Shown: piece after piece, positions 1 to 64,000 of the stretch
Position numbering within the stretch: the stretch's first letter is position 1
Layout of the letters: each line of letters opens with the position of its first letter
NCBI GenBank assembly: GCA_011523795.1
Contig: WTFY01000003.1
Span: 186,001 to 250,000 of the forward strand
DNA: 64,000 nucleotides
Source of the DNA: Gammaproteobacteria bacterium
Lineage (GTDB): Bacteria > Pseudomonadota > Gammaproteobacteria > UBA4575
Reading direction: 5' to 3'
Notes under the pieces: generated by a model
Database searches by the model: none
What the model saw: the letters and a program-made list of their open reading frames with translations, nothing else
What the model was told of the DNA's origin: nothing
Program-made: the position numbers and the translations under genes

Positions 1-2
1 CC

Positions 3-200
3 GATTTTTGCCGAAACTGTCTTTCAAAGTGGTACGTTGCTGCTGCAGAGGACAGGGGGATTGAAATAGAGTATGAACGTGCCAGGGAAGTTGTTTACGG
101 GATGCCTTATACGGAATGGAAAGCCAGGTTCCAGAAAGAAGCCACTCCTGAACAGCTCAAGGCATTTGCTGAAAGCAGCAAGCGCCGAGAGAATGAGTGA
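3..200 (+). CDS. DUF1244 family protein, C-terminal part
   Basis: The window opens inside this gene: an open frame runs from base 3 to the TGA at 198-200, and the start lies to the left. The visible 65 residues begin DFCRNCLSKWYVAAAEDRG and continue through VVYGMPYTEWKARFQ and an EATPEQL segment. This matches the C-terminal half of the small DUF1244 family (about 100 aa, widespread in proteobacteria, function unknown), including its two-cysteine CRNC motif. moeB follows 24 bases downstream on the same strand, so the two may be co-transcribed. No function can be assigned beyond the family name. Confidence 0.85.
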   Translation, partial: DFCRNCLSKWYVAAAEDRGIEIEYERAREVVYGMPYTEWKARFQKEATPEQLKAFAESSKRRENE

Positions 201-224
201 ATGAACAAATATTCGATGAACTGA

Positions 225-1007
225 ATGAGCAGAACAGTTGAAAAAACAGAGTTAAGCGATCAGGACTTATTGCGTTACAGCAGGCAGATTATGCTTCCTC
301 AGATTGACCTGTCCGGCCAGCAGAAACTCCTTGCATCTCGTGTTGTGTTGTTTGGTGTTGGCGGATTAGGTTCCACAGTAGCCATGTATCTGGTGACCAG
401 CGGCGTTGGGAGAATTACCTTGGTAGATCCGGACAGGGTCGATTTATCCAACCTGCAAAGACAGGTGGTATTCCTCAGTGACGATATAGGATGTGAGAAA
501 GTGAGTGCTGCCAGGCAGAGACTGACAGCCATGAATCAGCAGGTAGAAGTACGCACCATCAATTCAGTGCTGTCTGGAGCCCGACTCAGACAAGTGGCTT
601 CAGAAGCAGACCTTGTGGTTGATGCAACTGATAACTTCAGTGCCCGGTATGCGATCAATCGTGCATGCGTTGAAACCCACACTCCACTGATAGTAGGCGC
701 GGCAATCCGGTTTGAAGGCCAAGTTACGGTATTCACGATGAAATCTCAAAGCGCTTGCTACGGATGCCTGTATCCTGATCAGGGAGACTTGGAAGAAAGT
801 TGTGCTCAAACCGGTATTCTAGGCTCCGTGGCAGGACTGGTTGGATGTCTTCAGGCAACAGAAGCCATCAAGCTTTTGCTGAATCATGGCAAGATCCTTT
901 CTAATAAAATTTTGCTCATCGACGCGTTAAACATGGAATGGCACAGTGTCAGGATAAACAGGGATCCCAAGTGTGCCGTGTGTGCTAACTCGAAAGGCCA
1001 TGCTTGA
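225..1007 (+). CDS. moeB: Molybdopterin-synthase adenylyltransferase MoeB (ThiF/HesA family)
   Basis: A 260-aa E1-like enzyme that adenylates the C-terminal glycine of a ubiquitin-like sulfur carrier (MoaD in the MoeB case). The nucleotide-binding GVGGLGS motif lies near residue 44, followed by the DPDRVDLSNLQRQ segment, which carries the residues that position ATP. Two cysteine pairs that normally bind structural zinc are visible: CYGC near residue 180 and CAVC near the C-terminus. The length and the ESCAQTGILGSVAG segment fit MoeB. ThiF is the main alternative, since no moaD or thiS lies next to it; the presence of moaA 13 kb away only shows that molybdenum cofactor is made. The ATG at 225 gives the family-length protein. 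Confidence 0.85.
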   Translation: MSRTVEKTELSDQDLLRYSRQIMLPQIDLSGQQKLLASRVVLFGVGGLGSTVAMYLVTSGVGRITLVDPDRVDLSNLQRQVVFLSDDIGCEKVSAARQRLTAMNQQVEVRTINSVLSGARLRQVASEADLVVDATDNFSARYAINRACVETHTPLIVGAAIRFEGQVTVFTMKSQSACYGCLYPDQGDLEESCAQTGILGSVAGLVGCLQATEAIKLLLNHGKILSNKILLIDALNMEWHSVRINRDPKCAVCANSKGHA

Positions 1008-1077
1008 CTGCAGGGCTGCTCTGCATTCCCGTATACAGGTCCTCTGCACTTTCTGAATTATGTAGAGAACATCGTTA

Positions 1078-1434
1078 ATGACCGATCAATGCCTTGAAGA
1101 ACTCAAACTAAGGTTGAGGAAGTTTGCACAGGTAAGGGACTGGGAGCAATTCCACAGTCCAAAAAACCTTTCCATGGCATTGTCTGTAGAAGTTGCTGAA
1201 CTGGTCGAACATTTTCAGTGGCTTACTGAAGAGCAGAGTGTCCGGCTTGATTCACAAGAATATGAGGAAGTGGCGTTTGAAATGGCGGATATATTTATCT
1301 TTCTGCTCCGTTTGTCAGACCAGATGGACATTAATTTGATGGAAGTTGCACGGAGAAAAATAGAGCTGAACGAGCAACGCTACCCGGTCGACAAGGTGAA
1401 AGGGAGTTCGAGAAAATATGACAAATACGAATAG
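1078..1434 (+). CDS. MazG-like nucleotide pyrophosphohydrolase
   Basis: 118 aa, all-alpha NTP pyrophosphatase of the MazG superfamily, closest in appearance to the short RS21-C6/dCTP pyrophosphatase type. The metal-binding signature is visible as SVEVAELVEHFQW near residues 36-48 and EVAFEMADIFIFLLRLSD near residues 63-80, giving the expected ExxE and ExxxD arrangement. The C-terminus, ELNEQRYPVDKVKGSS, is typical of the subgroup. Such enzymes hydrolyse non-canonical or excess (d)NTPs to the monophosphate and pyrophosphate, a housecleaning role. The substrate cannot be read from the sequence. It sits between moeB and a TraB gene on the same strand with short gaps. Confidence 0.85.
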   Translation: MTDQCLEELKLRLRKFAQVRDWEQFHSPKNLSMALSVEVAELVEHFQWLTEEQSVRLDSQEYEEVAFEMADIFIFLLRLSDQMDINLMEVARRKIELNEQRYPVDKVKGSSRKYDKYE

Positions 1435-1501
1435 TATCAAGCTGCTTTGATTTTCCGGTTCAGCTGGCCTTCCATCTGCATCCACGACAAATGAGGTAAT
1501 T

Positions 1502-2683
1502 GTGAACGAACCTTTGCAATCTTTGATCATTCGAGAGAGTAAGGTTACTCTCTTGGGCACTTCGCATGTGTCTCGTTCCAGTGCGGATGCCGTCAGGGAA
1601 ATGCTACGTTCCGGAATGTTTGATGTGGTCTGTGTTGAACTCTGTCAAAGCCGGTATAACGCAATTATGAACCCGGATTCGCTTGCTGAGATGGATTTGT
1701 TTGCTGTATTCCGCCAGAGAAAAGCAAGTATGGTTACTGCCCACCTGGCTTTGGGTGCATACCAGCAAAGGATGGCTGAACAACTGGGTGTAGAGCCTGG
1801 CGTAGATATGAAAACCGCGATTGAAGAGGCATCTGAATCAGGGCTGCAGTTGGTACTGATTGACCGTGAAATCGGGATAACGCTCAGACGGGCTTACCGG
1901 AATACGTCTTTTTGGAAGCGCATCTCGCTCGTGGCGGGGTTGTTCGCAAGTGTACTTTCACGTGAAAGCGTATCTGAGAAGGAGATAGAGAAGCTGAAGA
2001 ATGGTGATGTTTTAGAAACTTTATTTGCACGATTCTCTGAGGAAAGCAATCATCTCTACCTGCCTCTCGTTGAGGAACGGGATCAGTACATGTCTGCCAA
2101 GATACTGCAGGTTGTAGCGGAGAACAAAAACAAAAACATTCTGGCTGTAGTGGGGGCAGGTCATATGAAAGGAATTGCCCATTATCTGAAAGATTCCAGT
2201 TTTCAGCCTGAAAGTGTTCTGGAGAGGCTGGAAACTGTTAAGCGTAAAAGGACTTTCTTGAAGATCCTGCCCTGGATCATCATTGTGTTGATTGGCACCG
2301 GGTTTTATTTTGGGTTCAAACAAAGCCCTGACTTAGGCTGGAGGCTTGTTTTGCAGTGGATCGTGATAAATGGCAGTTTGTCTGCCCTGGGTGCTGCCAT
2401 AGCAGGTGCGCATCTGATTACTGTTGTCACTGCATTCATTGCCGCACCCATCACTTCCCTGAACCCTACAATTGGTGCAGGGATGGTAACGGCTGCTGTG
2501 GAAACTGTAATTCGCAAACCTACCGTAAACGATTTCCGTGCGTTGCGTGTGGATACGACTACCGTCAAGGGTTGGCGAAGAAATGCTGTTGCCAAAACAC
2601 TGCTCATATTTGTGCTGAGTTCATTCGGCTCAGCAGTAGGTACATATGTAGCAGGATTCAGGATTTTTGGTCAATTGACCTGA
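1502..2683 (+). CDS. TraB/PrgY family membrane protein
   Basis: 393 aa, starting at GTG 1502. The N-terminal two thirds is a TraB domain (a distant relative of Tiki/EreA-type enzymes) with the GTSHVS motif near residue 19, an ExC segment (CVELC) near residue 46 and GAGHMKGI near residue 222; these conserved His and Glu residues are the putative metal ligands. The C-terminal third has hydrophobic membrane segments (ILPWIIIVLIGTGFYFG and ones further on), giving the usual soluble-domain-plus-membrane-anchor layout. The family includes the enterococcal pheromone shutdown proteins TraB and PrgY, but the role of bacterial chromosomal members is not established. It converges with prc, whose stop lies 4 bases away. 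Confidence 0.85.
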   Translation: MNEPLQSLIIRESKVTLLGTSHVSRSSADAVREMLRSGMFDVVCVELCQSRYNAIMNPDSLAEMDLFAVFRQRKASMVTAHLALGAYQQRMAEQLGVEPGVDMKTAIEEASESGLQLVLIDREIGITLRRAYRNTSFWKRISLVAGLFASVLSRESVSEKEIEKLKNGDVLETLFARFSEESNHLYLPLVEERDQYMSAKILQVVAENKNKNILAVVGAGHMKGIAHYLKDSSFQPESVLERLETVKRKRTFLKILPWIIIVLIGTGFYFGFKQSPDLGWRLVLQWIVINGSLSALGAAIAGAHLITVVTAFIAAPITSLNPTIGAGMVTAAVETVIRKPTVNDFRALRVDTTTVKGWRRNAVAKTLLIFVLSSFGSAVGTYVAGFRIFGQLT

Positions 2684-2686
2684 GGA

Positions 2687-4747
2687 TTATGGTGCGTGTG
2701 TTAAAGAACTGGCACGTTGCACATTCAGAAGGCTAGCCAGGTCAGCCGCTATATGCGCGGTTTCTTGAAGTAATACATCGACATCTTCATCTCCGCCTTT
2801 TTTGTTTGGAGTGTCTAGCTTCACATCCTTGCGGGCCGCATGTATCGCCTTGTTCTTTTCAAATTCTGTTTGTCTTGCTGATTCAAGCAAGGAAATTGAA
2901 TTTTTGTCCCTTAGTTCAGAATCACGCTGTAGCGACAGTACCAAATCCCGGTAGTCTCTGTTGTCCTGGATACGTGACTTGTGCAAGTTTGCAGCGGCCT
3001 CCAGTATGTGACGATTCACCGGACCATGATGGTGGTTTATGGCAGATATGGATTTCCAGGGTAACGCGTTCTGCAAGGTGCGCTCTCCATACTTGTCAGT
3101 GAAAACTGTATCAAAACTGATATCCGGTACCACGCCTTTATGCTGTGTGCTGTTCCCGCTTACCCTGAAATACTGGGCAATCGTTGCTTTCAGCTGACCA
3201 AGCCTGGTATTGCGGTTGGAGTGAAAGTTGTTCAAGTCAATAAGCTGCTGTACTGTGCCTTTGCCGAATGTGGTTTCACCTACAACTAAACCGTATTGGT
3301 AGTCCTGGATTACACTCGCTACGATTTCTGATGCCGAGGCACTGAATCGGTCTACCAGAACGATTAACGGGCCTTTGTAAGCGACTTTGGAGTCACGATC
3401 TCGATGAATACGTATATGGCCTTTCGAGTTCTTGACTTGCACAATCGGACCTTCCTCAATGAACAGGCCTGCAAGTTGTGTCGCCTCAGTCAGGGATCCC
3501 CCTCCATTACCGCGCAGGTCGAGAATGAGGGCATCGATGCCCACGTCATTCAGTTCAGAAATCAGACGCTCCACGTCACGGGTCGTGCTTCGATAGCCTG
3601 TTTCGCCACGCTGGTATGCGGCAATGTCAATGTAGAAGGTTGGAACCTGGATTATTCCTACCTTGCTGGTTCGGCCATTATCCTGAATGATAATGGTTCT
3701 GTTTTTTGCTGCCTGTTCCTCCAGCTTGATCTCGTCCCGTATGATCTGTATTTCCTTGATCTTGGCAGCATAACCTTCGGTTCCAGGTAGTATCTGGAGC
3801 CTTACTGCAGTGCCCTTTGCACCACGAATCAGTTCAACCACTTCTTCGAGGCGCCATCCCACAACATCCTTGAATTCCGTTTCATCCTGTTGCGCTACAC
3901 CGACGATCCTGTCTGACGCATGCAGTAATCCACTCAAATCAGCTGGCCCGCCAGGGATAATTTTTTCGACCAGAGTGTGCTCGCCTTCTATGCGCAGCAA
4001 TGCTCCGATACCTTCGAGAGACAGGCTCATGCGTATTGCGAAGTTTTCTGATGTCCTGGGAGATAAATAGCTCGTATGAGGCTCAAGTGTATGTGTAAAA
4101 GAGTTGATGAACAGCTGGTATACTTCCTCGGCATCGAGCTGGCTGTGTCTGGCAATGCCCTGATAACGTTTCTCGAGTGTTTGTCTGATTTCATCAGGCT
4201 GCTGGCCGGAAAGCTTCAGGTTGAGCACATCATTCTTGACACGCTTTCTCCAGATCTCATTCATATCCATCTTGTCTTTTGCCCAGCCTGACTCAGAGCG
4301 GTCCAAAACAAATTCTTCCTGTACGCCGAAATCAAATTCCTTCTCAAGAAGGCTCAGGGCATAATCGATACGTTCATCTACTCGTTCCTGAAACAGGCGG
4401 AACATTTCGAACGGAACACCCAGTTTTTGCTCGTTCAATGCATCATCCAGCCTGAACCGGAACATATCAAAACTGTCTACATCCTCCTGATAGAAGTAAC
4501 TTCTATTCGGATCTAACGAAGTCAAGTATGCTTCCAGAATCTTTTCTGACAACGCATCGTCAATGCTGAATTCCTTGTAGTGGTACTTCTTCAGGAGCTG
4601 GGTGATGATCCGTGTTGCCTTACTGTGCTTGTCATGAGGCTCAAGTACCGCGTTGATATCGGCAAATGAACTGATCAGCAATATGGCCGGAACTGCAAGA
4701 ACGGCCGTCAGCCATTTGAACGATTTAGACAGTTTGCACTGCGACAT
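2687..4747 (-). CDS. prc: Carboxy-terminal (tail-specific) processing protease Prc/Tsp
   Basis: A 686-aa periplasmic serine protease that degrades proteins with non-polar C-termini and processes lipoprotein or cell-wall enzymes. An N-terminal hydrophobic export segment (WLTAVLAVPAILLISS) is followed by the N-terminal Tsp domain, a PDZ domain (around residues 235-330) and the S41 catalytic domain. The catalytic serine lies in DRFSASASE and the lysine in FGKGTVQQL, forming the Ser-Lys dyad. The C-terminal region matches the DUF3340 extension of gammaproteobacterial Prc. The ATG at 4747 is preferred over an upstream in-frame TTG at 4765 because a GGAG ribosome site sits 5-6 bases before it. Length matches E. 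coli Prc (about 680 aa). Confidence 0.93.
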   Translation of the reverse strand: MSQCKLSKSFKWLTAVLAVPAILLISSFADINAVLEPHDKHSKATRIITQLLKKYHYKEFSIDDALSEKILEAYLTSLDPNRSYFYQEDVDSFDMFRFRLDDALNEQKLGVPFEMFRLFQERVDERIDYALSLLEKEFDFGVQEEFVLDRSESGWAKDKMDMNEIWRKRVKNDVLNLKLSGQQPDEIRQTLEKRYQGIARHSQLDAEEVYQLFINSFTHTLEPHTSYLSPRTSENFAIRMSLSLEGIGALLRIEGEHTLVEKIIPGGPADLSGLLHASDRIVGVAQQDETEFKDVVGWRLEEVVELIRGAKGTAVRLQILPGTEGYAAKIKEIQIIRDEIKLEEQAAKNRTIIIQDNGRTSKVGIIQVPTFYIDIAAYQRGETGYRSTTRDVERLISELNDVGIDALILDLRGNGGGSLTEATQLAGLFIEEGPIVQVKNSKGHIRIHRDRDSKVAYKGPLIVLVDRFSASASEIVASVIQDYQYGLVVGETTFGKGTVQQLIDLNNFHSNRNTRLGQLKATIAQYFRVSGNSTQHKGVVPDISFDTVFTDKYGERTLQNALPWKSISAINHHHGPVNRHILEAAANLHKSRIQDNRDYRDLVLSLQRDSELRDKNSISLLESARQTEFEKNKAIHAARKDVKLDTPNKKGGDEDVDVLLQETAHIAADLASLLNVQRASSLTHAP

Positions 4748-4959
4748 AAATTCTCCAGACGTCAAGATTCCTAAATATGTAAAATTTCAGCGAGGTGATT
4801 GTATCATTCAAGTTCACGGTCATTTCGTACGGCTTGATAAGCAATCTTTTTTCAGTTACAAACCTGTAACAGTTTTTTAGCAGTATATAGGTGTTACGCG
4901 ATACGGGTAAGTGCCTGTATGACTTGCCATGAAGTGCCGATAGTAACAAGCTGCCAATT

Positions 4960-5334
4960 ATGCAAGTGGATCAGATACTTAAGAAGTGGGAGGAATGTCT
5001 TAACAGAGGCGATGTCTCCAGTATTGTCAAACTCTACTCGAGAGAAGCGATCCTGTTGGGAACGTTTTCTGAAATTATTTGTGACAATCCAGAACTTATC
5101 CGGAAATACTTTGAAGAATTGCTTTCCAAGGAGAAGCTGAAGGTTCACTTCAGCCTGATACGATCACGAGTATATAGCGGCACTTGGCTATGTTCCGGAT
5201 TCTATGAGTTTACGTACATCGAAAATGAACAGGTCAGCCTGCCTGCCCGCTTTACCTTTGTGATTGGAAATGAAAGTGATGATGGTTACAGGATTCTAGA
5301 GCATCACTCTTCGGTGGTTCCACATGACACCTGA
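4960..5334 (+). CDS. NTF2-like / SgcJ-type small protein
   Basis: 124 aa resembling the SnoaL/NTF2-like fold, in particular the DUF4440 / calmodulin-kinase-association-domain group: an N-terminal helix IxxxWxxxLNxGD, then VVxLYSREAILLGTFS and a FTFV core strand toward the end. These folds usually form a dimeric pocket, but the sequence shows no catalytic residues that would name a reaction. The start is the first ATG at 4960. It is transcribed away from prc and converges on the aminotransferase, whose stop is 5 bases away. Function unknown. Confidence 0.7.
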   Translation: MQVDQILKKWEECLNRGDVSSIVKLYSREAILLGTFSEIICDNPELIRKYFEELLSKEKLKVHFSLIRSRVYSGTWLCSGFYEFTYIENEQVSLPARFTFVIGNESDDGYRILEHHSSVVPHDT

Positions 5335-5339
5335 GCCTG

Positions 5340-6503
5340 TCATAACGGGATTGTGCCTAATCCCTTTTTCAGGCGCTTTATACCTGTTGCAACTTCTCTG
5401 TCCGGCAAAGCACCATACGATAGCCGTATGTGACAATCCTGATGAATACCGAATGCTGAACCAGGCAGTGTGGCAACGCCAAAATCTGCTATCAATTGCT
5501 TGACCAGTTGCAGGTCGTTCATAGAGCTGTCAATGCTCAGCATAACGTAAAATGCGCCTTCGGACTTTGGGGGCAATTTCAGGCAGGGAATTCCTGCAAG
5601 TAATTCCAGGGCAGTCTGGCGTTTTTTTGACATGGAATGGAGCCTCGATTCGATGTATCCAGGGCCGGCCTCCAGTGCTCCGAGTGCGGCATGCTGGGAA
5701 ACCATTGGCGGTGAAATCAAGATAGTATCCTGGATTTTGTTTACGGCGTCAGACAAATGACCGGGTACCACCATGTACCCGATGCGCCAGCCGGCGAACC
5801 CATATCCCTTTGAAAACGAAAACAGCGAAATCGTATGCTCGCAGACAGTGCGGTCAGAAGCGACTGAAAAATGACGGTGGCTGTCGTAGCAAAAGTCTTC
5901 ATATGCTTCATCACTGATATGATAGATGCGGTGCTGCCTGCACAGATCATTCACCGCTGTCAGTTCGTCTCTTGTGTATACGGCTCCACTCGGATTATTA
6001 GGACTGATGGTAACAATGGCCTTGGTTTTCTCTGTAATGGCTTTTTTGATTTCTCCCAGCCTTAAATGAAAATTTTCATTGGTAGGCACAGATACAGGCC
6101 TGCATCTTTCCATTGTCAGAGACATTTCATGATTAAAATAATAGGGCAGAGGCAGGATTACCTCATCTCCCGGATCGGTAACGGCCAGTACCGCCGTGTT
6201 GAATGCCATGTTTGAGCCTGCAGTGACCACAATGGAATTTCCATCATGTATCTCAATGCTGTTTTGAGCAAGAAGCTTGCGTTCAATTGCCAGCTGAAGC
6301 TCGGGTATGCCCTCGACCGGGCCATACCGGTTGATTGAGGGATCGGCCAAGCACTGCTGGACCCTGTGAAATGCTTGCGGTGGAGGCCCATAATCGGCAA
6401 TGCCCTGTCCAAATGACACTGTACCCGGGTGTTTACGTGTCCAGGTGCCGATGAGCGGGATAATTGGATGTTGTACAGCCTCCATGCGGCAGCTGCTATG
6501 CAT
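5340..6503 (-). CDS. Pyridoxal-phosphate aminotransferase, class I/II
   Basis: About 387 aa, fold type I. The PLP-lysine motif is SFSKGYGFAGWRIGYMV (Schiff-base Lys in SKG), and NNPSGAVYTRDEL and SDEAYEDF are the expected cofactor-contact segments. The C-terminal arginine that binds the substrate carboxylate lies in HIRLSYG. This resembles the aspartate/aromatic aminotransferase-like group (PatA/AspC relatives); the amino donor cannot be read from the sequence. Two ATGs are possible: 6518, with a Shine-Dalgarno sequence too close to it, and 6503, with GGGAG seven bases upstream, which I prefer. It is the last gene of a minus-strand operon, 26 bases after the VWA gene. Confidence 0.87.
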   Translation of the reverse strand: MHSSCRMEAVQHPIIPLIGTWTRKHPGTVSFGQGIADYGPPPQAFHRVQQCLADPSINRYGPVEGIPELQLAIERKLLAQNSIEIHDGNSIVVTAGSNMAFNTAVLAVTDPGDEVILPLPYYFNHEMSLTMERCRPVSVPTNENFHLRLGEIKKAITEKTKAIVTISPNNPSGAVYTRDELTAVNDLCRQHRIYHISDEAYEDFCYDSHRHFSVASDRTVCEHTISLFSFSKGYGFAGWRIGYMVVPGHLSDAVNKIQDTILISPPMVSQHAALGALEAGPGYIESRLHSMSKKRQTALELLAGIPCLKLPPKSEGAFYVMLSIDSSMNDLQLVKQLIADFGVATLPGSAFGIHQDCHIRLSYGALPDREVATGIKRLKKGLGTIPL

Positions 6504-6529
6504 TTGATGATCTCCCATCTCCAGAGCGG

Positions 6530-8791
6530 TTACACCGTAATACGACGGTAAATATCAGACACTTTATAGGGGAGCTTGTCTACATGATCAATGACAGCAA
6601 AGCTTACAGGCCCATACATGTGCTGCAGGTAGTCCATCGCCTCTTCATCAATCGTAATGCAAAACGGATGGATGCCCAGAAACTTGGCCTCGATCAATGC
6701 GCGCCTAGTGTCCTCGATGCCATATGGACCCCGGTAACCATCCTGGTCATCGGGTCGTCCGTCTGACAATGCAATCAGAAGCTTGGTGCGGGCCTCAACC
6801 TGGTGCAGCAGTTTTGTCAGGTGACGTATGGCTGCACCCATCCGGGTATAATCCTGCGGCTGGATTCCGCTGATGCGGGCCTTTACAAGATCCCCGTACT
6901 GCTCTTCAAAATCCTTGATCTTGTACAGCTCACACCGTTCATGGGTCAGACCAGAAAAGCCAAATATCGCATAACGATCACCCAGAATCTCCAAGGACTC
7001 GCAAAGCAGGATCAATGCTTCTCTTTCCATCTCGTTGATCCATCCGGCCGTTGAGGCACTCATGTCAATCATGAACATGACAGCAATGTTCCTGTCCGTT
7101 TTCCGCGATCGAGTGAACAGGTTCTGGGAGGCTTCCAGCCCGATCCGGGTATCAGAATAGGCTTCGATCACCGCATCCAGGTCAACTTCATCGCCGTAGG
7201 GTTGCCGCTTGACTCGCCGGTCATCTTCCCGCAAGGCCTCGAATGTCCTGTGCAGGTGTTTCAACAGGCTTCTGTGCTTGTTGAGCGTCCTGTCTACGAA
7301 ATCATCGTACACCGGTTGTACAGCAAGCTCCCTGAGGTGACACCATTCTTTCCTGTATTTCTGGCGGGAATGGTCCCATTCATCGTATAGCCATCCTGTA
7401 TCTGCTTTTGCCGCAGGCTGTTCCTCTGGCGGGCGTTCATTCGAACTGTCGTCTTCATGGCTGCTGCCGGACATGTCTGTTTGTAAATACTTGTCCGGAA
7501 CCTCGCCGAGGTCCTGCAAAATGGATTCCAGCAGTTTTTGTGTTTCTTCCGATGCACCGATTGGTTCATTGTCAAACTTCAACTCAACATTGAAGCCGTC
7601 CGGCATGCTGTCGTCCGGTATTTCCTGGATGGAGAACCCTGCGGCAAGACCTTGTTCCTCGTCATTTTCAGCACTGCCAGGATCGTCAGCTCCGAACTCG
7701 CGTCTGAGTTCTTGCAGGCGCATTTGCAGCTTGGTTTTTTCCCGCGCTATTCTGGCTTGACGCACACTCCAGGCCTCAGAAGGATTCAGGCTACCTTGAT
7801 AGATTTTGTCGTCAGGGGTGTTTTCATCCTTGTACACGGCCTCGAGAAAAAATACCGTATCCAGCACGGTCATTTCAGCTCTGCGCAATGTCTCGAATGC
7901 TCGTTGCCATGTGCTGGAAAGTGTTGTGTGATCCTGTTTTGCATTGAATCTGCTCATCGCACGTGCAACGCCGGGCAATTCACGCTCGATACACGCATCC
8001 AGCCGGATGGTTTCCAGCTTGTGAAAGAGTGCAAGCGCTCGGACAGGGTCCTTGTAGAACTTGAGGTAATCGCCGATATTCAGCTTCCATGTCCCGAACC
8101 AAGACTGGGCCCATTGATGAACGACCATGGACTTGTACAAGGCAAAGTTGTCGTCGTAGTTGTCAAATTCAGCGAGCACTTCAGGAAGACGAATGGTCTG
8201 GGTATCTGTATAGAACGTTTCACCAGATTGAATTTCAAGCTTTCTTCCGCTAAGCCCTGTGACAAAGCTTTCCAGGATGCGCGAGACCTTTTCCAGGCGA
8301 ACACTGCCCGGTGATTGATTAAATGAGCGCACAAAACTGTCGATATCCTGCATCGTACGGACAGCACCGCTCATCCCCTTATCCTGATGCGCGTGCAAAA
8401 TGCGGCCAATCCAGTCGTTCCAGTGCGTTTCATCAATGACCTGCAGGCTCTCGGGAGCGAACTGGCAAAAACTGAAGGCGAGTTCAACGCTTGTCTTGGA
8501 AATTTGCTCTACAGATTCCAGGAACCGGTCCTGATCGACCTTCGAATATTCGGCAAGCCGTTCTGCCGGCTTGAAAACACTGCGCTGCGAAGAAATCACC
8601 TGGTCTACGATCAGTTCCATGCGCAGCTGCAGTTCTCTGACTCCCATGCCTCCGAAACTGGCGCTGGTAGTGAGGCCACCCTGTCTTTCCAGGGACTTGA
8701 TGTGCCCACCTTCCTTTTTGTAGGAACGGATTGCTTTTTGCTTCCTGCTCTTGGGGGCAGGGCCTGTCTTGGACTTCTTTTTCCAGAACAT
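6530..8791 (-). CDS. NorD/CbbO-like von Willebrand factor A domain protein
   Basis: 753 aa with a C-terminal VWA domain (about residues 555-750). The MIDAS metal site is visible as DMSAST, the threonine in QDYTRMG and the SDGRPDDQDGYRG loop. The DGxPxDxxxYxGxYGxxDT pattern is the hallmark of the NorD/CbbO/CoxE group. Those proteins work with a MoxR-type AAA+ ATPase (NorQ, CbbQ) to insert metals into, or remodel, nitric-oxide reductase or RuBisCO. The long N-terminal region is helical and charged, with an acidic linker around residues 380-460. No MoxR ATPase, norCB or cbbLS lies in the window, so its client is unknown. It lies in one operon with the J-domain gene upstream and the aminotransferase downstream. 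Confidence 0.8.
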   Translation of the reverse strand: MFWKKKSKTGPAPKSRKQKAIRSYKKEGGHIKSLERQGGLTTSASFGGMGVRELQLRMELIVDQVISSQRSVFKPAERLAEYSKVDQDRFLESVEQISKTSVELAFSFCQFAPESLQVIDETHWNDWIGRILHAHQDKGMSGAVRTMQDIDSFVRSFNQSPGSVRLEKVSRILESFVTGLSGRKLEIQSGETFYTDTQTIRLPEVLAEFDNYDDNFALYKSMVVHQWAQSWFGTWKLNIGDYLKFYKDPVRALALFHKLETIRLDACIERELPGVARAMSRFNAKQDHTTLSSTWQRAFETLRRAEMTVLDTVFFLEAVYKDENTPDDKIYQGSLNPSEAWSVRQARIAREKTKLQMRLQELRREFGADDPGSAENDEEQGLAAGFSIQEIPDDSMPDGFNVELKFDNEPIGASEETQKLLESILQDLGEVPDKYLQTDMSGSSHEDDSSNERPPEEQPAAKADTGWLYDEWDHSRQKYRKEWCHLRELAVQPVYDDFVDRTLNKHRSLLKHLHRTFEALREDDRRVKRQPYGDEVDLDAVIEAYSDTRIGLEASQNLFTRSRKTDRNIAVMFMIDMSASTAGWINEMEREALILLCESLEILGDRYAIFGFSGLTHERCELYKIKDFEEQYGDLVKARISGIQPQDYTRMGAAIRHLTKLLHQVEARTKLLIALSDGRPDDQDGYRGPYGIEDTRRALIEAKFLGIHPFCITIDEEAMDYLQHMYGPVSFAVIDHVDKLPYKVSDIYRRITV

Positions 8792-8819
8792 TATCGGTAC
8801 AGCCTCGAGTAATAAGAAT

Positions 8820-9545
8820 TCACGCCAGAAGGGTTTGTTTAGCCTGGTTGATTTTTGCAGCCAGGTAGTCGTTTCCGCCTCGGTCAGGATGCAGTTTCTG
8901 AATCAGTCTGCGATGTGCTTCAAGGATTTCTTTCTTGGAAGCTCCCTCATTCAGGCCGAGAATCGCATAGGCCTCCTGTCTGGTCATGTTGCCTTGGCTT
9001 GATGCGCTACTCTTTCCTGTCCCGTGCTGGTCGTGCTGCCTGTGCGAGCCAGCATATCCTGACCGGGAAAGGTACGCACTCAAGAGCTGTGCAGACTGTG
9101 GATCTGTACGGGTGTACTCCTTCAGCAATTCGGACAGTTCCTGCGAGGACAGGTCTTGCAGCTTGCGCCCCTGATACAACCCCTGCTTGACTTCACCAAA
9201 CAGACTGCCGGATACCGGATCGAGCGTGACTCTCAAAAATCGCGTTTCGATACTGGATGGACGGCTGGATGAAAATCCTTGTGTCGATGCATTGGATCGG
9301 CGTAGAAAGCCCCTGAGCAACGGGAGATAGGAGATCAGCCCAAACAACCGCCGAATGAGGGGAACGGCAGCCGCAACAGCAGCGAAAATCCAGTGCATTT
9401 TTCCTGTTACTGCCAGGCCAAGCAGGATTATGATTGCACATATGCCCACCCACCTCCATTGAACGTTCCGGGGCTGCTTCAGCAGCCATCGAATTCCGAA
9501 CCAGGCGCCAACAATTAACGCTATCAGGCCTACTTCACGTATCAT
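8820..9545 (-). CDS. Membrane-anchored J-domain (DnaJ-like) protein
   Basis: 241 aa. The N-terminal 85 residues contain two or three membrane-spanning segments (VGLIALIVGAWFGIRWLL, WVGICAIIILLGLAV and IFAAVAAAVPLI). The C-terminal 55 residues are a J-domain: EAYAILGLNEGASKKEI, then the invariant HPD tripeptide in LHPDRGGND. The layout resembles DjlA/Pam18-like proteins, which recruit DnaK (Hsp70) to the membrane. It is 28 bases upstream of, and in the same orientation as, the VWA-domain gene, so the two probably act together as a chaperone or remodelling pair; that link is inference from gene order. Confidence 0.82.
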   Translation of the reverse strand: MIREVGLIALIVGAWFGIRWLLKQPRNVQWRWVGICAIIILLGLAVTGKMHWIFAAVAAAVPLIRRLFGLISYLPLLRGFLRRSNASTQGFSSSRPSSIETRFLRVTLDPVSGSLFGEVKQGLYQGRKLQDLSSQELSELLKEYTRTDPQSAQLLSAYLSRSGYAGSHRQHDQHGTGKSSASSQGNMTRQEAYAILGLNEGASKKEILEAHRRLIQKLHPDRGGNDYLAAKINQAKQTLLA

Positions 9546-9742
9546 TCATGCTTTCCTTTCATGCCGATCTCTGTGGACTGGTGCCGTTCTCTCAGGAAAT
9601 GTACTCGATAATTTGTTGAAGTTTAACCCAATCTTTACTATGGGACGTTTCGCATGCGCAACCAAGAGCCTGGGCCTATGCTCAGGCAGGATCTGCCCGG
9701 ACACTGCGGCAGGCTGACAGGGCGCATATCCGGAAGATCACC

Positions 9743-10645
9743 ATGCAACGTGCGGAACCTTTGGACTGGCTGAGCCTTGTCGCCCTGACGGTGATGTTCG
9801 GAAGCGCATTCATGCTTATCAAGCTGGCGGTTCAGGAGTTGCCGCCTTCGATAGTGGCCACTGCCAGAATCGAGGTGGCAGCCATCCTGTTGCTTGGGAT
9901 TGCACTGCTTCGGAAAGTATCCTTCGGCTTCCTGCGCTCCTCCTGGCTGCTGGTCATTTCCCTTGCCATATTTGGAAATTGCCTTCCATTCTACCTGATC
10001 AGCTGGGGGCAGCAGAAAATTGACAGCAGTGTAGCGGGAATATTGATGGCGGTGATGCCGCTGGCTACGATCGTACTGGCACGTTACTTTGTGCCGGGGG
10101 AAAAGCTCAAGCCGATGCAGGTGCTTGGTTTTTTATCGGGCTTTGGCGGGGTCCTGGTGTTATTGGGGCCTGCAGCCATTGCTGAATTTGGTAACAGTGC
10201 CCAGGTGTTTTTCCCGATGCTGGCAGTTCTCGCCGGGGCGTTGTGCTATGCAGTCAACACGATTATTGCCAAGCATCTGCCTGACGAGAGCCTGCTGGCC
10301 GTTTCTGCCGCTGTTCTAGTCATTGCCGGCCTGATTATGCTGCCGGCCTGGTTTCTTACCGGGCAGGACGTGGAAATCAGGCTGTTCAGCACTGGGGTTT
10401 TTTCCGTGATTCTTCTGGGTGTGTTTCCCACAGCAATCGCTACATTGATTTACTTTGCCCTTATCGCGCGTGCAGGACCCTCCTTCCTGTCGCAAAGTAA
10501 CTATCTGATACCCGTCTGGGCAGTATTCATGGGCACGGTTTTCCTTGGTGAGCCCCTCAATATCCGGGCTTATTTCGCGCTGGCTATCATACTGGCAAGT
10601 GTTGCATTGGCCGGGCGCAGAAGCCCGTCGGTGAACAAGCTTTGA
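9743..10645 (+). CDS. DMT-superfamily (EamA) transporter
   Basis: 300 aa, about ten predicted membrane helices in two EamA repeats (roughly residues 9-140 and 155-295). Recognisable elements are the FGSAFMLIKLAV start of the first repeat and FLSQSNYLIPVWAVFMG with the FLGEPL glutamate near the end of the second. The family exports amino acids, metabolites or drugs by proton antiport; the substrate cannot be inferred. A GGAAG ribosome site precedes the ATG at 9743. It stands alone; the roughly 200 bases before and after hold no other gene. Confidence 0.85.
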   Translation: MQRAEPLDWLSLVALTVMFGSAFMLIKLAVQELPPSIVATARIEVAAILLLGIALLRKVSFGFLRSSWLLVISLAIFGNCLPFYLISWGQQKIDSSVAGILMAVMPLATIVLARYFVPGEKLKPMQVLGFLSGFGGVLVLLGPAAIAEFGNSAQVFFPMLAVLAGALCYAVNTIIAKHLPDESLLAVSAAVLVIAGLIMLPAWFLTGQDVEIRLFSTGVFSVILLGVFPTAIATLIYFALIARAGPSFLSQSNYLIPVWAVFMGTVFLGEPLNIRAYFALAIILASVALAGRRSPSVNKL

Positions 10646-10852
10646 CGGAACTGTCGATTCCAGGGAAGGCTTCGTTTATGCAAAAGAACGTACCTGGTCC
10701 TCACCAGGCCTGGGTTTTCCGGGTCTAAAGCCAGGCGACCGATGATGTACGTGCGAGCTACGCTGAAGGTACTTGAACCGGAAGTCCCTGCCAAATGGAA
10801 CCAAACCCCCTGATCAGGTAGATGGGTTACTCCAGACCGGCCGGTTTCGAGT

Positions 10853-11350
10853 TCAATTTCGGTTGATGAACTCTTCCAGGGCCTTCGTGTTCAACGGCCC
10901 CACATGATGAGTGGCCAGCTGCCCCTTGGGGTCATATACCAGGTATGTGGGAGTGCCCTGCAGCAATTTTGAAGTTGCAATGTTGTACTGAAATGCAACA
11001 ACGATGGATTCCCCGACCAGGCTTTCAAAGGTCATGGGCATTTCCTCTATATGTTGCCTGATCTTTTCGATCTGTGAATAACCGTCCAGTGAAACGCCAA
11101 GGACTATAGCATCCGAATCGCTGTGACGAGTGTGAAAGTCAGATATGGCCGGGTATTCACGGATACAGATGCTGCAATCGGATTTCCACAGCATCACGAG
11201 TGTCCATTTCCCCGCTTCAAATTGCTCAGAAAATGTTGTGAACTTGCCTTCCAGCGTCCTGACTTCAGTCCAGCCTGATGCGTACGCGGCACCGACACCA
11301 AGGGAAAGCGAACATATCAGGAAACAAAAAAATCTTCTGGCGTTTACCAT
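10853..11350 (-). CDS. Exported TlpA-like thioredoxin-fold protein
   Basis: 165 aa. The N-terminal signal sequence (FFCFLICSLSLGVGAAYASG, cleaved near residue 25) sends it to the periplasm. The active-site motif is CSIC in LWKSDCSICIREYPA, followed by the family aspartate/glycine strand VLGVSLDGY and a cis-proline region LLQGTPTYLVYDPKG. TlpA/ResA-type proteins reduce disulfides, for example in apocytochrome c or copper chaperones. With several c-type haem proteins encoded in this window, a cytochrome-maturation role is possible but not shown. It is transcribed divergently from the PEP-mutase-family gene. Confidence 0.8.
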   Translation of the reverse strand: MVNARRFFCFLICSLSLGVGAAYASGWTEVRTLEGKFTTFSEQFEAGKWTLVMLWKSDCSICIREYPAISDFHTRHSDSDAIVLGVSLDGYSQIEKIRQHIEEMPMTFESLVGESIVVAFQYNIATSKLLQGTPTYLVYDPKGQLATHHVGPLNTKALEEFINRN

Positions 11351-11469
11351 GCAGGATATAATTTTGATAGATGTTCAGGCCAAGTAAGGGTCTTGAATGG
11401 TCAATTGATACGTATAGTACATAAGCTATCCAACTTTTTCCCGAACTTAATAAATTACGGAGTACATAC

Positions 11470-12330
11470 ATGGCGAAACGCAGTGTCAGGGAGGTTCTGG
11501 ACCAGGCGGGTTCGCTCGCCTTTCCAGGGATTTACGATCCGCTGTCTGCAATCATTGCAGAACAGGCGGGGTTTCCATTGGGCTTTATTTCAGGGTATTC
11601 GCTTGCAGCCTCATCCATTGGTGAACCGGACTTTGGCCTGCTCACCCAGACCGAGGTGGTCGAGCAGGCTCGCAAAATCTGTGCCAGCGTGTCAATTCCA
11701 GTCATTGTCGATGCAGATACCGGGTACGGGAATCCACTCAATGTGTACAGGACTGTTAAACTCCTGATCGATGCCGGTGCCGCGGGCTGCTTTCTGGAAG
11801 ATCAGGTCTGGCCCAAAAAATGCGGTCACATGCGCAACAAGAAGGTCATATCCAGAGAGGATTATCTGCAGAAAATTAGGGCAGCAGTGGATGCCAGGAA
11901 GGGTACCGATTTTTTCATTGTTGCACGCACGGATGCGGAGGCCGTGCACGGACTCGGCGAGGCACTCGCACGCGTGAAGGAAGCATGTGAACTGGGTGCG
12001 GATGCGAGTTTTGTGGAGGCTCCCGGATCGGTTGACCAGCTCAGGGAAATAGGGCAGCAAGCTCCCAAACCGCTGGTAGCCAACATGATTGAAGGAGGCA
12101 AGACGCCTGTACTTCCAAAAGAGCAGCTGGCAGCGCTGGGTTTTGACCTGATTCTATACCCGCTGACAGGACTGTTTGCGGCAAGCCATGCACTTCGAAA
12201 CTTCTACTCGTATTTGCATGAAAACGGAACCACGCTCGGAATTGAGAGTGACTTGTTTCGCTTTTCAGAGTTCAATGAACTGATTGGCGTGGAAGAGAAA
12301 TACAGGCTTGCCGAGAAATATGGGGAATAG
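11470..12330 (+). CDS. Isocitrate lyase / PEP mutase superfamily enzyme
   Basis: 286 aa, TIM-barrel C-C bond lyase. Metal-binding and catalytic elements are visible: VDADTGYGNP near residue 80, FLEDQVWPKKCGHM near residue 105 (the family K/R-CGH motif, with the catalytic cysteine) and the arginine in FIVARTDA. The length and the KKCGH sequence place it with the 2-methylisocitrate lyase / oxaloacetate decarboxylase / carboxyphosphonoenolpyruvate mutase subgroup, not with true isocitrate lyase (over 430 aa). The neighbouring convergent gene encodes a dicarboxylate-type transporter, which weakly suggests a dicarboxylic-acid substrate. No phosphonate genes are near. Confidence 0.83.
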   Translation: MAKRSVREVLDQAGSLAFPGIYDPLSAIIAEQAGFPLGFISGYSLAASSIGEPDFGLLTQTEVVEQARKICASVSIPVIVDADTGYGNPLNVYRTVKLLIDAGAAGCFLEDQVWPKKCGHMRNKKVISREDYLQKIRAAVDARKGTDFFIVARTDAEAVHGLGEALARVKEACELGADASFVEAPGSVDQLREIGQQAPKPLVANMIEGGKTPVLPKEQLAALGFDLILYPLTGLFAASHALRNFYSYLHENGTTLGIESDLFRFSEFNELIGVEEKYRLAEKYGE

Positions 12331-12339
12331 CAGGAAAAA

Positions 12340-13860
12340 TTATCCGGCAACCAGCCTGATCATGATGCTGCTCAGATAATAGGCCAGCAGGGTAATTACT
12401 GCCAGGCAGATGAGGTTCAGCCAGAGACCAGTGCTTCGCATCTGCCGGGATGTGATGTGTCCCGAACCGAAGACGATCGCGTTCGGTGGTGTTGCAACCG
12501 GCAGCATGAATGCACAACTTGCTGCGATGGATGCCGGGATCACGAGGGTATAGGGATGGATATTCAGCGCCGGGGCAATGGCAGCAAGTACCGGGATCAG
12601 CGTGGCAGTGGTCGCAGTATTTGAAGTCAATTCTGTAAGGAACACGACGGCGCCCACGATGGCCAGCAGAATCAGGAACATGGGCAGGAACGACAAATCC
12701 GATGCCTGGGCGCCAATAAACTCCGTAACACCATTGGCCTGTACGGCTCGGGCGAGGCTTAATCCCCCGCCCAGCAGAAACAGGATACCCCAGGGCAGAC
12801 TCTTCAGGTCTTCCCATTGCAACAGGCTGCGATGCGCACCGCTTCTGGACGGTATGACAAACAGCATTATAGCCCCCAGCATGGCAATACCGGCATCGGA
12901 AAGCCCCTTGAGCGGTGCAAATATCTGCCCGTCCAGCGTAATTTCAACACCCTGCAGGTAGGCACGAGACAGCCACAGAAAAACTGTAAAACCGAACACG
13001 CCCAGCACGGCCTTTTCCTGGTAGCTAAGTGGTCCCATGGCCTGCATTTTTCTTTCCAGGGATTTTGCAGGGTCGGGAAGGTTGATTCTGTCGACTTTAT
13101 AGATGATTTTTGTAAGCAGCAGCCAGCAGATCGGAAGCAGTACCAGTACGATCGGAAGGCCAATCTGTGACCACTCAAGAAAGCTTATGTCCTGCTGGTA
13201 CGGTGTATCGATCGCATCCCGGATGAAGGACACGACAAATGAATTCGGCATGGTTCCAATGATGGTAGCAACCCCGCCGATCGATGCGGAGTAGGCGATG
13301 GCCAGCATGATGCAGGTCGAGAATGTCAGGTCCTTGCCTCGGCTGTTTTCATGGAGTGCCACCAGACCAATGACACTCAGTCCGATAGGCAGCATCATGG
13401 CCGTGGTTGCGGTATTGGAAATGAATGCGCTCAAAAAGGCCGTCACGAGCATGAAACCACCCACTATGCGGGAAGGGGTGTTTCCAACCCGGCTCAAGAT
13501 TCCCAGCGCAATTCGCCTGTCCAGCCCCCAGCGCTGGATGGCTGTTGCAATAAGGAACCCGCCAAGCAGAAGAAAAATTATGTGGGATGCATAGGGAGCC
13601 GCAGCAGCCTTGATCGTGCTCACATTCAATACAGGAAACAACGTAACCGGCAACAGCGCGGTAACACGAATGTCGGTCGCCTCGGTAAGCCACCAGATTG
13701 CCATCCACACCAGCATGGCAAGGGTGGCCCTTGCCGAATGCCCAAAAGCGATCATGTCCCCTGTGCCACCTAGGTATTGCTCGGGAAGCAGTATATAAGC
13801 GATAAGCGCAAAAACCGGCCCGGCACCCAGGCAAATCGTCTTGGCACGGGGAGTTTTCAT
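12340..13860 (-). CDS. SLC13/DASS family anion:Na+ symporter
   Basis: 506 aa with about 11-12 membrane segments in two inverted repeats. The two family SNT signatures are visible: FISNTATTAMMLPIG near residue 147 and LTSNTATTATLIPVL near residue 420. Both belong to the sodium- and substrate-binding tips. The family moves di- and tricarboxylates, sulfate or taurine-like anions with sodium; the exact substrate is not readable. The gene converges with the PEP-mutase-family gene (10 bases between stops) and is transcribed away from moaA. Confidence 0.87.
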   Translation of the reverse strand: MKTPRAKTICLGAGPVFALIAYILLPEQYLGGTGDMIAFGHSARATLAMLVWMAIWWLTEATDIRVTALLPVTLFPVLNVSTIKAAAAPYASHIIFLLLGGFLIATAIQRWGLDRRIALGILSRVGNTPSRIVGGFMLVTAFLSAFISNTATTAMMLPIGLSVIGLVALHENSRGKDLTFSTCIMLAIAYSASIGGVATIIGTMPNSFVVSFIRDAIDTPYQQDISFLEWSQIGLPIVLVLLPICWLLLTKIIYKVDRINLPDPAKSLERKMQAMGPLSYQEKAVLGVFGFTVFLWLSRAYLQGVEITLDGQIFAPLKGLSDAGIAMLGAIMLFVIPSRSGAHRSLLQWEDLKSLPWGILFLLGGGLSLARAVQANGVTEFIGAQASDLSFLPMFLILLAIVGAVVFLTELTSNTATTATLIPVLAAIAPALNIHPYTLVIPASIAASCAFMLPVATPPNAIVFGSGHITSRQMRSTGLWLNLICLAVITLLAYYLSSIMIRLVAG

Positions 13861-13938
13861 ATTTCAGCAAGGTGAAGTTTTGTTATGATTCAGTCGCATG
13901 TTTAGCAAAAAGCTGTTTGCCCAGGTACTTATCGGATA

Positions 13939-14961
13939 ATGGAAAACTCTTCACAAACCATGGACACCTTCATGCGTCCGCTGAGAGATCTCAGGATTTC
14001 AGTTACAGACAGATGTAATTTTCGCTGTACATATTGCATGCCGAAAGAGGTGTTTAACGCCGATTATAAGTTCTTACGCAGGGAACAGTTGTTAAATTTC
14101 GAAGAGATTGTAAGGATTTCGAAAATATTTGTTGGGCTGGGAGTGAGGAAGATACGCTTGACAGGAGGTGAGCCCCTCTTGCGAAAAGACATTCCTGTGC
14201 TGATTCGCCAGCTTGCAGATATCAGTTCGATAGAGGATATCAGCCTGACCACCAATGGCGTGCTGCTTACGGAAAAGCTTGCCCAAGAGTTGAAGGAAGC
14301 TGGTTTGAAACGCATAACGATCAGCCTGGATACGCTGGACCAGGACGTATTCTGCCGCATCAGTGATGTCAGGGCCGATGTCAATCAGGTGCTACAGGCT
14401 ATCGGACACGCTGAATCTGCCGGGCTTGCACCGATCAAGATCAATGCTGTCGTGAAAAAGGGTGTCAATGAATCCTCAATCTTGCCCATGGCGAGGTACT
14501 TTCATGGCAGCAGGAAGATCTTGCGATTTATCGAGTTCATGGATGTAGGGCACACCAATCACTGGAAACTCGATGACGTATTCCCGGCAGCCGATATCGT
14601 TCGCGAAATTCGCAAGGAATTTCAAATAAGACCTGCAGAGGCCAACTATCGGGGCGAAGTGGCCAAGAGATGGCTGTACGAAGACGGAGGAGGAGAGATA
14701 GGAATTATCTCTTCTGTCACGCAACCGTTTTGCAGAAGCTGCACACGGGCGAGGTTATCTGCTGAAGGAAAGCTGTTCACATGCCTGTTTGCGACCAAGG
14801 GGTATGATTTGAGACACTTGTTGCGTGAAGGCGCAGATGATAAATACATCGCTGCTGTGATAGGGTCCATGTGGGAAAAGCGTGACGACCGCTATTCAGA
14901 AATTCGCACATCGGAAACAGTCTTGCTGCCCAAAGTGGAAATGTCATATATCGGCGGGTAA
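13939..14961 (+). CDS. moaA: GTP 3',8-cyclase MoaA (molybdenum cofactor biosynthesis)
   Basis: 340-aa radical-SAM enzyme that converts GTP to (8S)-3',8-cyclo-7,8-dihydroguanosine 5'-triphosphate, the first step of molybdopterin synthesis. The N-terminal 4Fe-4S motif is CNFRCTYC near residue 26. The second cluster motif is CRSC near residue 266 with a further cysteine in LFTCLFA. The conserved LTGGEPLLR segment is present, and the protein ends in the functionally important GG pair (SYIGG). Length and motif spacing are standard. No other moa gene adjoins it; tRNA-Cys begins 101 bases downstream. Confidence 0.95.
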   Translation: MENSSQTMDTFMRPLRDLRISVTDRCNFRCTYCMPKEVFNADYKFLRREQLLNFEEIVRISKIFVGLGVRKIRLTGGEPLLRKDIPVLIRQLADISSIEDISLTTNGVLLTEKLAQELKEAGLKRITISLDTLDQDVFCRISDVRADVNQVLQAIGHAESAGLAPIKINAVVKKGVNESSILPMARYFHGSRKILRFIEFMDVGHTNHWKLDDVFPAADIVREIRKEFQIRPAEANYRGEVAKRWLYEDGGGEIGIISSVTQPFCRSCTRARLSAEGKLFTCLFATKGYDLRHLLREGADDKYIAAVIGSMWEKRDDRYSEIRTSETVLLPKVEMSYIGG

Positions 14962-15062
14962 GTGGCTGGTTTGGCTGGATAAGGAGTCAAAAACCTGCCC
15001 AGGAAAAGGTCAATGCTTGAATCCTGGGAATGTAACGATCATGCTTGCAATCGGTTCACAAA

Positions 15063-15136
15063 GGCTAGGTGGCAGAGTGGTGATGCAGCGGCCTGCAAAG
15101 CCGTCTATACCGGTTCGATTCCGGTCCTAGCCTCCA
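15063..15136 (+). tRNA. tRNA-Cys (anticodon GCA), integration target
   Basis: The cloverleaf is clear. The acceptor arms GGCTAGG (15063-15069) and CCTAGCC (15126-15132) pair, the anticodon loop reads CTGCAAA on a GCGGC/GCCGT stem, and the T-arm is CCGGTTCGATTCCGG. The discriminator is U, as required for cysteine, and CCA is encoded at 15134-15136. Its 3' end (15114-15136) is repeated at 22600-22621, so it is the attachment site of the element that follows. In many gammaproteobacteria tRNA-Cys lies directly before tRNA-Leu(UAA); here the pair is split by the element. No tRNA-Gly is found upstream. Confidence 0.95.
15114..15136 (+). repeat. attL: 3' end of tRNA-Cys
   Basis: Core attachment repeat, TTCGATTCCGGTCCTAG followed by CCTCCA. 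It covers the T-loop, acceptor strand and CCA end of tRNA-Cys, so integration preserves a functional tRNA. Its partner is at 22600-22621. Confidence 0.88.
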
Positions 15137-15262
15137 ATTGAACTATCCGAGGATGTCCGAAGAAATCCGATAAAGTACATAAATACACTGTAAAAACATG
15201 AAGTTAATAAATATTAATAATCCTATTCTGTCCAATGAGGTTTATTGACATCCAGAAAAAAT

Positions 15263-15283
15263 GACGGTACTTTTGACGGTATC
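15263..15283 (+). repeat. Paired 12-bp-period site near attL (probable integrase arm site)
   Basis: GACGGTA occurs at 15263 and again at 15275, a 12-bp period. An inverted copy (GTACCGTC) follows near 15303-15310, just before the chosen integrase start. The same double unit recurs near the right end at 22526-22546 (19 of 21 bases equal). Such ordered repeats beside att cores are what integrase arm-binding or autoregulatory sites look like. The function is inference. Confidence 0.55.
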
Positions 15284-15314
15284 TCTGGTTCAATTCAAAA
15301 AAGTACCGTCAAAA

Positions 15315-16550
15315 ATGACCCTGAACAATACACGCATCAAGACCGCCAAATCCAAGGTCAAAAACTACAAGATGGCCGACGGTGATGGCATGTATCTACT
15401 CGTAAAACCGAACGGTCGAAAGTACTGGCGCCTGGACTACCGTTTTCGCGGTAAGCGCAAGACCCTGGCCTTGGGGGTGTATCCAAAAGTCAGCCTCAAG
15501 GATGCACGCGAGAAGCGCAGAAAAGCCCGGATTCAACTCGAAAACGATCAGGATCCTGCTGAGGTGCGAAGGGAAGAGAAACAGGCTTTACGGGTAAATA
15601 ACTTTGAGGCTGTCGCTCGTCAGTGGTGGGAACACCACAAAGATACTTGGACGCCACTCCATACTGTCCGGGTACTCAAGCGTATGGAAAATAATATTTT
15701 CAGTGACTTGGGGCATTTGCATATTGATGAGATCACCCCCAAGCGAATCATTGCTGTGATCCGCAAGATCGAAGATCGAGGTGCACTGGATATGGCTAGC
15801 CGGACAAATCAGACAATCGGGGCCATTTGCCGTTTCGCCGTTCAGCAGGGAATTGCTACTCATAATCCTGCAGGAGATCTCACTGGCATTGTCAAACAAA
15901 GAAGGGTCCAGCATCATGCCTCGCTGCCTCGAGAAGAGCTTCCGGAGTTTTTGCGAGCCCTGGAATTTTACAGCGACCGAGGCCGCAAACTTACCCAACG
16001 TGCAATCAAGCTACTACTACTGACCTTTGTGCGTTCCGGCGAACTTCGCGGGGCTCGTTGGGAGGAGTTTGATCTTGAGGACAAGGTTTGGCGTATCCCA
16101 GCAGGTCGGATGAAGATGCGCAATGAGCACTTGGTCCCACTGTCCCGGCAAGCCTTGGAAGTGCTCGAACTGCTGCAAGGCATGACAGGCAAATACGAGC
16201 TAGTGTTCCCCTCCGAGCGTGATCGCCACCGCGAGATGTCAGACAACACGATGCGCCGGGCCATTTTCAAGTTGGGCTATGACGGCGCTCAAGAAGGCAA
16301 AAGCAAGGCGGTGCCGCACGGTTTCCGGGCGACTGCTTCATCGATCCTGAACGAGACCGGCTTCAACCCGGATGCCATTGAGCGCCAGCTGGGCCATGTG
16401 GAGCGCAACAGCGTAAGGGCCGCCTATACCTACCACGCCCGTTATTTAGATGAACGAAGGAAAATGATGCAATGGTGGGCCGATTACCTAGACGAGATGC
16501 GGGCCACCGGCAAGGTGATTCCGATCTTCTCCAAAGCGGCTAACGGTTAA
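15315..16550 (+). CDS. P4-type tyrosine integrase (DUF4102 N-terminus)
   Basis: 411 aa from the ATG at 15315. The in-frame ATG at 15261 would add 18 residues encoded by the repeat region, and the family domain begins directly after 15315. The N-terminal DUF4102 arm-binding domain shows KMADGDGMYLLVKPNGRKYW and LGVYPKVSLKDAREKR. The C-terminal catalytic domain has the first arginine in TFVRSGELRGARW, the HGFR box in VPHGFRATASSIL, the second histidine in QLGHVE and the nucleophilic tyrosine in AAYTYHARYLDERR. It catalyses integration and excision at the adjacent tRNA-Cys site. Confidence 0.93.
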   Translation: MTLNNTRIKTAKSKVKNYKMADGDGMYLLVKPNGRKYWRLDYRFRGKRKTLALGVYPKVSLKDAREKRRKARIQLENDQDPAEVRREEKQALRVNNFEAVARQWWEHHKDTWTPLHTVRVLKRMENNIFSDLGHLHIDEITPKRIIAVIRKIEDRGALDMASRTNQTIGAICRFAVQQGIATHNPAGDLTGIVKQRRVQHHASLPREELPEFLRALEFYSDRGRKLTQRAIKLLLLTFVRSGELRGARWEEFDLEDKVWRIPAGRMKMRNEHLVPLSRQALEVLELLQGMTGKYELVFPSERDRHREMSDNTMRRAIFKLGYDGAQEGKSKAVPHGFRATASSILNETGFNPDAIERQLGHVERNSVRAAYTYHARYLDERRKMMQWWADYLDEMRATGKVIPIFSKAANG

Positions 16551-16594
16551 GCGCAAAATGTCCCTCAGGTGTAGGCAAGCCAATGCTTTCTACA

Positions 16595-16816
16595 TTACGT
16601 CTGCTGCCTAGACTCGATCCACTCGATCACCGCCTGCTCGTGCCAGCCGACCGAGCGAGCCCCTGTGAGGCGAATCTGTTTCGGGAAGTTGCCCTTGGCA
16701 ATCTGGGTGTAGATGGTGGAGCGGGAGAGTCCGGTCATGCGCTGGACTTCCTTCAGTCGTACAATCCTGTAGTTCATGGGTGGGTGCCTCATGCTTTTTT
16801 CCGTTGCAATCTTCAT
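16595..16816 (-). CDS. AlpA-family (MerR-like HTH) regulator
   Basis: 73-aa small winged-helix DNA-binding protein. The diagnostic AlpA segment is RLKEVQRMTGLSRSTIYTQI followed by KGNFPKQIRLTGARSVGW and an AVIEWI helix. AlpA proteins activate integrase genes or act as excision factors of integrative elements. Its start lies 3 bases after the stop of the second recombinase (16819), so the two are translationally coupled. It converges with the P4-type integrase. A shorter start at 16777 (MNYRIV) is possible. Confidence 0.88.
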   Translation of the reverse strand: MKIATEKSMRHPPMNYRIVRLKEVQRMTGLSRSTIYTQIAKGNFPKQIRLTGARSVGWHEQAVIEWIESRQQT

Positions 16817-16818
16817 GG

Positions 16819-17685
16819 TTATCTTCCTAAGTAGGCTGTCGTTATTTGTGATCTCTCATGGCCTAGCTCCTGGCTGATGGTCATGCGTGCTTCCTGGTCC
16901 AGTTCCCTTTGTTCCGGACTCAGGGTTGTATGATTGGGTCCTCCCTGTGCAGGACAGTGCCAGCCGGTCAGCTCCTCGTAGCGTTCTTGGGCATAGGCAT
17001 GGCGTAGCCCATGCATGCTGGAGAGGCCTGCCCGTGTGGCATTCCCCTCGTAGACCCTCAGTTGCTGTACATAGCTTCGATGCGGCGGGATCAGTGAACC
17101 GAAGCCGACCAGGCTTCTTGCCTGATTGAGTACATCTCTTTGTGCTTCTGTTCGAATGGGGATGACTCTTGGCTTGCCGCCCTTCGTCCAACTCGCTTTC
17201 AGCTGGATGTGATCCCTTTTATCCGCATAACTGGGAGTAAACTTCATGGCTTCCTCCCTTCGCAGGCCAAAGGCCCGCTGCAGCTCCAGACTCATGCGCA
17301 CGTGTTCGTCCTTGACCTTTCCGAGTTGCTCCTGGGTAATGTCCCTGGCCTTGCTCTGGTTCGTCACGAACCTTCGATCCGGAATGCCATAGAACTCATT
17401 GGATCGGGCGATGACGTTCAGCTTGTTGACCTTTTCAGCCCACCAGCGAAGCGCGGCCATCCTGTTTTTTATGGTTCCGATGGAAAGATCCTTCTCCTGC
17501 CAGAGTTTGACCAGGGCCTCGATGTGCTTGGGCTTCAGGGACTTGGCCTGCATTCTCCGATAACCCATGGCATGTAGCTCGTTGGCGGCCAGGGTCAATA
17601 TCCGTTCTCTGTTTCTCTGTGTGGCATAGCTGCCTTCCCGGCAGTTCCTGCACAGCTGCTTCAAGTTGTAGTTCAAGTCTCTCAT
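16819..17685 (-). CDS. Second tyrosine recombinase (integrase-domain protein)
   Basis: 288 aa, a DNA breaking-rejoining enzyme of the type often found paired with AlpA on integrative elements. The N-terminal SAM-like core-binding domain (residues 10-110) contains CRNCREGSYATQRNRERIL. The catalytic part shows the first arginine in LQRAFGLRREEAMKF, the histidine/arginine box in MHGLRHAYAQERYEEL and the GH box in ELGHERSQITTAYLGR, with the tyrosine in TTAYLG close to the C-terminus. Its ATG is at 17685. Whether it acts on this element's ends or on another site is unclear; the P4-type enzyme at the tRNA is the likelier integrase. Confidence 0.82.
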   Translation of the reverse strand: MRDLNYNLKQLCRNCREGSYATQRNRERILTLAANELHAMGYRRMQAKSLKPKHIEALVKLWQEKDLSIGTIKNRMAALRWWAEKVNKLNVIARSNEFYGIPDRRFVTNQSKARDITQEQLGKVKDEHVRMSLELQRAFGLRREEAMKFTPSYADKRDHIQLKASWTKGGKPRVIPIRTEAQRDVLNQARSLVGFGSLIPPHRSYVQQLRVYEGNATRAGLSSMHGLRHAYAQERYEELTGWHCPAQGGPNHTTLSPEQRELDQEARMTISQELGHERSQITTAYLGR

Positions 17686-17800
17686 TGCGTGTTCTTTCCT
17701 TATCTGGTGAGTGTTTCTGGGCTACTGGCCGCCTGGGCGGTTCAGGATTCGCTTGTCGCGAATACGCTCATGGGACACGACTCCCAAAATGACTTGTCTG

Positions 17801-17841
17801 GGCCTCAGTTGAGGCCACACAGGTGCTCTTCAGTTGAAGAG
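17801..17841. repeat. Twin 16-bp palindromes with shared TCAGTTGA core
   Basis: GGCCTCAGTTGAGGCC (17801-17816) and CTCTTCAGTTGAAGAG (17826-17841) are each 7-bp inverted repeats around GT. They share the central TCAGTTGA but have different flanks, and their centres are 25 bases apart. They lie upstream of the second recombinase / alpA pair. They could be operators, recombination-factor sites or paired RNA hairpins. Confidence 0.5.
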
Positions 17842-18417
17842 TCGCCCCGTGTCAGGTCAATGTGCCCCTTGCAGGGACGATGCTTAAAAATGGTTACACA
17901 CCTCCTTTGAAGTTATGTGGGTACGTTCCACGGGATTGAAATAAAGGCCCTGTGCACAGATACCGATTACCTGATCCCGGGGATCAGACCGGTGTGCCGT
18001 ACACGTGGCTTTGATTGATGACACGCACAGGGAAGCCCCGCACATGCCTGTAGGCAAAATGCCTGAGATTGAAGATGGACAAGCCCAAGACCTGCCCGAA
18101 CGTTGAAAGCGGAGACGGGCCCAGTGGACCTGAATCCGCATGCCTGCTCCCTATAACAGAGAGACAAACTGAAGTTGAAGATGGACCGCAGCCTGTAAAG
18201 CTGGTGCACCTGTTTCGCGGTCCGAAGGTGCCTCGTTGCCGCTGATATACCGTAGCGGCGCCGGTACAAAACTGTTACGGGTCAGTATACCATTCGGTAT
18301 TCCCTTGTCACGGAAAATCTTCTTATCAAACCGCTAAGAGTCCGACGCCGTAATCTGCGGGGCATTCGCATCCAAAAATCGCACAGTACGGGGCTGCCTG
18401 CATTCGGGACCGATGTC

Positions 18418-18469
18418 CGGCCGCGTCACTCCAGCATTTCGCTTCGCTCCACTAGGAGTGACACGGCCG
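18418..18469. repeat. 15-bp inverted repeat (hairpin)
   Basis: CGGCCGCGTCACTCC at 18418-18432 pairs with GGAGTGACACGGCCG at 18455-18469 with a single mismatch, leaving a 22-base loop that contains GCTTCGCTCC. There is no T-run, so it is not an ordinary intrinsic terminator. It resembles a REP/MITE-like palindrome or an end of a small mobile unit. Confidence 0.55.
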
Positions 18470-18647
18470 CGCACGGAGTTGGACGGTGCGGAGAATGACC
18501 AGTCTGGGCCTAGGGGTGCGGTGCATACAGTTGCGGTGCAGCTGCTCACGTAGCCTCCAGTCATCACAAGTATCCGCCCTTGACTTGCACTATCCGGGTG
18601 CCATCTGTCCGGATGAGCCGAACACGGGCAGTGCTATAATTCCAGGC

Positions 18648-19781
18648 ATGCTCCGTGCCTTCCTCATTAGCCTAGTTCTGCTTGCATGCCCAGTACATGC
18701 AGAGAGTTTCGATGAGGAAGCTATGATAAAACATGTGGAGAGTGTTGATCTGGAAGCTTTAATGGAAGATGCGGAGCAGGGAGATATCGAAGCGCAGTTC
18801 GCGCTCGGCTTCATGTATGCCTTCGGTAAACGTGTTCAAGAAGACTATACCGAGGCTGTGCAATGGTTTCGCAAGGCCGCTGAACAAGGACATGCCTTGT
18901 CGCAACTAGCTCTTGGCGATGCCTATTACGAGGGCAAGGGGGTGCCAGAGGATGATGCAGAGGCCTCGCGCTGGTTACGCAAAGCTGCTGAGCAGGGACT
19001 TCCTGAAGCACAGTCCTACCTTAATTCCATGTATGCTAAGGGCTACGGGTTTGAAGATTATGCTGAGGCTGTGCGCTGGCATCTCAAGGCTGCCGAGCAG
19101 GGAGGGGCCAGAGCGCATTTCAAACTTGGGGACATGTATGCCTACGGCAGGGGCATCTTCCCCGACGACGATACCGAAGCCATACGCTGGTATCTCAAGG
19201 CTGCCGAGCAGGGAGGGGCTGAAGCGCATTTCAGACTTGGCGGCATCTATGAACTAGGTATGGGCATCCCCGAAGATGTTACTGAAGCCATACGCTGGTA
19301 TCGCAAAGCCGCTGAGCAAGGACATGTCCGCGCACAGTTCAACCTTGGCTACATGTATGCTGAAGGTGAAAGGATAGCCGAAGACGATACCGAAGCCATA
19401 CGCTGGTATCGCAAAGCCGCCGAGCAGGGATTTTCCCCTGCACAGTTCAGACTTGGGGAAATGTATGCATTTGGCGCAGGGACCCCCGAAGACGATACCG
19501 AAGCCGTGCGCTGGTATCGTAAAGCCGCCGAGCAGGGATTTTCCCCTGCACAATACAATCTTGGCACCATGTACGCCCAAGGTGAAGGGGTAGTCAAAGA
19601 TAGTATTCAGGCCTATGTATGGTTCAACATTGCAGCTGCACAACGCTTCGGTCCTGCTGCTGCCGCCCAAAAAGGAAAAGAACGTGTGGCCAACGGCATG
19701 ACATCTGCCCAGATTGCCGAGGCTCAGAAACTGTCACGTGAGTATTGGGAAGCTTACGGGCCTAGACACAGATCAAAATAG
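18648..19781 (+). CDS. Exported Sel1-repeat protein
   Basis: 377 aa from the ATG at 18648, which opens a clear signal peptide (MLRAFLISLVLLACPVHAES). The longer frame from 18486 would put this signal inside the protein. After it come eight tandem Sel1-like repeats of about 36 residues, each of the form G-x-x-x-A-x-x-x-L-G-x-M-Y-x-x-G...A-x-x-W-x-x-K-A-A-E-Q, between residues 40 and 330. Sel1 repeats form alpha-solenoid surfaces for protein-protein contact. Repeats four to seven are very similar in DNA as well, a sign of recent expansion. It is cargo of the tRNA-Cys element; the partner is unknown. Confidence 0.88.
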   Translation: MLRAFLISLVLLACPVHAESFDEEAMIKHVESVDLEALMEDAEQGDIEAQFALGFMYAFGKRVQEDYTEAVQWFRKAAEQGHALSQLALGDAYYEGKGVPEDDAEASRWLRKAAEQGLPEAQSYLNSMYAKGYGFEDYAEAVRWHLKAAEQGGARAHFKLGDMYAYGRGIFPDDDTEAIRWYLKAAEQGGAEAHFRLGGIYELGMGIPEDVTEAIRWYRKAAEQGHVRAQFNLGYMYAEGERIAEDDTEAIRWYRKAAEQGFSPAQFRLGEMYAFGAGTPEDDTEAVRWYRKAAEQGFSPAQYNLGTMYAQGEGVVKDSIQAYVWFNIAAAQRFGPAAAAQKGKERVANGMTSAQIAEAQKLSREYWEAYGPRHRSK

Positions 19782-20013
19782 TTCTTCAGGTACAAAAGGC
19801 TGCTGAAATCGAAGACCTGAAAAAATCTTCACTACCGCCTAAGCCTCTAAGCAGACATTTGGGTCCTTGATAAGATGGTTATTCGATTTCGGAACTCTGA
19901 TCCCCTGGCACGGGGTATGATTACAATTTAGCAGGGGATTAGTTCACAAGCTTTGTGTGGCAGATTAGAAGCCTGACATACCCATGTAAAACAATGAATA
20001 TTGTCTCAAACTA

Positions 20014-21060
20014 ATGAGGAAATCAGTCTATTTGCAGGGATCGGTTTATATAGCCTTATCAGTACTATTACTTTTGATTTTCAGCTTCCCAAAGGTGTTG
20101 GATGCTTCTGTGATTTGTACAGATGAGGACAGGGAATATGCTGCTTTCTGGGACAATTATTATGAACCGGAAGATGCATACAAATTCGGTCAGACTATCA
20201 AGCAACTAGTCGCAGATCGAGACTTGATTGGTCTATTCGAGTTGGTACCAGATGAGCTTATGGTCGGTCCGCGAAAGAAGTTTATAGAAAACAAAATTTT
20301 TGATCAGGTGTTCACAGAGAATTGGCGAAGCACAATATTGGAAAGCGAGATTCCATGCTCACCTGTGGGATGGCGTGGCTTCATGCTGGCAAATGGTTGG
20401 ATCTGGTATAGATTTGACCCTGATCCCTCTGGCACTTGGTATATTCTCACAATACATGGCGCAACTGAAGAAGAGTATGAGCCTGCAATTACCGACCCGG
20501 CATGGCGTGTTGGAGATAAGGTCATTCCACCAGAATGCTTCGTCAGAGAGTGGATGTCAGGTGATAATTTCGAAGAGTATGCAGATACGTATGGGATAGA
20601 GGACTATGGGGACTTTAGAAAGTATACGGGCAAGTATTTCGGACGCGAAATCAACCGCATAGGACCAATTAATGACGTTCATTTAGCAACGGTTCTAGGC
20701 GATTGTTCCATTGTCGGGTTCTTTAGTGGCGTACCAGAACCTCTAAGTATTAATGCAGATTATGTTTCCAGAGAAGGATGCGACGAAAATTACTGTTTAA
20801 GCGATTCCTATCGACTCCTTGCACCGTTGTCACAAGCCGAATGTCAAAGTCTGGCACCCTACCTGCCGGGTCAGTGTGAGAGTGCTTACCTTATAAAAAC
20901 TGTAGAAGAGACGGGTGGCAGTATAGGTGCCGATATCGATTATAACTTCTATGGACTGTTCAATCTTGAGGATGGCAGGAAGGCTATCGTGCCGCTGGTA
21001 AATTTCAGCAGGGAAAATGATGCGCGCAATTTCCTCGACGAACTGCGCACTAGCCATTAA
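20014..21060 (+). CDS. Exported protein of unknown function (element cargo)
   Basis: 348 aa. The N-terminus has a long hydrophobic export signal or anchor (VYIALSVLLLLIFSFP) ending near residue 32. The remainder is acidic, rich in Tyr/Asp/Glu, and has nine or more cysteines that could form disulfides in the periplasm (CTDEDREYA, PPECFVREW, CDENYCLS, CQSLAP, QCES). I recognise no domain. It follows the Sel1 gene in the same orientation with a 230-base gap, so it may be separately transcribed. Base composition is lower in GC than the core genes around the element, which suggests foreign origin. Confidence 0.75.
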   Translation: MRKSVYLQGSVYIALSVLLLLIFSFPKVLDASVICTDEDREYAAFWDNYYEPEDAYKFGQTIKQLVADRDLIGLFELVPDELMVGPRKKFIENKIFDQVFTENWRSTILESEIPCSPVGWRGFMLANGWIWYRFDPDPSGTWYILTIHGATEEEYEPAITDPAWRVGDKVIPPECFVREWMSGDNFEEYADTYGIEDYGDFRKYTGKYFGREINRIGPINDVHLATVLGDCSIVGFFSGVPEPLSINADYVSREGCDENYCLSDSYRLLAPLSQAECQSLAPYLPGQCESAYLIKTVEETGGSIGADIDYNFYGLFNLEDGRKAIVPLVNFSRENDARNFLDELRTSH

Positions 21061-21200
21061 CCAACATTATCTTCCCAGGTGCGCCGATTTTTCCGCCGCT
21101 TCGCGATCCCGGAATGAGGGCGTGACCCAATGGAAGGATCGTGTCAACTGATGCACTTCAGAGTGGAAGTGGGGCTGAAATAGTATTTATGCCTGTTCAG

Positions 21201-21803
21201 TTATTTGCTTCGCTCCACGTGAAGATTGTATTCAGCTTGAAGCATTTCTACGACTTTCACTAGTGCACGGAATATGTTCAATTCGTTGCTACCGAATTTG
21301 TAACGACCCGTCATGAGAGTCTCTGCATCAACGGCTGATGAGACATTCCAGCGCTTGTCGTCCTTGTCCTCGACAATGAAAGTAATTGGGTATCGAAAAG
21401 ATCGGCCTTCTCCTTCCCAGATTCCCCCAGGACCATAATTCTGAATGTTCTGGTTGTAGCACTCGTTAGCAATTATATCCTCTATTCTGATCAACAATTC
21501 CTTGATTGGGCCTACTTTCTCATTGAGTTGTTGAATATATAGGTAGCGATCTGCACCATTTTGCACGAACTCTCTTTGTTCGGAATAATCTGACGGATGC
21601 TCGCGCTCAGCATCCGCCATGAGATCTCGCAGCACTTTGTCAGGGACACTCTCAATCTCCAAAGACTGGAGGTCTTGGTATGCCTCGATCTCCTGTTCAA
21701 TCATGTCCTCATGCATTTCTGGTTCATCATCCCAAATTTGTTCGATTCTTTTTTTGATGCTGGTCATGATGGCAGACGGTATGTCTGGAAGTTCAGAGTG
21801 CAC
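21201..21803 (-). CDS. Hypothetical protein, second gene of a two-gene unit
   Basis: 200 aa starting at GTG 21803, preceded by a GAGG ribosome site at a good distance. It is acidic and helix-rich in the first half (KKRIEQIWDDEPEMHEDM, IEAYQDLQSLEIE), with a second part reading like a small alpha/beta domain (GRSFRYPITFIVEDKDDKRW). There is no signal peptide or membrane segment, so it is probably cytoplasmic. I recognise no family. It lies 11 bases after the 106-aa membrane-anchored protein and is almost certainly co-transcribed with it. Confidence 0.72.
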   Translation of the reverse strand: MHSELPDIPSAIMTSIKKRIEQIWDDEPEMHEDMIEQEIEAYQDLQSLEIESVPDKVLRDLMADAEREHPSDYSEQREFVQNGADRYLYIQQLNEKVGPIKELLIRIEDIIANECYNQNIQNYGPGGIWEGEGRSFRYPITFIVEDKDDKRWNVSSAVDAETLMTGRYKFGSNELNIFRALVKVVEMLQAEYNLHVERSK

Positions 21804-21814
21804 AATTGGCTACC

Positions 21815-22135
21815 TCACAGTTCTTTGGGGTCGTGCTCAGGTAACGGGTTGCGAGAGATGAGTCCCCAAAGGCTAGGATCAGTCTCGGAGCCTCTCGCAC
21901 CTATTTCGACGAGGAGTCGCTTTGCCTCGTTTTCATCGAGTCCAGAAACGTTAGACAGGGTTGATAGGCTGCGCCACTTTAAACCCTTCTCAAGCATCTC
22001 CTTGAGAAGTTTCTTGCGAGGTCGATCTATTCGGGCTTGCCGGAAACTTTTGAGTTGATCGGTCAGAATGATGCCCCCGAGTGCCGCAACCGCACCAGTG
22101 AGAGCACCAAGAAATCCTGCCCATTCGGAACTCAT
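21815..22135 (-). CDS. Small membrane-anchored hypothetical protein, first gene of a two-gene unit
   Basis: 106 aa. One N-terminal membrane segment (WAGFLGALTGAVAALGGIIL) is followed by a basic stretch (RQARIDRPRKKLLKEML) and a small cytoplasmic domain containing a winged-helix-like segment, MLEKGLKWRSLSTLSNVSGL then DENEAKRLLVEIGA. The membrane hook plus helix-turn-helix-like tail is also seen in small effector or sensor subunits of defence systems. Function unknown. It is the first gene of a two-gene minus-strand unit at the right end of the element. Confidence 0.72.
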   Translation of the reverse strand: MSSEWAGFLGALTGAVAALGGIILTDQLKSFRQARIDRPRKKLLKEMLEKGLKWRSLSTLSNVSGLDENEAKRLLVEIGARGSETDPSLWGLISRNPLPEHDPKEL

Positions 22136-22275
22136 CGTCGTAGTCTATCATGTCCTGTTCTTTGAATGACTGGCCAGCTTGTGAAAGAATAATTAAGATT
22201 TGCCTGTCGGTACGCTATGAAGGTACAAAGAGAAATAAGACTTTAAGCCATTGAAAATAATGAACTAGGACTATA

Positions 22276-22333
22276 ATTCCGATCCTACCAATCTTGTAAA
22301 CATGCAGTATCTGGGGGCAACATTGGGGGCAAC
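22276..22333 (+). repeat. att-like remnant plus 12-bp-period GGGGGCAAC pair
   Basis: ATTCCGATCCTACCAATC at 22276-22293 resembles the attachment core with a few changes. About 20 bases later GGGGGCAAC occurs at 22313 and 22325, again a 12-bp period but with a different word from the GACGGTA pairs. This looks like the debris of an earlier, related integration at the same tRNA. Confidence 0.45.
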
Positions 22334-22525
22334 TGGATTATCTATCAATCGATAACTTCCGATAGATCAGATGACTATGGTTGTTTTTCGGTAGGTATAC
22401 GACTTTTGGAGCGGAGTAATGGTGTGGAATAATGTTGCCCGTGCTTGTTTTGATCCTTAAACTTAACTAGACCTATGGAAGGACTGGGTTGGACTCGGCA
22501 CTGCTCAGGAAGCAGACTTAATTTT

Positions 22526-22546
22526 GGCGGTACTTTTGTCGGTATC
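22526..22546 (+). repeat. Paired 12-bp-period site near attR
   Basis: GGCGGTA at 22526 and GTCGGTA at 22538 match the double unit at 15263-15283 in 19 of 21 bases and in the same orientation. The pair sits 54 bases inside attR. Confidence 0.55.
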
Positions 22547-22599
22547 GAAAAAAAATCGAATTCTATAATCCATTTAAAAATAATTGGTTATCCTATATT

Positions 22600-22621
22600 T
22601 TCGATTCCGGTCCTACCTCCA
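22600..22621 (+). repeat. attR: second copy of the tRNA-Cys 3' end
   Basis: TTCGATTCCGGTCCTA then CCTCCA; identical to attL except for one missing G. It lies 7 bases before tRNA-Leu and has no tRNA body upstream, so it is the displaced end of the original tRNA-Cys locus. Confidence 0.85.
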
Positions 22622-22628
22622 TTTACCG

Positions 22629-22713
22629 GCCCGGGTGGCGGAATGGGTAGACGCAAGGGACTTAAAATCCCTCGCCTGTAAAAGGCGTGCCGGTTCGACT
22701 CCGGCCCCGGGCA
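22629..22713 (+). tRNA. tRNA-Leu (anticodon TAA)
   Basis: 85-nt class II tRNA. The acceptor GCCCGGG (22629-22635) pairs with CCCGGGC (22706-22712). The anticodon loop is CTTAAAA on an AGGGA/TCCCT stem, giving TAA; a long variable arm and the T-arm GCCGGTTCGACTCCGGC follow. The discriminator is A, as expected for leucine, and the genome continues CAA rather than CCA, so the CCA end must be completed by nucleotidyltransferase. Closely similar to enteric leuZ. Confidence 0.95.
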
Positions 22714-23141
22714 CAATTTTGCTAGGTGACTGCATGCCAGGTAACCTAGGACAACGTGCTGGAGGTCCACGCATGGACCCGCGTTACTCCCCAGGACGCT
22801 CAGCAAACGCGGAAGTGACGCGGTCGCCTATGGGGCCCCGAGGCCGGTAGCGCCGTACTGTGCATTTTTGAGAGCCGAGTGCCCTGCAAGTTACGGTGTC
22901 GAAATTTTTAGCGTAGGAGTAAGAAGATTTTTCGTGACGGATTCGCCTTATCCACCCCGATGATGGTTCTGCTAGTCTTCATCTTGGACCCTCCGGTTCG
23001 CTTGCGAAGAGCTTGCTCTTCCCACTTTGTACTTTGATGCCGTCGGTCCGCTAGGGTCCAACTTAACCCTCCCGGCCCTCGAGCATCAGGGGGGTGGGAG
23101 GCATCCATCCCATTCCTCCTTACGCTCTTCATGCATCACGG
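22714..23141. other. Intergenic region after tRNA-Leu
   Basis: About 430 bases with no supported gene. A short inverted repeat, GGTGACTGCATGCCAGGTAACC-like, follows the tRNA near 22724-22746, and a second small stem (GAAGAGCTTGCTCTTC) occurs near 23006-23021. Neither is followed by a T-run. Confidence 0.4.
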
Positions 23142-24284
23142 TCATGCGACAATCCCATTGTCTGTGAGGAAACTATCGAACGTAGCGAAGCACCGTTCTG
23201 GCTCCTCGAGCTGCAGGAGATGGCTGGTATTAGGGACGAAGGCATAGTCGATGCCGAAAGTTTTGCAAAACAACTTGCAACAGGGCGCGCTCTTCGACGC
23301 GTCCTGGGACTTCGGGTCGGAGCTGACGATCAGGAGTGGACGGGCCGGCGGGCCTGCCTTCTTCCAGATCGGCAGCTCAGCGACCTCGGTATAGAGACTA
23401 GCTTCAACCGGCCCCGGGCAGCAGAGCAGCCATTCTCCACACACGGGATCGAAGCGTAGCGTCGAGCGTGCGTTAAGTTCCGCCACCCCCTTCCGCAGGC
23501 GCCGGAACGGGTGTAGGTAACGGAAGACATCGGCCAGCTCACTGGGGTTCGGGAATCGATTCTTGCGGGTCAGGGCGGCGTCGCGAAAAGCCTCGCCCTC
23601 GGTCACCAGAGGGCCGCGTTGCGGATTGCCTTCCGGCGGGACCACCGGCGGGTCGAACAGCACCAACGCATCCCAGTGCCAGACGTCTTCTATGATCGAG
23701 AGCAGCGCCGCGATCGCCGACATGGAATGGAAGACACCGATAGTAGCCTTCTCTCCCCATTCCCCGGCAATTGCGTCATGCACCGCCGCGTTGTCGCGCG
23801 CAAAGCGAGGATAGTGGTGTGCCCCGGCCGCGTGGAACGGGTTGCGCCCGCAGTTGCGAATATCGAACAGGGCGAGGTCGAACCGTTCCAGCATCAGCCG
23901 CCAGAACGGGAAGTAGGAATCGCTCGCAAAGCCGTTTCCGTGGCTCAGCACGACACGCGGGCCGGACAGGTTGCCGTGGCGCACTACGCGTATCGGCGCG
24001 CCGTCGTCCATCGCGAGGTCAAGGATTGCAGCGGGCTTGGGCAGGACGAACCCGGTCTCGTCTTGTTGGCGTTTCACCACGTCGTATGCAGCAATGTCAC
24101 GTTGCCGCGGTGCTGGCTGACCACATGCACTCGGACGGAAGGCAGGAAAGGAACTCCGAAGAAAGCAGAAGCCAGTCGCTCGCACCTGTGTTGAAGCGTT
24201 CGAGACTCCATAGCAAATGGCTTCGATAGAGATGTGTCGTCGGCTCAATAGAGGATAGCCGGTCCGACATAGCGATACGGCCAC
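23142..24284 (-). CDS. Alpha/beta hydrolase, uncertain or damaged N-terminus
   Basis: An open frame of 380 codons in which residues from about 65 onward form an alpha/beta-hydrolase fold. VVLSHGNGFASDSYF is the oxyanion-hole region, VFHSMSAIAAL the nucleophile elbow (Ser in S-M-S rather than the usual G-x-S-x-G), SSDPKSQD the acid region and NTSHLLQLE the catalytic His. The first 60 residues look non-homologous and overlap another frame, so the true start may be an internal GTG (24080), or the 5' end may be lost. The gene is clearly GC-richer than its neighbours and sits in a gene-poor stretch, which suggests transfer. The substrate is unknown. Confidence 0.65.
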   Translation of the reverse strand: MAVSLCRTGYPLLSRRHISIEAICYGVSNASTQVRATGFCFLRSSFPAFRPSACGQPAPRQRDIAAYDVVKRQQDETGFVLPKPAAILDLAMDDGAPIRVVRHGNLSGPRVVLSHGNGFASDSYFPFWRLMLERFDLALFDIRNCGRNPFHAAGAHHYPRFARDNAAVHDAIAGEWGEKATIGVFHSMSAIAALLSIIEDVWHWDALVLFDPPVVPPEGNPQRGPLVTEGEAFRDAALTRKNRFPNPSELADVFRYLHPFRRLRKGVAELNARSTLRFDPVCGEWLLCCPGPVEASLYTEVAELPIWKKAGPPARPLLIVSSDPKSQDASKSAPCCKLFCKTFGIDYAFVPNTSHLLQLEEPERCFATFDSFLTDNGIVA

Positions 24285-24468
24285 CCTCGGCCTCGCTCAA
24301 AAGCGAGGCCGAGTTGTAGATGAGCAGGCACCACTTGGAGACATCGTCGGGAAAGCCGCCCATCCTGGCGTTTATCGACATGATCGTTCTGAAGGTCTCG
24401 TCATTGGTGTACTCCGGAGCATGTTCACGGAATCGGTGCCAGCCGACGCCGTCGAAGAAGGCAGGCAT
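24097..24468 (-). CDS. Possible remnant gene upstream of the hydrolase
   Basis: A minus-strand frame, open from 24657, with a plausible protein-like stretch from the ATG at 24468 (MPAFFDGVGWHRFREH, then MSINARMGGFPDDVSKW). The last 45 residues look like noise and overlap the hydrolase frame. I recognise no family. It may be a decayed gene whose 3' end was lost, or part of a hydrolase gene with a frameshift. Confidence 0.25.
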   Translation of the reverse strand: MPAFFDGVGWHRFREHAPEYTNDETFRTIMSINARMGGFPDDVSKWCLLIYNSASLLSEAEGGRIAMSDRLSSIEPTTHLYRSHLLWSLERFNTGASDWLLLSSEFLSCLPSECMWSASTAAT

Positions 24469-24657
24469 CGATGGGACGCCTCGATCACAGAAGCCAGAAC
24501 CCCAACCGGACCTGGAACTGTCGCAGTTCCTGAATGCCAGGAAAAGTCTAATCCATTGTAACCATCCGGTAAAGACTGTGGGACGTGAGCTCCGAGTGCG
24601 CGGACCCGGCTGATCAGCTATGATTTCCTGCCCAGCGCGATACCACGCAGGCAGCAC

Positions 24658-25240
24658 TTGGCATTGTTCGTCAGGCGCGCTGCTTTGGATTCGGCGGCCG
24701 GTCCGGGCGCTGCACCCAAACCGGCATCATCCTATCGAATGGGATTTGGAAAACGCTGACGTACAAACTCCCAACCATTCAGGAAACTGTATTCTCTTCC
24801 AGGACAAATCATCATCATCGCGGTTATGTGCACAAGCTTGTGAAATCCAACTGCTTCATGCAGACAAACGATATGAGCATGTCCCCTTGCATGCCAGGCA
24901 AGTTCGCTTGAGACCAGGGAAAGCACGCGGAATTATCCCGGATGCCGCGTTAAAAATAATTTTCTCAAGACGACTTGGAGTCGCATTCAGGTTTGCAAAC
25001 ACCAAGACCAGGTCTTTGTCAGTATCAGGCTTGCTGCGAAGGCTCCCGTTACATGCCTGTTTCCTGGAATATCCAGCTATGGCATGTTTATCGAAGGAAT
25101 TTGCTGAACGAATTAACGTCATTTACTGACTGGTATAATCTGAAGAATTTATGCGGTATTCAATGTATAAGAGTATAAGTCTTTGTTATTAAATGGAAAT
25201 GCTATTCGTTTTCACAAACTGCGATACCCTGGAACCTACA
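24658..25240. other. Region without a supported gene
   Basis: About 580 bases. A plus-strand frame of 169 codons crosses it, but it has no recognisable domain and no ribosome site. Nothing else is seen. Confidence 0.4.
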
Positions 25241-25287
25241 CTATAATTTCAGTGTATCTCTTTTTGGGAATGTGCTATCTTATGTAC

Positions 25288-25510
25288 GGTGGCTAAAAGC
25301 ACCTCTGAAGTATTACACCAAACGAGAGAGGCCAGAAGGAGCAATAACAAGAATATCCTAAATCACTTCTGCACCGGCCACCAGCCTGCGTAAGAAACAT
25401 TAGCTAACCCTTTCTCCTCTAGTTGGGTTATAAATTAAAACAACAAGCTAAAGTGACTGCGCGAAAAAAGGCAACTATCAACCCGTCCATCGTGGCGGGT
25501 TTTGTTTTTT
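25288..25510 (+). ncRNA. Candidate small RNA ending in an intrinsic terminator
   Basis: A strong intrinsic terminator (25480-25510) has no protein gene upstream on its strand for more than 1 kb. About 200-230 bases before it are two promoter-like -10 boxes: TATAAT at 25242-25247 and an extended TGTGCTATCTT at 25271-25281. The interval has no open frame and contains small complementary segments. I cannot match it to 6S, SRP, RNase P, tmRNA or CsrB. The 5' end given here is an estimate from the second -10 box. Confidence 0.35.
25480..25510 (+). terminator. Intrinsic terminator before fur
   Basis: AACCCG / CGGGTT arms with an inner CCA/TGG pairing around TCG, followed by TTGTTTTTT. The stem, short loop and T-run make a textbook plus-strand terminator. 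It ends the candidate small RNA and insulates fur. Confidence 0.8.
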
Positions 25511-25598
25511 ATAGGTACACTACATCTGTAACGCTAACTAGTACAAGGTGGCTCGTTATTCTTCGTACAGCCACTATTTCGAGAAGCTGAGGACGTTA

Positions 25599-26033
25599 AT
25601 GGAAAACCAAGATCTAAAACGTGCAGGGCTAAAGGTTACATTTTCCCGCATGAAAATCCTGGAACTGCTTGAAAACTCCGAAAAAAGGCACATGAGTGCC
25701 GAGGATATTTACCGGACCTTGCTTAATGGCGGGGAAGAGATCGGGCTTGCCACCATCTACAGGGTGCTTACACAGTTTGAAGGAGCAGGTCTAGTCATCC
25801 GTCATCACTTTGAAACTGGTCAGGCCGTGTTTGAACTGGAGCGTGGCAGTCATCATGATCATCTCATATGCGTAAAGTGCGGAAAGATTATCGAGTTTGT
25901 CGATGCCTCTATTGAGGCCAAGCAAAAGGAAATTGCAGAGGAAAAGGGTTTCCGGATTTCTGACCATTCCTTGGTGATCTACGGAGTGTGTAACAACAAG
26001 AATTGCCCGCAGCAAGATGCGCTGAACAGTTGA
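25599..26033 (+). CDS. fur: Ferric uptake regulator Fur
   Basis: 144 aa from the ATG at 25599, preceded by a GAGG ribosome site; the longer frame from 25548 would add 17 non-family residues. The N-terminal winged helix shows GLKVTFSRMKILELLE, MSAEDIYRTLL and GLATIYRVLTQFEGAGLV. The metal-binding half has the HHDHLICVKCGKIIEF segment with the structural CxxC and the second cysteine pair in GVCNNKNC. It represses iron-uptake genes when loaded with Fe2+. Length and motifs are classical Fur rather than Zur or PerR. I see no obvious Fur box upstream. Confidence 0.94.
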   Translation: MENQDLKRAGLKVTFSRMKILELLENSEKRHMSAEDIYRTLLNGGEEIGLATIYRVLTQFEGAGLVIRHHFETGQAVFELERGSHHDHLICVKCGKIIEFVDASIEAKQKEIAEEKGFRISDHSLVIYGVCNNKNCPQQDALNS

Positions 26034-26085
26034 TGTCCCGGTTTCGGGTATTTTCTTGGGCAACCAAATAAAACCCAGTCTGCGA

Positions 26086-27450
26086 ATGCCTGCCTCGACT
26101 TTCCCCCCTGGACCTGACGGTACAGGCAAGCTGGGTTGTTTGCCGGAGATGCGTCAAAACCCCATGAAATTCCTGGAAAAAGTGGCGCATGACTATGGAG
26201 GGATTGCGCGTATCAACATGGGTGCATACTACTCTTACCTGGTGTCCGAGCCGAAGCTCATCAAGGAAGTGCTCGTAGACCACTATGATCAATACAAGAA
26301 AAACACGCGTTACAAGCAGGTGCGCATGGTGATCGGAGAGGGCATGCTGCTGAGCGAGGGAGAAGTCTGGAAACAGCAACGAACTTTCGCTCAGCCCAAG
26401 TTTACTGCCAAGGCACTGGATTCACAGTTATGCTGGCTTTCAGCGCTTGCCTCCGAATTTCTGGATAACTGGAAGAACCATGCCGAATCGGGCAAGGCGA
26501 TTGAACTGGAGTTTCAGTTCAATCTGTTGACCCAGTTATTGGCAGGAGTCTGGGTCATGGGTGCTGGCTTTCAGCAGCGTGCGCACACAGTCGCTGCGAT
26601 CTACAACAAGATTCGGATGAACTGGCCTGAAATGACTGATCTGAAAAGCAATCTCCTGAATCTGAAAAATCTCAGGAAAGCCTTGTATTTCAGGCACGCA
26701 TTGTCCAGTCTGAACCGGTGTGTCTATGAACTGCTTGATGAGTACCCTGAAATCATGCGTGAAGACATTGGCTTTCTCAGATACCTGCTTGCAGAAGGAG
26801 ACCCGAAGAAACTCATCAGGCAAAACCGGCGCAGTATTCGGGACCAGCTTCTAACGCTGTTCGTCACGGCGTTTGAAACCACAGCGACATCGCTGTGCTG
26901 GACGCTGTATGTCATTGACAAATACCCCGAGGTCAAGCAGAAAATTTATGAGGAAATCGGAACAGTACTTGGACAGCATGACCCCACACCCGAGTTGCTT
27001 GGCAAGCTGGAATACACGGAAAAAGTCATCAAGGAGTCCTTGCGCCTGTACTCATCCGTGCATTCTTTTTCCAGGGTGGCACTGGAAGACCATTCAATCG
27101 GGGGGTACAAGGTTCCCAAGGACATGACGGTTATCATATCTTCTTATGTCACGCACCGTCTTGCCGAGTACTGGGAGGATCCTGAAAGGTTTGATCCCCA
27201 CCGATTTGACAAGGATCGTGCAGTAGGCAGGTCACGCTTCGCCTATATTCCCTTCGCAGCCGGACACAGGAACTGTATTGGCTCTTACATGGCCGTCATG
27301 CAGAGCAAGCTCGTCGTGGCATTGATTGCACAACGATATGATCTCTCCTTGGTTCCAGGACATGTTGTTGAGCCCCAGGCCGCCACCACCATGCGCCCTA
27401 AATACGGGATGAAAATGCATGTGAGCAGCCTGCCTGCACTTGCCGCTTGA
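26086..27450 (+). CDS. Cytochrome P450 monooxygenase
   Basis: 454 aa from the ATG at 26086 (an in-frame TTG at 26056 would add 10 residues). All P450 landmarks are present: a proline-rich FPPGP start, the I-helix oxygen-activation motif in TAFETTATSLCW, the K-helix ExxR in KESLRLYSS, the RFDPHRFD region and the haem loop FAAGHRNCIGSY with the thiolate cysteine. There is no N-terminal membrane anchor, so it is a soluble bacterial type. The sequence resembles the CYP4/CYP102-like fatty-acid or alkane hydroxylase side of the family, which is an impression only. No ferredoxin or reductase gene is adjacent. It lies 50 bases after fur. Confidence 0.93.
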   Translation: MPASTFPPGPDGTGKLGCLPEMRQNPMKFLEKVAHDYGGIARINMGAYYSYLVSEPKLIKEVLVDHYDQYKKNTRYKQVRMVIGEGMLLSEGEVWKQQRTFAQPKFTAKALDSQLCWLSALASEFLDNWKNHAESGKAIELEFQFNLLTQLLAGVWVMGAGFQQRAHTVAAIYNKIRMNWPEMTDLKSNLLNLKNLRKALYFRHALSSLNRCVYELLDEYPEIMREDIGFLRYLLAEGDPKKLIRQNRRSIRDQLLTLFVTAFETTATSLCWTLYVIDKYPEVKQKIYEEIGTVLGQHDPTPELLGKLEYTEKVIKESLRLYSSVHSFSRVALEDHSIGGYKVPKDMTVIISSYVTHRLAEYWEDPERFDPHRFDKDRAVGRSRFAYIPFAAGHRNCIGSYMAVMQSKLVVALIAQRYDLSLVPGHVVEPQAATTMRPKYGMKMHVSSLPALAA

Positions 27451-27457
27451 ACAGGGA

Positions 27458-27480
27458 GCCAGCGGCTGCGCCCGCTGGTT
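27458..27480. terminator. Hairpin between convergent genes
   Basis: AGCCAGCGG and CCGCTGGTT form a nine-base stem (one G-T pair) around CTGCG. It sits between the P450 stop and the stop of the ABC permease on the other strand. There is no T-run, so terminator function is only likely from its position. Confidence 0.4.
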
Positions 27481-27531
27481 GCAGTACAGATTCCAGGCAG
27501 AGGGATCTCAAAAACTGCTATGACTCGCGCG

Positions 27532-28305
27532 TTAGCTTCTTGTCCCGGTGCCCTTGTTCAGCAGATGCAGGGATGTCATGAACAGGATGATTAGCAGCCC
27601 AACCATCACGGACATGGCAATCGCAAGGTTCACGTCTGACACGCCCAGTATTCCCATCCTGAAGCTGTTGACCATATAGAGGATTGGGTTTGCATAGGAA
27701 GCCTTCTGCCAGAACTCCGGCAGCATGCTTATGCTGAAAAAGATGCCGCCCAAATAGGTCAGCGGAGTCAGAACAAACGTCGGAACAATCGAGGTGTCAT
27801 CGAAACTCTTGGCAAAAATACCATTGATCACCCCGGCCGTTGAGAACAGGGCTGCGGTCAAGATGGAAGTCAGAATGACAAGTGTGACATTCTGCATCTG
27901 CAGGCGTGTAAAGACCAGTGCTGTCAAGGTAACAGCTACACCCACGATTAACCCTCGTGCCATGCCGCCCAGTACGAACCCGAGGATGATGATGTAGTTC
28001 GGCATGGGTGATACCAGCATCTCTTCAATGTGGCGTTGAAACTTTGAACTGAAAAATGAAGAAACGGTATTTGCATAGGAATTGGTAATGATTCCCATCA
28101 TGATGAGTCCAGGGGCTATGAATTCGATGTAAGGATATCCATCCACGCTGCCTATCCTTGAGCCGATAAATTTCCCAAGAATCAGGAAGTACAAAGCAAC
28201 CGTGATAGCCGACGGCAAAATTGTCTGCATCCAGATTCTTGTAAAACGTCGGATTTCTTTTACCAGGATCGTGTAGAGAGCCACCAGCTGGAGTGAGAGC
28301 TTCAT
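27532..28305 (-). CDS. ABC-2 type transporter permease
   Basis: 257 aa, six membrane helices. The conserved ABC-2 segment is visible from LGGIFFSISMLPEFWQKASY onward, with NPILYMVNSFRMGILG near residue 215, which resembles YadH/NodJ-type exporters. It forms the membrane part of an exporter with the ATPase encoded immediately upstream (6-base gap). Substrates of this group include drugs, polysaccharides and lipids; nothing here decides among them. Confidence 0.9.
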   Translation of the reverse strand: MKLSLQLVALYTILVKEIRRFTRIWMQTILPSAITVALYFLILGKFIGSRIGSVDGYPYIEFIAPGLIMMGIITNSYANTVSSFFSSKFQRHIEEMLVSPMPNYIIILGFVLGGMARGLIVGVAVTLTALVFTRLQMQNVTLVILTSILTAALFSTAGVINGIFAKSFDDTSIVPTFVLTPLTYLGGIFFSISMLPEFWQKASYANPILYMVNSFRMGILGVSDVNLAIAMSVMVGLLIILFMTSLHLLNKGTGTRS

Positions 28306-28311
28306 GCCTGA

Positions 28312-29235
28312 CTATTCCGAGTTGCGATGGGTCATGGTAAGGAACAATTCCTCGAGGCGATTCGCCTTGTTTCTGATGCTTGAGACGGTCACGCCGTGGC
28401 GGTCGAGCAGGTTGAATAGCCCGTGTAATGTCTTGTCGTAAGACAACGCAACTTCAAGTGTCTTGTCGTCCAAAAACTTGTAACTGTAATCTTCAAGGTC
28501 AAGAAGCCGGGTAACCGGGTTTTGCAGGTAGAGGATAAAGCTTTCCTCTTTCAGCTTCTCAAGAAGCTTGCGCATGGAGGTGTTCACGATTATCTTGCCA
28601 CGGTCGATGATGCCTATGTTACGGCACAGGCTTTCTGCTTCTTCCAGGTAATGGGTCGTGAGTATGATGGTTCTGCCGTGGCTGTTGATTTCGCGCATCA
28701 GGTTCCATACCGATCTGCGAATCTCGATATCCACGCCTGCCGTGGGCTCATCCAGTATCAGCAACTCCGGGTCATGCACGAGTGCACGTGCGATCAGCAG
28801 CCTGCGGTTCATGCCTCCGGAAAGCTGCCGGGGAGTCAGCTTGCGTTTTTCCCACAGGCTCAGGTTATTCAAGCTCTCCTCTGCGGCATGAAGCGCTGCA
28901 TGACGGCCCATGCCAAAATAGCCTGCCTGATTTTTGAGAATCTCGATAATGGGTTCGAATTTGTTGAAATTGAAGTCCTGCGGTACGACGCCAATCTTGC
29001 TCTTTGCCTGAGAGAAGTGCGTGTCTATGTCGTATCCCATTACACGCACCATGCCGGCTGACTTGCGCACGAGAGAGGTCACGATACCGATAAGTGTGGA
29101 TTTGCCGGCGCCGTTGGGACCCAGCAAGGCAAAGAAGTCGCCTTTCTCAATATCAAGGCTCACATCATCCAGCGCGGTAACACCGTTTCGGTATGTTTTG
29201 CCGAGGTGTTTGATCGATAATGCGTATTCCATCAT
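28312..29235 (-). CDS. ABC transporter ATP-binding protein (YadG-like)
   Basis: 307 aa, partner of the permease downstream. The Walker A motif is GPNGAGKST near residue 40. The signature is LSGGMNRRLLIARALVHDP, with the Q-loop in GVVPQDFNFN, Walker B in LLILDEPTAGVDIE and the H-loop in ILTTHYLEEAE. A C-terminal 80-residue extension follows the ATPase core, as in YadG/CcmA-type exporters. The start is at a double ATG (29235 or 29232). Confidence 0.93.
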   Translation of the reverse strand: MMEYALSIKHLGKTYRNGVTALDDVSLDIEKGDFFALLGPNGAGKSTLIGIVTSLVRKSAGMVRVMGYDIDTHFSQAKSKIGVVPQDFNFNKFEPIIEILKNQAGYFGMGRHAALHAAEESLNNLSLWEKRKLTPRQLSGGMNRRLLIARALVHDPELLILDEPTAGVDIEIRRSVWNLMREINSHGRTIILTTHYLEEAESLCRNIGIIDRGKIIVNTSMRKLLEKLKEESFILYLQNPVTRLLDLEDYSYKFLDDKTLEVALSYDKTLHGLFNLLDRHGVTVSSIRNKANRLEELFLTMTHRNSE

Positions 29236-29296
29236 GGGTTACAATGCACGGGTTGTTCAATTTTGAATTGACTCCGATACGGTGAGGGATTTAACA

Positions 29297-30685
29297 GTGA
29301 GTACGAATGCGATGCAATGCTTTTATACAGGAAAAGATCCGAACAGCATTCCCATCTACGTCTTGCTGCGCGCTGATTGTGAAAGCTGGAAGCTCGGCCA
29401 GGATGAATTTGTTCAAAACTGGTTACAGGCGATTGACTTCAAGACCGTACCGAACCATCCGTTGTCCATACCTGGCCCAGATGGCCACCTGCACAGTGTA
29501 CTCGTAATCGCTGAACGGGAAAACCCGATCTGGGCATTAGGAAACTGCCCCCGTCTGTTGCCTGCAGGCAAGTATCATATTGCTGACACAGCAAACGCTG
29601 CGGATCCTGACTCGTACCTGCTTGGCTGGGGGATGGGTGCATACCAGTACGCAAGGTACAGGAAAGAAAACCGGGGTGTCTGCAGATTATCCATAGATTG
29701 CGCCCGGGACCACCTGCAAATTGAAGCATTGCTGGATGCGGTAACTACCGTTCGGGACCTGGTCAATACGCCGACATCAGACATGTCTCCGCAAAACCTG
29801 TATGAATACGTTCAGTCATCCATGCTGGATTTTGATATCGAGCTGACGGAATGTGCTGGAGCTAAGCTGCTGGAAGAAAATTGCCCCCTGATACATGCGG
29901 TAGGCAGGGCAAGCGTCCATCAGCCCCGGCTGATAGAGTGGAAGTGGGGCAAAGAAGGTCATGCAAGGGTCGTGTTGGTTGGGAAGGGAGTGACTTTTGA
30001 CAGTGGGGGCCTGAACATCAAAACTGCGCAAGGCATGCGCCTGATGAAGAAAGACATGGGTGGAGCGGCACATGTGATCGGGATTGCCAGGGCAGTGATG
30101 AAGCTGAACCTGCCAGTCCGGCTGCATGTAATGGTGCCCGCCGTTGAGAACGCAATTTCCGGTGATGCATACCATCCGGGTGATGTACTGATATCAAGGA
30201 GCGGAAAAACTGTTGAAGTGGAAGACACCGATGCAGAAGGGCGTCTGATATTGTGCGATGCAATCTCGAAGGCTGTGGAAAGCAGCCCGGACCTGGTTCT
30301 GGACTTTGCGACATTGACAGGTGCAGCAAGAGTGGCACTGGGGACTGAAGTACCGGTGTTTTTTACAAATGATTCGACTATTGCAGAAAAACTGGCTGCT
30401 GCAGCACGCTTTGTCAACGATCCGGTATGGCAACTGCCATTACACACGCCATACCGCTACTTGCTGAACAGTGATATCGCTGACATTTCGAACTGCTCAA
30501 GCAGCGGTTTTGGCGGTGCGATCACGGCTGCACTGTTTCTGAACGAGTTTGTCCCGGATACGACCCGCTGGTTGCATTTTGACATGATGGCATGGAACAC
30601 ACGTGACCGATCCGGACGACCCAAAGGGGGCGAGGCTATGGGGCTGCGTGCGACGATAAGGTTTTTGCAGGAACGATACTCCTGA
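29297..30685 (+). CDS. M17 family leucyl aminopeptidase
   Basis: 462 aa. Of three in-frame starts, GTG 29297 has AGGGA seven bases before it and is preferred to GTG 29282. The C-terminal catalytic domain contains the two-zinc site: VLVGKGVTFDSGGLNIKT, LMKKDMGGAAHVIG, VPAVENAISGDAYHPGD and the signature NTDAEGRL-type sequence, here as VEDTDAEGRLILCDA. The N-terminal regulatory domain (residues 1-150) is more divergent, as usual. It hydrolyses N-terminal residues from peptides in the cytoplasm. It shows weaker similarity to PepA than to the shorter PepB/M17 group. dusA follows 3 bases later, so the two are co-transcribed. Confidence 0.9.
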   Translation: MSTNAMQCFYTGKDPNSIPIYVLLRADCESWKLGQDEFVQNWLQAIDFKTVPNHPLSIPGPDGHLHSVLVIAERENPIWALGNCPRLLPAGKYHIADTANAADPDSYLLGWGMGAYQYARYRKENRGVCRLSIDCARDHLQIEALLDAVTTVRDLVNTPTSDMSPQNLYEYVQSSMLDFDIELTECAGAKLLEENCPLIHAVGRASVHQPRLIEWKWGKEGHARVVLVGKGVTFDSGGLNIKTAQGMRLMKKDMGGAAHVIGIARAVMKLNLPVRLHVMVPAVENAISGDAYHPGDVLISRSGKTVEVEDTDAEGRLILCDAISKAVESSPDLVLDFATLTGAARVALGTEVPVFFTNDSTIAEKLAAAARFVNDPVWQLPLHTPYRYLLNSDIADISNCSSSGFGGAITAALFLNEFVPDTTRWLHFDMMAWNTRDRSGRPKGGEAMGLRATIRFLQERYS

Positions 30686-30688
30686 TAC

Positions 30689-31684
30689 GTGCTGGACAAT
30701 ACAGTGGACCGCCAAAATAAGCCTTCTCACCGGTTGTGCATTGCACCCATGCTCAACCGTACAGACCGTCACTACCGTTACCTCGCACGCCTGTTGACAA
30801 AGCACAGTCTGTTGTACACGGAGATGATAACGACGGGTGCACTGCTGCATCATGATCATCGTCGGAGGTTGAAATTTGATCCATGCGAGCATCCTGTTGC
30901 CCTCCAGTTGGGTGGAAGTTGCCCGGATGAGATGGCCCAGTGTGCCGAGTATGCTACGGAGTATGGTTACGATGAAATAAATCTCAATGTGGGATGTCCT
31001 AGCAATCGAGTACAGGCAGGTAAATTCGGGGCTTGCCTGATGCTTGAGCCTCGGACTGTAGCCCATTGTGTCAAGGCGATCCGGGCTGCAACCCATATCG
31101 AGGTCAGTGTAAAAACCAGGCTGGGCGTGGACAATCACGACAGTTACCAGAATTTACATCATTTCGTGGAAACGGTCGCTTCCGAAGGGTGCATGACCTT
31201 CATCATACATGCCCGCAAGGCATTCCTGAAAGGTCTCAGTCCAAAGGAAAACAGAACCGTTCCACCCTTGTGTTATGAATTTGTTTACCGGTTGAAGCAG
31301 GATTTTCAGGACCTTGAAATTATTCTGAACGGTGGAATTCATACCAGGGTCGCAGTGCTAGAGCATCTGGGTAAAGTTAATGGCGTGATGATAGGAAGAA
31401 AAGCTTATGAAGATCCTTACTTTATAGCTGAAGTGGACACCATGTTGTTTGATTCCGGCACAAATTCCCGGCACGAAGTTCTGAAAAAATACATTCGCTA
31501 CATGCGTCAGCAGCAGCATGAAGGCGTGCCGCTGAGCACATTGACGCGCCATCTGCCCGGCTTGTTTCACGGTGTGCCCGGCGCCAGGGCATGGCGAAAA
31601 TGCCTGTTGAGCAATGCAGGCAAAAACGGTGCAGGCATTGAGGCCGTATACAGGGCTGAAAGTCTGTTAGCTTATCACCGGTAA
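30689..31684 (+). CDS. dusA: tRNA-dihydrouridine(20/20a) synthase DusA
   Basis: 331 aa, FMN-dependent reductase that converts uridine 20/20a of tRNAs to dihydrouridine. Motifs: CIAPMLNRTDRHYR at the N-terminus, LYTEMITTGALLHHD, LQLGGSCPDEMA, and the catalytic-cysteine segment EINLNVGCPSNRVQAGKFGACLM. VKTRLGVDNHDSY and ILNGGIHT complete the FMN barrel. Length and the GCPSNRVQ sequence separate DusA from DusB and DusC. The start is GTG 30689, directly after the aminopeptidase stop. Confidence 0.95.
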   Translation: MLDNTVDRQNKPSHRLCIAPMLNRTDRHYRYLARLLTKHSLLYTEMITTGALLHHDHRRRLKFDPCEHPVALQLGGSCPDEMAQCAEYATEYGYDEINLNVGCPSNRVQAGKFGACLMLEPRTVAHCVKAIRAATHIEVSVKTRLGVDNHDSYQNLHHFVETVASEGCMTFIIHARKAFLKGLSPKENRTVPPLCYEFVYRLKQDFQDLEIILNGGIHTRVAVLEHLGKVNGVMIGRKAYEDPYFIAEVDTMLFDSGTNSRHEVLKKYIRYMRQQQHEGVPLSTLTRHLPGLFHGVPGARAWRKCLLSNAGKNGAGIEAVYRAESLLAYHR

Positions 31685-31807
31685 ACCCAACTCCCGGCAA
31701 CGTTCAATTGGCCTGCTGATCAACAGGCTGTATTCCCGACCTGCAGTTTGCAGTGACAAGGCGTAGTTGCTTTGCTTTCATCATTCAGGACGACAGGCAT
31801 CGGGAAG

Positions 31808-32500
31808 TCATGGGCCAGTCGTGTTGCAAACAGCAGAAAACAAATGACTGTAGGATTCGTTTTGCAGAAAATAGCGATAGTCTGAAAGTGTATCCATGTC
31901 GCGCACTTCAGGCAGACAGGCATGGCTCCAGCCCAGTTCCAGGATTCTCCCCAGGGTTTGCCGCAGAACCTGTCCTGAACTCCAGGAAATTCCTTCAAAT
32001 ATGGATCGTGTGATTTTTCCTGCACCGATCAGGGCATACCCGCCATCAAGCGTGGGCGCCAGGACAATATCATTTCCTGCTTCCAGCAATCGGAATGCGT
32101 GGCGGATATAAGACGGTCCAAGCTCAGGGCAATCCGAGCCAACCAGCACAACATAGCTTGACCCGTTCAGATGGGAGGAAATGGCATGAAACATGCGGGC
32201 TCCCAAGTCGTCTCCCTGTTGGTTGTGCAGGGAAACATGGTATCTGCTGGAGCAATACCTGAAAAATTCATGTTCAGTGTCGGGATAGCAGTACAAGACC
32301 CCTGCATGGTTACCTTTGCTGATCATTCGCACGGTGTGCTCAAGCAATGCTTTGTATACCGCGGTTGCACGCTCTTCACCTATGCGTGAAGCCAGGCGCA
32401 GTTTGGCCAAACCAGGGTCTGGGTACTTGCAGAAGCACAGTACTGTTTTCTGCTGCAGCGGTGGTTTATTGGTAAAGCTTGACAATTTTTTCAGGTGCAA
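31808..32500 (-). CDS. TIGR04282-type glycosyltransferase (DUF2064)
   Basis: 230 aa. It has the GT-A-like nucleotide-binding pattern of the DUF2064 group: CFCKYPDPGLAKLRLA at the N-terminus, VLVGSDCPELGPSYI, LAPTLDGGYALIG and VRDMDTLSDY. The family is often listed as rSAM/selenodomain-associated transferase 1. It is encoded with a TIGR04283 glycosyltransferase (its start overlaps the partner's stop by 35 bases), the standard pairing. The start codon appears to be TTG at 32500, without a strong ribosome site, so translation probably depends on coupling. The sugar and acceptor are unknown. Confidence 0.85.
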   Translation of the reverse strand: MHLKKLSSFTNKPPLQQKTVLCFCKYPDPGLAKLRLASRIGEERATAVYKALLEHTVRMISKGNHAGVLYCYPDTEHEFFRYCSSRYHVSLHNQQGDDLGARMFHAISSHLNGSSYVVLVGSDCPELGPSYIRHAFRLLEAGNDIVLAPTLDGGYALIGAGKITRSIFEGISWSSGQVLRQTLGRILELGWSHACLPEVRDMDTLSDYRYFLQNESYSHLFSAVCNTTGP

Positions 32501-33143
32501 CGCCGAGAAAGTACATCAGTCTCAGCTTCCACATGGTTAACATCATGCGGAAGATACCATGCTGTTCCCATTTGCGGCTGGAGGTGATGACTGCGTCAGA
32601 CAGGCATGCTGGCGGGGCATGTTTTTTCAATCGTCGGGAAAATTCAACATCTTCCATGATCGGGATATCCAGGTAGCCGCCACATTTAAAATAGAAAGCC
32701 CTTTGAACGAACATGGCATGATCACCGGTTACGATGCCGGTTAAGCTGCTGCGTCTGTTCATCAGCCACGCAATGATGCGAAAAATCAGCCTGGGATCAG
32801 AAAACCTTACACTGAATCGGCCCCAGGGGTGGGCAGGATTTGTGAGTATGCGGGTAATCATCTGTGTTGCATGAGGGGGCAGCAATGTATCCGCATGCAG
32901 AAAAAGGAGCATGTCATGCCGACTGCGTTTTGCACCGAAATGCATCTGATAACCACGCGAAGCCTTCGTTGAAAAGATTTCACATCCCAGTTCACTGGCT
33001 ACACGAATCGAAGCGTCCTGGCTCCCCCCGTCTACTACCAGGATTTGATGACCGCTCCTTATCAGGGACAGGTAGGCTTCACTGTGCCTTGCAAGAAAAT
33101 GTTCTTCGTTCAAAACCGGAATGATAATCGACAATTTGGACAT
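32466..33143 (-). CDS. TIGR04283-type family 2 glycosyltransferase
   Basis: 225 aa from the ATG at 33143 (MSKLSIIIPVLNEE). This is a GT2 fold with the nucleotide-sugar aspartates in LVVDGGSQDASIRVA and LLFLHADTLLPPHA, and GVTGDHAMFV-type acceptor loops (here TGIVTGDHAMFVQRAFY). It lacks the long membrane C-terminus of processive synthases. It is the partner of the downstream TIGR04282 gene. In other proteobacteria this pair accompanies radical-SAM or arsenosugar/selenium-related genes, but no such gene is next to it here. Confidence 0.87.
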   Translation of the reverse strand: MSKLSIIIPVLNEEHFLARHSEAYLSLIRSGHQILVVDGGSQDASIRVASELGCEIFSTKASRGYQMHFGAKRSRHDMLLFLHADTLLPPHATQMITRILTNPAHPWGRFSVRFSDPRLIFRIIAWLMNRRSSLTGIVTGDHAMFVQRAFYFKCGGYLDIPIMEDVEFSRRLKKHAPPACLSDAVITSSRKWEQHGIFRMMLTMWKLRLMYFLGVAPEKIVKLYQ

Positions 33144-33326
33144 GTTAAGCCGATACAAGTATATGTTTAAATTTTCTGCCAGGTTTGATCAATGCGGGAT
33201 ACTCATTTTAAGGTATATCCTAATGGCGATTGCTCTCCTGTGGCTACGTATACAGTATTTGTTAAAAACCGAGAATTGCGTGGCCGGTATCGGTCTAAGG
33301 ATTCCTGAAATATCTCTGGACTTCGT

Positions 33327-34670
33327 ATGAGCATTCCAAAGCACATCAGATACCTCGTCGTGGGCGCAGGAGTCCATGGGCTCAGTACGGCGTACCACCT
33401 CGCAACAGTACTCAAGTCTCGTGGCACTGGCAGCGGGCTAGACATCGTCGTACTGGATAAAAGCAGTGTCGGAGCAGGGGCATCAGGCATTGCATGCGGA
33501 GTAATCAGGAATAATTATTTCCAGACTGCAATGCGAAAGCTCATGGTACACAGTGTCGAGGTATGGGAAAGCGACCCGGATACCTATAACTATCACTCTG
33601 TGGGCTATATCCAAGCCGCCCCTGATGTCATGCAAGCAGATGTTGCCAGTATCTTCCGACAGCAAAATGAAATCGGATACAGTTCAGTACTCATCGAAGG
33701 TGAAAAGGAATGCAGCCGGTACATGCAAAATATATTCAGTGACTGGCAAGCCAGGAACATTTCCGTGGTCCTGCATGAAAAGCGTGGTGGCTATGCCAAC
33801 AATCTGCCAAGCATGCATGCTTTGGCTGCCAAGGCGGAAGGCGAGGGTGTGAAAATATTGACCGGAGTATATGTAACAGGTTTCAGGAAACACGCTGCGA
33901 GTAACGCCATTGAAACCGTAGTGACCGACCAGGGGGACATCAACTGCGAGTATGTAGTTATCAGCGTAGGTCCATGGATTAGGAATATTTGGCAAATGCT
34001 TGAATTACCTAAACATATCAAAGTCAGAAATTCTGATGGTACAGTTCATGACGGTGTGCCGATGTGGGCATTCTGGTCATTGCAGGAAGGCACCCTGGGC
34101 GTCAACCCTGCCATGCAGAAAACGAATGACGGCAGTTTCCCGCCAGTCATCCATGTCGATACGGATGCGCCGCTATATTCCGTTCTCAGCGGCAAGCTGC
34201 TTGCTGACGGTTTGTGGGGCATTTATTACAAGCCCGATTTCAATTTCGGCGGTATACAGGGAGGGGCCGTGCCCCAAAAAATCAGTACGGATGCCGACGA
34301 AGTAAAGATAGACCCTTATGGCCCCCATTCGCCTGACTATATCGTTGATGAATCTTTCTCGGAAATGTGGGTGTCGGCTCTGGCACACTGCCAAAAACGG
34401 TTTGAGGGCACGTACCCTAAATACAAAAAAGAGCCTTCCGGTGGAATAGGTGCATTCACGCCCGACAGCTTTCCTGTCTTCGATGTTTTTTGCGATAACT
34501 GTTACATTATCGCTGACTCCAATCACGGGTATAAAATGATTGGTGTTGGAAAACTCGTTGCTGATGAAATTGCAGGTAAAAAACAAGGATTACTTGAGCC
34601 ATTCAGGTTCTCGCGCTACGCGCAAGGAAGCCTGCATCCGGTATCAAACAGTCCTTACCCTTGGAGCTAG
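33327..34670 (+). CDS. DAO-type FAD-dependent oxidoreductase (MgdA/SoxB paralogue)
   Basis: 447 aa, flavoprotein of the D-amino-acid oxidase/sarcosine oxidase fold. The N-terminal dinucleotide motif is VVGAGVHGLSTAYHLA, followed by VVLDKSSVGAGASGIACGVIRNNY and, near the end, SNHGYKMIGVGKLVADEIAG, the second FAD contact. It resembles MgdA of the other half of the island but has no subunit partners beside it. It is the first gene of the plus-strand NMG cluster, 61 bases before the glutamine-synthetase-like gene. A role in oxidising an N-methylated substrate is likely from context; the exact substrate is unknown. Confidence 0.83.
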   Translation: MSIPKHIRYLVVGAGVHGLSTAYHLATVLKSRGTGSGLDIVVLDKSSVGAGASGIACGVIRNNYFQTAMRKLMVHSVEVWESDPDTYNYHSVGYIQAAPDVMQADVASIFRQQNEIGYSSVLIEGEKECSRYMQNIFSDWQARNISVVLHEKRGGYANNLPSMHALAAKAEGEGVKILTGVYVTGFRKHAASNAIETVVTDQGDINCEYVVISVGPWIRNIWQMLELPKHIKVRNSDGTVHDGVPMWAFWSLQEGTLGVNPAMQKTNDGSFPPVIHVDTDAPLYSVLSGKLLADGLWGIYYKPDFNFGGIQGGAVPQKISTDADEVKIDPYGPHSPDYIVDESFSEMWVSALAHCQKRFEGTYPKYKKEPSGGIGAFTPDSFPVFDVFCDNCYIIADSNHGYKMIGVGKLVADEIAGKKQGLLEPFRFSRYAQGSLHPVSNSPYPWS

Positions 34671-34731
34671 GAGGCATGTTCAACGGGGTTCACAGAACTA
34701 GAAATGACAAGCCCGAAAGAAGGGGGAAGTA

Positions 34732-36207
34732 ATGGCTACAGATTTGGAAAGACATGTCGAAGCAGAAGGGCGAAGTGAACTGGTAAAACAGGTTCGCGGC
34801 ATGATTAATGCCCTGGGAGTGAAATATATATACTTTCAGTTCGTGTCCGTTACCGGCCGGATCGTAGGAAAAGGTATACCCGCAGATCATTGGGAGCGTA
34901 TCGCACAGAAAGGGTTTCAACTCGTTTACGGTTCGACGGCCAATCTGTATCTTGACCGCCATGGCCACTATATCGGGTATGGGCCGGAAGCATCGGAGCT
35001 GGTAGGGATTCCCGACCCGGAGACATTTTGCCAGTTACCGTGGGACAAACGCCTTGCGCGTGTGTTTTGCACCTGTTTCCGCAATCGTGAAGAAAGAGAG
35101 GACCCGGGTGCGCACCTGACTTCGGATTGCCGCGGCAATCTGCGCATCATGCATAACGAGTTCCAGGACAAGTATGGTGGCCTGCACATGCGCATGGGCA
35201 CAGAACCGGAAATGATGTGGCTGAAAAAAGACGAAAACGGAAATCTGGACGGTGGGGTTACCAAGCCAAATTGCTACCACATTGACCAGTTCGAGGAGCT
35301 GCGTCCGGCTTCCCTCAGGGTGATCGAATATGCCGAACAGATGGGCTTTGACATGATTCAGGGCGACCATGAGGATGCACCCGGTCAACTTGAGTTGAAC
35401 TGGATGTTCGACGACGTGATGCGCAATGCGGACCGTCTGACAACCTACCGCCAGATCTGTGCGCAGGTCGCGCGCGAGCAGAACCTGATCGCCTGCTTCA
35501 TGACAAAGCCATTCATGAGTGTTTCTGCCTCCGGGTGTCACCATAACGTTTCACTGTGGAAAGGAGGAGAATCCGTGATCAATACACTGCATCAGGACCC
35601 CTTGGGCGGAATGGAGGATGTTTTCAGCTACCTGGAGGGTGGCGAGAATACCTTCATGCCTGACCCTGGAACCGATGAACGAAAGCCCGGACCGATCGGG
35701 CTGATGTGTATTGGTGGGGTGGTAGCACACCTGCGGGCATTAACCGCCATCGGTTCATCCACTGTAAATTCCTACAGGCGGCTCTGGGATACCGGTTTTT
35801 GGGCTCCGGTCTTTTCTGACTGGGGATACCAGAACCGTACTTGCGGCCTGCGCGTATCCGCTCCAGGCAGGTTTGAGTACCGGTCCGTCGATTCCATGGT
35901 CAATCCATACCTGATGGGTGCTGCATTGCTGAAGGCGTTTGATGACGGCATAACCAACAAGCTTGATCCGGGAGAACCTGAAGAACGCAATATTTATGAA
36001 GCCATAAAAGAAGGCAAGGATGTTCAAAGGCTGCCCATGTCCCTAGGTGAAGCGTTGGAAGCGCTGGATCAGGACGAAGTGATCAAGTCAGCCATGCCTG
36101 GCGAAATGTACAGGGTGTTTACTCATTACAAAAATGACGAATGGGAGCGGTTCAATCACACGGTTACGAGCTGGGACGTGGAGACTTATCTGGATTATCT
36201 GCCTTAA
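34732..36207 (+). CDS. gmaS: Glutamine-synthetase-like ligase, probably gamma-glutamylmethylamide synthetase
   Basis: 491 aa of the type III / GlnT branch of the glutamine synthetase superfamily. Active-site features include the MGTEPEMMW glutamate motif, GDHEDAPGQLELNW and GCHHNVSLW with the ATP/NH4 pocket residues. A ribosome site AGGGGGAAG precedes the ATG. In NMG operons this position encodes glutamate-methylamine ligase (GmaS), which makes gamma-glutamylmethylamide from glutamate, methylamine and ATP. The closely related GlnT makes glutamine, and sequence alone does not settle this; the name rests on neighbours mgsABC, the Amt gene and mgdABCD. At 491 aa it is somewhat longer than typical GmaS (about 450). 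Confidence 0.75.
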   Translation: MATDLERHVEAEGRSELVKQVRGMINALGVKYIYFQFVSVTGRIVGKGIPADHWERIAQKGFQLVYGSTANLYLDRHGHYIGYGPEASELVGIPDPETFCQLPWDKRLARVFCTCFRNREEREDPGAHLTSDCRGNLRIMHNEFQDKYGGLHMRMGTEPEMMWLKKDENGNLDGGVTKPNCYHIDQFEELRPASLRVIEYAEQMGFDMIQGDHEDAPGQLELNWMFDDVMRNADRLTTYRQICAQVAREQNLIACFMTKPFMSVSASGCHHNVSLWKGGESVINTLHQDPLGGMEDVFSYLEGGENTFMPDPGTDERKPGPIGLMCIGGVVAHLRALTAIGSSTVNSYRRLWDTGFWAPVFSDWGYQNRTCGLRVSAPGRFEYRSVDSMVNPYLMGAALLKAFDDGITNKLDPGEPEERNIYEAIKEGKDVQRLPMSLGEALEALDQDEVIKSAMPGEMYRVFTHYKNDEWERFNHTVTSWDVETYLDYLP

Positions 36208-36227
36208 GGCATACAGGAGACTTGCTG

Positions 36228-37163
36228 ATGTGCGGAATAGCAGGAGTAATACACAAGGGGTCATCCTCCGACATCGGACAGGAAATGACCTCAATGCTGC
36301 ATGCATTGAATCACCGCGGTCCTGACTCGGCAGGTTTTGCGCTTTATGGGAATGCGGACCAGAATGAGAACATCATGCGGTTCAAGGTCGCAGAACGTGA
36401 TGATCTGGAGACCGGATTTGACATTCACCGCAAGATAGAGGAACGCAAAACCGCTGTGGAAACCCGTTTGCGTGACCTTGGTGCTGACATCGGGCCGATA
36501 GAAAACGCAACCGAGTACGCATGTCGATGTGCATTCCGCCATAACGGAGAACAGCGCAAGCTTGCCGATTATATTGAAGATGTCGAAGGAGTTGAAATCC
36601 TCTCACTCGGCAGTTCACTTGAACTGATTAAAGACTTGGGAGGTGCGCGTGAGGTCGCATCAGAGTACAGCCTGGATTCTTTTCAGGGCACACATGCGAT
36701 CGGGCATACAAGGATGGCTACAGAATCGGATGTCGACATCCGGTCGGCTCATCCTTACTGGGCCTATCCTTATAATGACGTCGCAGTCGTTCACAATGGC
36801 CAGCTGACCAATTACTGGAACTCGAGGCGCATCCTGGAACATATGGGTCACCGCTTCAAGTCAAACTGCGACTCCGAGCTGATCGCCGTGTACATCGCGG
36901 ACAAGCTTGAAAAGGGAATCTGTCTTGAAGATGCCATGTACAGCTCTGTCAAAGAGCTTGACGGCGTATTTACCTACCTTGTCGCGACACATGATTCCCT
37001 GGGGATGGCCAAAGACACCATGGCCGCGAAACCCATGGTACTGTATGAAAGTAACGACTTCATTGCCATGGCATCTGAGGAGGTTGCCATTCGCAGTATT
37101 TTCCCGCACGAGATCGATACGACGGATCCTTATGAAGGCGAGGTGCGCGTATGGCACAACTAA
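36228..37163 (+). CDS. mgsA: N-methylglutamate synthase subunit A (class II glutamine amidotransferase)
   Basis: 311 aa from the ATG at 36228. This start puts the catalytic cysteine at position 2 (MCGIAGVIHKG) and is preceded by AGGAG; a longer frame from 36141 would bury it. The Ntn-hydrolase fold shows LNHRGPDSAGFALYG, GHTRMATESDV and VVHNGQLTNYW, as in the glutaminase domain of glutamate synthase. In NMG synthase this subunit, with MgsB and MgsC, transfers the methylamine group to make N-methylglutamate. The gene overlaps mgsB by 13 bases. Confidence 0.85.
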   Translation: MCGIAGVIHKGSSSDIGQEMTSMLHALNHRGPDSAGFALYGNADQNENIMRFKVAERDDLETGFDIHRKIEERKTAVETRLRDLGADIGPIENATEYACRCAFRHNGEQRKLADYIEDVEGVEILSLGSSLELIKDLGGAREVASEYSLDSFQGTHAIGHTRMATESDVDIRSAHPYWAYPYNDVAVVHNGQLTNYWNSRRILEHMGHRFKSNCDSELIAVYIADKLEKGICLEDAMYSSVKELDGVFTYLVATHDSLGMAKDTMAAKPMVLYESNDFIAMASEEVAIRSIFPHEIDTTDPYEGEVRVWHN

Positions 37164-37990
37164 AACAAACTTCCCATGAAATGGGCATGCATGCCGAGCA
37201 GCTTGCTGGGCGCACACAGCAGATCTTTTTTTCTTCCGCAGAAGAAGAAAACTTTACCTACCCGACTTCGTATGAAGTGGACTTTGATCAGCATGCAGAG
37301 TTTGATGCCGCCGACATGGATATCATGTCCATCAACACAAAAATCAGGGGGCTTATGCAAAAGGGCTGTGGAACGATCACAGTCAAAAATCCTGGCGCGA
37401 AACATTCGCTGGGAGTAGGAATCCTCAACCGCCTGAATCTGATTTTTGAAGGCAGCCTGGGGTATTACGGATGTGGCCTGATTGATGGTCCCAATGTTCG
37501 CATCAAGGGACGGGTCGGATGGTCTTGTGCAGAAAACATGATGTCTGGAACAGTCGTTGTAGAAAAGAATGCAGGTTCGACGTTCGGGGCTGCACTCAGG
37601 GGTGGAGATCTGGTATGCCGGGGTGATGCAGGGAGCCGCACTGGGATCAACCAGAAAGGCGGCACCATAATTGTAGGAGGACGCATTGGGATGAACACTG
37701 GGTTCATGATGCAGCGTGGACGCATGATACTGCTTGGTGATTCAGGCCCGAATCTGGGCGATTCCATGTATGACGGTGTAATTTTTATTGCCGGGAAAAT
37801 TCACAGCCTTGGTGTGGATGCGGTAGAAGGTGAAGTCACAGACACCGAGAGGCAATGGCTGGCTCACAAGCTTTCGATTTATAGCATGGAAGCGCCACGA
37901 GGCGTGGACAATTTTACAAAAATCGTCTCAGGAAAACAGCTTTGGAATTACGATAATCTTGAGCCTGCGGAAAAGAAACTGGTTCTCTAA
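37151..37990 (+). CDS. mgsB: N-methylglutamate synthase subunit B (GXGXG domain)
   Basis: 279 aa consisting mostly of the right-handed beta-helix GXGXG domain of glutamate synthases (GltB C-terminal type). The repeats are visible as GVGILNRL, IKGRVGWSCAENM, VVEKNAGSTFGAALRGG and IIVGGRIGMNTGFMMQ with YDGVIFIAGKI. It acts as the structural linker between the amidotransferase and FMN subunits. Its start codon lies inside the end of mgsA, a sign of translational coupling. The N-terminal 60 residues are less conserved. Confidence 0.87.
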   Translation: MAQLKQTSHEMGMHAEQLAGRTQQIFFSSAEEENFTYPTSYEVDFDQHAEFDAADMDIMSINTKIRGLMQKGCGTITVKNPGAKHSLGVGILNRLNLIFEGSLGYYGCGLIDGPNVRIKGRVGWSCAENMMSGTVVVEKNAGSTFGAALRGGDLVCRGDAGSRTGINQKGGTIIVGGRIGMNTGFMMQRGRMILLGDSGPNLGDSMYDGVIFIAGKIHSLGVDAVEGEVTDTERQWLAHKLSIYSMEAPRGVDNFTKIVSGKQLWNYDNLEPAEKKLVL

Positions 37991-38013
37991 ATTGAATACA
38001 GACAGAGGTCAAC

Positions 38014-39405
38014 ATGGGTAACTCAACCAAGCAGGCAGTGATTCAGGAAGTGCCTGTCGTAGCGAAAACCGAGCTTGACAGAGATCCCAACAACCTGGGA
38101 TCAAGCTTTATGTTTCCCCCTGATGTCATTGATGACATACATATCAAGTCGGAGCTGGGACGTTACCGCATGCGGGGATTTTCCTTGTTCAAAAAAATCC
38201 CGACGTGGGATGACCTGACGTTCTTACCTGGCACCCTGACCCGCTTCGTGATTGAGGGATATAGGGAAAAGTGCCTGACCAAGACAGTCATCGGGCCCCG
38301 CGCAAAACGGCCGCTGGAACTGGAAATACCTGTTTATATTACGGGCATGAGCTTTGGCGCACTCAGCTACGAGGCAAAAACTGCATTGGCGCGTGGGGCA
38401 ACCATGGCGGGGTCTGCCACGTGTTCGGGTGAGGGTGGCATGATTCCGGATGAACGCCGGTATTCGGAAAAATGGTATTACCAGTGTATCCAGTCACGCT
38501 ACGGGTTCAATCCCCATCATCTGCGGCTTGCTGATGCGGTGGAATTTTTTATTGGTCAGGGATGCAAGGTCGGCATGGGCGGTCACCTGATGGGTCAGAA
38601 AGTGACGGATCAGGTAGCTGAAATGCGTTCACTGCCGTCAGGCATCGACCAGCGTTCACCGGCCCGGCATCCAGACTGGCTGGGCCCGGACGATCTGGCA
38701 TTGAAGATCCAGGAGGTTCGTGAGGCCACGAACTGGGAAATACCGATTCAGCTGAAACTGGGTGCAGCCCGTGTCTATGATGATGTCCGCATGGCCGTAA
38801 AGACAGATCCGGATTCCATCTACATAGACGGTATGGAGGGTGGCACCGGTGCTGGCCCGCATCTGGCAACAGAGGACACGGGAGTTCCCGGAATTGCGGC
38901 AATCCGGCAGGCACGCAAGGCAATTGACGATTTGGGCAAGACAGGTGAGATCTCTCTGGTCTATGCAGGAGGTATCCGTAACGGCTCGGATATTGCAAAA
39001 GCACTGGCCCTGGGTGCTGATGCGATCGCAATCGGGCATGCATCCCTCATTGCACTGAACTGCAACAAGGATATTCCTGAAGCGGACTTTCAAGGCGAAA
39101 TGGGTGTTCGACCCGGCTATTGCTATCACTGTCACACTGGACGCTGTCCGGTGGGCATTGCCACGCAAGATCCTAAGCTGCGTGAACGGCTGAATCCGGA
39201 CGAGGCTGCCGAACGTGTATACAATTTTTTGCATACCCTGGCTATCGAAACGCAACTGTTTGCCAGAGCCTGTGCAAAAACAAACGTACATTCACTGGAA
39301 CCGGAAGACCTGGCAGCATTGACCATGGAGGCTTCAGCCATGGCACAAGTGCCCTTGGCCGGTACGCAGTACACTGTCGGTCGTCCAGACATGACAAGAT
39401 ATTGA
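38014..39405 (+). CDS. mgsC: N-methylglutamate synthase subunit C (FMN-binding glutamate synthase domain)
   Basis: 463 aa equivalent to the FMN/iron-sulfur synthase domain of GltB. ITGMSFGALSYEAKTALARG lies near residue 110, then GSATCSGEGGM and GQGCKVGMGGHLMGQKV. YIDGMEGGTGAGPHLA and LVYAGGIRNGSDIAKALALG form the FMN barrel. The cysteine motif CYHCHTGRCPVGIA binds the 3Fe-4S cluster. Together with MgsA and MgsB it makes N-methylglutamate from methylamine or gamma-glutamylmethylamide. The ribosome site AGAGGT precedes the ATG; the gap after mgsB is 23 bases. Confidence 0.9.
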   Translation: MGNSTKQAVIQEVPVVAKTELDRDPNNLGSSFMFPPDVIDDIHIKSELGRYRMRGFSLFKKIPTWDDLTFLPGTLTRFVIEGYREKCLTKTVIGPRAKRPLELEIPVYITGMSFGALSYEAKTALARGATMAGSATCSGEGGMIPDERRYSEKWYYQCIQSRYGFNPHHLRLADAVEFFIGQGCKVGMGGHLMGQKVTDQVAEMRSLPSGIDQRSPARHPDWLGPDDLALKIQEVREATNWEIPIQLKLGAARVYDDVRMAVKTDPDSIYIDGMEGGTGAGPHLATEDTGVPGIAAIRQARKAIDDLGKTGEISLVYAGGIRNGSDIAKALALGADAIAIGHASLIALNCNKDIPEADFQGEMGVRPGYCYHCHTGRCPVGIATQDPKLRERLNPDEAAERVYNFLHTLAIETQLFARACAKTNVHSLEPEDLAALTMEASAMAQVPLAGTQYTVGRPDMTRY

Positions 39406-39420
39406 AACAAGGGGTAAAGG

Positions 39421-39810
39421 ATGAGCGAGCAACACGATTTGGACCGGTTCCTGATTGAGGACGGTGTAAGCAGCGACCGGGAGAGAATGATCGGACAGCA
39501 CATCGGCTACCGCTATGACGCCAATCTCGTTCCAGACTTGAACCGTGTCACACCATTTCTTGAAAAATACATGGAAATTATGGGCTGGAAAGACCTGAAC
39601 TGGCTTGAAGATGTCCATATGGGCTACGAAGAACAGCGCCCTGCAGTTTTTGACCGTAACATCAATGGCTGGGTTACGATTCCGGAAAATATGAAACTGC
39701 CTGACAACCAGCAGGACCGTGACATGCTTGCACGGGAGCTGCTTGTAAAATTCCAGATGTCACCCAACCATCCGATGGTTGACTTGATGAAGGCATACGC
39801 CAAATTCTGA
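39421..39810 (+). CDS. Unknown 129-aa protein of the NMG cluster
   Basis: 129 aa, acidic, soluble, with no signal peptide. It reads as helical with several Trp/Tyr residues (MEIMGWKDLNWLEDVHMGY and FDRNINGWVTIPENM). An AAGGGG-type ribosome site precedes the ATG, and it lies 15 bases after mgsC and 58 bases before the transporter gene, so it is part of the operon. I recognise no family. A small accessory or regulatory subunit of NMG synthase is a reasonable guess from position only. Confidence 0.78.
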   Translation: MSEQHDLDRFLIEDGVSSDRERMIGQHIGYRYDANLVPDLNRVTPFLEKYMEIMGWKDLNWLEDVHMGYEEQRPAVFDRNINGWVTIPENMKLPDNQQDRDMLARELLVKFQMSPNHPMVDLMKAYAKF

Positions 39811-39868
39811 AAGGGCATGTCGATATGTTGAACGTGCAAGGATAGCTAGAAAACAAGAGGAAACAGCT

Positions 39869-41275
39869 ATGACTGATGCATTGGGCTCACTGACTGTCGT
39901 CTTTACCGAGTTTTATTACTGGGTAACGATAGTCTTCATGTTCTTAATTCATGTGGGCTTCTGCATGTATGAAGTAGGGGCTTCGAGGCACAAGAACCAC
40001 TTGCACACCCTGATGAAGAACATCATGATCATACCCCTAGTCACGATTACCTTCTTTTTCTTTGGCTGGTGGATTTATTTTGCATTTCCATACGGACCGG
40101 GGATCATGGGCGGTCTCCAGAGTGCAGCGCATGCAACTCCCTGGAGCGAACTGATGGGCCCGCACATGGGCGGACCTCCCTTACAGGAATCACTCAGTGC
40201 GGACGACACCGCATTTTGGGCACGTATAAACGGTGTCTTCTGGGCCGCATTTTTGCTGTTCTCCTGGACCGCCGCATCCATCGTGTCGGGTGCCGTGATT
40301 GAACGGATCAAATCCGGCGGGTTTTGGATCCTGGCCATCCTCATCGGCTCCGTATTCTGGATCATCGATGCTGCCTGGGGCTGGCACTGGGATGGCTGGA
40401 TGGTGCACAAGCTAGGCTACCATGATGCTTACGCGTCAGGCGTAATACATGCCATTGCAGGTGGCTTTGCTTTGGGCGTGCTGCTGGTCTTGGGCCCGAG
40501 GATAGGGAAATTCCGCAAAGACGGGTCACCTCGCAGTATCAATCCGCATAACCCTTGGCTGGTATGCGTAGGAATCTTTCTGATTTATACGGGCTTTTGG
40601 GGATTCTATGCAGCGTGCAATGTGCCGATCATAGATTTTTTTGGAAGCGACATGCTGGACGTGGATGGCAAGACAATGTTTACCGCTACCAACATCTACC
40701 TGGGTCCGACCACATTGTCCGCAATCACCTTCAATTTCCTGATTGCCTTGTCAGGCGGCCTGCTGGGCGGATACATTTTTTCCAAGGGTGACCCGTTCTG
40801 GACGTTTTCCGGGGGCCTTGCAGGGCTCATTGCAGCTTCCGCGGGGAATGACCTGTACCACCCGATGCAGGCATTTGTCATCTCCATTGCCGGTGTGTTT
40901 GTCGCGTACAAAATGCATCACTGGGTAGAGCGCAAGTTCAAGATCGATGATGCCGTAGGCGCAGTTGCAGTACATGGGTATGCAGGATTCTTTGGAGTGG
41001 TTGTGTGCGGCTTTGTATTGTGGGGCTATCCCGCTTCGCCTTTTGAAGGATACGCAGCCATCACGCCATGGGGGCAATTTATTGGCGCTCTCATCATGTT
41101 TTTCGTTCTGGGATTTCTGCCCGGATTCATTGCGGCAAAGATACTTAAGGCAACGGGGTTACTGCGTATCTCCAGGGAAGTCGAGCTGGCCGGCCTTGAC
41201 CTCGCTTTGGGCGTGGAAAACGAAGAGGCAGCCGTGGAACTGGAGAAGGCACTGGACGCAGAAGTGCGCAATTAG
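39869..41275 (+). CDS. Amt/Mep/Rh-family (methyl)ammonium transporter
   Basis: 468 aa with about 11 membrane helices of the Amt fold. The SGVIHAIAGGFALGVLLVLGP region carries the first pore histidine, and VHGYAGFFGVVVCGFVLWG carries the second twin-His position. Preceding segments include HVGFCMYEVGASRHKNH and WGWHWDGW. The C-terminus is long and charged (AGLDLALGVENEEAAVELEK). Within this operon the physiological substrate is probably methylammonium, though ammonium cannot be excluded. An AAGAGGAAA ribosome site precedes the ATG. No glnK lies beside it. Confidence 0.87.
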   Translation: MTDALGSLTVVFTEFYYWVTIVFMFLIHVGFCMYEVGASRHKNHLHTLMKNIMIIPLVTITFFFFGWWIYFAFPYGPGIMGGLQSAAHATPWSELMGPHMGGPPLQESLSADDTAFWARINGVFWAAFLLFSWTAASIVSGAVIERIKSGGFWILAILIGSVFWIIDAAWGWHWDGWMVHKLGYHDAYASGVIHAIAGGFALGVLLVLGPRIGKFRKDGSPRSINPHNPWLVCVGIFLIYTGFWGFYAACNVPIIDFFGSDMLDVDGKTMFTATNIYLGPTTLSAITFNFLIALSGGLLGGYIFSKGDPFWTFSGGLAGLIAASAGNDLYHPMQAFVISIAGVFVAYKMHHWVERKFKIDDAVGAVAVHGYAGFFGVVVCGFVLWGYPASPFEGYAAITPWGQFIGALIMFFVLGFLPGFIAAKILKATGLLRISREVELAGLDLALGVENEEAAVELEKALDAEVRN

Positions 41276-41323
41276 GCAACAACAAGTATCAACAGACAAT
41301 AATGACTACAGAGGGACTGGCTT

Positions 41324-41542
41324 ATGTCAACAGGTATGAAAAGCTTCGAAAATCTAGATCAGGCTGGGGCCATCTATCCCATGGTGGGCATGGAAGGGGT
41401 ACTCGCACTGGTTGGCATTGCAATTTGGATCATATGGCATTTCTGGCAAATCTGCATTGAAAACCGCGAGCATCGGAAAGACATTGAAAATGCCAAGACA
41501 TGGCATGCGGAGCGGACGAAAAAGCTCTCAAAAAATGACTGA
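41324..41542 (+). CDS. Small membrane protein after the Amt gene
   Basis: 72 aa with one membrane span (GVLALVGIAIWIIWHFW near residues 24-40) and a basic, charged C-terminal tail (RKDIENAKTWHAERTKKL). An AGAGGG ribosome site precedes the ATG. It lies 48 bases after the Amt gene and ends the plus-strand operon. It could be a subunit or regulator of the transporter; I recognise no family. Confidence 0.72.
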   Translation: MSTGMKSFENLDQAGAIYPMVGMEGVLALVGIAIWIIWHFWQICIENREHRKDIENAKTWHAERTKKLSKND

Positions 41543-41580
41543 GCAAAACCGTCTGCAGGTCAGCCGGCATAAGCAGGGCA

Positions 41581-43257
41581 TCAATAAAAATCCTCGTATA
41601 GGGAAATCAGGAAACTGACAAGCGGCTGTACGTCTCGAGATGAGATTCGCACGTTTCTGAGTTCACTGTCAGCATTCCTGATCAGTCCATTTCTGCTGCT
41701 GTTGGAGGAAGCAATATAAAACCCGACCGTTGCATGCAGGTCGCTTATCTGGCCATTATGCATGTATGGCGCTGAGTGACCCAGGTTCCGCAATGTTGGC
41801 GTCTTGAATGCAGCGATGGCCTTTTGCAAAGCCATGTCATCTGTTAGACAGGTGGCTTCATCACCGCAGAACAGGTTGCGCAGGTGCCCCTGAACATTTG
41901 GATAATCAGCATTAAGGAAAATGTTCCAGGCACCCAAGTCTGTTGCCAGGGTGTCTGACTCAGACGCTGCTTTTCGAAAGATTCCCAGCCTGTCAGGGTG
42001 TGCAGGGGTTGCAGGCAGATAAAGCCTGGCCCTCTCAATGCGCTGTTTCAGGTCAGGGATTTGCAGGTTCTGGAAAGAGCCTTGGCCGTGTATCGCCTCA
42101 TACTCGACTTGGGTGACCCCGATATTGTGCAGACTGAAGTCGGTAAAATGCGGGGCAGGGTGGCATATGGCACAATTGCCAGCTCCACGCCCGGGAACTG
42201 GTTTACGATTGAAAAATACCCTGAGTCCTTGCAGTTCCATCTCACCGAACGCATAGGACTGATCATGGAACCTGAATTGACCGTTTTCCGTGTTAGGGTT
42301 GCTTTTTACGAACTTCAGGTTTCCGTTCTCATCAAGCGACTCAATCAGTGCCAGCAATCGGTTGCCATAGTCTTCATCCGATTCATCCTCGCTTGGATGG
42401 GCAGGTAAGCTGTTGGTTGCCAGGAACAGGTCGTAGGGCGAGTAACTGTGCCTGTTTTCAGCAAACTTCAGGCTATCCATGTACCGTTCCAGTAAGTAGG
42501 CAACGCTCTCCAGAATATCGTTGCAGGTTCTTTCTGACACCTTGATACGGTGACCGGCATCAATCATGTACTTTTCAGGCAGCTGCCCTGACTCTGAAAG
42601 TCCTGAAAACACTTCAGGATACGACCAACCGCCGAATTTTTTTGCCAGGCTACCTGTTCCATCGTCCTGCCGGATGACATTGCAAACATGACGGATGGCA
42701 ACTTCCTGCTCATCAGGCAGCCATCCCAGATTACGTCCTGTGAGCGTGGAAACAATCAAGTCCCTTGCAGATGAAAACTCACCGTCATGATGAAGTACAA
42801 GATTATCTCTTTTCGAAAGCGAGCCTACCAGTACAGGTGAATTCCGAACGGTTACCAACTGACCGTCATCACGCTCCGCCAGAGGGCTCCTTGATGCAAA
42901 ATCGGCAAAGGCTCGCATGCCGAGTTCTTTCTGGTCGGCATGTTCATCCACCATATGGCATGTTCGGCAACTGTAGGATGTTCCTTTAAACGGGCTTGTG
43001 GCAAAAGGAATCTGGTAGGGTGGAAGGCCAAAGAACCTGAAAGTCTTTTCCAGCCTGGGGTCACCTTGAGCGAGCGTCTCGTTGATTCCACCGCCACGGA
43101 CCACGAAGTCGTGAAAGTACTGGGCAAACCTGGTTTCCTGGAATAACCTTGCTCCATGGAAGATTTCTCCGGGTAATGGGTGCTGCTCTGCACTGGCCTG
43201 GAGTGAGGAGAAAATAACCGATGCGAAAACTGCAAAATGGGAAATTCTTCTGAGCAT
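41581..43257 (-). CDS. MauG/CCP-like di-haem cytochrome c peroxidase family protein, exported
   Basis: 558 aa from the ATG at 43257, which opens a signal peptide (MLRRISHFAVFASVIFSSLQ); an in-frame TTG at 43305 is less likely. Two CxxCH haem sites are visible: CRTCH near residue 105 and CAICH near residue 365. The C-terminal family segment is TPTLRNLGHSAPYMHNGQI. The protein is much longer than bacterial cytochrome c peroxidase (about 330) or MauG (about 390). MauG-group enzymes oxidise side chains of partner proteins. In this methylamine island the partner may be one of the secreted neighbours, but methylamine dehydrogenase genes are absent. Confidence 0.85.
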   Translation of the reverse strand: MLRRISHFAVFASVIFSSLQASAEQHPLPGEIFHGARLFQETRFAQYFHDFVVRGGGINETLAQGDPRLEKTFRFFGLPPYQIPFATSPFKGTSYSCRTCHMVDEHADQKELGMRAFADFASRSPLAERDDGQLVTVRNSPVLVGSLSKRDNLVLHHDGEFSSARDLIVSTLTGRNLGWLPDEQEVAIRHVCNVIRQDDGTGSLAKKFGGWSYPEVFSGLSESGQLPEKYMIDAGHRIKVSERTCNDILESVAYLLERYMDSLKFAENRHSYSPYDLFLATNSLPAHPSEDESDEDYGNRLLALIESLDENGNLKFVKSNPNTENGQFRFHDQSYAFGEMELQGLRVFFNRKPVPGRGAGNCAICHPAPHFTDFSLHNIGVTQVEYEAIHGQGSFQNLQIPDLKQRIERARLYLPATPAHPDRLGIFRKAASESDTLATDLGAWNIFLNADYPNVQGHLRNLFCGDEATCLTDDMALQKAIAAFKTPTLRNLGHSAPYMHNGQISDLHATVGFYIASSNSSRNGLIRNADSELRNVRISSRDVQPLVSFLISLYEDFY

Positions 43258-43307
43258 GTTCAAGTGATATCCGTGCCTGCAAATATCATAAGCATGCCTG
43301 CCCAATT

Positions 43308-43341
43308 AAAAAAGCCCCGGTCTTTCAACCGGGGCTTTTTT
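43308..43341 (-). terminator. Strong intrinsic terminator of the 483-aa gene
   Basis: On the minus-strand RNA the stem is GCCCCGGT / ACCGGGGC with a TGAAAG loop, flanked by A-rich and T-rich runs. It sits between the 483-aa gene and the start of the di-haem gene, so the latter needs its own promoter. The same hairpin and loop recur at 59361-59395 in the same transcript sense. Confidence 0.88.
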
Positions 43342-43357
43342 ATAGGCTGCTTGAGTT

Positions 43358-44809
43358 CTACTGTGCAGGCATTACAGGTTCTTCCACAGTTGGGTATTTC
43401 AAGGTGATCTCGCCTCCCAGATCGCCCGCATGAGGATTCTTTTCTCCTCTTTCAGTGTTATAGGGGTCGGTGTATACCCCGTACTCTCCCGGCTGAATCG
43501 TATACTGGAGTTCCTGCACTCCGTGCCCGGCGTTAGCCAGGTACTTGTTTGGGTTATTCCAGCTTTCCCCGTCAAGGTTTGCGAAGAACTTGATGTCAAC
43601 CAGTACCCCATCACAAAGTGGTGTAATCTCTTCATAGTTGGTGGGCCAGCCCGCTGCACCGGTAGTCTTTGGATAGTTACTCCAGTCACCACCTTTCAGT
43701 GGACATGCACCACCTCCGCCAAATGCTGCGCGGTCAGGGTGGTGTACACCATACAGGGGTAAACCCTTGGCAACGGCTATTTCCCCGTTCTCCAGGTGGA
43801 ACCTGGGCTCATAGGTCACTTCAGTCTTGACGTCCTGCCCGACTGCCTTGATGTGCTCGTAATAATCACCGGACGGGCGGACATACTGGAAGTCTTGATT
43901 GTCAGAATTGTCAAAGACTGCTGTAATGAACAGGTAAGGTTCATTGAAGAAGGGACGCTCGATGAGGTAGAACTCGGCGTTGGTCTTGCTAATATCAACA
44001 GGTTGCCAGTCGACTGAGCTTTCATCCTCGCCACCTACATTGACCCACGCCCTGGCATCCGGAAACAGGTCAACCCGCAGCACTTTGGTATAAAGTTCAT
44101 TGACATCAAGGCCCGCGCGTTTTCCAAGCGGCCCCACTTGGCCTGCACCAGGCTGGCTGAATGCATAATCTATTGCCTTTCTGGCATAGGGATACTGATT
44201 CGCAGACATGGTGCAGTAAAAATGCGGCAAGTCAATGGCGACATGGTCACTGTATTTGCCCTTGTACTTGGGATGATGCAGGGGAACATCGATAAAGTTC
44301 AGGTGGCCATCTTCAGCGACTCTCTGATGGGGATGCTTGTAACCACCCCAGCTTTCTTCCGGCAAATAGCTTGCATAGTCACTCTCTATGGTGGCCATGT
44401 TGCCTTCATCGAACAAATCCGCACCATCTTTCAGCCCCTGTGCGTCCTGCTTCCTGTACTCGCGGATGGTCCCGTTGTCCTGCACTCGCCATAAGCCGTG
44501 CTTTCCTTCTCCTATCATTGTCATGGTTTGTTCGATGACATTTACGAAGCGGTAGGTATAGTTCGTGTTCATATACCCTGAAAAGACCGGCAGGTGCGGG
44601 ATTTTCGAATGCGTGGTTGCAGGACGGCCCGCACCTACCAATTTTGCTTGCCCGTCATCTTTCGCGACTGCCTGATCACTCGTGTAGTAATAGGGGTCGC
44701 CCTGTGTCAGGTCTTTTATATGGTCGGCATCTTCTGCACCTAAGTGAGTGGCTAAGGCTAGCAATAGCACACAGGCAGAACATGGCAATACTTTACTTAT
44801 GTAGTTCAT
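43358..44809 (-). CDS. Exported 483-aa protein of unknown family
   Basis: 483 aa from the ATG at 44809, preceded by a GAGAGG ribosome site; a start at 44833 would put extra residues before the signal peptide (KVLPCSACVLLLALATHLGA). The mature protein is rich in Tyr, Trp, Pro and Asp, with no transmembrane segment and few cysteines (FYCTMSANQ, GGACPLKGG, TPLCDG). It contains many beta-type segments such as ARAWVNVGGEDES and EFYLIERPFFNEP. I recognise no family. It lies between the cupin and the terminator on the same strand. A role as a substrate, scaffold or receptor for the di-haem enzyme is only a possibility. Confidence 0.78.
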   Translation of the reverse strand: MNYISKVLPCSACVLLLALATHLGAEDADHIKDLTQGDPYYYTSDQAVAKDDGQAKLVGAGRPATTHSKIPHLPVFSGYMNTNYTYRFVNVIEQTMTMIGEGKHGLWRVQDNGTIREYRKQDAQGLKDGADLFDEGNMATIESDYASYLPEESWGGYKHPHQRVAEDGHLNFIDVPLHHPKYKGKYSDHVAIDLPHFYCTMSANQYPYARKAIDYAFSQPGAGQVGPLGKRAGLDVNELYTKVLRVDLFPDARAWVNVGGEDESSVDWQPVDISKTNAEFYLIERPFFNEPYLFITAVFDNSDNQDFQYVRPSGDYYEHIKAVGQDVKTEVTYEPRFHLENGEIAVAKGLPLYGVHHPDRAAFGGGGACPLKGGDWSNYPKTTGAAGWPTNYEEITPLCDGVLVDIKFFANLDGESWNNPNKYLANAGHGVQELQYTIQPGEYGVYTDPYNTERGEKNPHAGDLGGEITLKYPTVEEPVMPAQ

Positions 44810-44850
44810 GTTGATTACCTCTCGCTCGGACATATCTAGATTGTGGTAGT

Positions 44851-45285
44851 TTAAAGTTCCTCTTGGGTTCTTTGCCCGCAGTAAAACCCAAGCCCTGAAG
44901 AATTTGATGAAAATGTAATTGCTGCACCTTTGTCAAAGTAAACCACATCGCCCGCAACCGCATGAAATGTTTCGCCACCCTCTTCAGCAATAGTCATTTC
45001 GCCTTCAACAATAATTTTTGCCTCATCGTAGGTATACGTGTATTTCAGCGGATCGCCTTTTTCCATCCTGAATAACCCGCAGGTTATCGGTGCATCAGGA
45101 TTGTTTGATGAAACCACGTCAGCTATAAATGCATTCACGCCCTCCATATCCATAGAGGCAAGTTCCATACTTCCCGCACCTTTGAAAGTCTTCATTTTTG
45201 GATCACTCTCTGCAGTAGCAGTCGTCGAGTAGGCAAGAACAAGCAAAGCGGAAAAGGCAAAAGCAGTTAAATTTCGTAAAAGCAT
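44851..45285 (-). CDS. Exported cupin-domain protein
   Basis: 144 aa from the ATG at 45285, chosen for its AAGGAG ribosome site and signal peptide (LLRNLTAFAFSALLVLAYST); an upstream start at 45333 lacks both. The mature part is one cupin barrel: YTYTYDEAKIIVEGEMTIAEEGG contains the first motif (with E in place of the usual His pair) and AVAGDVVYFDKGAAITF the second. This is EutQ-like in spacing. It probably lies in the periplasm, next to the 483-aa protein gene (41-base gap). It may bind a metal or small ligand; enzyme activity is not evident. Confidence 0.78.
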   Translation of the reverse strand: MLLRNLTAFAFSALLVLAYSTTATAESDPKMKTFKGAGSMELASMDMEGVNAFIADVVSSNNPDAPITCGLFRMEKGDPLKYTYTYDEAKIIVEGEMTIAEEGGETFHAVAGDVVYFDKGAAITFSSNSSGLGFYCGQRTQEEL

Positions 45286-45567
45286 GCTTTTCTCCTTGAA
45301 TATGCATAGCGAACACCCTGTAAAGGTCTGCAATCAAGCTATGAGCCTGTCTTCAGGTTACCAGCTTGTGACCCATGTAATAGGCTGCTCCGATTTTCTG
45401 ATAGTCACCTGTCGGCATATGCCCGTCAATGACTCATACGAAGTAACCCTTTAGTGGTATATATTATTGACGGCGAGCCATGCCGGTCAACCGGTTTCAA
45501 TCTATTACGCAGGATGCAACGGTAATTTAGGCTGGCAACCCCAGTTTGTCTCATCGCCGCACGGTAG
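45286..45567. other. Gap between mgdD and the cupin gene
   Basis: About 280 bases with no gene. It probably holds the promoter of the minus-strand cupin/483-aa unit; no clear -35/-10 pair could be chosen. Confidence 0.3.
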
Positions 45568-46323
45568 TCAGTAATGCAAGTCAAGCAACGAGGCATACCC
45601 GACAGGCGCCCCCTTGAACTCCATGCCGGCGTCAACCAGGCAAGACCACATGTACTCAGTTGATGAGCAGTCAAACAGTAGATGGAAGGCAGGTATTTCA
45701 CCCATGTTATTGCGGATGACGATACAGTTCGTGCGTGCTACAGAAGTCTGCGCGATGGCTCCTCCAGAAAAGTTTTTGACTCGCAGGTCCATGCCGCAAA
45801 GTTTTGCCAGTGCATCAGTCGAGTACTGGCCGGTAAGCATCAACCAGGCGGATGCACTGGATCGGGGTACGGTATAGCATCCGGCCGGCCGGCTGTGCTT
45901 GTGTTTCTCCTCCAAACGGGCACATTGATCAAGACGGCTGCCCAGGCCATTCAAGACCAGGATTTCGGAATCGGACAGCCTGGCAACCAGCAAGCCGTCT
46001 TCCTGTAGGTAGGCACGGTTGTTGTGCTGACCGATTTTCAGGCCTGCCGAGCCTGCCCATTGAACCATTTCCGGGCCTTTGAAACCTGTTCTGGGCAGTG
46101 GGGTCAGATCAGCCAGGCCAAGCTGCATAGCCTGGGCAGCCTCCTGGTTCTTGCCGTTACCGTAGTCCATCACGCAGGAAGCATTCATACAGCTTTCAAA
46201 TCGCGCGCCTGCCGATATGAGCGTTCTATAGTGAGGACTTCTCATGTTGAAATCCGTGGGATGTACTGTTTGTGACACAACCTGCTCCCGGCTACATTTC
46301 CTGACGCTTGTTTTGCGGATCAT
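45568..46323 (-). CDS. mgdD: N-methylglutamate dehydrogenase / sarcosine oxidase gamma subunit
   Basis: 251 aa, SoxG-like fold related to half of the GcvT barrel. Features include DLTPLPRTGFKGPEMVQW, GLLVARLSDSEILVL and GGAIAQTSVARTNCIVIRN. It is the last gene of mgdABCD and overlaps the end of the alpha subunit by 32 bases, as usual for this operon. The gamma subunit stabilises the complex near the folate-binding part of the alpha subunit. The ATG at 46323 is used; a shorter start at 46245 is possible. Confidence 0.82.
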   Translation of the reverse strand: MIRKTSVRKCSREQVVSQTVHPTDFNMRSPHYRTLISAGARFESCMNASCVMDYGNGKNQEAAQAMQLGLADLTPLPRTGFKGPEMVQWAGSAGLKIGQHNNRAYLQEDGLLVARLSDSEILVLNGLGSRLDQCARLEEKHKHSRPAGCYTVPRSSASAWLMLTGQYSTDALAKLCGMDLRVKNFSGGAIAQTSVARTNCIVIRNNMGEIPAFHLLFDCSSTEYMWSCLVDAGMEFKGAPVGYASLLDLHY

Positions 46324-49216
46324 AGAACGGCATTTCTACAACCTGGACAGATTGCCTGCACCCGCTCTTCAGTTTGATTTGTATCAACATGCCTGGCTCA
46401 GTATCAGCTCTGGCGTACCCCATACCGATAATTTTGTTCAGGGTAGGGGAGTAACCTACCGACGTGATGTGCCCGGCAATGGAATCGCCATCGAGTATCA
46501 AATTTGATTCCCCAGGTACCTCGTCCTGTTCCGGCTCAACTGAAAATCCGACAAGTTTGCGATTGGAAGGGTAACGCCTGGCAGCCTGCAAGGAACGTCC
46601 ACCTACAAAAAACGGTTTTCGTTCGGCAACAGCCCATGTCATGCGGGCTTCATGGGGAGTCGTCATGGCATCGGTATCCTGACCGACGATAAGGTGACCC
46701 TTCTCCAGACGTAACAGTCGCTGTGCCTCAATGCCTACCGGCTGCATGCCGAACTCCCGACCTGCTTTCAGCAGTGCATCCCACAATGCCTCGCCCTGCA
46801 GCGATGGGGCGTGGATCTCGTAGCCCAGTTCACCTACGAAACCGACACGCAACAGACGTGCTGGAATACCAGCCACCTGGGCAGTGCGCACGGATAAATA
46901 GGGGAAGCTTGCCGGGGCAAGGTCAGTGCTGGTGCACAGTTGTTGCAGAACAGCTCTGGACTTGGGCCCCGCCAGGCTTATTCCTGCATAGGCCGAAGTG
47001 ACATTCGTTACATCAACATCAAGACGCCATTGCGCGTTCCACCACAACATGGTTCGGTAAACAGTTTCAACTCCACCTGTCGTTGCAGTGATATAAAAAT
47101 GTTCATCATCAAGCCGGCATGCAACCCCGTCATCTATAATCCTTCCGGCAGGATTTGTCATGAGAAGGTATCGTAGCGTGCCTGTCTTTTGTCTGGAATA
47201 GGAAAAGGTGTACATGCGGTTCAGGAATTCTGCAGCGTCCGGTCCCCGGACTTCCAGTCCACCCAGGGTGGATACATCGATCATGCCGACGTTGTTTCGA
47301 ACCGCGAGATTTTCCTTGAGGATCCAGCGGTCAGCGTGTTGCGGTTCTCCGTAGTATGCAGGTCGCCACCATTGCCCGGCCGTAACCATGTGCGCGCCTG
47401 CTTCCAGATGACGATGATGCATTGCAGTTAGCCGCTCAGGTTCAAAGCTGCGCCCGGCAATCACCGCGAGGTTCTCTGCATGAAGCGGAGGACGAGCAGT
47501 CGTGACTCCGACTTCCGACATGGTACGCTGAGTTTCCTCTGCCACAACTCGCGCTGTAGCCAATGCTGAGTGGCGACCTTGTGAAGGCCCCATGCCAACC
47601 GTCGAATAGCGTTTCACCAGCTCCAGTTCGTCATATCCATCTCGGCATGCATGAATAATATCCAGATATTGCAAATCTTCATCCAGATCCACAAACTCCT
47701 TGCCTCGTGGATGCGGAAAAATTGGCCAGGGGTGGTTGATGCTGGAATAGGAGATTGGGTTCAGAGGTCTCGAGGCAGCGGCACCTGGCACAGCAAGTCC
47801 CAGTTTTCTGGATGCGGCTTGCCCGGCTTGCCTGCCGGACTCAATGACAGAACCAAGCTCGTTTTTCCCGTTGACTGCCCCGGCCAGGTGTATGCAGGCG
47901 GGCAGGCCCGTAATCGAAAACCCGGATACCGCTTCATCATGCTTCAGCTTGCCGCCGGCATGCAGTGCAAGCTGATAGGAAGGCATGAAGCCTACAGATA
48001 CGCAAAGCAGGTCGCAGTCATAACGCCAGGCTTCATTGCCGCACTGACCGATGCCAGCAAGTTGACGCAGTGCTGCAGCCCGTATGCCGCGTGTATGCTT
48101 GTCCGGGAGAGCTTCGTACACGGTACACGCCTTGTGTATGGATATGCCACAGGCGAGTACTTTTTTGTACAGGGGTGTTGCGTCAAACGATTGACGCAAG
48201 TCTGCAACTGCAGTGACATTTACACCGTTTTCCAGCAATTCCAGTGCCGTTGCGTACCCATCGTCGCCGGCAGTGAGTACTACTGCCTGTTTGCCAGGCC
48301 GTACCCCGTACAGGCGGATCAGCCGCTGTGCAGCCGTGCCCAGCAACACGCCCGGGAGATCGTTGTTACGGAAAATTGCAGGCTGTTCCATTTTGCCCGG
48401 TGCCAGTATCAGTTCCTTCGTACGAAGTTTGTACATGCGGTGACCGCGGATAACAGGCAACCAGTTGTCAGCAAAATACCCGTTACAGACGGAGTCAGTC
48501 ATGACCTCGATGTTGGAATGGTCTGTAACAGCTGTGACCAGTTCATCGTGAAGGGTGTGCGCAAGCGTTCCTTCAGTATCGAATCGACCATAGTTGAGTG
48601 ATCCGCCGATGACAGTTTCCTGCTCAATGAGAAGAACTTCCGCACCTGCGTCGGCTGCGGCCAACGCAGCACTCATGCCTGCCGGCCCGCCACCTACCAC
48701 GGTAATCTCGCTGAACAGGTATTGCTTGTCGTAGTAGCCATGCGGTGTGTCTGGATGCACTTGACCCAGTCCTGCAAACTTTCGGATGATCGGTTCCCAA
48801 ATATTTTGCCATGCACCTTTAGGCTGAAAGAATGCCTTGTAATAAAACCCCACGGGAAGAAACCGGTTTACCAGGCTGATTTTTTCAGCCTGGTCATTAG
48901 CGAGGCTTCCTATGCAATTTTGACCGCTTACCTGAAGCCCTTGGGTAACTTTTCGTCTGTCAGCCGCTACATTGGGTTCGTTATCAACCTGGACCAGCGT
49001 GTTGGCCTCAAGCCCGGCCATGGACAATACACCGCGTGGACGATGGTATTTGAAAGAACGGGATAACAGCCAGACGTCATTTGCCGCCAATGCGCTGGCA
49101 ATGGTGTCTCCGGCAAGGCCGGTGTACTGTGTGCCTTCAAAGCTAAAGTTGATCGTGTTCTCATGATCTACTAGCCTGCCGGCGGGAGCGGGTAAACGGT
49201 TAGGTGAGGTATACAC
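46292..49216 (-). CDS. mgdC: N-methylglutamate dehydrogenase / sarcosine oxidase alpha subunit
   Basis: 974 aa from GTG 49216. Domains in order: an N-terminal 2Fe-2S-like Fer2_4 region (residues 15-120, RSFKYHRPRGVLSMAGLEAN), an FAD/NAD-binding disulfide-reductase-like domain (VVGGGPAGMSAALAAADAG near residue 173), and a C-terminal GcvT-like folate domain (from about 590, including SRQKTGTLRYLLMTNPAGR). It binds NAD+ and tetrahydrofolate and oxidises the N-methyl group, passing it to folate as 5,10-methylene-THF. Sarcosine oxidase alpha is the same fold; NMG dehydrogenase is chosen because of gmaS and mgsABC in the same island. Confidence 0.87.
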   Translation of the reverse strand: MYTSPNRLPAPAGRLVDHENTINFSFEGTQYTGLAGDTIASALAANDVWLLSRSFKYHRPRGVLSMAGLEANTLVQVDNEPNVAADRRKVTQGLQVSGQNCIGSLANDQAEKISLVNRFLPVGFYYKAFFQPKGAWQNIWEPIIRKFAGLGQVHPDTPHGYYDKQYLFSEITVVGGGPAGMSAALAAADAGAEVLLIEQETVIGGSLNYGRFDTEGTLAHTLHDELVTAVTDHSNIEVMTDSVCNGYFADNWLPVIRGHRMYKLRTKELILAPGKMEQPAIFRNNDLPGVLLGTAAQRLIRLYGVRPGKQAVVLTAGDDGYATALELLENGVNVTAVADLRQSFDATPLYKKVLACGISIHKACTVYEALPDKHTRGIRAAALRQLAGIGQCGNEAWRYDCDLLCVSVGFMPSYQLALHAGGKLKHDEAVSGFSITGLPACIHLAGAVNGKNELGSVIESGRQAGQAASRKLGLAVPGAAASRPLNPISYSSINHPWPIFPHPRGKEFVDLDEDLQYLDIIHACRDGYDELELVKRYSTVGMGPSQGRHSALATARVVAEETQRTMSEVGVTTARPPLHAENLAVIAGRSFEPERLTAMHHRHLEAGAHMVTAGQWWRPAYYGEPQHADRWILKENLAVRNNVGMIDVSTLGGLEVRGPDAAEFLNRMYTFSYSRQKTGTLRYLLMTNPAGRIIDDGVACRLDDEHFYITATTGGVETVYRTMLWWNAQWRLDVDVTNVTSAYAGISLAGPKSRAVLQQLCTSTDLAPASFPYLSVRTAQVAGIPARLLRVGFVGELGYEIHAPSLQGEALWDALLKAGREFGMQPVGIEAQRLLRLEKGHLIVGQDTDAMTTPHEARMTWAVAERKPFFVGGRSLQAARRYPSNRKLVGFSVEPEQDEVPGESNLILDGDSIAGHITSVGYSPTLNKIIGMGYARADTEPGMLIQIKLKSGCRQSVQVVEMPFYDPQNKRQEM

Positions 49217-49231
49217 TTTAACTGACTAATA

Positions 49232-49525
49232 TTACAGATTATTTTTATGTTTAAATTCGACTCGATCGGTAAAGACATCGCTTGCAGGGTAGGTCGCCAG
49301 AATTTCATCCGTGACCGTATTCCTTTCAGCAATGAACCAGTACGAGGTTGCCGCATGACACCACCATTCACGAACTACTCCCGCAGTATTATTCGACAGC
49401 CAGATGAAGTCTGCCCATTCATCATCGCTGCTGTCTTGCGGGCAGGGCATTATCGATACTTCACCAAAACAAATGAATTCTGAGATATTCCGTGGGCCGT
49501 TCAATGGGCAGTTCATGATCTTCAT
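49232..49525 (-). CDS. mgdB: N-methylglutamate dehydrogenase / sarcosine oxidase delta subunit
   Basis: 97 aa, PF04267-type small subunit. It carries CPLNGPRNISEFICFGE at the N-terminus and then DDEWADFIWLSNNTAGVVRE and WWCHAATSYWFIAERNT. In sarcosine oxidase delta the N-terminus is CPxCGxR, with zinc-binding cysteines; here the second cysteine is replaced by Asn, a form I associate with the NMG-dehydrogenase branch. A GGGGGTAA ribosome site precedes the ATG. It lies between mgdA (9-base gap) and mgdC (15-base gap). Confidence 0.88.
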   Translation of the reverse strand: MKIMNCPLNGPRNISEFICFGEVSIMPCPQDSSDDEWADFIWLSNNTAGVVREWWCHAATSYWFIAERNTVTDEILATYPASDVFTDRVEFKHKNNL

Positions 49526-49534
49526 TGTTACCCC

Positions 49535-50776
49535 CTAATGGCTTGCCGCAGTGGCTCCTGCCTCGTTGAACAGCTTGAAGCGCCTGAATCGCTCAAGCCC
49601 GAACGGCTGAATCAGTCTGGCTGTTTTCTCATTTGCAAGTGATTCTGCCATGCACTTGCCGGATATGGGTGTAGCCTTGAATCCCCAGGTGCCCCAGCCT
49701 GCATCCAGCCAATAGTTTTTTACCGGGCTGGTCCCAAGGATGGGGCTGTAATCGGGCGTCATGTCAGTAATGCCTGCCCATTGGCGCAGCAGCTTCAGTT
49801 CGCCCATGAAAGGGAACATTTCCAGAACGTGCGCGATGAGATTTTCCTTGAGATCCAGGGTAGAGCGCGTCGAGTACAGTTCGTACGGATCAGAACCACC
49901 CCCTATGACAACTTCACCGCGTGCGGTCTGTGAAACATAAGCATGCAGTTCTGCTGAACTCACCAGCGGGTCCAGAAAGGGCTTGACGGGCTGTGTGACC
50001 ATGGCCTGCAGGGGATAGCTTCGAATTGGCAGTCGAATTCCCGCCATTCTTGCAACTTCTGAGCTCATACCCGCTACAGCCTGGACGGCATGATTGCAGC
50101 GGACAGTCCCGCGGGCTGTTTGCACTGCCACGACTTTACCTTTATCGACATGTATGCCGGTAACCTCGGTGCGCTGGTGAATTTCAACGCCCATCTGTGC
50201 TGCGCGCATTGCGTAGCCCCATGCAGCGGCATCATGTCTTGCCGTGCCGCCATCGCGGTGCCATAGGCCTGCCTGGATCGGAAAACGCATCTTTTTATCC
50301 ATATTCAGACAAGGCACGATTTCACGGATTTGTTTCCGGTCCACCATTTCAGACCGGACCCCCAGGTGCTTGTTGATCTCTGCCCGCAACCTGAATGCGC
50401 GTACGCTGGCATCGGAGTGAGCAAGGGTAAGTTGTCCTCGCTGGGAATACATCTGGTTATATCCCAGCTCGTTGGACAGGTTTTCAAACATCTCGACAGA
50501 GGCCTTGTAGAATTCTATTGCCTCGGGCGAGATATAGTTTGACCGAATCACTGCAGTGTTGCGTGCAGTATTGCCGCCGCCCACGTACCCCTTGTCCAGT
50601 ACGGCAACATCTGTAATGCCATGGTAACGGGCCAGGTGATACGCGGTGGACAAACCGTGTCCTCCGGCTCCTATGATGACAATCTCATAAGATTTTTTCA
50701 GTTCACGAGGACCGGGTATATCTCGACGAGCCGGATATTTGGAAGCAAGACCGTATTTTAGTAAGCCCCACGGCAT
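49535..50776 (-). CDS. mgdA: N-methylglutamate dehydrogenase / sarcosine oxidase beta subunit
   Basis: 413 aa, DAO-fold flavoprotein that holds the catalytic FAD (or FMN) of the complex. IVIIGAGGHGLSTAYHLARY lies near residue 31 and VAVLDKGYVGGGNTARNTA near residue 57. The remainder includes GLWHRDGGTARHDAAAWG and the C-terminal WLDAGWGTWGFKATPISG. It is the first gene of the operon mgdA-B-C-D, in the order typical for both NMG dehydrogenase and heterotetrameric sarcosine oxidase. The 230 bases upstream hold no gene and probably its promoter. Confidence 0.9.
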   Translation of the reverse strand: MPWGLLKYGLASKYPARRDIPGPRELKKSYEIVIIGAGGHGLSTAYHLARYHGITDVAVLDKGYVGGGNTARNTAVIRSNYISPEAIEFYKASVEMFENLSNELGYNQMYSQRGQLTLAHSDASVRAFRLRAEINKHLGVRSEMVDRKQIREIVPCLNMDKKMRFPIQAGLWHRDGGTARHDAAAWGYAMRAAQMGVEIHQRTEVTGIHVDKGKVVAVQTARGTVRCNHAVQAVAGMSSEVARMAGIRLPIRSYPLQAMVTQPVKPFLDPLVSSAELHAYVSQTARGEVVIGGGSDPYELYSTRSTLDLKENLIAHVLEMFPFMGELKLLRQWAGITDMTPDYSPILGTSPVKNYWLDAGWGTWGFKATPISGKCMAESLANEKTARLIQPFGLERFRRFKLFNEAGATAASH

Positions 50777-51008
50777 GAAAGATTCCTATGTTCCTCTACT
50801 GCTTTCAGAGTACCGCACTTCTGCCATACCGGTGTTCAAACCCATGCACTTACATGGTCCCAGATGCCTCTTTGAGCAGGGCTAAGGGATAATTGGTTTT
50901 ATTGCATTGCCGGTCAATTGCTCGAAATGCCTACCACCTATTGAGTAACAGGATTTGGTTCCACTACAGGTGTTGCAGGATGATGAGCAAATTGACTGGG
51001 TGCCAGCT

Positions 51009-51767
51009 TTACTGGGCAATCCAGTTGACTGCCTGGGTAATGTGCTCAGCGATGCGCACACCAGGATTGCGGATATACTGGTCATCACTGCTTCGATATT
51101 TTCCTGTCTGAACAAGAATAGCCTGAAGGCCCGCTTCACAGGCACCATTTATATCTGCTTCGACGTCATCTCCAACCATGACCACTTCACCAGGCGGGCA
51201 GTCAAATTCCTGGATCGCCTCTAGGAAAAACTCCTTCGCGGGTTTTCCCAGCACAGTTGCCTTGACTCCGCTTGCCATTTCCAGTGCATGCAAAAAAGGT
51301 CCTGCATCCAGGCTGAAGCCATCCTCTTCTTTAAAATAGCGATTATCGCCCATTGCAAACAAAGGTGCTCCATTGAACAGCAGACGAAATGCCTTGTTCA
51401 GCTTTTCATAGGTAAACCCTCTTCCAGCGTCTCCCAGCAAGACCGAATCAAAATTCTTGCAGTCAAATTCTGAAAATTCCGGGAGCAGGTCAGCATGCAG
51501 CAGCAAGTAGGGGGACAGGCCATTCCTCTTGATGTAATTGTGTGCAGCAACAGGCGCTGTAAACAGCTCGTTTTGGGCAACCTTCAGCTTCATTGCAGCC
51601 AGCTTTTTCAGAATGGCACTTCGCGGACTGCGTGTTGTGTTCGTGATATAGCGTATCGGTAAACCGCTCCTTGCAAGATACTGCACTGCATCGATGGCAC
51701 CTGGAAGAGGCTGGTTTCCAATGTACAGGACTCCGCTTAGGTCCAGCAGCACGCCTTTGATCATCAT
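51009..51767 (-). CDS. HAD-IIA family phosphatase (TIGR01458/LHPP-like)
   Basis: 252 aa. HAD motif I is visible as LLDLSGVLYIG, with the nucleophile Asp and a Ser at the usual general-acid Asp position. Motif II is the TNTTRSPRS segment and motif III/IV are VLGKPAKEFF and VVMVGDDVEADINGACEAG. The replacement D-x-D to D-x-S is characteristic of the LHPP-like group. The family hydrolyses phospholysine, phosphohistidine or pyrophosphate in the best-known members. It stands alone on the minus strand. Confidence 0.87.
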   Translation of the reverse strand: MMIKGVLLDLSGVLYIGNQPLPGAIDAVQYLARSGLPIRYITNTTRSPRSAILKKLAAMKLKVAQNELFTAPVAAHNYIKRNGLSPYLLLHADLLPEFSEFDCKNFDSVLLGDAGRGFTYEKLNKAFRLLFNGAPLFAMGDNRYFKEEDGFSLDAGPFLHALEMASGVKATVLGKPAKEFFLEAIQEFDCPPGEVVMVGDDVEADINGACEAGLQAILVQTGKYRSSDDQYIRNPGVRIAEHITQAVNWIAQ

Positions 51768-51900
51768 GCGACCCGGTAGTGTTACGAGGCTATATCAGGC
51801 CAATTTTAACTGTTTCGCGGAGGATTTGCTGTTTGTGAGGTACTGAAAAAATCTCCCTGCTCGAAACAAACCAGGAAACAGGGGTCCAGCACCGGATTCC

Positions 51901-53985
51901 TCAATGCCTGGAAATGGCAACCTGAGAAAGCATTTGGATGGCATCCTCTTCAGAGACGGGTTTCGAGATATGATCACCCTGGGCTGAATCGATATTTGCA
52001 TTCTTCAGTGTTTCCAACTGCTGTCTTGACTGCACGGCATTGGCCATTATTTCAATGTCAAGGTTATGGGTGAGCGAGGCAATGGCGCGTACAAACTTCC
52101 CATGATCCGACACGCAGTTTTCCACGATTGAACGGCTTAAACGGACATACTCAATCGGTATGTCCTGAAGTAAAGACAAGGAAGTTTTAGTTCCTCCGTA
52201 TCCGTCCAGCATCAGCTGGATATCTTTTCTCTCCATGGGTCTCAGCAGACTGCTCGTGGTTCGGGGAACATGGCTCAGCACATTTTCGGAAACCCCTACT
52301 ACCACATTGCACAAGTCAGGCTTGACCAGCAGGAGCTTTTTACAAAGCCTGAAAATCACGTCTGCATCCAGTAACGTTGCTCCCGTCACCTGTATGTTTA
52401 ATGTAATCTCCTGGATCTCGGAAACCAGGTTATTCCACTTTTCGATTTGCCTGCATACATCATTGATCATCCATTCCCACAATGGAATGATGAGTTGCGT
52501 TTCTTCCGCGTTCGGTACGAATTGCTCGGCATATAAAAGTCCCTTTATAGGGTGCGGCCACACCAGTCTTGCCTCAAGGCCTGACAAGCGGCTGTTCTCG
52601 AGAGTAATAATAGGCTGCCAGTGCACCAGAAAGTCATTTTGTTCCAGCGCACGTTCAAGTTCTTTTTCAATGTGTGCCTGCAGGGCAGCTTTCCCATGTG
52701 TAATCAAGTCAGACATTTCGTAGCGGGCGCCCCCCAGGCTGATCGCACGGCTCAGTGCATTCTGGACTTCCGCCAGCACTTTTTCCTTGTCATCGTAATC
52801 CGGATTGCCAATGACCACACCAATGCTTGCTGTGACATACACTTCGTTTTCTTCTATGGTTAAGGGAGTTTGAACCTGCTCTTGAATCTGGTTCATGATT
52901 GCATTGATGTTTTTGATGCTGTATTCGGATGAATCAAGCAGGATTCCAAAACGATCCTCCTGCAATCTGCATAAAGATACGGGGTAGTTAAGGGTTTCGA
53001 TGATCCTTTGCCCGATTTCAGTAATAACAAACTCAATGCTCTGGGCGCCCAGGCTTTCAAACAGTTGAGAATACTGGTCAATACTCAGTAGCAGCAATGC
53101 GAAGGAGTAGCCATTTTGGCATTTGATTTTCTCTATCGAGTGTTCCAGGCGATCGATAAATAAAATCCTGTTCAGCAGCTTGGTTTCCGAGTCATAGAGT
53201 GACTGCTGTAAACTGCGCTCCTGAATCTTCTTCTGCTGATCAAAATCAATCAGCAGGCCTTGGAATGACAGCAGTTCTCCACTGGAAGAGAAATTTCCCT
53301 TACCTCTGTTGAATACCCATCGCTCTGTGCCTGCCGCAGTGATGATCCGATGTGTAAGTTCGTACTGCTTGCCGGAGTGCAATTTATATTGGATGGTTTC
53401 AAAAATTCTTTGGCGGTCATCAGGGTGAATGATGCTTGCATATGAGATCTCATTCTTTTCAACAAGTTGTCGACGACTGTATCCTGTCAACTCCAGGCAA
53501 CCAGTGCTGACATACTCAAAGGTCAGGTCCCCATCATTGCGACACCGGTATAACATGCCGGAAAAACTGTCGACAAAGTTACACAAACTCCGATACTTTG
53601 CTTCAAGAATTTCCAGCTGGCGGATTTCTTCTGTAATTTCGGTGAGCGTTCCGACGATCCTGGCTGAGCCTTGATTCTCCTCTATTCCGAATACAGGATT
53701 GGCTCTCAGTACCATGAACACAGGCCTGTCTTGCTTGGAAAGAAACCGGACTGTAATCGGCTTGATTTCCCGTTTCCTTTGCCGGTACAGGCCGAGCAGG
53801 AACTGTTCTGCGCCGGGCCGGTCCTTGGGGTGCACGAGGTCAAGGAAGTGGGTGCCAAGCATTTGATCGGCAGGGTAACCAGTCAGGTCAGTCCATGACG
53901 GGTTCAGGTAAACCCACTTGCCCGATCGGTCTACCTCAAAAACAATCTGCTGCAGGCCGTCTAATATGTCGGATTCATCGTTCAC
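51901..53985 (-). CDS. PAS-PAS-GGDEF-EAL family protein, catalytically degenerate
   Basis: 694 aa starting at GTG 53985. Two N-terminal PAS domains (about residues 5-120 and 130-250, WTDLTGYPADQMLGTHFLDL and LELTGYSRRQLVEKNEIS) are followed by a GGDEF-like domain that lacks the GGDEF signature. The C-terminal EAL-like domain has GLEARLVWPHP where E-A-L is expected and IMANAVQSRQQ in place of the usual AEGVET. Loss of these residues suggests it neither makes nor cleaves c-di-GMP and acts as a sensor/adaptor instead. It lies 97 bases downstream of the NarL-like regulator on the same strand, so the three genes may form one unit. Confidence 0.85.
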   Translation of the reverse strand: MNDESDILDGLQQIVFEVDRSGKWVYLNPSWTDLTGYPADQMLGTHFLDLVHPKDRPGAEQFLLGLYRQRKREIKPITVRFLSKQDRPVFMVLRANPVFGIEENQGSARIVGTLTEITEEIRQLEILEAKYRSLCNFVDSFSGMLYRCRNDGDLTFEYVSTGCLELTGYSRRQLVEKNEISYASIIHPDDRQRIFETIQYKLHSGKQYELTHRIITAAGTERWVFNRGKGNFSSSGELLSFQGLLIDFDQQKKIQERSLQQSLYDSETKLLNRILFIDRLEHSIEKIKCQNGYSFALLLLSIDQYSQLFESLGAQSIEFVITEIGQRIIETLNYPVSLCRLQEDRFGILLDSSEYSIKNINAIMNQIQEQVQTPLTIEENEVYVTASIGVVIGNPDYDDKEKVLAEVQNALSRAISLGGARYEMSDLITHGKAALQAHIEKELERALEQNDFLVHWQPIITLENSRLSGLEARLVWPHPIKGLLYAEQFVPNAEETQLIIPLWEWMINDVCRQIEKWNNLVSEIQEITLNIQVTGATLLDADVIFRLCKKLLLVKPDLCNVVVGVSENVLSHVPRTTSSLLRPMERKDIQLMLDGYGGTKTSLSLLQDIPIEYVRLSRSIVENCVSDHGKFVRAIASLTHNLDIEIMANAVQSRQQLETLKNANIDSAQGDHISKPVSEEDAIQMLSQVAISRH

Positions 53986-54081
53986 AGGCGCAGTCTCAAA
54001 TGCTGCAGGCAGAGTAAAGTGAAATGCTTGACAAGAGTCGTGATAAGCCTGTCTGCGCGCTCACATTTATAATATAAATGC

Positions 54082-54738
54082 CTATTTCCCGAAACCATGA
54101 TTCAGGGCCCAAACCGCCGCTTCAAGCCGTGAATGGACATTGAGTTTTCTCAATAGATTCTTGACATGGGCCTTTACGGTTCCATCACTTATATCCAGCT
54201 TGCGTGCAATCAGCTTGTTGCTGTACCCACTGGCAATCAACTCCAGAATTTCCTTTTCCCTCTGTGTGAGCGAGGCGCTTTTTTGCTTTTCAGGCAAAAC
54301 GTCCCGTTCGTTACGAATGGAACTTGCCAGTTTTTCAGATAAATTCTGATCGAGCACTATATGACCGTTTATTACGCTTTGCAGTTTTGACTGCAACACT
54401 TCTGGCTCCAGGTCCTTAAGAAGATACCCGTCGGCTCCGTTGCGCAGGGCAGATACTAGGTCTTCTTCCGCATCAGAGACTGTTAGCACGACTACGTATG
54501 ACCTGACATCTTGTTTCCGCAACTCGATCAGCGTTTCGATCCCGCTGATACCCTCCATATTCAAGTCCAGCAATATCAGGTTCGGTTTGTACTCCAATGC
54601 CAGTGCGATTCCCTCTGTGCCGGATTGCGCTTCACCAACAAGCTTGAATTCATCGCCCATGCCTTCGATGAGCTGCGCTACACCTTTACGGAAAAGTGGA
54701 TGATCATCGATGATCAAAACAGTATTTTCTGATTGCAT
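54082..54738 (-). CDS. NarL/FixJ-family response regulator
   Basis: 218 aa. The receiver domain has the phospho-acceptor Asp in LLDLNMEGISG (near residue 58), the acidic pocket IIDDHPLF and the switch lysine in GYLLKDLEP. The C-terminal LuxR helix-turn-helix is LTQREKEILELIASGYSNK then IARKLDISDGTVKAHVKN. It is phosphorylated by the kinase encoded immediately upstream (6-base gap) and binds DNA as a dimer. The target genes are not known; nitrate/nitrite response is one possibility by family. Confidence 0.93.
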   Translation of the reverse strand: MQSENTVLIIDDHPLFRKGVAQLIEGMGDEFKLVGEAQSGTEGIALALEYKPNLILLDLNMEGISGIETLIELRKQDVRSYVVVLTVSDAEEDLVSALRNGADGYLLKDLEPEVLQSKLQSVINGHIVLDQNLSEKLASSIRNERDVLPEKQKSASLTQREKEILELIASGYSNKLIARKLDISDGTVKAHVKNLLRKLNVHSRLEAAVWALNHGFGK

Positions 54739-54744
54739 TGGAAT

Positions 54745-55944
54745 CTAGCCTGAAGATTGGCGAATGTTTTTTTTGCTTTTTGTATAAAACGTGACGGTGA
54801 TACGCGTTCCACCAAGGTGGTTGGTCTCAACACGAAATTTTCCTCCGAGTTCATGAGCGCGCTGCTGCATGATGATCAATCCATGACGATGTGTCCTGGC
54901 CTGCGAGTTTTTCATGCCTACCCCGTCATCATCAATATTGATGCGTATCAGTCCAGCGCTGGAAATACTTAACGACACCTCCGCGCGACTGGCCTGTGAG
55001 TGCCTTACGACATTTGCGACAGCCTCGCGAACGATCTGCAGAACATGGATTTCCTCGTCAACGGCCAGGTCCATGCGCGACAGTCGGTTATCCAGGCTAA
55101 CGGCAACACTGCTTCTGTTTTCAAATTCTTCCACTGAATCTTCCAGTGCATGAGCTAGATCGCGACTTTTCAACGCCAGCCTGAAAGTGGTAATCAGCTC
55201 ACGCAGCTGTTTATAGGAAACATTGAGATTGGTCCGGAATTCTTCAACAATCCCATTGATTGCAGTCATGTTTTCATCACTGTACTGTGGATTGATCTTC
55301 AGCAGTGACTGCAGCCTGCTTACCTGTATTTTCAGGTATGAGAGGGATTGTGCAAGGGAGTCATGCAACTCTCGGGCGATCAGCGCTCTTTCCTCATGCA
55401 GGGCAAGTCGCTTGCTGACATCCAGATGCTGCGAGCTTGACAAAATTCCACTCAGTGCATGTCTTATGGATTCCATTTCAACTTCTGACATGCTTCCACT
55501 CGCAGATTTAGGTGTTTTCAAGATAAGCATGCCATGGGGGGTGTGACCGCTCTCTCCCAAGCAAATCACTATGACGTCGTATGCACTACCAGCAGTTTTT
55601 CCGAATGGCTGCAGCATGCTGTGATTCGAATCAATAGAGGTATTGTTCAAGCTGTCACTGAATACTTCCAGGTCTGGCTCGTCGGTGATCGCCACGAGTT
55701 CTTTCTCTCCGGATTCCTTGATAATAAACAGTGCACTTGAAACCGAACCCGTCAGGAATTCAATCTCGTTCAGCAATACCAGGAATGGGGAGACGGAACC
55801 TGGATTCTCAACCACATCCCGTAGCACAGTATTGAGGAAATGCAGATGCTTATGCTCAGCAGGGTACTCTAAGAATCTAGGAGAGGGCGCTTCGCAGCTG
55901 ACGGCGCTTCGCTTTTTATTGTGTTTGACCGGGAACAAGTTCAT
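54745..55944 (-). CDS. Cytoplasmic NarX-like sensor histidine kinase (HisKA_3)
   Basis: 399 aa from the ATG at 55944 (a GTG at 55965 would add 7 residues). There is no membrane segment. The N-terminal half is a GAF-like input domain. The dimerisation/phospho-acceptor box is ALIARELHDSLAQSLSYLK (His near residue 200), the N-box EAVANVVRHSQASRA, and the G-box region DDDGVGMKNSQ followed by HGLIIMQQRAHELGG. These are hallmarks of the NarX/DegS family. It phosphorylates the NarL-like regulator downstream. Absence of the NarX P-box and membrane sensor means the signal is sensed in the cytoplasm. Confidence 0.9.
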   Translation of the reverse strand: MNLFPVKHNKKRSAVSCEAPSPRFLEYPAEHKHLHFLNTVLRDVVENPGSVSPFLVLLNEIEFLTGSVSSALFIIKESGEKELVAITDEPDLEVFSDSLNNTSIDSNHSMLQPFGKTAGSAYDVIVICLGESGHTPHGMLILKTPKSASGSMSEVEMESIRHALSGILSSSQHLDVSKRLALHEERALIARELHDSLAQSLSYLKIQVSRLQSLLKINPQYSDENMTAINGIVEEFRTNLNVSYKQLRELITTFRLALKSRDLAHALEDSVEEFENRSSVAVSLDNRLSRMDLAVDEEIHVLQIVREAVANVVRHSQASRAEVSLSISSAGLIRINIDDDGVGMKNSQARTHRHGLIIMQQRAHELGGKFRVETNHLGGTRITVTFYTKSKKNIRQSSG

Positions 55945-56254
55945 TTCACATTTGAGACCAATCACAACTCTAAAGAATACAATTCAAGTATCTGTCAGAT
56001 CACCTTGAATTGAAAGCAGTATCTTGCATGATTGTAGCAGGACTGCGGCATGAGCTGAATCAGCTAAAGCCAAGGCCCTGTTGCTTTATACTGCAAAAGT
56101 TGTACGCCCAAGGACAGATTGATTCAAAGCTCGGATCCGATTAATTTTTTCAACATAAACTGTTTCGATTTACAATTGTTACCCGAGGTTACCACCCAAT
56201 GCATAATTGGTAGCCTTCAGGTCCCTTTATCGATGCATACTCCAGGAGGAAGGT

Positions 56255-57364
56255 ATGGCAGTAACACGGCATTCAGCCCTGGAATCTCGTCACCGGAAGC
56301 TAGGTTCACCACTTGGTGAGTGGAATGGAATGGATGTGCCCTGGGAATACAGCCAGGATGTGAAGGATGAGCATCTTGCTGTACGTAATTCTGCAGGCCT
56401 GTTTGATGTTTCAGGTCTCAAAAAGGTGCATGTAGTGGGCCCTGACTCACTTGAAGTCGTTGAACACGTCTGCACACGCGACATGTCGACTGTATACCCT
56501 GGCCGGTCAACCTACGCCCTTATTTTGAATGAGGAGGGCTGTATTACCGATGACTGCATCATGTTTCATTTGTGTCCCAACCACGTCATGATGGTTCACG
56601 GTGCCGGAACAGGCATGGAACAGCTGCAGAAGTCTGCGCAGGGCAGGGATGTCACGGTTGTTTTCGACGATGATCTGCATGACATTTCATTGCAAGGACC
56701 CAAGGCAATGGACTTTCTTGATCAGCATACAAATGCCGATATAAAAAACCTGAAGTACTTCCACCAAACTTCAGCCGTATTGTTTGGCCACCAGTGTCTA
56801 ATCTCGCGTACGGGCTACTCTGGTGAACGTGGCTACGAAATATTTGCCAAGGCCAGCAGCATTGGTCCAATCTGGGACGCCATCCTTGAAAATGGCAGCG
56901 CGATAGGGATTTTACCCTGCTCATTTAATTGCATTGATGCAATCCGGGTAGAAGCTGCATTATTGTTTTACCCGTATGACATGATGGAAGACAATACACC
57001 CTGGGAAGTCGGCCTGGGATTTGCGGTAAGCAAGAAAAAAGTGGCTGACTATCGCGGCAAAGAGGCGGTGATGCAATCCCTGGGCAAGGAAAAAATCAGG
57101 ACATTCGGCATCATTGCGGATTGTGATACGGCCGTGGACCCAGATGCTGAGGTTTTTCTGGATGGTCAGAAAGTTGGCGTGATTACTGCCCCTGTATTTT
57201 CTCCAGTTCTCAAAAAATCTATAGCCATGGCCCAGCTTCGCCCAGACCTTGCTCAAAGCGGAATTCACCTTGAGATCAGTGGCAAAACTGTTTCATGCGC
57301 TGCGATCACTTCAGAAATTCCTTTTATCGACCCATCCAAGAAAAAAAGAACTGCTGTCAATTGA
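56255..57364 (+). CDS. GcvT-like folate-dependent methyl/aminomethyl transferase
   Basis: 369 aa from the ATG at 56255, which has AGGAGGAAGG directly upstream; a start at 56207 would add a leader of 16 residues without similarity. The GcvT fold is clear: GLFDVSGLKKVHVVGPDS, STYALILNEEGCITDDCI, ISRTGYSGERGYEIF and the C-terminal GVITAPVFSPVLKKSIAM. Members transfer one-carbon groups to tetrahydrofolate (glycine cleavage T protein, DMSP demethylase DmdA, LigM, dimethylglycine enzymes). The glycine-cleavage H and P genes are absent, so a demethylase role in this methylated-compound region is more likely. The substrate is not readable. Confidence 0.82.
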   Translation: MAVTRHSALESRHRKLGSPLGEWNGMDVPWEYSQDVKDEHLAVRNSAGLFDVSGLKKVHVVGPDSLEVVEHVCTRDMSTVYPGRSTYALILNEEGCITDDCIMFHLCPNHVMMVHGAGTGMEQLQKSAQGRDVTVVFDDDLHDISLQGPKAMDFLDQHTNADIKNLKYFHQTSAVLFGHQCLISRTGYSGERGYEIFAKASSIGPIWDAILENGSAIGILPCSFNCIDAIRVEAALLFYPYDMMEDNTPWEVGLGFAVSKKKVADYRGKEAVMQSLGKEKIRTFGIIADCDTAVDPDAEVFLDGQKVGVITAPVFSPVLKKSIAMAQLRPDLAQSGIHLEISGKTVSCAAITSEIPFIDPSKKKRTAVN

Positions 57365-57445
57365 TTTTGCGGGATCATTGTCATACACGGTTAAAAGGAT
57401 TTTGCACACATACTGCTTCTCATACCAGACATAGAGAGTAATGTA

Positions 57446-58165
57446 GTGAATCCCATACGAATTTTCAGGCACGATAGCAGGGTTGGAGCAGGGCACTTTA
57501 TTAGAACTCTAGAACGGAACAAGTTCAGCTATGAACTGGTCGCCATCGATCAGGGCGAGCCTGTTCTTACTGACATTAACAATGTCAGTGGACTTGCATT
57601 TCTCGGAGGAACCATGAGCGTGAATGACACACACCCATGGATATCTGAAGAATTAAACCTTATATGCCGTGCAGCCGAAAAAAACCTTCCAATAATAGGC
57701 CATTGCTTTGGTGCTCAATTGATAAGCAAAGCTCTGGGTGGAAATATCAGTACTATGCCCAAGAAAGAAATAGGGTGGTACGCCATTGAGTTTCTGGATA
57801 ATGATATCTGCAAGCAGTGGTTTTCACGACTGCCTAAAACTCTGGATGTGCTGCTTTGGCATGAAGATGCCATGACAATCCCAAGTGGTGCCACGCCTCT
57901 CTACACCACTGTTCATAATCCGAACCAGGCTTTTACCATAGACAATATCATTGCCACCATCCCTCATCTGGAAGTGACCGCAAACATGCTCAACGACTGG
58001 CTTGAGGTCTATGGGTATGACCTGGTGCCGCTTTCGGACAGCGTGCAAAGCGAGACAGAAATCAGCAGGGACCTTGCACAGCGTATAAGTTCGATGCATC
58101 AACTAGCAGATGTGATCTACGACCAGTGGCTAAGCATGCTTGATGCTGAACAGAATATACTCTAA
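57446..58165 (+). CDS. Class I glutamine amidotransferase-like protein
   Basis: 239 aa starting at GTG 57446. The triad-type motif is visible: nucleophile cysteine in GHCFGAQLISKALGG (near residue 92) and the histidine in DVLLWHEDAM (near residue 143). The family includes the amidotransferase part of GMP synthase and free gamma-glutamyl hydrolases. It follows the GcvT-like gene by 81 bases on the same strand. A role in handling gamma-glutamyl amides of the NMG route is possible but not demonstrated. The N-terminal MNPIRIFRHDSRVG is typical of the stand-alone group. Confidence 0.83.
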   Translation: MNPIRIFRHDSRVGAGHFIRTLERNKFSYELVAIDQGEPVLTDINNVSGLAFLGGTMSVNDTHPWISEELNLICRAAEKNLPIIGHCFGAQLISKALGGNISTMPKKEIGWYAIEFLDNDICKQWFSRLPKTLDVLLWHEDAMTIPSGATPLYTTVHNPNQAFTIDNIIATIPHLEVTANMLNDWLEVYGYDLVPLSDSVQSETEISRDLAQRISSMHQLADVIYDQWLSMLDAEQNIL

Positions 58166-58693
58166 TTCAACAAGATAAAATATATTCTTAAGTATACTTA
58201 TCACTTGGTTAGCCTAATCGTATTGCATACAAGCCTGTATTCCCTTTAACCTTCTTGCTGGCCTGTTCTGTTGTTTTATTTAATTTAACATAATATATAT
58301 TATGCGCAATCATTAATTTGTCATGAATCGAGCCTAGGCAACCTTGAGAACCCATTTGGCCAACAGACTCTCTCCCGTCTACATGAAAAAATTTGATTTA
58401 AAGGTTCAACAGCGCTGTTAAGATGTTTCGGCTTCCAAAGATCATAGAGCCTGGCTGATAACCCCTCAGTTTCCGCACGGTGCCGCTATTTGTACCCACA
58501 CATATTCTGATCTGTTTGCGGGATGGACTGTTTTGACCAGATGACTGATGCAGAAATTGCACAGAGCCCGCCTTTTAATATTCCAGTGCTATAGCACTAA
58601 GCAATATGCACATTCAAATATTTTATTTCAAAAACTAATAAAATATATTAGAATATAATTATATTGTTAATTACATTCAATGGGGATCCTACA
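58166..58693. other. A/T-rich intergenic region
   Basis: About 530 bases without a gene. The last 80 bases are very A/T-rich, with TATAAT at 58654-58659, 35 bases before the Met-rich gene start; a -35 box is not obvious. Nothing else was recognised. Confidence 0.4.
58654..58659 (+). promoter_or_regulatory. Possible -10 box of the 195-aa Met-rich gene
   Basis: TATAAT within a long A/T tract, 35 bases before the ATG at 58694. No good -35 hexamer at 16-18 bases upstream, so the call is weak. Confidence 0.3.
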
Positions 58694-59281
58694 ATGAACT
58701 TTTCAAAACTTGCCTATCCGGTTATCGCTGGGCTTTCCATACTCCTGATAACACCTGCTTTCGGTGACCTGGCCAAAACTGGCGACACGGCTCAAAACCA
58801 GTCAGCTGATTGCACGGTACATCCTGCATTCACTGACCCTGAAGCGATGGCTGCTGCAATGACTAATCCGGTCAAATTCAACGAATTGATGGTTGCGATC
58901 AATCACCCAGCCAATACTCAAGCACTTATGAACTGCTCTATTGATCCAAAGCAATGGGAAGCCTGGATGACGAGTTTCAGCGACCCTGCCAAGTTGACGA
59001 ATGCAATGGCACAGTTCATGAACCCCCAGACATATGTTAATTGGATGGCTGCTCCCATGAACCCGCAGTCATACCAGTTTATGTATGCGTATATGAACCC
59101 GGCATTTTATATGCAATGGATGACTGCTCTGATGAATCCGCAGTATTACCAGCCTCTGTATAAAACCATGGACTTCAGCCAAGAAGGCACAGCATGGATG
59201 TTCAACCCAAGCACTTATCAAAATATGTTTAGCTCTTTCTATACCCCTTCTGTAGCAGAAGCCACAGTAGACAAAAACTAA
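58694..59281 (+). CDS. Exported methionine-rich MNPxxY-repeat protein
   Basis: 195 aa from the ATG at 58694, which has GGGGAT six to seven bases upstream and opens a signal peptide (MNFSKLAYPVIAGLSILLIT). The mature protein is built of imperfect repeats of the type F-M-N-P-x-x-Y-x-x-W-M-x-A: DPKQWEAWMTSFSDP, MNPQTYVNWMAAPMNP, MNPQSYQFMYAYMNP and MNPAFYMQWMTALMNPQYY. Two cysteines (CTVHP, NCSIDP) could form one disulfide. I recognise no named family. The same motif recurs in the two genes at 62.4-64 kb, so this is a family of exported proteins. A strong terminator follows at 59361. Confidence 0.83.
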   Translation: MNFSKLAYPVIAGLSILLITPAFGDLAKTGDTAQNQSADCTVHPAFTDPEAMAAAMTNPVKFNELMVAINHPANTQALMNCSIDPKQWEAWMTSFSDPAKLTNAMAQFMNPQTYVNWMAAPMNPQSYQFMYAYMNPAFYMQWMTALMNPQYYQPLYKTMDFSQEGTAWMFNPSTYQNMFSSFYTPSVAEATVDKN

Positions 59282-59360
59282 TCAGGCGAAATTATTCAGT
59301 TTCGCAGGATGCCCCAAGGTATAACTGACTCTCAGGAACTGGAGTAGAAGGTATACCCCA

Positions 59361-59395
59361 AAAAAAAGCCCCGGTTGAAAGACCGGGGCTTTTCT
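59361..59395 (+). terminator. Strong intrinsic terminator of the Met-rich gene
   Basis: Stem GCCCCGGT / ACCGGGGC with loop TGAAAG, preceded by an A-run and followed by TTTTCTT. In transcript sense it is identical in stem and loop to the terminator at 43308-43341. Confidence 0.88.
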
Positions 59396-59462
59396 TAATT
59401 CAACTGCTCTTGGACTGGACTGTTCAGCCCACACCGGTTAACAGCTGATCCTTGAATGAAGC

Positions 59463-59849
59463 TTACAATGCCAACGGGAATGCGTTCTTCGTAAATGCAA
59501 CGGCCATGATGTAGGCATAGGTTATCAGTGCAAGACACCAGGCCGAGGCTCTCACTCTCCTAGATTTTCCGCGTTTTAAAGCAATGACACCCAGCACGAT
59601 ATATACTAACAGCCCGATAATCTTGGCGTTCAGCCATGTAGCTGGACCAGGATACTGAACCGTGATGAAAGCCAACGCGATCGCAGTGAGCAACAGTATC
59701 GTATCATTTATATGTGGAACTATTTTTACCCAGCGCTGCTGTAATCTTTCTGACGATTGCAGCATCCAGATTCCGCGAACAAAAAATCCGGCAATCGACA
59801 GGCATGCAGTGCCTACATGGACAGCGTACAGAACAACATAGGCAGCCAT
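59463..59849 (-). CDS. SirB2-family membrane protein
   Basis: 128 aa with four membrane segments: YVVLYAVHVGTACLSIAGFF, the TILLLTAIALAFITV helix, IIGLLVYIVLGVIAL and AWCLALITYAYIMAVAFT. The conserved H-x-N-D motif (PHINDTILL) and the arginine-rich loop RGKSRRVRA fit the SirB2 (invasion-expression up-regulator) family. Its biochemical role is not established. It converges with the Met-rich gene, and the terminator lies between them. Confidence 0.85.
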   Translation of the reverse strand: MAAYVVLYAVHVGTACLSIAGFFVRGIWMLQSSERLQQRWVKIVPHINDTILLLTAIALAFITVQYPGPATWLNAKIIGLLVYIVLGVIALKRGKSRRVRASAWCLALITYAYIMAVAFTKNAFPLAL

Positions 59850-60163
59850 ATCAGAATTCGCTTGAATATACAGCCAGGTAATCAGTCATTTATCAGCCTC
59901 TATCCATTTTAGTTCCGTACCCGTTTAGCGAAACCTGTAACACAGGCACAGTGCCGCCGGATCAAAGAAATTCTCATACAAGTCATCTAAAATAGCCACC
60001 ATTATCTACTGGTCTGGATAGTTTGAACGAAGCAATCAATCAGTTAGTGCGTTAGAATATTCGTGAACTTACATAGTAAACTATCGTCAAAAATTACAGT
60101 ACGGCCTGTATTGGCTAGATGACAGATGTGTACATTTCACATCACCAATCTCAAGGGGACGCC

Positions 60164-60616
60164 ATGGACATTTCGAAAAGAAGATTCATCCAATACCAGC
60201 TTTGCATAGGCATATTTGCCTTAAGTTCAGGCGTAATACCACGAGCCTGGGCAAAATGGCCGTCAGCAGCGTTTGATGAAACTGAATACTTGCCCGCGTT
60301 AAAAGGGCTAATCGGCGATCAGGAACTGCTTGATGGACACGTAGAGCTGAATGTACCTGATATCGCTGAAAATGGCGCGACGGTGCCTGTAAAGATTTCA
60401 ACGGACCTGGATAACGTCGAATGGATAAGTATCATGGGTGACAAGAATCCAAGACCCTGGATTTCAAGGTTTTATTTTCACGGAAAATCCAAGCCCTATG
60501 TCTCTACACGCATCAAATTGCGTGAGACCTCGCATGTAGTTGCCATCATCAAGGCAGAAGGCAAACTGTACAGCGCGAAAAGTGCAGTAAGAGTTACCGC
60601 GGGCGGTTGTGTCTAA
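60164..60616 (+). CDS. soxY: Sulfur-oxidation carrier protein SoxY (variant C-terminus)
   Basis: 150 aa from the ATG at 60164, preceded by AAGGGG at a good distance; an in-frame ATG at 60119 would put 15 residues before the signal. A twin-arginine-type signal (SKRRFIQYQLCIGIFALSSG) leads to the periplasm. SoxY carries sulfur intermediates on a cysteine in a flexible C-terminal GGCGG tail, with SoxZ as partner. Here the tail is TAGGCV, so the carrier Cys is present but the terminal GG is replaced by a single Val. soxZ follows 24 bases later. SoxA, SoxB, SoxX and SoxCD are not in the window. Confidence 0.88.
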   Translation: MDISKRRFIQYQLCIGIFALSSGVIPRAWAKWPSAAFDETEYLPALKGLIGDQELLDGHVELNVPDIAENGATVPVKISTDLDNVEWISIMGDKNPRPWISRFYFHGKSKPYVSTRIKLRETSHVVAIIKAEGKLYSAKSAVRVTAGGCV

Positions 60617-60640
60617 ATTTCAAATTTAAGGATTGAGAGA

Positions 60641-60955
60641 ATGTCTCAAAAAATGAAAATCAGAGCCAAAGTGAAAAACGGAATAACCACAGTTAAGGCC
60701 ATACTTTATCACCCCATGGAATCTGGAAGCAGGAAAGATCCTGACACTGGAGAGCTAGTTCCGGCTCACTTTATCAAAAATGTCCAGGCAGCATTAAATG
60801 GAGAAGTGATCATCTCTGCAGAATGGGGAACAGGGATTTCGAAAAATCCCTATTGGTCATTTGAATTTGAAGGGGGCAATCCCGGGGATATTGTGACGAT
60901 CAGCTGGACTGACAATCTTGGAGAATCAGGTACAGGAGAAGCGGAGATCAAGTAA
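60641..60955 (+). CDS. soxZ: Sulfur-oxidation protein SoxZ
   Basis: 104 aa, immunoglobulin-like fold, heterodimer partner of SoxY. Typical segments are MKIRAKVKNGITTVKAILYHPMESG, given here as separate conserved blocks MKIRAKVKNG and VKAILYHPMESG, then GELVPAHFIKNVQ and GISKNPYWSFEFEG with GDIVTISWTDNLGE at the end. No signal peptide: as in other bacteria it is exported together with SoxY. It converges with the transporter gene 21 bases later. Confidence 0.93.
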   Translation: MSQKMKIRAKVKNGITTVKAILYHPMESGSRKDPDTGELVPAHFIKNVQAALNGEVIISAEWGTGISKNPYWSFEFEGGNPGDIVTISWTDNLGESGTGEAEIK

Positions 60956-60976
60956 GGCCAACAAGCTGGCAATGGA

Positions 60977-62122
60977 TTAGGTTGCCTGTTTCTTCCACGG
61001 CCTGAGCAGTTCCAGCAATGACGTGGCCAATGCAGTAAAGAATCCTTTCTCATCCAAGATGTGGTACTGAACTTTCATTGTAAGCGCACTGCCAAAGATA
61101 ATTGAACCCAGGGCAAGAATTGACCCCATCGCCAATGTAGACATTCCAGTCACCCCCTGCCCTATCGTGCACCCGAATGAAAGCACGCCACCGAATCCCA
61201 TCAGAACTGCGCCAATCAAATGGCTGGTCATCTCAGACTTGTTGCTGAATGTCTCAATCCTGAATGACCTTGATACAAGGGCATAGAGAAAGGAACCAGT
61301 AATCATCCCAAACGCAATCGCAATGCCAAAATTGATCTGAGCGCCTGTAAAAGTCATCAGATAGCTGATTGCATTTCCTGTTGGACCGATAAAGGCCATG
61401 CCCTGGGGCATGACCGGTTCAAAGTCATCCTGGCCTACATAGCCGGTTACATACCATGCCGCAACCACGCATACGCCGATTATGACCCCTGCAAGAATAT
61501 TGTCGAAACTTCTGCGGAATTCCTTGTGTATAAAAGCATAGGTTATGAAACCTCCAGCCAGTACTACACCGATGATTACCCTCAGCCAAGCTGTATTCTC
61601 GAGGTTCAGAAGCGACCCCAGGTAGCTGATCAGGCTTTGGTCGTTTATGCCTTGGCTCGTAAGATCAGCATTGACAGCATAAACCCAGTTCAAACGCACG
61701 ACCGCCAACAGGCCTCGCATGGTCATATAGGCGGTTATGCCCAGCACTATAATCACGACGAGTGCCTTTAAGTTTCCACCACCGAGTCGAATTAAATTCC
61801 GTTGCCCGCAGCCGGCCGCCAATGTCATGCCAATTCCAAATAGAATCCCTCCAAGGATATAGCTGAGGATGTAAAAATTAGGTGAGAGATAGATTGACGC
61901 ATTCAGGTCCACGAGTCCCTGGAAAAACAAGAACTGTGCCCCAAGTATTGCTACACCAATTGCCAGGAACCAGGCTCCTAAACGGCCTTTTGACCCCATG
62001 TTGATCACGTCACTGATCGCACCCATTGAACAAAAGTGAGTTTTGTTTCCAATAAAGCCAAATACAGCGGCTATGATAAAACCAAGTATTGCTACCAGAT
62101 GAAGGTTAGAAAATTCTTCCAT
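60977..62122 (-). CDS. YeeE/YedE (TsuA-like) thiosulfate/sulfur-compound transporter
   Basis: 381 aa, about ten membrane helices in two YeeE/YedE repeats. The transport cysteines lie in KTHFCSMGAISD (first half), TLAAGCGQRNLIR and SFGCTIGQGVTG (second half). In the TsuA family these form a path for thiosulfate. A GAGGTGAC ribosome site precedes the ATG at 62122. Its place next to soxYZ fits uptake or exchange of thiosulfate or sulfur compounds. Sulfite or another sulfur anion cannot be excluded. Confidence 0.88.
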   Translation of the reverse strand: MEEFSNLHLVAILGFIIAAVFGFIGNKTHFCSMGAISDVINMGSKGRLGAWFLAIGVAILGAQFLFFQGLVDLNASIYLSPNFYILSYILGGILFGIGMTLAAGCGQRNLIRLGGGNLKALVVIIVLGITAYMTMRGLLAVVRLNWVYAVNADLTSQGINDQSLISYLGSLLNLENTAWLRVIIGVVLAGGFITYAFIHKEFRRSFDNILAGVIIGVCVVAAWYVTGYVGQDDFEPVMPQGMAFIGPTGNAISYLMTFTGAQINFGIAIAFGMITGSFLYALVSRSFRIETFSNKSEMTSHLIGAVLMGFGGVLSFGCTIGQGVTGMSTLAMGSILALGSIIFGSALTMKVQYHILDEKGFFTALATSLLELLRPWKKQAT

Positions 62123-62437
62123 GTCACCTCGTTCCTACGGGATCAGGGGGCTAAATTATACAATGTAGATAACTTAAATTCACCAGAATGCCAATCCATA
62201 TAGCGAGCAATTATATCCCTGAATATTTTTGAATTTTCAGAATTGAAAGTACTTGAGAAATATATCCTAAGGCCCAAATATCTCTTAAGTAATTTGAAAG
62301 CAGAAGAGCATTTCGAGTGTCTGCCTGTGTAGATTAAGGTTCTTCAAAAAGATTTTACAACAGTGTTCGTGACACCGCATGCCCATCCCAAATGCAAGTT
62401 CGCATATCTGTTGGGATGAGCACACCAGGTAATGTTA
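62123..62437. other. Intergenic region between the sulfur transporter and the Met-rich cytochrome
   Basis: About 315 A/T-rich bases. A hairpin CATCCCAA (62384-62391) / TTGGGATG (62411-62418) lies just beyond the stop of the Met-rich gene and may terminate it, although no T-run follows. The other end should contain the promoter of the minus-strand transporter gene. Confidence 0.4.
62384..62418 (-). terminator. Hairpin after the Met-rich haem gene
   Basis: Eight-base inverted repeat CATCCCAA / TTGGGATG with an inner ATGC/GCAT pairing, 20 bases after the stop at 62438. No T-run; terminator role uncertain. Confidence 0.35.
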
Positions 62438-63172
62438 TTACTCAGTCTTGGACCCAGAATTAGGAAGGAAGTTTTTCATCATGTCTGTCCATTGATCGTA
62501 CCACTGCTTATGCTGTTCAGTATCCATTTGCGGGCTTCCGGGAGACTGTGGTGATTGTCCTCCATAGCCAGGCATTGGGGGCATCATACCCATAGGGTTC
62601 ATCATCGGATTTCCCATCATGGGGTTCATCATGTTCATGTACATCGCAGGATTCATCATGTTCATATACATCCCGGGATTCATCATGTTCATGTACATCG
62701 CAGGATTCATCATGGATCCCATCATGGGGCCCATCATTGGCCCCATCATTCCCATCATCGGATACATCATGTTCATGTACATTGCAGGATTCATCATCCC
62801 GCCAAAGGAACCCATATAGGTATTTGGATTCATCATAGAAGTCATCGCGTGAGGATTCATCATTGCCTTGTAGGGTTGCCACATCATATCCAGCATAGGC
62901 CCGAAGCTGGCATGGTACTCAGCTATTTCCTGGGGTTCATGACATAGCGCGCAAGCATCTAGAGACGATGAATTTTGAGGGTTCATCATGATCGCCATCA
63001 TCTGCATCCATACGTTGGGGTCCATGGAGTGTTGCATTGCCTTCGACATGCCTAATGGAGCAGAATCTGCTTGCGGGGTTGGTGTTTCCTCAGCATGTAA
63101 GCCGGTGACGCAAGCAGTAAGTAGGCAACTAGCAATCAATACCCGTCGAAGCAGTCTATTATTAAATAACAT
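62438..63172 (-). CDS. Exported methionine-rich protein with a CxxCH haem site
   Basis: 244 aa from the ATG at 63172 (AAGGGA ribosome site). A signal peptide (RRVLIASCLLTACVTGLHA) is followed by SMDPNVWMQMMAIMMNPQN and a c-type haem motif CALCH in LDACALCHEPQEIAE. After that comes a long methionine-rich region (roughly residues 105-205) with repeats of MNPAMYMNM, MNPGMYMNM and MMGPMMG, and a Pro/Gly/Gln-rich end. Many methionines in the repeats are spaced as in copper-binding proteins, but metal binding is an inference. It lies 39 bases after the DUF302 gene in the same operon. I know no named family for the full architecture. Confidence 0.85.
   Translation of the reverse strand: MLFNNRLLRRVLIASCLLTACVTGLHAEETPTPQADSAPLGMSKAMQHSMDPNVWMQMMAIMMNPQNSSSLDACALCHEPQEIAEYHASFGPMLDMMWQPYKAMMNPHAMTSMMNPNTYMGSFGGMMNPAMYMNMMYPMMGMMGPMMGPMMGSMMNPAMYMNMMNPGMYMNMMNPAMYMNMMNPMMGNPMMNPMGMMPPMPGYGGQSPQSPGSPQMDTEQHKQWYDQWTDMMKNFLPNSGSKTE
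62622..62786 (-). repeat. 27-bp coding repeat (MNPAMYMNM unit)
   Basis: Units at 62622-62648, 62649-62675 and 62676-62702 are near-identical at DNA level (GGATTCATCATGTTCATG start in plus strand), and a further copy is at 62760-62786. They encode the nine-residue motif of the Met-rich protein. High DNA identity suggests recent expansion by slippage. Confidence 0.75.
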
Positions 63173-63211
63173 TTAAATTCCCTTCTGGTTAATAGGTTTA
63201 CAAACGTATTC

Positions 63212-64000
63212 TCAAAACTCGCCTGTTGCAGCGCCTTCCATAATGTAAGTCATTGCCTCGCGAATTCTGATTGCATCCTGACGCAAATCTTTAGCCAAAT
63301 GCGAGTTCGGATTTTGAGCAAAATCAAGCCATTCAATACTCCAGTCCATGGTCATGACCCACAGCTTGCCCTCACCATCCTCAATCAATGAAATCTGGCA
63401 CGGCAGGAATATAACAAATTCTGGAATTTCGTCTAAGATTTTTCGAGCAACTGCCGCATCACAGAAACGAAACATCTCGACCTTGGCTGAAGGTTTTTCC
63501 GTGACTGCTTCAATTTCTTTCCACAGTGGGCTCGAACCAACAAACTTGAAGTTCAGCTCATTCGCACGGAGCTTCATGGCCTCCACAGCATCATCCCAGG
63601 AGACGTCTTCCTGAACAGGCATCTTGTCAGTCATGATACTGATCATGTCACGCATGGAAAGCGGACTGAAGGCCATCGCAGTTTGAAAGGCATTCTTCTT
63701 GGCTTCACGGGACACTCCGGGAGATACCTTGTTTTTCGGCCAGTTTTGATAATTCTGGGTCGGGAAAAACGGGATTCTTACAGCCGGCAAATGCTCTGGA
63801 ACTTTGCCTCCCCTGTAAGCAGAACCCGCATGGCCGAACATGCCAAACAAAAGATGTGGATTCATCGAGCGCATCATCATGTCCATGGCCCATGGTTGCG
63901 TCATCATGTCTACAGGAAAGTTATACATGGTCCCCATCATTCCCATCATCGGATACATCATGCCCATGTAGGCTGCAGGGTTTAGCATAGTGAAGGGGTT
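63212..64000 (-). CDS. Methionine-rich DUF302 protein, 5' end outside window
   Basis: The frame is open to the right edge and reads NPFTMLNPAAYMG at the boundary, so the true start lies beyond base 64000. The visible 262 residues begin with a Met-rich segment (MLNPAAYMGMMYPMMGMMG, MNPHLLFGMFGHAG) like those of the neighbouring genes, then a linker. A DUF302 domain follows (VSWDDAVEAMKLRANELNF, FVIFLPCQISLIEDGEGKL and the MTMDWSIEWL end). DUF302 proteins are small alpha/beta proteins, often linked to sulfur metabolism; their function is unknown. It is first in a unit with the Met-rich haem protein. Confidence 0.85.
   Translation of the reverse strand, partial: NPFTMLNPAAYMGMMYPMMGMMGTMYNFPVDMMTQPWAMDMMMRSMNPHLLFGMFGHAGSAYRGGKVPEHLPAVRIPFFPTQNYQNWPKNKVSPGVSREAKKNAFQTAMAFSPLSMRDMISIMTDKMPVQEDVSWDDAVEAMKLRANELNFKFVGSSPLWKEIEAVTEKPSAKVEMFRFCDAAVARKILDEIPEFVIFLPCQISLIEDGEGKLWVMTMDWSIEWLDFAQNPNSHLAKDLRQDAIRIREAMTYIMEGAATGEF

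Follow-up and report, generated by a model that had tools for sequence, protein, structure and literature searches.

A MauG-like di-haem protein accompanies one of two clades of an unclassified, putatively exported protein family

In a 64,000-nucleotide stretch of a gammaproteobacterial genome (the window), genes for a small cupin, a protein of 483 amino acids (the 483-aa protein) and a MauG-like di-haem protein lie side by side. Comparison with related loci shows that the association of the di-haem protein with the 483-aa protein is real but clade-specific, and that the cupin and 483-aa genes are the core unit, which exists without the di-haem enzyme. We consider it an evenly balanced proposition that this core was joined in one clade by a di-haem enzyme that works directly with the 483-aa protein.

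All three genes are on the minus strand. They encode an EutQ-like cupin of 144 amino acids (44851..45285; Pfam Cupin_3, 5e-10), the 483-aa protein (43358..44809, with its ATG at 44809), for which database searches gave no known family, and a c-type di-haem protein of 558 amino acids (41581..43257), the best start of which is the ATG at 43257; its residues are numbered from that methionine. By inspection, the N termini of all three resemble Sec-type signal sequences, predicting export. The neighbouring mgdDCBA genes (45568..50776, minus strand), which lie outside the module, encode the sarcosine-oxidase-like N-methylglutamate dehydrogenase and match soxA and soxB models; an earlier note on this DNA had placed three exported-looking proteins after them, and the open reading frames agree. 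Between the 483-aa and di-haem genes, sequence and folding indicate a strong terminator-like hairpin with a U-tract (43308..43341, minus strand), which is absent from the list produced by a consensus terminator scan; comparable hairpins fold in most relatives, some without a U-tract. Because this hairpin separates the two genes, the three do not form one simple operon, and the di-haem gene may be expressed separately from, or at a lower level than, the 483-aa gene. On the plus strand, a 129-amino-acid protein encoded between an MgsC-like gene and amt (39421-39810) is 83% identical to its counterpart at locus L017 and matches no Pfam or NCBIfam model, and a small predicted membrane protein (about 72 amino acids; about 41324-41543) is encoded directly 3′ of amt, convergent with the di-haem gene.

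The 483-aa protein is outside the families in the libraries searched (Pfam and NCBIfam, including the methylamine dehydrogenase (MADH) light chain and SBP56). It had been called unrecognised, and a remote-homology search agrees: no Pfam or NCBIfam model matched at E ≤ 1, and no PDB entry matched by sequence or profile. AlphaFold predictions for the 483-aa and di-haem proteins, with shallow alignments, are poor (mean pLDDT of 47.8 and 41.5, respectively), and Foldseek with the former, at that pLDDT, returned nothing significant. A description of the protein as rich in tyrosine and tryptophan stands for tyrosine (6.8%) but not for tryptophan (7 residues, 1.4%). Eight histidines and three cysteines are invariant in the family alignment and common to both clades described below; these would suit a metal site.

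Scanning a genome collection recovered relatives of the 483-aa protein at 18 further loci (59–87% identical to the window protein). One additional relative is on a plasmid of Paracoccus sp. TOH; no other plasmid relative was found, and there were none in the viral contigs searched. A profile search of a 398-genome sample of the phylum found no relatives in the other genomes, and neither that sample nor the viral contigs yielded any more distant than the 59–87% set. Another relative is divided across two contig ends (L007 and L008, genome G209), its first 160 residues unmatched, because either the assembly or the gene itself is broken there. The other genes around the cupin/483-aa unit vary between groups, and the hosts span the alpha-, beta- and gammaproteobacteria; from flanks and host range together, the unit has probably spread horizontally. 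Many of the loci adjoin a gene, mostly divergent, that encodes a LuxR-type regulator containing a GAF-like region; one query, in a search without a positive control, found no such regulator in the window's own genome.

In a tree, the window protein and 17 of its relatives form two sister clades, separated by a branch with support of 100/100. In the linked clade (the window, L017–L023 and L025), the di-haem gene lies directly after the 483-aa gene at all nine loci, and a truncated tenth locus on this side (L033) comes from a genome in which a di-haem homologue is present. This clade is gammaproteobacterial and includes several lineages with differing flanks. The unlinked clade comprises two Methylotenera, Methylophaga, another Piscirickettsiaceae genome, Microvirga, three Paracoccus and one further member of the Pseudomonadota. 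Searches of these nine whole genomes at E ≤ 1e-5 recovered no di-haem homologue, and the gene after the 483-aa gene is often that of a TorF-type porin (Gcw_chp). The 483-aa protein is equally well conserved in these genomes; because all nine carry it without a di-haem homologue, the enzyme is not an obligatory maturase of the family, nor does the 483-aa protein generally need it. The earlier note had proposed checking whether the three genes co-occur, and took rare co-occurrence as evidence against its idea. They do co-occur in one clade and do not in the other, with the cupin present throughout, so that co-occurrence is rare in one half of the family but clearly not rare in the other. Within the linked clade, the di-haem protein changes about twice as fast as the 483-aa protein, and pairwise distances of the two, the only pair compared, correlate strongly (r = 0.95), a congruence that shared vertical descent can also produce.

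At 18 of 18 loci, the gene that immediately precedes the 483-aa gene encodes a cupin homologue, which has a signal sequence everywhere except at L021. The window cupin scores above the Pfam cut-offs for Cupin_3 (39.3 bits against 23.5) and EutQ (37.1 against 21) and below that of the NCBIfam acetate-kinase EutQ equivalog; by inspection, the usual metal-ligand histidines are replaced by tyrosine (YTYDE). Its cytosolic relatives adjoin genes for trimethylamine N-oxide (TMAO) demethylase, trimethylamine monooxygenase, dimethylamine monooxygenase and amt. EutQ-like cupins of unknown function have previously been noted near Tmo/Mao genes (PMC5023230). At L023 (316-1268) and L033 (5869-6697), the 483-aa gene is preceded by two cupin genes in tandem, only one of which has a signal sequence; this suggests a duplication followed by export of one copy. 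Two genomes from the taxonomic family of the window (L043 and L044) have a LuxR/GAF-type regulator beside a cytosolic cupin, with neither a 483-aa nor a di-haem gene; the L043 regulator reads as two overlapping pieces.

Two invariant CxxCH motifs place the di-haem protein in the CCP/MauG superfamily: CRTCH at residues 97–101 (42955..42969, minus strand) and CAICH at residues 362–366 (42160..42174, minus strand). The protein weakly matches MauG-, MbnH- and His-Xaa-Ser-associated MauG-like models (E of about 2e-12) and falls below the cut-offs of the MauG equivalog TIGR03791 (46.5 bits against 443.85) and the MbnH family TIGR04039 (46.8 bits against 362.85). It had been described as CCP/MauG-like yet longer than usual, correctly, as it exceeds the 387-residue MauG precursor of P. 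denitrificans by 171 residues. The column of MauG Tyr294 is tyrosine in MauG, in all nine linked proteins and in three stand-alone homologues; the window residue, Tyr514 (41716..41718, minus strand), occupies the sixth-ligand position of the second, six-coordinate haem. As a putative haem ligand, Tyr514 would place the protein on the MauG-like branch. The residue before a conserved Asp-Gly, likely to be the MauG Trp93 position but in a region that does not align securely with MauG, is His, Tyr, Leu, Val, Phe or Ser and never Trp. The stand-alone homologues, 40–46% identical, occur in three members of the class that lack the 483-aa gene. Linked and stand-alone forms (the latter from these three genomes) are distinguished by 40 diagnostic residues; an insertion around residues 56–85 and Cys192, Cys245 and Cys470 mark the linked form, as would be expected if it had adapted to a partner.

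A search for a clade-specific aromatic target in the 483-aa protein gave a result that resembles chance. Among the 38 alignment columns that separate the clades, Tyr41 and Tyr215 are tyrosine in all linked and phenylalanine in all unlinked members and position 280 is tyrosine only in the unlinked clade; two columns against one is no excess. All invariant tryptophans and nearly all tyrosines are common to both clades, and a His-Pro-His motif at residues 159–161 is confined to the linked clade. The proposal that the 483-aa protein is a MauG-type substrate thus gains from adjacency in the linked clade, tyrosine richness, the correlated distances and the tyrosine ligand position, and loses from the di-haem-free half of the family and the lack of an aromatic excess.

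The MADH light chain (PF02975) was not found genome-wide in the window genome or in any of the linked genomes, and a P. denitrificans plasmid control was positive. Methylamine dehydrogenase had been reported as absent and a canonical MauG role as unlikely; both statements hold, and we reject that role because the window genome has no MADH light chain. The light chain (MauA) does occur in five of the nine unlinked genomes, and thus in 5 of 18 carriers. Proximity to mgdABCD had also been pointed out; it is confined to the window and to L017, a near relative, and is mostly coincidental. Because MgsC is present in 5 of 18 carriers, a general dependence on the N-methylglutamate pathway is rejected. 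DmmA is present in 3 of 18 carriers and Tmm in 2 of 18, and four Porisulfidus-type genomes have none of MgsC, MauA, DmmA and Tmm. The location of cytosolic cupin kin beside TMAO and di- and trimethylamine genes hints, weakly, at a plausible role of the module in periplasmic methylated-amine or broader C1 metabolism.

We suggest that two genes, for a usually exported EutQ-like cupin and the orphan 483-aa protein, form a core unit that has spread horizontally and often has a LuxR/GAF-type regulator nearby; in methylotrophs and in symbionts that use sulfur or C1 compounds, its products would act in the periplasm or on the cell surface. In one gammaproteobacterial clade, the one that includes the window, a MauG-like enzyme may have been added to this unit and would now be a direct working partner of the 483-aa protein. 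Its haems would be one five-coordinate c haem and one His/Tyr haem, and its peroxide-type oxidizing power may serve either to oxidize a residue in the 483-aa protein or for electron exchange between the two proteins. Such a partnership is favoured by the adjacency at 9/9 linked loci together with the homologue in the L033 genome, by the position of the linked clade on one side of the 100/100 branch, by the distances, diagnostic residues and retained Tyr294 equivalent of the linked di-haem form, by the cupin at every locus with cytosolic kin near methylated-amine genes, and by precedents (PMC3912023, PMC5739008 and PMC6405878). Half of the 483-aa family nevertheless has no di-haem homologue, shared descent would also be expected to produce congruent distances, and a hairpin intervenes between the two genes in most genomes; the methylated-amine or C1 part has against it that the marker genes are not general in carriers. 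Narrower still is the possibility, which we hold tentatively, that the di-haem protein oxidatively modifies tyrosine or tryptophan of the 483-aa protein in the manner of MauG or CorB, the di-haem-free clade having an unmodified or differently matured form. The MauG-type tyrosine ligand position and precedents (PMC3912023 and PMC5739008) point this way, as do Tyr41 and Tyr215, although Tyr280 goes the opposite way and the conserved 483-aa residues are common to the di-haem-free clade; the Trp93 position is apparently not Trp, which BthA shows not to be disabling (PMC6405878).

A second narrower form of direct partnership makes the 483-aa protein a periplasmic metallo-oxidoreductase, for which the di-haem protein would be an electron acceptor or peroxide remover, with other acceptors in other carriers. 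Neither fold nor family supports such an enzyme and the metal site is putative, but the invariant residues are histidine (8), cysteine (3) and methionine, the linked clade has its His-Pro-His, and a TorF-type porin often replaces the di-haem protein as the next gene in the sister clade; this, too, is possible rather than probable. We think it rather unlikely that the di-haem protein acts as a peroxidase on its own, a stable neighbour by chance with no direct action on the 483-aa protein: the stand-alone homologues in three genomes without the 483-aa gene and the terminator-like hairpin would fit, whereas constant adjacency across several lineages with differing flanks and the insertions and cysteines confined to the linked form would not. 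It is very improbable that the enzyme's true target is the cupin, which has a gene in the same cluster and a tyrosine-rich core but for which the genomes lacking the di-haem gene are still more numerous. Bolder, and in our view unlikely, is that the 483-aa protein represents a new exported class in which a residue is converted by the MauG-like enzyme to yield a protein-derived cofactor or a metal site for periplasmic methylated-amine or C1 oxidation, while the unmodified proteins of the sister clade have a related function.

The window thus holds a compact set of three putatively exported proteins (small cupin, orphan and MauG-like) beside methylamine-use genes in a sponge-associated type of bacterium. 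A highly conserved, unclassified family splits cleanly, one clade always and its sister never with a MauG-like enzyme, and the di-haem/483-aa pairing is therefore directly testable. The split offers a natural comparison for what the di-haem enzyme adds, and the unlinked clade has cultivated members (Methylotenera, Paracoccus and Microvirga). Such work would also offer a way into the still unexplained EutQ-like cupins that accompany methylated-amine genes.

To our knowledge, few partners of MauG-like enzymes are known. MbnP, an exported protein of C1-using bacteria, is encoded beside the di-haem CCP/MauG-like protein MbnH. As in MbnP/MbnH, CorA/CorB and MopE/SACCP, the gene of a predicted exported protein here adjoins that of a di-haem CCP/MauG-like protein; unlike in those systems, none of the family models for such partners matches the 483-aa protein, half of whose family has no di-haem gene. 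CorA/CorB and MopE/SACCP likewise couple an exported protein with a di-haem protein of this type in C1-using bacteria (PMC3912023). P. denitrificans MauG shares with the window protein two CxxCH haems, the tyrosine ligand position and a partner, here putatively exported, encoded nearby; the window protein differs in its 171 additional residues, an apparently non-Trp residue at the Trp93 position and a genome without the MADH light chain, and its similarity to MauG is detectable mainly in the C-terminal PYMHNG region. The EutQ-like cupins of methylated-amine clusters (PMC5023230) are of the same cupin type and also near methylated-amine genes, whereas the window cupin has a signal sequence and is tied to an orphan protein. 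MtoX, a methanethiol oxidase of the SBP56 type that has genes for SCO1 and a MauG-like protein alongside (PMC5739008), offers a parallel in a periplasmic C1- or sulfur-related protein with strictly conserved histidines and a neighbouring MauG-like gene; the 483-aa protein, however, has no SBP56 match, there is no SCO1 gene and its constant partner is the cupin. In BthA of Burkholderia, the inter-haem tryptophan is replaced (Ser257), the tyrosine ligand is kept, bis-Fe(IV) still forms and a partner gene is adjacent (PMC6405878). On key residues, the extent of this comparison, the window protein is similar, with a tyrosine ligand and apparently no inter-haem tryptophan, and, as with BthA, its gene always has a partner gene of unknown role as neighbour, although the partner is different. 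By analogy, the arrangement is best read as a further version of the pairing of a MauG-like enzyme with an exported partner, as in CorA/CorB and MtoX/MauG.

Follow-up and report, generated by a model that had tools for sequence, protein, structure and literature searches.

The window, by which we mean the whole stretch of 64,000 nucleotides that was analysed, carries towards its end a gene for a methionine-rich protein with one haem-binding motif. The features discussed below are as follows.

58694 to 59281, plus strand: MNP58, built of M-N-P-x-x-[YF] units, haem-free and starting like a signal peptide (from sequence)
60119 to 60616, plus strand: soxY (TIGR04488, over cut-off)
60641 to 60955, plus strand: soxZ (TIGR04490, over cut-off)
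60977 to 62122, minus strand: YeeE/TsuA-type membrane protein, PF04143 Sulf_transp (Pfam; under the cut-off of the NCBIfam TsuA models)
62438 to 63172, minus strand: coding sequence of the Met-rich monohaem protein, 244 aa (ORF list)
63092 to 63172, minus strand: signal-peptide-like N-terminus, residues 1 to 27, ending LHA before EE (by eye from the sequence and the homologue alignment)
62858 to 63061, minus strand: conserved haem segment, residues 38 to 105, with invariant P52, V54, M62, C74, C77, H78, A84 and G91 (homologue alignment)
62939 to 62953, minus strand: CxxCH haem-c attachment motif CALCH, residues 74 to 78 (sequence)
62528 to 62863, minus strand: Met-rich array and Gly/Pro/Ser tail, residues 104 to 215, 38% Met (sequence)
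62768 to 62794, minus strand: separate fourth copy of the MNPAMYMNM unit, 1 nt different and 57 bp away from the tandem units (sequence comparison)
62625 to 62714, minus strand: 27-bp tandem repeat, 3.3 copies, 90% matches (TRF)
62468 to 62527, minus strand: C-terminal motif, residues 216 to 235, MDTEQHKQWYDQW..., like that of the haem-free paralogues (alignment; too divergent for the strict motif pattern)
63212 to 64000, minus strand: the next gene, a DUF302 protein with its own Met-rich arm, running off the window (PF03625, 38.1 bits, cut-off 23)

In the genome of the window, the genes run in the order MNP58, SirB, soxY, soxZ, Sulf_transp (TsuA-like), haem protein and DUF302, continue with a NapC-type tetrahaem protein, a dihaem cytochrome c and the flavoprotein of flavocytochrome c sulfide dehydrogenase, and end with a Tll0287-like protein with one CxxCH, Rrf2 and DsrE2. 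Given this location among sulfide-oxidation genes, the protein may take part in the extracytoplasmic handling of sulfur. The whole DUF302 protein has 365 aa (L037:9212-10309; PF03625, 37.5 bits), and PDB sequence searches with it and with its alignment returned nothing. The Tll0287-like protein (PF11845; L037:13143-13868, beyond the window) is also found in the clusters of G002 and G003 and is perhaps a haem sensor. Elsewhere in the window, positions 19074 to 19600 hold a tandem array of ∼108-bp units (4.7 copies, 76% matches) that resemble Sel1-type repeats.

The initial annotation had pointed to a CxxCH motif together with dozens of Met residues, and the ORF does combine CALCH, which lies outside the positions that it gave, with 57 Met among 244 residues. 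The protein is probably an exported monohaem c-type protein: the signal-like start, judged by eye and ending at a nearly invariant A27, points to export, and together with CxxCH it would imply periplasmic haem attachment. Judging from the homologue alignment, a flexible Met/Pro-rich array of variable length joins the haem segment to the C-terminal motif. No Pfam family was matched at E ≤ 1; NCBIfam gave three weak matches, all far under cut-off, the best being SorU (E 0.05; 13.9 bits, cut-off 100), and the best PDB sequence had an E value of 0.26. Like monohaem c-type cytochromes, the protein has one CxxCH after a signal-like start; unlike them, it has a short haem segment, a Met array and a C-terminal motif covered by no matched model. 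By these searches, it belongs to a family without a name that fits no described cytochrome c family model. In the open-licence PMC literature, none of six 7-letter peptides of such repeats was present, no Met-rich repeat protein was tied to sulfur globules, and none of the titles and abstract openings listed by broader searches dealt with a protein of this kind. Structure prediction, which the initial annotation had suggested, gave an AlphaFold2 model that is unusable (mean pLDDT, 44.1; <50 across residues 100 to 216), with the array mostly coil at low confidence. The model of MNP58 has a mean pLDDT of 46.7 with no residue reaching 70, and both models are too poor for a fold search; in the low-confidence MNP58 model, 10 of 11 helices begin at a proline, mostly that of an Asn-Pro or Asp-Pro step.

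At the DNA level, three units lie head to tail on the minus strand, encoding MNPAMYMNM (62684 to 62710), MNPGMYMNM (62657 to 62683) and MNPAMYMNM (62630 to 62656). The two MNPAMYMNM units are identical in DNA and the middle one differs by 3 nt, which, with the TRF period of 27, bears out the report of a 27-bp unit repeated almost unchanged. Met has a single codon, so part of this identity is forced. Full identity between two random synonymous encodings of MNPAMYMNM nevertheless has a chance of only ∼0.009, a value that uses approximate local codon usage from mechanical ORFs of ≥200 aa, and the longest exact DNA repeat inside the gene is 36 nt; we therefore conclude that the DNA was duplicated, beyond similarity at the protein level. 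The initial annotation had also called the array expanding. Duplication within the gene stands, while expansion rests on differences between species, the window species being represented by one strain.

A search with the haem protein in its own genome found itself and the Met arm of the adjoining DUF302 gene (E 1.8e-6), and 15 of 94 related genomes were matched. We kept 12 of these. Two matches, G035 and G046 (E 1.7e-4 and 3.9e-4), were rejected because the stretches concerned (L015, L016) hold no ORF of >100 aa having >5% Met and MNP units; G035 also had no match to a haem-segment profile. The third, G008, is cut off by a contig edge, so that just its array and C-terminus are present, and was excluded from haem counts. 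In a class sample of 369 genomes, the haem-segment profile matched 6, of which G230 and G342 were new, and in a phylum sample it matched 1 of 398, the window's own genome; scans of the families around G342 (1/4) and G230 (1/2) matched the query genomes alone. The carriers thus number 14 genomes of four families: 11 in f1, the family of the window, plus G032, G230 and G342. Seven of the 19 f1 genomes had no match. Many genomes are fragmented assemblies, which can break repeats, and loci L031 to L036, which share contigs with L038, L042, L048, L046, L049 and L047, respectively, were counted once.

Across these homologues, the haem segment and the array behave very differently. CxxCH is kept in all 14, and P52, V54, M62, A84 and G91 (window numbering) are likewise invariant. 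There is no invariant His other than that of CxxCH, and M62, which is close to the haem motif and not part of the array, is by its invariance a candidate for the sixth ligand. Thirteen of the 14 have an array of 54 to 206 aa with 38 to 50% Met between haem segment and C-terminal motif; the exception, G342, has 13 aa there and a C-terminus that resembles the motif by eye only. The 13 arrays have 12 different lengths, so neither of the two outcomes that the initial annotation had named as contrary to its proposal, a fixed repeat number and an unconserved haem motif, was found. The arrays are repetitive, and their prolines recur at regular intervals among dense Met pairs and M-x-x-M spacings. Repeat periods vary (e.g., 27, 111, 18, 57, 45, 33 and 42 nt), with the same period in some genomes, and the longest exact DNA repeats reach at least 120 nt in G012 (the ceiling of the search), 92 in G230, 83 in G002 and 68 in G014, down to just 17 to 19 nt in G016 and G006. 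From the varied lengths and periods and the exact DNA repeats, with the ends kept, we conclude that, as read from these sequences, the Met-rich array is repeatedly rebuilt by duplication of short DNA units while its composition and both flanks are kept.

The array is shared with proteins that lack haem. Haem-free neighbours have both the array units and the C-terminal motif in common with the haem protein: 23 Met-rich ORFs, spread over 19 loci, finish with a motif like MDPKQYEQWFNQW. CxxCH is present in 11 of them and absent from 12, although two of the latter (L047:6163-6444 and L050:2-340) are cut by contig ends and may be missing their haem part. This count leaves out the window protein and those of L039 and L066, which diverge too far to fit the pattern. 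At their loci, the four g3 genomes have extra haem-free MNP genes. Proteins of the MNP58 type were found in 8 of the 369 class genomes, seven of which have dsrA (P 0.0017); in the exception, G110, the MNP58-type gene is present and no dsrA was found. A second MNP58-type gene of the window's genome lies on another contig (L056:8136-8816). We also observed a third kind of MNP protein, haem-free and built of very regular MNPAxYMxxM/W-like units (L051:7078-7749 and 7809-8501, L065:7118-7735, L080:1562-2221, L081:792-1436 and L053:6190-6702); in L051, L080 and L081 these genes are near an MNP58-type gene. On the evidence of these ORFs, the array is not specific to haem proteins. As it is common to different kinds of protein at one locus, its role should be something they share, either self-association or contact with a common material.

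To describe the setting in other genomes, neighbours were named by BLAST to proteins of the window cluster, which left many unnamed. The DUF302 gene adjoins the haem gene in 13 of 14 loci, and a YeeE/TsuA-type gene is near it in 11 of 12 (L042 and L046, with a contig edge on that side, are excluded), including L051, where the TsuA-like protein is 39% identical and ∼4 kb away; no TsuA-like gene was found by BLAST in L066, the G342 locus. DsrE2 is found in 11 of 14 loci, soxYZ in 7 and the NapC-type protein with FccAB in 7. These counts are lower bounds, because the loci are of unequal length and several stop at contig ends. Beside the array-free haem gene of G342, BLAST recognised no cluster gene; two RND-transporter-like ORFs, identified by eye, lie directly next to it (L066:2823-9292). 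Heavy-metal RND efflux-like ORFs, also seen by eye, occur in the window's genome on a contig other than those with Met-rich genes (L058:9514-15473, G000:C9). No copper gene is among the window-cluster families that Pfam and NCBIfam could name, and the named neighbours belong mostly to sulfur oxidation and redox functions. DUF302 is fused to a Met-rich arm in f1 genomes, while the DUF302 proteins of G032 and G230 have no MNP unit. The longest exact DNA that the haem and DUF302 genes share within a genome exceeds that with every other genome in 3 of 13 cases (G000, G002 and G017), which we do not regard as a sign of gene conversion.

By gene content, the carriers are probably sulfur oxidisers. 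All 14 have dsrA over cut-off, as against none of 14 genomes used as controls. Across the class sample, dsrA at E ≤ 1e-60 was found in 6 of 6 carriers versus 117 of 369 genomes overall (112 over cut-off; Fisher P 0.0009), a link that rests on four taxonomic families and, at one vote per family, has a crude chance of ∼0.01. Six of the seven f1 genomes without a haem-protein match, some of them fragmented assemblies, also have dsrA over cut-off, and the haem protein is therefore not required for oxidation by reverse Dsr (rDsr). Over cut-off, soxC was detected in one of 14 carriers (G230, a genome with 4% contamination) and in none of 14 controls; weaker matches, under cut-off, occur in G006, G014 and G032. 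Having rDsr in the absence of SoxCD characterises bacteria that form sulfur globules, and rDsr oxidisers that lack SoxCD store sulfur.

Taken together, the conserved CxxCH, the variable array, the shared units and motif, the sulfur-gene neighbourhood and dsrA in the carriers are consistent with a periplasmic matrix or scaffold that would hold sulfur and include a haem electron relay, working like sulfur globule proteins; we give this reading a probability of about 0.4. The sulfur globule proteins of Allochromatium vinosum are exported and repetitive with regularly spaced prolines, SgpA-C being extremely hydrophobic (as described in the available part of PMC10386293). By that description, the present proteins are like SgpA-D in low complexity, in regularly spaced prolines and in an rDsr sulfur oxidiser as host, with export here predicted. 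The loops of SgpD are also predicted at low confidence, as is the present array; in contrast to the present protein, SgpD includes two very confidently predicted helices, and haem is not mentioned for Sgp in the available part of PMC10386293. The term SoxCD is absent from that article. The neighbours have precedents as well. A DUF302 gene lies between soxA and soxB in several sulfur oxidisers, according to the sections available of PMC5037610 and PMC5248467; the gene adjoining the haem gene likewise matches DUF302 over cut-off, and the Met-rich arm fused to it in f1 genomes (not in G032 and G230) sets it apart from the DUF302 proteins of sox clusters. Sulfur import is reported for YeeE-type proteins in the portions available of PMC11582611 and PMC13293266, and as in the import with DsrE/TusA carriers described there, our loci have a YeeE-type membrane protein with a DsrE-type carrier nearby. 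Here, unlike in those systems, they are linked to a DUF302 protein and to a haem protein rich in Met; the main text of neither article contains "DUF302" or "methionine".

Other functions must be weighed against the sulfur matrix. In a tethered electron shuttle, the array could do no more than space the haem segment from the C-terminal motif, as a flexible linker whose length can be adjusted and whose Met content is incidental. Lengths from 13 to 206 aa with both ends kept, and a model that is mostly coil at low confidence, agree with a spacer, whereas 38 to 50% Met in 13 arrays despite varying length and period, which a plain spacer need not show, and the same kind of composition in haem-free paralogues make it unlikely. 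A periplasmic Cu(I) buffer, akin to the copper sponge of the initial annotation, in which closely spaced Met would bind Cu(I) and the haem would act as its redox partner or as a sensor, would account for the dense Met pairs and M-x-x-M spacings, which are similar to those of Met-rich copper-binding segments, and would suit the RND-like ORFs seen by eye beside the G342 haem gene and, of heavy-metal type, elsewhere in the window's genome. We consider it distinctly unlikely, since no copper gene is among the named neighbours and the recurrent ones are sulfur genes.

Two further proposals concern the chemistry of Met itself. Array Met might be reversibly oxidised to sulfoxide and so shield periplasmic sulfur enzymes from oxidants, with the haem perhaps a peroxidase; a high Met content in a region modelled mostly as coil is compatible with this, yet the families identified in the window cluster include no methionine sulfoxide reductase, and we give the idea little chance. 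The initial annotation had proposed that the array modulates haem ligation, in which case its Met would be interchangeable distal ligands. Met is a common distal haem ligand, and the lack of an invariant His besides that of CxxCH would leave room for it. Such arrays also occur in haem-free proteins, however, a haem homologue without an array exists (G342), and all 14 homologues share M62, a residue near CxxCH that does not belong to the array, so tuning of ligation by the array is the most unlikely of all.

Under the preferred reading of a periplasmic sulfur matrix, the haem protein, the DUF302 protein and the haem-free MNP proteins would, once exported, assemble around polysulfide or S0, perhaps as a sulfur globule. 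The recurrent neighbours, being sulfur genes, suggest that the material contacted by the arrays is reduced sulfur. Thioether side chains and regularly spaced prolines would make a sulfur-compatible, self-associating coat, in which the C-terminal motif may dock matrix members to one another. The attached haem would accept the electrons released when sulfide is oxidised in the periplasm; in some genomes their source would be the flavocytochrome c sulfide dehydrogenase encoded in the same cluster. The sulfur would then enter the cytoplasm through the YeeE-type transporter and be passed to DsrE2 and reverse Dsr. Against the matrix, the RND-like ORFs beside the G342 haem gene would suit a role in export or with metals. 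More doubtful is a haem-wired sulfur store, in which the haem member of a Met-rich self-associating coat would conduct electrons to or from the stored sulfur and rapid turnover of DNA repeats would tune matrix length.

How extracytoplasmic sulfur is built up, held and re-oxidised is known mainly from purple sulfur bacteria. The set of DUF302 protein, YeeE-type membrane protein, DsrE-type carrier and Met-rich haem protein is a concrete candidate for an extracytoplasmic sulfur step, and as a recurrent gene set it gives DUF302, a domain of unknown function, a functional setting. The locus also offers a clear natural case of a protein array that has been remade many times yet retains its composition and the segments on either side.
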